Source: Sulfurivirga caldicuralii (lineage in GTDB: Bacteria; Pseudomonadota; Gammaproteobacteria; Thiomicrospirales; Thiomicrospiraceae). Taken from it: 14,477 nucleotides of DNA. The DNA lies in assembly GCA_015661715.1 (NCBI GenBank), contig DQVN01000153.1, forward strand, positions 1-14,477, in the 5' to 3' direction. Position numbers and translations under genes: made by a program. The notes beneath the pieces are model-generated. The model saw only the letters and a program-made list of their open reading frames with translations, was not told where the DNA came from and made no database searches. Position 1 is the first letter of the stretch, and each line of letters starts with the position of its first letter. Positions 1 to 14,477 of the stretch are shown here, one piece after another.

Positions 1-171
1 CTGATAGGGGCGCACCTCGGCAAATTCCATGCCCCGACCCTTGCGTGGTGTGCGCACCTGCCCACCCATCTGGCTGATGAGCTGCTGCGTGCCGGTCAGT
101 TTGCGCCGTTTCAGCCGATGGCACCAGGCGGTCAGCTCAGCCAGGGTGGTATAGATACCTTCATGTTTCAT
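1..171 (-). CDS. DUF58 domain protein, N-terminal part (cut by window edge)
   Basis: Reading from ATG at 171-169 the minus strand is open to base 1, giving 57 residues that begin MKHEGIYTTLAEL and end GRGMEFAEVRPYQ. The last part is the conserved DUF58 entry motif (G-x-G-x-E-F/Y-x-E-x-R-x-Y), found in proteins that accompany MoxR ATPases in membrane-linked operons. The start is supported by an AGGG ribosome-binding site six bases upstream, next to the stop of the preceding moxR gene at 180. The same pair order occurs at 8223-10077. The start codon lies inside a parS-like palindrome. The family's biochemical function is not well defined; a role with MoxR and vWA proteins in envelope maintenance is inferred from context. 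Confidence 0.85.
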   Translation of the reverse strand, partial: MKHEGIYTTLAELTAWCHRLKRRKLTGTQQLISQMGGQVRTPRKGRGMEFAEVRPYQ

Positions 172-179
172 GTGAAACC
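164..179. promoter_or_regulatory. parS-like palindrome, site 1
   Basis: TGTTTCATGTGAAACC matches the ParB target TGTTTCACGTGAAACA at 14 of 16 positions. It lies between the moxR stop and the start of the DUF58 gene, and covers that gene's start codon. Two more copies of the same core are at 3023-3038 and 10354-10369. Confidence 0.7.
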
Positions 180-1136
180 CTAAAGCACGGGCACGATTTG
201 CAAGAGCCGCTCGATAACGGCATCCGCATCCATGCCTTCGGCTTCGGCCTCAAAGGTGAGCAGTAAGCGGTGGCGCAGCACATCCGCAGCCACGGCCTGC
301 ACATCCTCGGGGCTGACAAAGGATTGACCGTTTAACCAGGCATGGGCGCGGGCGGCGCGGGCCAACGCCAGGGTGGCACGGGGGCTGACTCCATATTGAA
401 TCCATTTAGCCAGTTGCGCATCATATTTGTCCGCCCGACGGGTGGCCAGAATCAGTTGCACGATATAGGTTTTGATGCTGTCGGCCATGTGTAGCGCCAG
501 CACTGCCTGGCGTGCCGCGAACAGGGTTTGCTGAGAGATGGGTTCAGGCAGGGGCGGCAAAGTGTGGCGGGCTTCATTTTCCACCAGTTGCAGAATTTGC
601 TCCTCAGCCGCGGCATCGGTGGGATAGTCGATCACCACCTTGAGCATGAAACGGTCCAGTTGGGCCTCCGGCAGGGGATAGGTGCCTTCCTGCTCAATGG
701 GGTTTTGCGTCGCCATGACCATAAACAGATCCGGCATCTTCAGCGTGCGCTGCCCCACGGTCACTTGATGCTCCGCCATGGCCTCCAGCAGGGCGGACTG
801 CACTTTGGCCGGGGCGCGGTTAATTTCGTCGGCCAGAATCAGGTTATGGAAGATGGGCCCCGGTTGAAATTCAAATACGCCGGTTTCCGGCCGCCAGATG
901 TCGGTGCCGGTAATGTCAGAGGGCAAGAGATCCGGGGTGAACTGGATGCGGTGAAAGTCTCCCTCCACCAATTGAGCCAGGGTGCGAATGGCTTTGGTCT
1001 TGGCCAGCCCCGGCGGGCCTTCCACCAACAGATGACCTTCGCTCAACAAAGCGATCACCATGCGTTCCACCAGGATTGGCTGGCTGATAATGTGCTGGTT
1101 GAGGGTTTCGATTAGGGTTTGCAACTGCTCATGCAT
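180..1136 (-). CDS. MoxR-family AAA+ ATPase (left copy)
   Basis: This is a 318-residue MoxR-type AAA+ ATPase, a full-length member of a family thought to act as chaperone for metal insertion or assembly of partner vWA proteins. Visible motifs are Walker A GPPGLAKT (residues 40-47), Walker B LADEIN (101-106), sensor 1 ATQNP (142-146), the conserved LPEAQLDRF (about 155-163) and sensor 2 GVSPRA (249-254). All nucleotide-binding residues look intact. The gene starts three bases after the cmoB stop, with GGAG inside the cmoB tail nine bases upstream, so it is probably read through from cmoAB. A DUF58 gene follows directly. It is clearly similar to the second MoxR at 8223-9194, but the C-terminal half diverges more. 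The cellular substrate is unknown. Confidence 0.93.
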   Translation of the reverse strand: MHEQLQTLIETLNQHIISQPILVERMVIALLSEGHLLVEGPPGLAKTKAIRTLAQLVEGDFHRIQFTPDLLPSDITGTDIWRPETGVFEFQPGPIFHNLILADEINRAPAKVQSALLEAMAEHQVTVGQRTLKMPDLFMVMATQNPIEQEGTYPLPEAQLDRFMLKVVIDYPTDAAAEEQILQLVENEARHTLPPLPEPISQQTLFAARQAVLALHMADSIKTYIVQLILATRRADKYDAQLAKWIQYGVSPRATLALARAARAHAWLNGQSFVSPEDVQAVAADVLRHRLLLTFEAEAEGMDADAVIERLLQIVPVL

Positions 1137-1139
1137 AGT

Positions 1140-2129
1140 TTATTTCTCCGCAAGCACGGTGGCGCGTAGCGGGGCGGGATAGCCCTCTACCGTGCGGCTG
1201 GGATCCCGAGGATCCAAAAAATCGTTGAGGGACTGACCCTTGCTCCAGTCGGTGGCGCGCTGTTCTTCCGCCGTGGTTGGCGTGGTGTCCACATGGCGGA
1301 TGCGCCGGTAACCGCAGCGCGTCAACCAGCGGCTCAGCTCCGCCACGGAGGGAATGAACCAGACATTTTTCATCTGCGCATAGCGCCCTTGCGGCACCAG
1401 TAGCTGGCCAAAGTCATCCGGCACCACCAGGGTTTCCAATACCAAAGTGCCGCCCGGTTTCAGTTGGGCCTTAAGTTGCAGCAGATGATCCATGGGGCTG
1501 CGCCGATGGTAGAGCACACCCATGCTGAAGACCAGATCAAAAGCGCCGTTAACCGGTTCAGGGAGCTGCTCCAGCGCCAGCGGCAGAAACCAAACCGGAT
1601 GTTCGCCCAACAGATGGCGCACCAACAGGAATTGGGCCAGAAACAGTAGCGTCGGGTCAATGCCCACCACCATGCGGGCGCCGACACCACGCATACGCCA
1701 TAAGTGGTAGCCGGAACCGCAGCCCACATCGAGGATGCGTTGTCCAGTCAAATCCGGCAGGTGGGTAGAGATTCGCGCCCATTTGATATCAGAACGCCAT
1801 TCACTGTCGATATACAGGTCAAACAGTTGATAAGGGCCTTTGCGCCAGGGCATCAGCTTGCGCGCGGCCTCGATGAGGATTGGTTGCTCTTCCTTATCCA
1901 GCGTGCCGGTGGCGGTAATGGCGGGCTGGTTGAGATGGACACGCTCCGCCTGCGGCAGGCGAGCTGCCGCTTGCAGCGCTGTTTGAAAGCGGGGCAGATG
2001 GCCGTGTCCATCCGGGTCCAGCGCTTCACTTAACCGTTCCGGCAGTTGGCGCAGCCAGGTCTTGAATGCCTTGTCTTGTTCCAGCAGCGGCCAAAAGTTA
2101 TGCAGATGGTGGTAAAAATGGCTGATCAT
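1140..2129 (-). CDS. cmoB: tRNA U34 carboxymethyltransferase CmoB
   Basis: The enzyme transfers the carboxymethyl group of carboxy-SAM to 5-hydroxyuridine at the tRNA wobble position, giving uridine-5-oxyacetic acid, which broadens reading of four-fold codon boxes. At 329 residues it is close to the usual length (about 323). Family marks visible are WRKGPYQLFDL (95-105), the nucleotide-binding loop DVGCGSGYH (134-142), GIDPT (156-160), GVLYHRRSP (204-212) and the C-terminal segment around KNVWFIPS. The start overlaps the cmoA stop in an ATGA, so the two are translationally coupled and the carboxy-SAM producer and user are made together. The N-terminal 120 residues form the CmoB-specific extension before the Rossmann fold. 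Confidence 0.96.
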   Translation of the reverse strand: MISHFYHHLHNFWPLLEQDKAFKTWLRQLPERLSEALDPDGHGHLPRFQTALQAAARLPQAERVHLNQPAITATGTLDKEEQPILIEAARKLMPWRKGPYQLFDLYIDSEWRSDIKWARISTHLPDLTGQRILDVGCGSGYHLWRMRGVGARMVVGIDPTLLFLAQFLLVRHLLGEHPVWFLPLALEQLPEPVNGAFDLVFSMGVLYHRRSPMDHLLQLKAQLKPGGTLVLETLVVPDDFGQLLVPQGRYAQMKNVWFIPSVAELSRWLTRCGYRRIRHVDTTPTTAEEQRATDWSKGQSLNDFLDPRDPSRTVEGYPAPLRATVLAEK

Positions 2130-2875
2130 GCCGGGGCCTTGAATGCGCTCAGGGAAACAAAATTATACGCCTGAAACCATGGCCCCACGTGGGTAAAGCC
2201 CACCTGTTTCAACCGCTGCAGATGGGTCTGCAGCGTATCGGTAATCAGCACATTTTCCAGTGCCGCCCGCTTCTGGCTGATCTCCAGCTCGGAGTAGCCA
2301 TTGGCGCGTTTGAACTGCAGATGCAAATGCTCCACGGCTTCCTGCAGGGTGGGGTCGTCAAAGTGGATTTTTTCCGACAGGATCAGCAAACCGCCGGGGC
2401 GTAGGCCGGTAAAGATTTTGCTCAACACCCCCTCCCGCTGAGCCGGATCGATAAACTGCAGGGTAAAGTTCATCACTACCATTGAGGCGTTGTCGATTTG
2501 CGTATCCAGAACATCTTCGCAGCGTAGCTGGATGGGAATGGACGAGCGCCAGGCCTCGATATACTCTTGCGCTCGCGCCAGCATGGCGGGGCTGTTGTCC
2601 ACAGCGACAATTTCACAGCCACAGTCTTGCGGCAAAGCGCGGCGCATGGTCAAGGCAGCCGCCCCCAGGGAGCAGCCCAGATCATACAATCGGGTTCCAG
2701 GTTGCGCATAGCGGGCGCTCAGCTCACCGATACCGGTAAGAATGGTGTGATAACCCGGCACCGAACGGCTGATCATATCTGGAAACACCGCCGCCACCGA
2801 ACGGTCGAACTGAAAGGCGCCTACGGCCTCCGCCCGGTGAAACAAGGTGTCTTTCTGGCTATTGAACGGCTCCAT
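2126..2875 (-). CDS. cmoA: Carboxy-S-adenosyl-L-methionine synthase CmoA
   Basis: CmoA converts SAM and prephenate into carboxy-SAM, the donor used by CmoB. The 249-residue protein has the family signature FDRSVAAVFPDMISRSVPGY (23-42) and the SAM loop DLGCSLGAA (65-73), followed by VAVDNSPAML. An in-frame TAA four codons upstream limits the start to this ATG. No Shine-Dalgarno sequence is visible before it; instead TAAAAT lies six bases upstream, which could be a promoter -10 element giving an almost leaderless message. The stop overlaps the cmoB start by 4 bases. The usual N-terminal 'KDxLF' element is present as KDTLF. Confidence 0.96.
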   Translation of the reverse strand: MEPFNSQKDTLFHRAEAVGAFQFDRSVAAVFPDMISRSVPGYHTILTGIGELSARYAQPGTRLYDLGCSLGAAALTMRRALPQDCGCEIVAVDNSPAMLARAQEYIEAWRSSIPIQLRCEDVLDTQIDNASMVVMNFTLQFIDPAQREGVLSKIFTGLRPGGLLILSEKIHFDDPTLQEAVEHLHLQFKRANGYSELEISQKRAALENVLITDTLQTHLQRLKQVGFTHVGPWFQAYNFVSLSAFKAPA

Positions 2876-2881
2876 GGCGCT

Positions 2882-2887
2882 ATTTTA
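2882..2887 (-). promoter_or_regulatory. Candidate -10 element of cmoA
   Basis: TAAAAT on the minus strand ends six bases before the cmoA ATG. No convincing -35 hexamer stands 16-18 bases further upstream (CATCCC at 17), so this is a weak call. If used, the transcript would start at or beside the start codon. Confidence 0.3.
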
Positions 2888-3022
2888 ACCCGCCTATTGC
2901 ATCAGGGATGTTTCTCCCTTCGCCGGTGTGGCGCAATAAAATCGCCGAAAATGGCGACAGGACGTTGCCGAAATATTCTGTGCCGCCAGCCTGGAGGGTA
3001 TTTCTCCCAATACGCCCTAATA

Positions 3023-3038
3023 GGTTTCATGTGAAACA
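3023..3038. promoter_or_regulatory. parS-like palindrome, site 2
   Basis: GGTTTCATGTGAAACA is a 14-of-16 match to the ParB site consensus. On the minus strand it reads TGTTTCACATGAAACC, identical over 16 bases to site 3 at 10354-10369. It overlaps the stop codon of the decayed MgtC/DUF4010 gene. Confidence 0.7.
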
Positions 3039-4294
3039 TCCACAATACCCACAGCTAATGGTGATCAGCCCTGACAAGCTCAACCACAAGCCGCTGAGGT
3101 ATCCGGTGTCACGGTGACCAAACCACCAGGCGTAAACAGCCTTGAGCAGGTTGTTCGCGCCATCGGCTATGATGATGGCGCCAGCCAGGGTGGCATCGTC
3201 TGCTTTGAACTGACCGGTGAGCAATGAGAGGGCAAAAGGATCAATGTCGGTAAAGCCTACAATCAGAGAGAGCGTATACATCCCGGTGCTGCCAAAGGTG
3301 TGGTTGACCCAGTTGTTGAGCGCAGCCATCAGCACAAACAGGGCCGCAAAGTTAAGGCCACCTTCAGATCCAGCGGGTTGTAATGGTTATCCTCAAAGGG
3401 AATAGATTGAGCATGATGGCGGTGCTCTCGTCGTAGCAGCAGCAACGCGATCATGTCAGATAAGGCCGCCAGGACAAACATGGGGAAGGCCAGCATCTTG
3501 GCGATTTGCCACTGGAAAATGGCAGCGATGGCCCACAGGCGGAGATACATCATATTGGTGGCCAGCACAATGCCCCCGCTGAGCCGATAGTAAGGCTGTG
3601 GCTCATCCTTTGACTGTTTAGCCAGAACCACGGTCGTGGCGGTGGAAGAATAAATCCCACCGAAGATAGCGGTGATCAGGACGCCCTGCTCCCGGAAAAA
3701 ATAGCGTTGCGCCACATAGCCAAAGTAGGAAATGGCCGAAACCACCACTACCGCCAGCCAGATTTTAAAGGGGATGATCGACAACCAATCGATCACCTGT
3801 TTATCGGGCAGCAAAGGCAAGATAACAGCGGAGAGCAGCAAGAGCTTAGCAAGGGTGAAAAGCTCTTGGGGCGCCAGTTTCTTGCTGATCTGCACAATCT
3901 GCTTGCGCATATGCAACAAAAACACAATGGCCACAAAGACCGCCACCAGAAGCCACAGCGGGAACTGTTGAATCAGCAAACCGTAGTGATAGACCAGCAG
4001 GGCGATGAGAAGGGTGATAATGCTGGTCTGGTTATGCTTCAGTTGTGTCCAATAGAGCAGGGCATAGAGCAGCGTCAGCGCGACAAGCCCAATGTAAAAA
4101 CTCCAGGGGCTCAGCAGAGCCAGCATCCAACCGAGGCAATAAAGGTATAGGTGCGCGTGCTGCCCAGGTAGCGTTGAGGCTCTTCCTGGCCGAAATTCAG
4201 CCGATACTCACGGATTTCCAGCCCCGTTAAAAAACCCGAAAAGTGTCACCATGATCAACTGGAACTAGGTGGTGTGTTGTAAGGTTTCCCACAT
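3027..4294 (-). pseudogene. Decayed MgtC/DUF4010-type membrane protein gene
   Basis: When the frames are joined, this is a membrane protein of about 420 residues resembling MgtC/SapB proteins with a C-terminal DUF4010 domain. Marks include GLEIREYRLNFG and STRTYTFIAS in the N-terminal MgtC-like part, then many hydrophobic helices, GGIYSSTATTV and IVGFTDIDPF. Four lesions are visible. An amber TAG is at 4265-4267 (tenth codon). An extra base lies in the six-T run at 4229-4234. A base is lost near 4126-4132, and another near 3346-3350. The original start is ATG at 4292-4294, with GAGGA upstream and 11 bases after the mltC stop, so it was the next gene of that operon. The remaining open pieces are 3329-4126 (265 residues) and 3027-3335 (102 residues). 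The reading frames are otherwise well kept, which suggests recent decay. Family name is from motif recall. Confidence 0.82.
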
Positions 4295-4305
4295 GGAAAT
4301 AGTCC

Positions 4306-5436
4306 TCAACTGTGGCGGTAACGTGCCTTGGCGCGCACCACTTTCTGCACATAGCGCCGGGCTTCGCTATGGGCCAAGTGGGTGCGCAGATGGCGATAAA
4401 CCTGCTGCGGGCCCATACGGTTGATACGCTTTAAAGCGCGATGCCGGTTACGGTCAAAGGCACGCAGTACATTGCCCGCCCCCGTGTTATAGGCAGCGAT
4501 CATACAATACTCCCGGCTTAAGGGATGGGCGATGCCAGCCAGATAGCGCCGGTTGAGCAGATGCAAATAGGTGCAGCCATATTCAATATTATGCGCAGGA
4601 ACAAACAGCGTTTGAGGGGTGGGCATACCGTCCTTTCCATGGAGAAAGCGGTAAACATCCCGCCCTGCGGTATGGGGCACTATTTGCATCAGCCCATAAG
4701 CGGGCGCTCTACTGACCGCCCAAGGGTTAAAACTGCTTTCCACCGCCATAATGGCCCAGATCAGAGCGGGATCCAATTTATAGCGGCGGCTGTGGCGCAG
4801 CACATGGGCAACATATTTGCCCTGCTGCACCTGGGGGAAATCATCCACCATGGCAAAGGTCACCCGCAGACGCGGTTTCCCCTGTTTGTCGCGCTGACGC
4901 TGTAGTTTATGGCGGATGAGCCAGGCGGCAAAACGTTGGGCACGCCAACGCCAGCGGATCGGTTTGCCGGTATGATCCACCACCAACTGGTACAAAAATG
5001 GCGTTCGGCCAGGCTTAGGTGGGGCCGCGCTGAATAGATCGAATTGGGAAGGATCTTCCGGGGCCAGCAGGGTCAGAACAATAGCCCGTTGCAAAGCCGC
5101 CTTATCGCTTTGAGTTTCCACAGTGATGGCGCCTTGGGCAAAATCAATCAACGCCCGGGAGCGATAATGATCCGTATACTTCACCACCTCACGGCGTCGG
5201 GGCAGCTTTTGATCGCCCCACTGCCGGGCAACATGATTAAGCAACTGACGCAGCAAAGTCTTATAGCTGTAGCTGCCTAGCAAATGGCCGCCACTGGGCA
5301 GATGGGTGGTGATAGCGCCACCCACATCCCCCCGTTGCAGACGGCGCACCGTAACCACACCCCGATACACATCGGTGGCAGTACAAGCGCTCAGCAGCAT
5401 CCCCCATGAAGCGATAAGAAAAGCGCGGCGTTTCAT
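4306..5436 (-). CDS. mltC: Membrane-bound lytic murein transglycosylase C-like lipoprotein
   Basis: A lytic transglycosylase that cleaves the glycan strands of peptidoglycan with formation of a 1,6-anhydro ring, expected on the periplasmic face of the outer membrane. The N-terminus has a lipobox LSAC with Cys18. The DUF3393 region shared by MltC proteins shows VVKYTDHYRSR (84-94), GAITVET and FLYQLVVDHTGKPIRW (147-162). The SLT domain follows, with catalytic Glu233 in AVESSFNP, then YGLMQIVPHTAGRDV and AYNTGAGN (315-322). At 376 residues it is slightly longer than E. coli MltC (359). The start overlaps the cmoM stop (ATGA). The association of mltC with cmoM seems to be positional; no shared function is evident. 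Confidence 0.93.
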   Translation of the reverse strand: MKRRAFLIASWGMLLSACTATDVYRGVVTVRRLQRGDVGGAITTHLPSGGHLLGSYSYKTLLRQLLNHVARQWGDQKLPRRREVVKYTDHYRSRALIDFAQGAITVETQSDKAALQRAIVLTLLAPEDPSQFDLFSAAPPKPGRTPFLYQLVVDHTGKPIRWRWRAQRFAAWLIRHKLQRQRDKQGKPRLRVTFAMVDDFPQVQQGKYVAHVLRHSRRYKLDPALIWAIMAVESSFNPWAVSRAPAYGLMQIVPHTAGRDVYRFLHGKDGMPTPQTLFVPAHNIEYGCTYLHLLNRRYLAGIAHPLSREYCMIAAYNTGAGNVLRAFDRNRHRALKRINRMGPQQVYRHLRTHLAHSEARRYVQKVVRAKARYRHS

Positions 5437-6197
5437 TCGCGTTGTGCCAGCAGATGAATATAACGGCCCATATTGCGGAAAGTGGGCGACCGGCAGTATT
5501 TACGCTCCACCGCCATCAGCTCATTCAGATCCGTCTGCGACAAGGTCTCCTCGTCTATATAGTCATGAAACACACGGATACCCGTATGTGCCCGGATGGT
5601 AAAGCCATGATCCTCCAGCCAGCTCACCAGCACTTCAGGCTTTTGCGGATGCGGCGGTGTGAGTTTTTTACCCTTGCCCCACCATTTTTCCTCCAGCACA
5701 TAGCGCAAGCGCCAGCTCCCCCGCAGCACATTGCGGTATACCAGCGCATGGTGATTGAAAAACAGCAGCGAAAGGTGCCCGCCGGGTTTAACGCGTTCAG
5801 CCACTTGCGCCAAGGTCTCCAGCGGCTGCGCCAGCCATTCGATCACCGCATGGAAAAGCACCAGATCCTGCTGCGGCAATTGCCCCGCCAACGCCTGTGC
5901 GGAGCAGTGGTGAAATTGGGCCGTCATCTGCGCCTCGGCAAAAGCTGCCTGCGCCCGCGCCAGCATGCGCGCGGAAATATCGCAACAGGTCAGCCGGTGC
6001 CCCGCTTGGGCAAACCACAGCGCCATCTGCCCCAAACCACAGCCAGCATCCCACACATCCAGCACCGGCCCCTGGCGTAGTGCAGCCAGATCCGCCTGCA
6101 CCAACTCAAGACGCAACCGCCCCTTGAGGGTGCCATAAATGCGCTGCTCAAACTTCTCGACCAGCGGGTCGAAATTACGGTCACTTAAAGTTGACAT
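5433..6197 (-). CDS. cmoM: tRNA 5-carboxymethoxyuridine methyltransferase CmoM (SmtA)
   Basis: A SAM-dependent enzyme that methylates the carboxylate of cmo5U34 to the methyl ester mcmo5U34 in a subset of tRNAs. The protein has 254 residues from ATG 6197, against 261 in E. coli. Family marks are DRNFDPLVEKFEQRIYGTLKG (6-26), the SAM loop DAGCGLGQ (50-57), the acidic residue in CCDIS (D73), LFHAVIEW (114-121), the lysine-rich GKGKKLTP, GIRVFHDY (206-213) and the C-terminal GRYIHLLA. A TTG at 6206 is in frame three codons earlier, but the conserved part begins at DRNF and that TTG overlaps a TATAAT, so the ATG is preferred. It is first in the minus-strand block and coupled to mltC by a 4-base overlap. 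Confidence 0.94.
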   Translation of the reverse strand: MSTLSDRNFDPLVEKFEQRIYGTLKGRLRLELVQADLAALRQGPVLDVWDAGCGLGQMALWFAQAGHRLTCCDISARMLARAQAAFAEAQMTAQFHHCSAQALAGQLPQQDLVLFHAVIEWLAQPLETLAQVAERVKPGGHLSLLFFNHHALVYRNVLRGSWRLRYVLEEKWWGKGKKLTPPHPQKPEVLVSWLEDHGFTIRAHTGIRVFHDYIDEETLSQTDLNELMAVERKYCRSPTFRNMGRYIHLLAQRE

Positions 6198-6205
6198 GGC
6201 CCTCA

Positions 6206-6211
6206 ATTATA
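6206..6211 (-). promoter_or_regulatory. Candidate -10 element of the cmoM-mltC operon
   Basis: A perfect TATAAT on the minus strand ends eight bases before the cmoM ATG. No good -35 hexamer is seen. Transcription would begin within a few bases of the start codon, leaving room for at most a GAGGG stub. Confidence 0.45.
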
Positions 6212-6396
6212 AGGGGCGACAGACAGGCGAGCAGCCATTTAGCCCTTCCACCGCCACGCGCTACAAAAGAGACAATCCGCAACGGCCGCTTAAGTTGACA
6301 ATGCCCCGCTCGCAAAGCCACAGCCTTAAGAATCAAGTTGACCCCCAGCCGACATGCTTTATGCAAAATCCGGGTAAAAAAATCCAATTTAGCTAT

Positions 6397-6426
6397 TGGA
6401 CAGTTAACAGACAAGGGGGTTATAAT
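6397..6426 (+). promoter_or_regulatory. Candidate promoter reading toward the CRISPR-like array
   Basis: TGGACA (6397-6402) and a perfect TATAAT (6421-6426) are 18 bases apart. Additional TTGAC hexamers that could act as -35 elements stand at 6295, 6338 and 6436. A GCTCTTTAAAAAA stretch at 6492-6504 resembles the boxA region of rRNA leaders. No gene follows until the repeat array at 6646, so the likely product is the array transcript. Confidence 0.5.
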
Positions 6427-6542
6427 GCAAAAAACTTGACCCGGCAATGCAAGGTGAAGTGATCGCCTTTGTCGTTGCAGGATCAAGCAGCGCTCTTTAA
6501 AAAATAGATTTTTATCTATATTTTTGGGAGTTTTCTATAGAG

Positions 6543-6594
6543 CCATTTTTTAGGGGGCTCAATTGGAAAAAGGCCGTCTGGAAAAAATCTTAGG
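6543..6594 (+). repeat. Copy A of a possible dispersed AT-rich/GGCCGT element
   Basis: The order CCAT, a T run, AGGGGGC, an A run, GGCCGT, GGAAAAAATCTTAGG is shared in the same order with 10557-10604 inside the first vWA gene (CCATG, T run, AGGGGC, A run, CGGCCGT, GAAAATTTTAGG). The match is by eye, with gaps, so homology is only suggested. Confidence 0.35.
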
Positions 6595-6610
6595 TTTAAT
6601 ACCTAAGTTG

Positions 6611-6640
6611 TTGAAAGTGCTGAGGAAACAGAGTTATACA
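6611..6640 (+). promoter_or_regulatory. Candidate promoter directly before the first repeat
   Basis: TTGAAA (6611-6616) and TATACA (6635-6640) are 18 bases apart, which places the predicted start at about the first base of repeat 1. The -10 element is also part of TTATACACA (6634-6642), a perfect DnaA-box consensus. Confidence 0.45.
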
Positions 6641-6645
6641 CAGCC

Positions 6646-7037
6646 CTTTGACACCTAACCTCGCAGATAGAGGGTTAAGACCGATCTAGCGCAGCTATAT
6701 TTTGAACCTGTGTACCCACTTTGACACCTAACCTCGCAGATAGAGGGTTAAGACCGAGCACTTCATCAGTGTTGACAAAGGTGTTGTTTCCTTTGACACC
6801 TAACCTCGCAGATAGAGGGTTAAGACAAGCCAGCTATGCAATACGCCTCTGTGACCGACTTTGACACCTAACCTCGCAGATAGAGGGTTAAGACCCATAG
6901 CTTTTTCTCCTTTGTTGGTCAACAGTCTAGCTTTGACACCTAACCTCGCAGATAGAGGGTTAAGACATTTTTTGGGTCATCTCCTCGTAAAGCTCCCGAG
7001 CCTTTGACACCTAACCTCGCAGATAGGGGGTTTTAAA
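6646..7037 (+). CRISPR. CRISPR-like array, 6 repeats and 5 spacers, no cas genes nearby
   Basis: Five identical 36-base repeats (6646-6681, 6719-6754, 6791-6826, 6859-6894, 6931-6966) begin CTTTGACACC and end GGGTTAAGAC. A sixth (7002-7037) matches for 25 bases and then diverges. The five spacers are 37, 36, 32, 36 and 35 bases long and unlike one another. Each repeat can fold as CCTC-GCAGATA-GAGG, leaving an 8-base 3' tail GTTAAGAC, which fits Cas6-type processing in class 1 systems. Spacer lengths of 32-37 fit type I or III better than types II, V or VI. The AT-rich leader on the left and the degenerate last repeat on the right both indicate plus-strand transcription. No cas gene is present in this window, so the subtype cannot be fixed. 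Confidence 0.88.
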
Positions 7038-7068
7038 AAAGCCCAGCCAGTTTTGGCTGGGCTTTTTT
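7035..7068 (+). terminator. Intrinsic terminator closing the array
   Basis: GCCCAGCCA (7041-7049) and TGGCTGGGC (7054-7062) form a perfect 9-bp stem with loop GTTT, flanked by six A (7035-7040) and six T (7063-7068). It should work in both directions. It begins where the last repeat loses its normal end. The following 252 bases to the arsR-rhodanese stop show no feature that could be recognised. Confidence 0.92.
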
Positions 7069-7320
7069 GTTTTTATCGATTGGAAAAACACGGTTATGCC
7101 ATCCACCGATCATGCCGCAAGCTTATCCCGCGCTGAGCTTGTCAGATATTAATGCTTAATGCGTGCTTTCAGCCTATATTGCGGAGAGGGCTGAGAAACG
7201 GAAAAGTAATTGTGCCGCGCTAATCCATGATCTGGCTGTAGGCGCTTTAAGGATGAAGTGGAGGAATAGACCAGGCGGGTGGCCCATCGGTGTCTGTCAC
7301 GGGTGGATAATCGGCCCTGT

Positions 7321-7989
7321 TTACGAGTTGGGCTGTGTCACTTCAATCATGCCCCCTTCTGCGCGCCATTCAGGCAGGCCTTCTTCCAGGCGTAGGGCGT
7401 GGATGGCGCGTTGGCGCAGGGCGGCTACCGCCTGATGGGAAAAGGTGCAGTAGGGACCGCGGCAGTAGGCGACAACGGTTTTGTCCTTTGGGTCGAAGTG
7501 GGCCAGAAAGGTTTCCATTTGATCCGGCGGTACATTCAAGGCGCCGGGTATGTGTCCTTGAGCATATTCTTCAGGTGGGCGCACATCCAACAACAGCACT
7601 TGATCTTGCGCAGCCAGTTGGCGAAGGGTTTGAAAATCGATGGTGGGAAGCTCGCCCTGCTGTTGCCAGTATTTATTCAATGTTTGTTCCATTTCAGCAA
7701 GATGGCGTTCGGCGCTGTAGCGCAGGTGGCGCAGCGCTTGAACGATGTCATCGCCTGCTAGTGAGTAGATCCGCTGTTTACCCTGGCGTTTCACATGCAC
7801 CAGTCCTGATTTGCGCAGTTGCTGTAGATGTCGTGAGGTATTGGCCGTTGTCAGGCCGGTCAGTTGGGCCAGCGCCTCTACGCTACGGGGTGTTTGCGCC
7901 AGGTATTCCAATATTTCCAACCGTTGGGGCGAGGCGAGCTGTTGCGCCATTTGCGCCACTTGTTCGTACAACGATTTTTTAAGGTTCAT
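7321..7989 (-). CDS. ArsR/SmtB-family repressor fused to a rhodanese domain
   Basis: A 222-residue DNA-binding repressor with a C-terminal sulfurtransferase-type sensor domain. The winged helix-turn-helix covers about residues 15-80 (LASPQRLEILEYL, then TTANTSRHLQQLRKSGLV). A helical linker runs to about 112, and the rhodanese domain follows from 115 (LLLDVRPPEEYAQGHIPGALN). Its active-site loop is YCRGPYCT, with Cys176 as the expected persulfide carrier and Cys181 as a possible partner. There is no cysteine anywhere in the winged-helix part, so sulfur sensing, if it happens, must use the rhodanese cysteines. AGGA precedes the ATG by seven bases. A perfect inverted repeat 13 bases upstream of the start is the probable operator, implying autoregulation. 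The gene is divergent to the moxR operon. Response to sulfide or persulfide is inferred from domain content. Confidence 0.92.
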   Translation of the reverse strand: MNLKKSLYEQVAQMAQQLASPQRLEILEYLAQTPRSVEALAQLTGLTTANTSRHLQQLRKSGLVHVKRQGKQRIYSLAGDDIVQALRHLRYSAERHLAEMEQTLNKYWQQQGELPTIDFQTLRQLAAQDQVLLLDVRPPEEYAQGHIPGALNVPPDQMETFLAHFDPKDKTVVAYCRGPYCTFSHQAVAALRQRAIHALRLEEGLPEWRAEGGMIEVTQPNS

Positions 7990-8001
7990 TTTTTAATCCT
8001 G

Positions 8002-8025
8002 ACATTCAATCATTTAATTGAATGT
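8002..8025. promoter_or_regulatory. Probable operator of the ArsR-rhodanese repressor
   Basis: ACATTCAAT and ATTGAATGT form a perfect 9-bp inverted repeat around CATTTA. ArsR-family operators are AT-rich dyads of this size. It overlaps the candidate -10 element of the repressor gene and the candidate -35 element of the divergent moxR operon. Confidence 0.72.
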
Positions 8026-8045
8026 TAAATCAAATAAGATAGAAT
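8018..8045 (+). promoter_or_regulatory. Candidate promoter of the moxR/Bat operon
   Basis: TTGAAT (8018-8023) and TAGAAT (8040-8045) are 16 bases apart. The -35 element lies in the right half of the operator. The predicted message would carry about 170 untranslated bases before the moxR ATG at 8223; that leader is GC-rich with no open frame of note. Confidence 0.5.
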
Positions 8046-8049
8046 GCAA
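8022..8049 (-). promoter_or_regulatory. Candidate promoter of the arsR-rhodanese gene
   Basis: On the minus strand TTGCAT (8044-8049) and TAACAT (8022-8027) are 16 bases apart. The -10 element enters the operator dyad, so bound repressor would block polymerase. Confidence 0.55.
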
Positions 8050-8222
8050 CGTTAACTTGCCTGGCGGATGGCAAAATCCGCTTACGAGGGTGGTGCCGGT
8101 TTGCGCAATAGGGGGGCGTTGCGGTGGCTGATCAAAGCGTGGTAGCGTTGCGGCGCTATTGGGGCAGAGGGCGGCGGCGAAGGGTGTTTCGCGATGGGTT
8201 TGTTTAGAAGAGGAACAGTTAA

Positions 8223-9194
8223 ATGACAGTCTCGCAGCAGGCATTTCAACAGCTTAAAGAGACGCTTACTCAGGCCATTATCGGCCAGCAGGCTATGGTG
8301 GAGCGGATGATTATCGCCCTGCTGGCCGGTGGGCATATTTTGCTGGAAGGTCCGCCTGGGTTGGCTAAGACCACGGCGGTTAAAGCCCTGGCGCAGGCGG
8401 TGGCGGCCCGTTTTCAGCGTATTCAGTTTACCCCGGATCTGATGCCCTCTGATTTGACCGGCTCGGAGATTATCGATCCGGAAACCCACCAGCTCACTTT
8501 TGTGCCGGGGCCGCTGTTCCATGAGATTGTGCTGGCCGATGAGATCAACCGGGCGCCGCCTAAAGTGCAGGCCGCGCTACTGGAGGCCATGGCGGAACAC
8601 CAGATTACGGCGGGCGGGAAAACACGCCCGTTGCCGGAGCTGTTTATGGTGCTGGCCACGCAGAATCCGTTGGAGAATGCCGGGACTTACCCCCTGCCGG
8701 AGGCGCAGTTGGATCGGTTTATGTTCCATGTGTTGCTGGACTATCCCGATGAGACCGCTGAGCTGGCCATTTTGCGACTGGATAAGGCGCGCCATTTTGC
8801 TGAGCAGCCTGCTGTGCCAGCGGGGTTGGTGACGCCTGAGCAGGTGCTGTCCGCCCGGACACAGCTTGCGGAGGTGCATGTGAGCGAGGCGGTGGAACGC
8901 TATATGGTCAAGCTGATCACCGCGACCCGCTATCCGCAGCGGCTGGATGAGGCGTTGGAGGGGGTATTGGCCTTTGGCGCTTCGCCTCGGGCCACCCTGT
9001 CGCTGCTACATGCCTGTACGGCGCGTGCTTGGCTGGATGGGCGGGATTTTGTCATACCTGATGATGTGCAGGCGCTTCTGGGCGATATTCTGCGTCATCG
9101 GATTGCCCTTTCCCATCAGGGCCGGGCCGCCGGTTGGGATAAGGATCGGGTCATCGCCCGTTTGATCGAGCGGGTTGAGGTGCCGGTGGAATAA
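8223..9194 (+). CDS. MoxR-family AAA+ ATPase (right copy)
   Basis: A 323-residue MoxR ATPase at the head of a complete-looking Bat-type operon. Walker A is GPPGLAKT (43-50), Walker B LADEIN (104-109), sensor 1 ATQNP (145-149), LPEAQLDRF follows at about 158-166, and sensor 2 is GASPRA (252-257). In related operons the MoxR ATPase is believed to act on the vWA-domain proteins encoded downstream. GAGG nine bases before the ATG is the ribosome-binding site. The DUF58 gene starts one base after the stop. The N-terminal two thirds closely parallels the left copy at 180-1136, while the region after residue 170 differs, which suggests two old paralogues and not a recent duplication. Confidence 0.95.
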   Translation: MTVSQQAFQQLKETLTQAIIGQQAMVERMIIALLAGGHILLEGPPGLAKTTAVKALAQAVAARFQRIQFTPDLMPSDLTGSEIIDPETHQLTFVPGPLFHEIVLADEINRAPPKVQAALLEAMAEHQITAGGKTRPLPELFMVLATQNPLENAGTYPLPEAQLDRFMFHVLLDYPDETAELAILRLDKARHFAEQPAVPAGLVTPEQVLSARTQLAEVHVSEAVERYMVKLITATRYPQRLDEALEGVLAFGASPRATLSLLHACTARAWLDGRDFVIPDDVQALLGDILRHRIALSHQGRAAGWDKDRVIARLIERVEVPVE

Positions 9195-9195
9195 A

Positions 9196-10077
9196 ATGCG
9201 CCCCGACCAGCCCCTGCTGACACAAGATGATCTGCGCGCCCTGACCGAAGAGTGCGATCAGGGGTGCGATACCCTGGCGGCGCAGTTGATTAGCCTGAAG
9301 CAGCGGTTGGGACCCTATGCTTCCCCCTATTTGGGCAGCGGTTTTGAGTATCAGGAGTCCCGTCCCTATCAAGCGGGTGATCCGATCCGCCAACTGAACT
9401 GGCGCTACTTCGCCCGTACCGGGCAGCTCTATACCCGTTTGTATGAGCAGGAACGACAGGCGAGGCTGTTTATTGCTGTGGATCAACGGGATGTGATGCG
9501 CTTTGGCACCCGGGTACGTCCCAAAGTGGCTCAGGCGGTACGGCTGGCGTTGGCATTGGTCTATCTGGCTGCCCGGGAAGGCATGGCGGTGCAGCTTCAG
9601 CCGTTGCATGACCAGGGCGCGCTATCGCCGGTGCTGAGTGGAGAAAGCGCTTTTGATCAGGCGACCGCTCTGCTCAACCAGCCGTGTCCGCCCGGGGAGC
9701 CTACGCCGGATGGTTGGGAGAATCTGACTCTGGCGGTAGAGCAGTTGCCGGCGGGTAGTCTGCTGGTGTTGATTGGTGATCTGTGGGACATGGATGTGCG
9801 TTTCGCCCGCTGGTTGGGCGCGCAAGCGCCTCACAAGGTGGCCCAGGCCATCTGGATACAGGATAGGGTGGAAATCGAACTACCGGACATGGGCGGGTAT
9901 GTGCTGCATGATTTGTCTGGCCAACGGCGCAAAGCGGTGGATACGGCACAGGCCGCAACCTACAATGAAACGGCGCGTCAGCGTTTCGCTCAGCATCGCC
10001 GCCAATTGCTGAGCGCCGGTCTTGAGCTGTATCGCCTGCAGGCCCATCAGCCGTTGACGGAGTATGCCCATGGCTGA
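9196..10077 (+). CDS. DUF58 domain protein
   Basis: A 293-residue protein with the DUF58 core: GSGFEYQESRPYQAGD (47-62), IRQLNWRYFARTGQLYTRLY (64-83) and QER, then a vWA-like alternating region that includes LFIAVD and GSLLVLIGDLWD. It has no membrane segment, unlike many DUF58 proteins. ATG 9196 is chosen because it follows the moxR stop by one base and has GGTGG at a suitable distance; an in-frame TTG at 9175 inside moxR is less likely. The end overlaps the next gene by eight bases. Its molecular role is unknown; by position it belongs to the MoxR-vWA complex. Confidence 0.92.
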   Translation: MRPDQPLLTQDDLRALTEECDQGCDTLAAQLISLKQRLGPYASPYLGSGFEYQESRPYQAGDPIRQLNWRYFARTGQLYTRLYEQERQARLFIAVDQRDVMRFGTRVRPKVAQAVRLALALVYLAAREGMAVQLQPLHDQGALSPVLSGESAFDQATALLNQPCPPGEPTPDGWENLTLAVEQLPAGSLLVLIGDLWDMDVRFARWLGAQAPHKVAQAIWIQDRVEIELPDMGGYVLHDLSGQRRKAVDTAQAATYNETARQRFAQHRRQLLSAGLELYRLQAHQPLTEYAHG

Positions 10078-10411
10078 AGCGATCCCTTCTTTAGCGCCCA
10101 TGGTTCAGGTAAGCCCGCCACCTGCGGTGATAGCGTCCAACGCTGAGCCATGGTTGTGGCTGGTGGCGGGATTAGGGGTGCTGATCCTTTTATTGCTCAT
10201 CTGGCAACGCTGGCGACTCTGGCTCTGGTGGCAGCGGGTGCGGGTGAATGAACGCACGGCGCAAACGATTGCGCGTCAGGTCTATGGCCGACTGTGGCGT
10301 CGTCTGCCCCCACGCCTCTCCCATGCGTTGCAGCGCATCGCTTTCGCCCCCCATGTTTCACATGAAACCATCCACCAGTTGAAGCAGTTGTTACGGCAGG
10401 TGCGGCCATGA
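10070..10411 (+). CDS. Small DUF4381-like membrane protein
   Basis: A 113-residue protein with a proline-rich start, one clear membrane segment (about residues 27-45, AEPWLWLVAGLGVLILLLLI) and a basic tail with many Arg and Trp. This size, layout and place between DUF58 and the vWA gene match the DUF4381 proteins of proteobacterial MoxR operons; sequence identity to the family was not tested. The second ATG is chosen because GGAG at 10059-10062 sits seven bases before it but only one base before the ATG at 10064. The stop overlaps the next ATG (ATGA at 10408-10411). A parS-like palindrome is embedded in the codons for VSHET near the C-terminus. Confidence 0.78.
   Translation: MAEAIPSLAPMVQVSPPPAVIASNAEPWLWLVAGLGVLILLLLIWQRWRLWLWWQRVRVNERTAQTIARQVYGRLWRRLPPRLSHALQRIAFAPHVSHETIHQLKQLLRQVRP
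10354..10369. promoter_or_regulatory. parS-like palindrome, site 3
   Basis: TGTTTCACATGAAACC matches the ParB consensus at 14 of 16 positions and lies wholly inside the DUF4381-like gene, where it encodes part of PHVSHETI. It is 38 bases before the start of the first vWA gene. Confidence 0.7.
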
Positions 10412-11442
10412 CGGATATCACCTTTGCACAACCTTACTGGGGCTGGTTGCTGATGCTGCTGCCGCTGTGGTGGATCCTGCATCGGCGCTTTGGTGGTCAG
10501 AATTTACTGGAAATTGTCAAAAATGGCCGTACCGGCCACTTCAGGCACCCCTTTTTCCATGTTTTTTTAGGGGCGAAAAAATCGGCCGTGAAAATTTTAG
10601 GGGGACCCCCCTGGTGGTTGCGTCTGCTGCAAAATGTGATGGTGGTGGTAGGGGTATTGGCTTTGATGCAACCTGGGCGGGAGCAGGTGGTGCAGCAGGT
10701 GGAAACGGTGCACGCCCGGCATCAGCTGGCATTTGTGGTGGAAAGTTCGGTCACCATGACGCTGCCGGATTATAGCTCAGACGATGCCCCCGTGAGCCGC
10801 ATGGATGCGGTGCGAGGCGCGCTGGAAGCGCTGATGAAGCGTCTGGATCAGGGGCGCTATGGTTTGGTGCTCTATGGGGAGCAGGCGGCCACATGGTTGC
10901 CCCAAACTCAGGATCGTCAACTGTTTATCGACACCCTCTCGCGCCTGCAACCCTATCTGCTGGGTCGCACCGATGAAGGGGTGGGTGCCGGGTTGGGGCT
11001 GGCGTTGCGGCAGGAGAATCTGGATGCGGTGGTGTTGATTTCCGATGGCATCAACCGTCCCAGTCATATCAGCCTGACGCAAGTGGTGGCTCTGGCCCAG
11101 GCGCGTAAGGTGCCTCTCTTTACGGTGGGTGTGGGGGCGGGGAAGGCGCGCGCCCGGGAGACTGCCGGGTTGATCTTCCAACCGCTGGATGCGGGTCCTT
11201 TGCGTCAATTAGCGTCGCTGACAGGCGGACAGTTTTTTGCCATCCATGATGCCGATGGCTTGCAGCAGGCGTTGGCGGCAATTGAGCGCAAGACAGGTAC
11301 GCGCTGGACGGAAAGCCGTCAGATCAAACAGTGGCAGGATTTCAGCCCGTGGCTGATGGGTGTGTTGCTGGCGCTGATGGGGCTGTATGGGGCGCTGATA
11401 TGGTGGCTGGCGCGTCGGGAGGGTGGAAATGTTCCGCTTTGA
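10408..11442 (+). CDS. BatA-like vWA-domain membrane protein with altered MIDAS motif
   Basis: A 344-residue protein with the BatA layout: an N-terminal membrane segment (about 10-25), a second at about 72-88, a vWA domain from about 105 to 290, and a final membrane helix at about 314-334. vWA domains bind a divalent metal through the MIDAS motif DxSxS plus later Thr and Asp. Here the first motif reads ESSVT (112-116), so the leading Asp is Glu, while Thr188 (GRTDEG) and Asp213 (LISDG) are kept. Residues 37-67 form an unusual, AT-rich, hairpin-rich insertion between the two membrane segments. The start overlaps the previous stop (ATGA). The end overlaps the next vWA gene by 14 bases. Role in envelope integrity or oxidative stress is inferred from BatA relatives. 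Confidence 0.9.
   Translation: MTDITFAQPYWGWLLMLLPLWWILHRRFGGQNLLEIVKNGRTGHFRHPFFHVFLGAKKSAVKILGGPPWWLRLLQNVMVVVGVLALMQPGREQVVQQVETVHARHQLAFVVESSVTMTLPDYSSDDAPVSRMDAVRGALEALMKRLDQGRYGLVLYGEQAATWLPQTQDRQLFIDTLSRLQPYLLGRTDEGVGAGLGLALRQENLDAVVLISDGINRPSHISLTQVVALAQARKVPLFTVGVGAGKARARETAGLIFQPLDAGPLRQLASLTGGQFFAIHDADGLQQALAAIERKTGTRWTESRQIKQWQDFSPWLMGVLLALMGLYGALIWWLARREGGNVPL
10512..10611 (+). repeat. Hairpin-rich in-frame insertion within the vWA gene (copy B)
   Basis: The segment has long T and A runs, in contrast to the GC-rich gene around it. It holds the perfect inverted repeat TGGCCG-TAC-CGGCCA (10524-10538) and GGGGG-A-CCCCC (10600-10610). Bases 10557-10604 resemble the array leader at 6543-6594. 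It encodes about 31 residues that BatA-type proteins do not usually have at this place, judging from family layout. Confidence 0.45.
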
Positions 11443-12403
11443 GCAGCCGGTTTGGCTGTTGCTGCTGGTGGTGCCGCCGGTGTTGGCGTGGGTTTGGCGC
11501 CGCCTGCGACAGCGCATTATTCAGCGTTATGCGGACGAAGCCCTATTACCCTGGGTGCAGGTCAATGCCGCAGGAAAGGGGCGGGGAGCCGTGGCGCTGT
11601 GGGCTTTGGCCCTGGCCTGGAGTCTGTGGGTGGTGGCCTTGGCCCATCCCCAGTGGGGCGCGCCTAAAGCGGATACGGCTCAGGCCGTCGGCAGCGATGT
11701 GGTGATCCTGCTGGACTTGTCTCGCTCCATGGCCGTGACGGATGTGGCTCCCAGCCGTTTGGGTGCCGCGAAGGCGTTGATCGATGCGGTGGCGGCGCGC
11801 CTGCCGGAGACCAGTCGTATTGGCCTGCGGGTTTTTGATGGTCATAGCCACTGGGTGCATGGGTTGACCACGGATCGGGCGGTGTTGCGCTATTTTCTCA
11901 AGGTGGCAAAGGCGGACACCTTGCCTACGCGTGGCAGTCGCGTGGAGGTGGCGCTGGATGAGACGTCGCAGGCCCTGGCGGGGCGCCAAGCGACGGTGTG
12001 GGTGTTAACCGATGGGCATGCGCCTTATTGGGAAACGCAGCAGGCCACTCCCAATCTGAACCGCTATGGCAAGCAGTTGGCGCTGATCATCACCGGTGTG
12101 GGCACAGTTTCGGGTGGTGTGGTGCAGAAATCCGATGGCAAGCCCCTCTATTTCCGCAACGCTCCCGCCCAATCCGGGTTGCAACGGGAGCAACTGCAGC
12201 GGCTGGCCGCGCGATTGGGCGGGGCGTATTGGGATTATCAGGCGGATGTGGCCGATGCCATTGCGGCGCAACTGCAGCAGCAGACATCTCAGGCGCTGGA
12301 CGTGCGCCAGTGGCAATGGCACAGCCTGCGCCAGTGGCCCATGTTGTTCGCCTGGTTGATGCTGTTGCTGGCCTTTTGGCCTCTGCGCTGGAGGAGGCGG
12401 TAA
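11429..12403 (+). CDS. BatB-like vWA-domain membrane protein
   Basis: A 324-residue protein with an N-terminal membrane helix (about 7-23), a second at about 55-73, a vWA domain from about 90, and a C-terminal helix ending LLLAFWPLRW. The MIDAS motif is intact as DLSRS (96-100), with TDG at 194-196; the middle position is GSR (Ser170) where most relatives have Thr. ATG 11429 is the start because GGAGG ends six bases before it; a GTG at 11423 would have no spacing. The start lies within the end of the previous gene (14-base overlap). It is expected to work with the preceding vWA protein and MoxR at the inner membrane facing the periplasm. Confidence 0.92.
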   Translation: MFRFEQPVWLLLLVVPPVLAWVWRRLRQRIIQRYADEALLPWVQVNAAGKGRGAVALWALALAWSLWVVALAHPQWGAPKADTAQAVGSDVVILLDLSRSMAVTDVAPSRLGAAKALIDAVAARLPETSRIGLRVFDGHSHWVHGLTTDRAVLRYFLKVAKADTLPTRGSRVEVALDETSQALAGRQATVWVLTDGHAPYWETQQATPNLNRYGKQLALIITGVGTVSGGVVQKSDGKPLYFRNAPAQSGLQREQLQRLAARLGGAYWDYQADVADAIAAQLQQQTSQALDVRQWQWHSLRQWPMLFAWLMLLLAFWPLRWRRR

Positions 12404-12404
12404 G

Positions 12405-13196
12405 ATGAGGCGGGCATGGCTACTGTGGGCGATGTTGCTGGGTGTGGCGTGGGCCCAGCCATCTCAGGTGGATCCCTGGCAGGTGTACCGAGAACACCGC
12501 TGGGTGGAGGCGGAGCAGGCGTTGGCAAGCATCCACACCTGGCGAGCGCAGATGGCAGCGGGCTGGGCCGCCTGTCAGTTGAAAGCCTGTGAGCGTTCAC
12601 TGCTCTATTTCAGACAGGCGGTATGGTTTGCCCCCACGGCGCAACAGCGAGCCGAAGCCCTGTTGAATTTAGGTAACGCCTTTTATACCTTAGGCCGCTA
12701 CGCCGAAGCGGTGGACAGTTTCGGTAATGCGCTGGTCTATATGCCGAACCACGCCGCAGCGCGGAATAATCTTGCGGTGGCCAAAAACGCGCTCCAGCGC
12801 TGGCTGGCGCAGCAGCGGCTTAAGTCTGAACAAAGGGATCGCCAGCCAGCGGCAGAGGAAGATTTTGCCTTTGCCGGCGGGCAGAAACCGGCGGGAAAAG
12901 GGGCGATAGATGTGTGGGATAACCGCATCGACAGCGTGCGTGACCGGGGGCCGGATCTGGTGTCCGGTCAGAAGGCGCTGGCGGATGAACGGGCGGCGCT
13001 GCCCACGGTGCAATTGCAACAGGCCGCTCGTCTGGATCCTTTGACCCGCGCCCAGTTGGTGGAGCATTTCACTCAACAATTGAGTCAGCTGCAGGATAAA
13101 CAGTGGACGCTGCAGAGACGACTGTTCGAGCGGGAAGAAGGATTCGAGGCCGCCCAGACACAGCCCCATAATATCAAGGGTGCCGCACCATGGTAA
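12405..13196 (+). CDS. TPR-repeat protein, BatC-like, exported
   Basis: A 263-residue protein starting with a signal peptide (MRRAWLLWAMLLGVAWA, cleavage predicted after Ala17). Tetratricopeptide repeats occupy about residues 50-130; the clearest is ALLNLGNAFYTLGRYAEAVD, followed by SFGNALVYMPNHAAARNNLA. The rest is hydrophilic and probably flexible, ending in a helical Gln-rich stretch. GGAGG about eight bases before the ATG supports the start. TPR proteins at this place in Bat operons are thought to scaffold the vWA proteins on the periplasmic side. The stop overlaps the next gene by seven bases. Confidence 0.87.
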   Translation: MRRAWLLWAMLLGVAWAQPSQVDPWQVYREHRWVEAEQALASIHTWRAQMAAGWAACQLKACERSLLYFRQAVWFAPTAQQRAEALLNLGNAFYTLGRYAEAVDSFGNALVYMPNHAAARNNLAVAKNALQRWLAQQRLKSEQRDRQPAAEEDFAFAGGQKPAGKGAIDVWDNRIDSVRDRGPDLVSGQKALADERAALPTVQLQQAARLDPLTRAQLVEHFTQQLSQLQDKQWTLQRRLFEREEGFEAAQTQPHNIKGAAPW

Positions 13197-14477
13197 GGAT
13201 ATTGACGGGCCTTATCCTCCTGACGCTGGCGTTGGGTGCTCAGGCCAAGCGCATCAAAATTTACCCGGCCGAACCTATGTTGGGACAGGCAGTGACCCTC
13301 TCCATGCCGGCGGATATTGAATTTATCGAAAAACGCTTCAACTGGGCGGCGCTGGAAAAATGCTTTGCCGTGGCCCAAGCCGACTATGGTTCAGAACGGG
13401 TGCGCTTCACCCTTTACCCTTATCAAGCCGGCCCCTGTGAGATTAAACGGGAAAAATGGGAAACCTGGGAGGTGCCTAGTCATTTCAATATACGGCCTAA
13501 TCCGGCGGTGAGTGTCCGCTGGACGGCGCCAAAGGCGCAGGTCTTCGCCCGTGAGGCGATTGTATGGCAGGCTCAAGTGCAGCTAACTGAACACAGCGGC
13601 TACAGCGTCTGGCTGCAACAGCCGGGCAAGGGGGCACTGACTTACCGCTTCAGTCCCGATGAGATAACAGAGGAATTGTTCACCGCAGTGGGCTGGCTGG
13701 AGCAGACAGGCAAGCAGAAGCTCTACAGCCCCTTTGTTGCGGTGAAAAATCCGGGCGGGCAGGTGTGGCGTTTTCCCGCACCGCCGCAAATGATCAAGGT
13801 CGTACCCCTGCCGGTGTATCTGCCAGCGAATATTGTGGTTGGCAAGTTGCATTGGCAGATATCCTCGCTGCCTTCAATCTGGCCGCGATCCGACTTGTTG
13901 ACACTGCCGTTGCGTTTAGGCGGGCCCAATATCAACCCTGCGTGGCTGCCAGCTATTGATCAACATTTGCCCCCAACCAAAGGGGTGCGTTGGCTGGTGG
14001 CCAGCCGTCAGGTGCAGAATCAGTGGCAAGGGGGGCAACTGATCAGTCAGGTTCGTTTAGATCAACCGGTGCAGTTTCAAGGGTGGGGGCGAATTGAGCT
14101 GCCCCCTCTATCCGTGCGCTACTTTGATCCGGACACGCGCCGGTTGGAGGAAGCGACCCTGACATTACCCACCGTAGTGGTATTGCCCGCCTGGTTGATA
14201 AGAACAGGTCAACTGCTGATCGCCCTGGTGGGGCTGGCTACTGCGCTGATGATCCTCTATGGCCTGTGGTGGCTGCTCTGGTATGGCTGGTTGTGGCGCC
14301 AGCGCAGACAGACGCCGGACCAATTATGGGCTGCCATGGGCGCATTTATCCGCTGGACCCGCTTCAAATCGCCACCCGCCTCACTGACGCCCAATCAGTG
14401 GCTGGACACCCTGCCCCGCTTGCTCCGGCCCCACTGGCGGGAAACCGTTGAGCATTTGAACCGGGCGTTGTTTTCCT
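13190..14477 (+). CDS. BatD-like membrane protein (C-terminus cut by window edge)
   Basis: From ATG 13190 the frame stays open for 429 codons to the end of the window. It begins with a signal peptide (MVRILTGLILLTLALGAQA). A long extracytoplasmic part of beta-rich character follows, containing VRYFDPDTRRLEE (about 309-321), which matches the YFDP element of BatD proteins. A membrane segment lies at about 337-365, then a basic tail that looks cytoplasmic (FIRWTRFKSPP, LTPNQWLDTLPRLL). This fits the BatD/oxygen-tolerance family, usually the last gene of such operons. The start overlaps the TPR gene by seven bases. The missing C-terminal part is probably short. Assignment rests on operon position, layout and the YFDP motif. 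Confidence 0.82.
   Translation, partial: MVRILTGLILLTLALGAQAKRIKIYPAEPMLGQAVTLSMPADIEFIEKRFNWAALEKCFAVAQADYGSERVRFTLYPYQAGPCEIKREKWETWEVPSHFNIRPNPAVSVRWTAPKAQVFAREAIVWQAQVQLTEHSGYSVWLQQPGKGALTYRFSPDEITEELFTAVGWLEQTGKQKLYSPFVAVKNPGGQVWRFPAPPQMIKVVPLPVYLPANIVVGKLHWQISSLPSIWPRSDLLTLPLRLGGPNINPAWLPAIDQHLPPTKGVRWLVASRQVQNQWQGGQLISQVRLDQPVQFQGWGRIELPPLSVRYFDPDTRRLEEATLTLPTVVVLPAWLIRTGQLLIALVGLATALMILYGLWWLLWYGWLWRQRRQTPDQLWAAMGAFIRWTRFKSPPASLTPNQWLDTLPRLLRPHWRETVEHLNRALFS

Follow-up and report, generated by a model that had tools for sequence, protein, structure and literature searches.

A cas-distant CRISPR array in Sulfurivirga caldicuralii matches an array beside type III-B genes in repeat, leader and terminator

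The stretch of DNA analyzed here (hereafter, the window) comprises 14,477 nucleotides of one contig, C12, of the S. caldicuralii genome assembly (1.51 Mb in 163 contigs, 95.73% complete). At positions 6646-7037, it contains a CRISPR array that consists of five identical 36-nt repeats, a degenerate sixth copy and five unrelated spacers. On one side, the array is flanked by genes for an MltC-like transglycosylase and a methyltransferase, and on the other by an ArsR-rhodanese gene and a MoxR/DUF58/vWA cluster. Ten proteins encoded in the window were scanned, and these comprised MoxR-, methyltransferase-, DUF4010- and MltC-like, ArsR-rhodanese, DUF58 and vWA proteins. An earlier note, made from the window sequence, had stated that there are no cas genes in reach of the array; this holds for the ten proteins scanned but not for the genome, which carries a cas locus on contig C60. 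The array and its associated elements are as follows:

6397..6426, + strand, sigma-70-like promoter match (TGGACA-18-TATAAT), a candidate, upstream of the common leader
6494..6645, + strand, leader of the array; the three other arrays of the genome have homologous leaders
6646..6681, + strand, repeat 1, exact copy
6682..6718, + strand, spacer 1 (37 nt)
6719..6754, + strand, repeat 2, exact copy
6755..6790, + strand, spacer 2 (36 nt)
6791..6826, + strand, repeat 3, exact copy
6827..6858, + strand, spacer 3 (32 nt)
6859..6894, + strand, repeat 4, exact copy
6895..6930, + strand, spacer 4 (36 nt)
6931..6966, + strand, repeat 5, exact copy
6967..7001, + strand, spacer 5 (35 nt)
7002..7037, + strand, degenerate terminal repeat with altered 8-nt handle
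7034..7069, + strand, intrinsic terminator at the end of the array, containing a perfect 15-bp inverted repeat

The five exact repeats, which start at positions 6646, 6719, 6791, 6859 and 6931, are all identical over 36 nt, and in the sixth copy (7002-7037) 5 of 36 positions are changed, all within its 3′ third. The spacers are, in order, 37, 36, 32, 36 and 35 nt long. The earlier note had described five perfect repeats, one degenerate copy and five unique spacers, and this description stands. Since exact direct repeats outside the array reach no more than 14 nt in the window, a chance origin of the 36-nt repeats is excluded. Identical direct repeats are thus combined with unique spacers of similar lengths, and an AT-rich leader, homologous to that of a cas-adjacent array, is found at one side, as is characteristic of CRISPR. 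No match to Rfam families was found in the window at gathering thresholds.

The genome was searched with a 24-nt core of the repeat, allowing up to three mismatches. This search yielded 38 copies in four arrays, with 6 copies in the window array, 15 on C60, 12 on C66 and 5 on C16; a backward control pattern of the same core produced no matches in the genome. The window repeat differs from the C60 repeat by one base of the loop (G or T). The array on C60 contains 14 spacers, as opposed to five in the window array. Together, the four arrays have 33 short spacers, which all differ, the longest run shared by any pair being no more than 10 nt; the refuting case named in the earlier note, in which the spacers are copies of each other, was thus not borne out.

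Cas1 is encoded at two sites of the genome, on C60 and C162. The gene order on C60, all on one strand, is a VVA1548-family gene, an NE0113-family gene, cmr1, cas10, cmr3, cmr4, cmr5, cmr6, a TIGR02221-family gene (which we take to be Csx1-like), cas6, cas2, cas2 and cas1, followed, 172 nt from the end of cas1, by the array. A Card1-like nuclease gene is located on the opposite strand beyond the array. The Cas10/Cmr2 protein, which has both an HD motif and GGDD, scored 238 bits against an NCBIfam cut-off of 79.4. Cmr4, Cmr5, Cmr6 and both Cas2 proteins also exceeded their NCBIfam cut-offs, and Cas1, Cas2 and Cas6 exceeded those of Pfam. Cmr3 and Cas6 scored under the NCBIfam cut-offs, and Cmr1 had no NCBIfam match; PADLOC finds all three. 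The RxxxxH motif is present in both the TIGR02221 and the NE0113 proteins. With Cas10/Cmr2 accompanied by Cmr1 and Cmr3-Cmr6, and with Cas6 and adaptation genes beside an array, the C60 locus is, as judged by predicted gene content, a complete type III-B locus. Its Cas6 is the single PF10040 Cas6 found in the genome. The second Cas1 is encoded on C162 in an I-F-like locus, where PADLOC detects Cas3f and Cas7f and where the array has another repeat, of 28 nt.

The repeat of the window array, which had been regarded as being of an unassigned type, is therefore assignable, since it is one loop base away from the repeat of an array that adjoins III-B genes. A genome-wide check for cas1, cas6, effector genes and arrays with the same repeat, which had been recommended, led to the C60 locus and to the four arrays. 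The suggestion that the array is maintained by cas genes elsewhere in the genome agrees with the same repeat type and a homologous leader at the III-B locus, a match that points to such maintenance at the level of sequence.

Two different cas2 genes adjoin cas1 on C60 (L031 15279-15934). Two separate Cas2-matching stretches are also present at 6 of 15 loci that encode related Cas1 proteins (L100, L101, L102, L104, L105 and L106); no literature combining type III CRISPR with two cas2 genes was found. On C162 (L034), a 753-aa ORF without a PADLOC match adjoins Cas7f and the 28-nt-repeat array.

Among the 15 related-Cas1 loci, at least 8 also have matches to the Cmr or Cas10 proteins encoded on C60; this number is a lower bound because several of these stretches are short or are cut off where their contig ends. 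Arrays are present at nine of the 15. At L102, L105, L106 and L107, the last bases of the repeat are ATTAAGAC or ATTACGAC (at two loci each), which resemble the GTTAAGAC end of the window repeat; the repeats at the other five (L109, L111, L112, L113 and L114) end in neither. Because the direction of these repeats was taken from that very end, the likeness at four of nine arrays lends weak support. The repeat pattern had no match in genome_contigs, and of the 31 stretches of genome_contigs that matched a Cas1 pattern, none was confirmed as a Cas1 relative.

Closer relatives were also compared. With up to three mismatches allowed, a search of 61 other genomes of the family did not find the repeat, and the three other genomes of the genus showed neither the repeat nor Cas1 nor a match to the C60 Cmr4. 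At the site that corresponds to that of the window array, one of them (G003) has 174 nt between the neighboring matches, a stretch devoid of arrays and of 10-nt direct repeats, and another (G001) has a gene for a metallo-beta-lactamase-fold protein, again without an array and without any direct repeat of 12 nt; no match to the site was obtained in G002, a genome that is 84% complete. The presence of the array here and its absence from the site in G001 and G003 may reflect either a gain here or a loss there.

The region at 6494-6645 has a GC content of 33.6%, compared to 57.4% for the window, and its homology to the other leaders, over ca. 150 nt, is common to all four arrays of the genome; the AT-rich leader of the earlier note is thereby confirmed. 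When the 165 nt preceding the first repeat were aligned, the window shared 157 of the 159 aligned bases with C66 (12 gap columns), 126 of 160 with C60 (10 gap columns) and 126 of 160 with C16 (10 gap columns). The similarity to C66 extends to position 6455, where contig C66 ends; the similarity to C60 and C16 starts near 6494. Compared to the C66 leader, the window leader has a 5-nt deletion and, beside the first repeat, an ATCCAC-to-ATACAC substitution, and adaptation at the window array may therefore be reduced. The sigma-70-like promoter match upstream of the common leader is a weak candidate, since one such pattern was found with 0.7 expected from shuffled sequences.

The terminator at 7034-7069, which the earlier note had also recognized, has homologues in the hairpins in which the three other arrays end. 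Apart from itself and its own inverted copy, the window terminator matches only these three array ends in the genome; when the loop length was fixed at exactly that of the window, the window was the sole match. The last repeat of the window array has lost its handle and continues into the terminator. Such a loss is not general in the genome, because the last repeat of the C60 array keeps its handle. The altered handle and the terminator could together prevent the production of a useless last guide. In type II-C systems, repeat mutations and terminators counter extra guides in another arrangement (PMC12080349). The combination of an altered last handle and a common terminator presents a small test case of how type III arrays may avoid a useless last guide.

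The C66 array is broken by 2054 nt between two repeats (L032 10081-12134, − strand). An open frame of 414 residues starts immediately after a repeat, and another ORF, of 199 aa, is also present; Pfam matched neither this latter ORF nor the ATG-started part (376 aa) of the first. A protein search with the first ORF, in which the 8000 best candidates were scored, returned one entry, 100% identical, on two contigs, and there was no match in viral contigs and no second copy in the own genome. The 2-kb segment may be genuinely inserted, or the assembly may have been joined there through spacers. Downstream of their terminators, C16 (L033) and C66 (L032) are near-identical for as far as contig C16 extends. 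The C66 array has the appearance of a mosaic, with a leader resembling that of the window and downstream DNA resembling that of C16, as could result from recombination, strain mixture or assembly.

The end of the leader (6627-6645 in the window) contains GTTATACACAG in the window and GTTATCCACAG in C60, C66 and C16, both of which fit the DnaA-box consensus TTWTNCACA. A role of a DnaA box at the leader end was considered and rejected. The motif was found in none of the flanks of ten other arrays, i.e., nine that adjoin related Cas1 genes and the 28-nt-repeat array of the genome itself, as scanned over 200 nt on each side, either of which may hold the leader, or over less at stretch ends (0 on one side of L106). 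The four leaders, being paralogues, count as one event, and the motif occurs 10 times in five stretches of the genome (69.5 kb). Among the titles and abstract beginnings consulted, none named a link between DnaA boxes and CRISPR leaders. One can imagine that leader, repeats and terminator travel as one cassette by a dedicated copying route, possibly involving a host protein at the DnaA-box-like motif; the idea stems from the occurrence of homologous leaders and terminators on four contigs, with unshared spacers, and from a site that is array-free in two relatives. We consider it improbable, and the plain account of four arrays on four contigs is duplication followed by spacer turnover.

Targets of the spacers were sought in several collections. 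Exact 21-23-nt inner pieces of the window spacers were absent from viral contigs (none of five), as was the whole repeat. When the array was compared together with its terminator, 53 phage and 27 plasmid records were returned, and all of the best 20 listed for phages and 19 of the best 20 listed for plasmids fall on the terminator. The search was therefore redone with the repeats and spacers at 6682-7001, without the terminator, and with every match listed. Three phage records were obtained, two of them from one phage (27 nt of spacer 4, 92.6%, E 0.3) and the third covering 23 nt of spacer 2 (E 4), as well as two plasmid records (E 1 each), one of which spans a spacer-repeat border. Thus, viral contigs, phages and plasmids contained no convincing target for the five window spacers (E 0.3 to 4). 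For the C60 array, the best E value against phages was 0.3, and for the leader-side part of the C66 array it was 0.2. Little-sampled organisms commonly yield no convincing spacer targets. Within the own genome, the window spacers had no match better than E 2.9, and searches with the arrays gave, outside the arrays, short weak matches only. For the last C60 spacer (L031 17962-17985), 24 nt match C85:26615-26638 (92%, E 0.03); as a self-match this is borderline, and it may be due to chance.

The window array and the III-B locus are located on different contigs of the 163-contig assembly. The correspondence of repeat, leader and terminator between the window and C60 arrays is evident from the alignments; the expression and processing of the window array and the targets of its guides are inferred. 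Very probably, the array belongs to the III-B system of the genome, with transcription from the leader, cutting by Cas6, loading of Cmr and extension by Cas1-Cas2 in trans. As its anatomy suggests, the leader would drive transcription through the array to the terminator. The III-B Cas6 would cut the repeat at the base of the CCTC/GAGG stem and leave an 8-nt GTTAAGAC 5′ handle, which is consistent with the presence of cas6 in the C60 locus. The hairpin from which Cas6-type processing had been proposed is itself weak: it has 4 bp, and 41 of 200 shuffled sequences fold as well as the repeat, so the folding energy of the repeat is not better than chance. Guides processed from 6646-7001 would begin with GUUAAGAC and enter the Cmr complex, which would recognize complementary foreign RNA. 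In the Cmr pathway, the GGDD palm of Cas10 makes cyclic oligoadenylate for CARF effectors, and the Cas10 GGDD palm of C60 would supply it to the CARF effectors of the locus. The same Cas1-Cas2 would insert new spacers at the leader end, in trans.

The array may also be a retired archive, a sub-case of the III-B assignment in which it still belongs to III-B, but spacer gain has stopped because the leader is slightly damaged. The 5-nt leader deletion and the ATCCAC-to-ATACAC change adjoining the first repeat are in line with this, as are the five spacers compared to 14 at the cas locus. However, all five full repeats are identical, the leader otherwise matches that of C66 at 157 of 159 positions and, according to PMC12814883, acquisition rates are comparable for identical-repeat arrays at any distance; we therefore regard retirement as unlikely, though worth keeping in mind.

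Explanations that dispense with CRISPR immunity fare far worse. A cas-independent regulatory RNA or other non-immune repeat locus, an alternative raised in the earlier note, would account for the separation from cas genes, and nothing further was found in its favor, while the repeat type, leader and terminator are common with a cas-adjacent array, and the spacers are unrelated and match their own genome no better than E 2.9. We consider it highly improbable. The chance that the locus is a structural tandem repeat and a false CRISPR is slighter still: the spacers have at most 10 nt in common, and this reading is contradicted by the cas locus and by a second array with the same repeat type and unlike spacers. 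Conserved repeat units in related genomes, which would have spoken for such a structure, did not turn up, as the repeat was found in no other genome of the 61 from the family that were searched.

The window array is a genuine CRISPR array and, most likely, an ordinary memory bank at a distance from its cas genes. That it is of an already known kind follows from the fact that cas-distant arrays, including those of III-B systems, are well documented in PMC12814883, which also describes closeness to cas genes as less important for III-B. Like the distant arrays surveyed there, the window array has a repeat that is nearly that of a cas-adjacent array; there is no essential difference, and in our case the terminator is also common between arrays. 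PMC5294841 puts at 28% the share of type III cas loci that are isolated, in genomes that either have no CRISPRs or have them at a distance. Pyrococcus furiosus, with three Cas modules and seven arrays, is a related case, and an 8-nt handle is known for type III guides (both from PMC3890593). S. caldicuralii resembles P. furiosus in that its genome carries several arrays and encodes a Cmr effector as well as a Cas6 of the 8-nt-handle kind; it differs in that cas1 and two cas2 genes are part of the III-B locus itself and in that the second, I-F-like locus has another repeat.

A seemingly isolated array can thus be assigned through a genome-wide search for its repeat, leader and terminator. For S. 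caldicuralii, the assignment adds five likely guides to the III-B repertoire of the genome; its wider interest is small.
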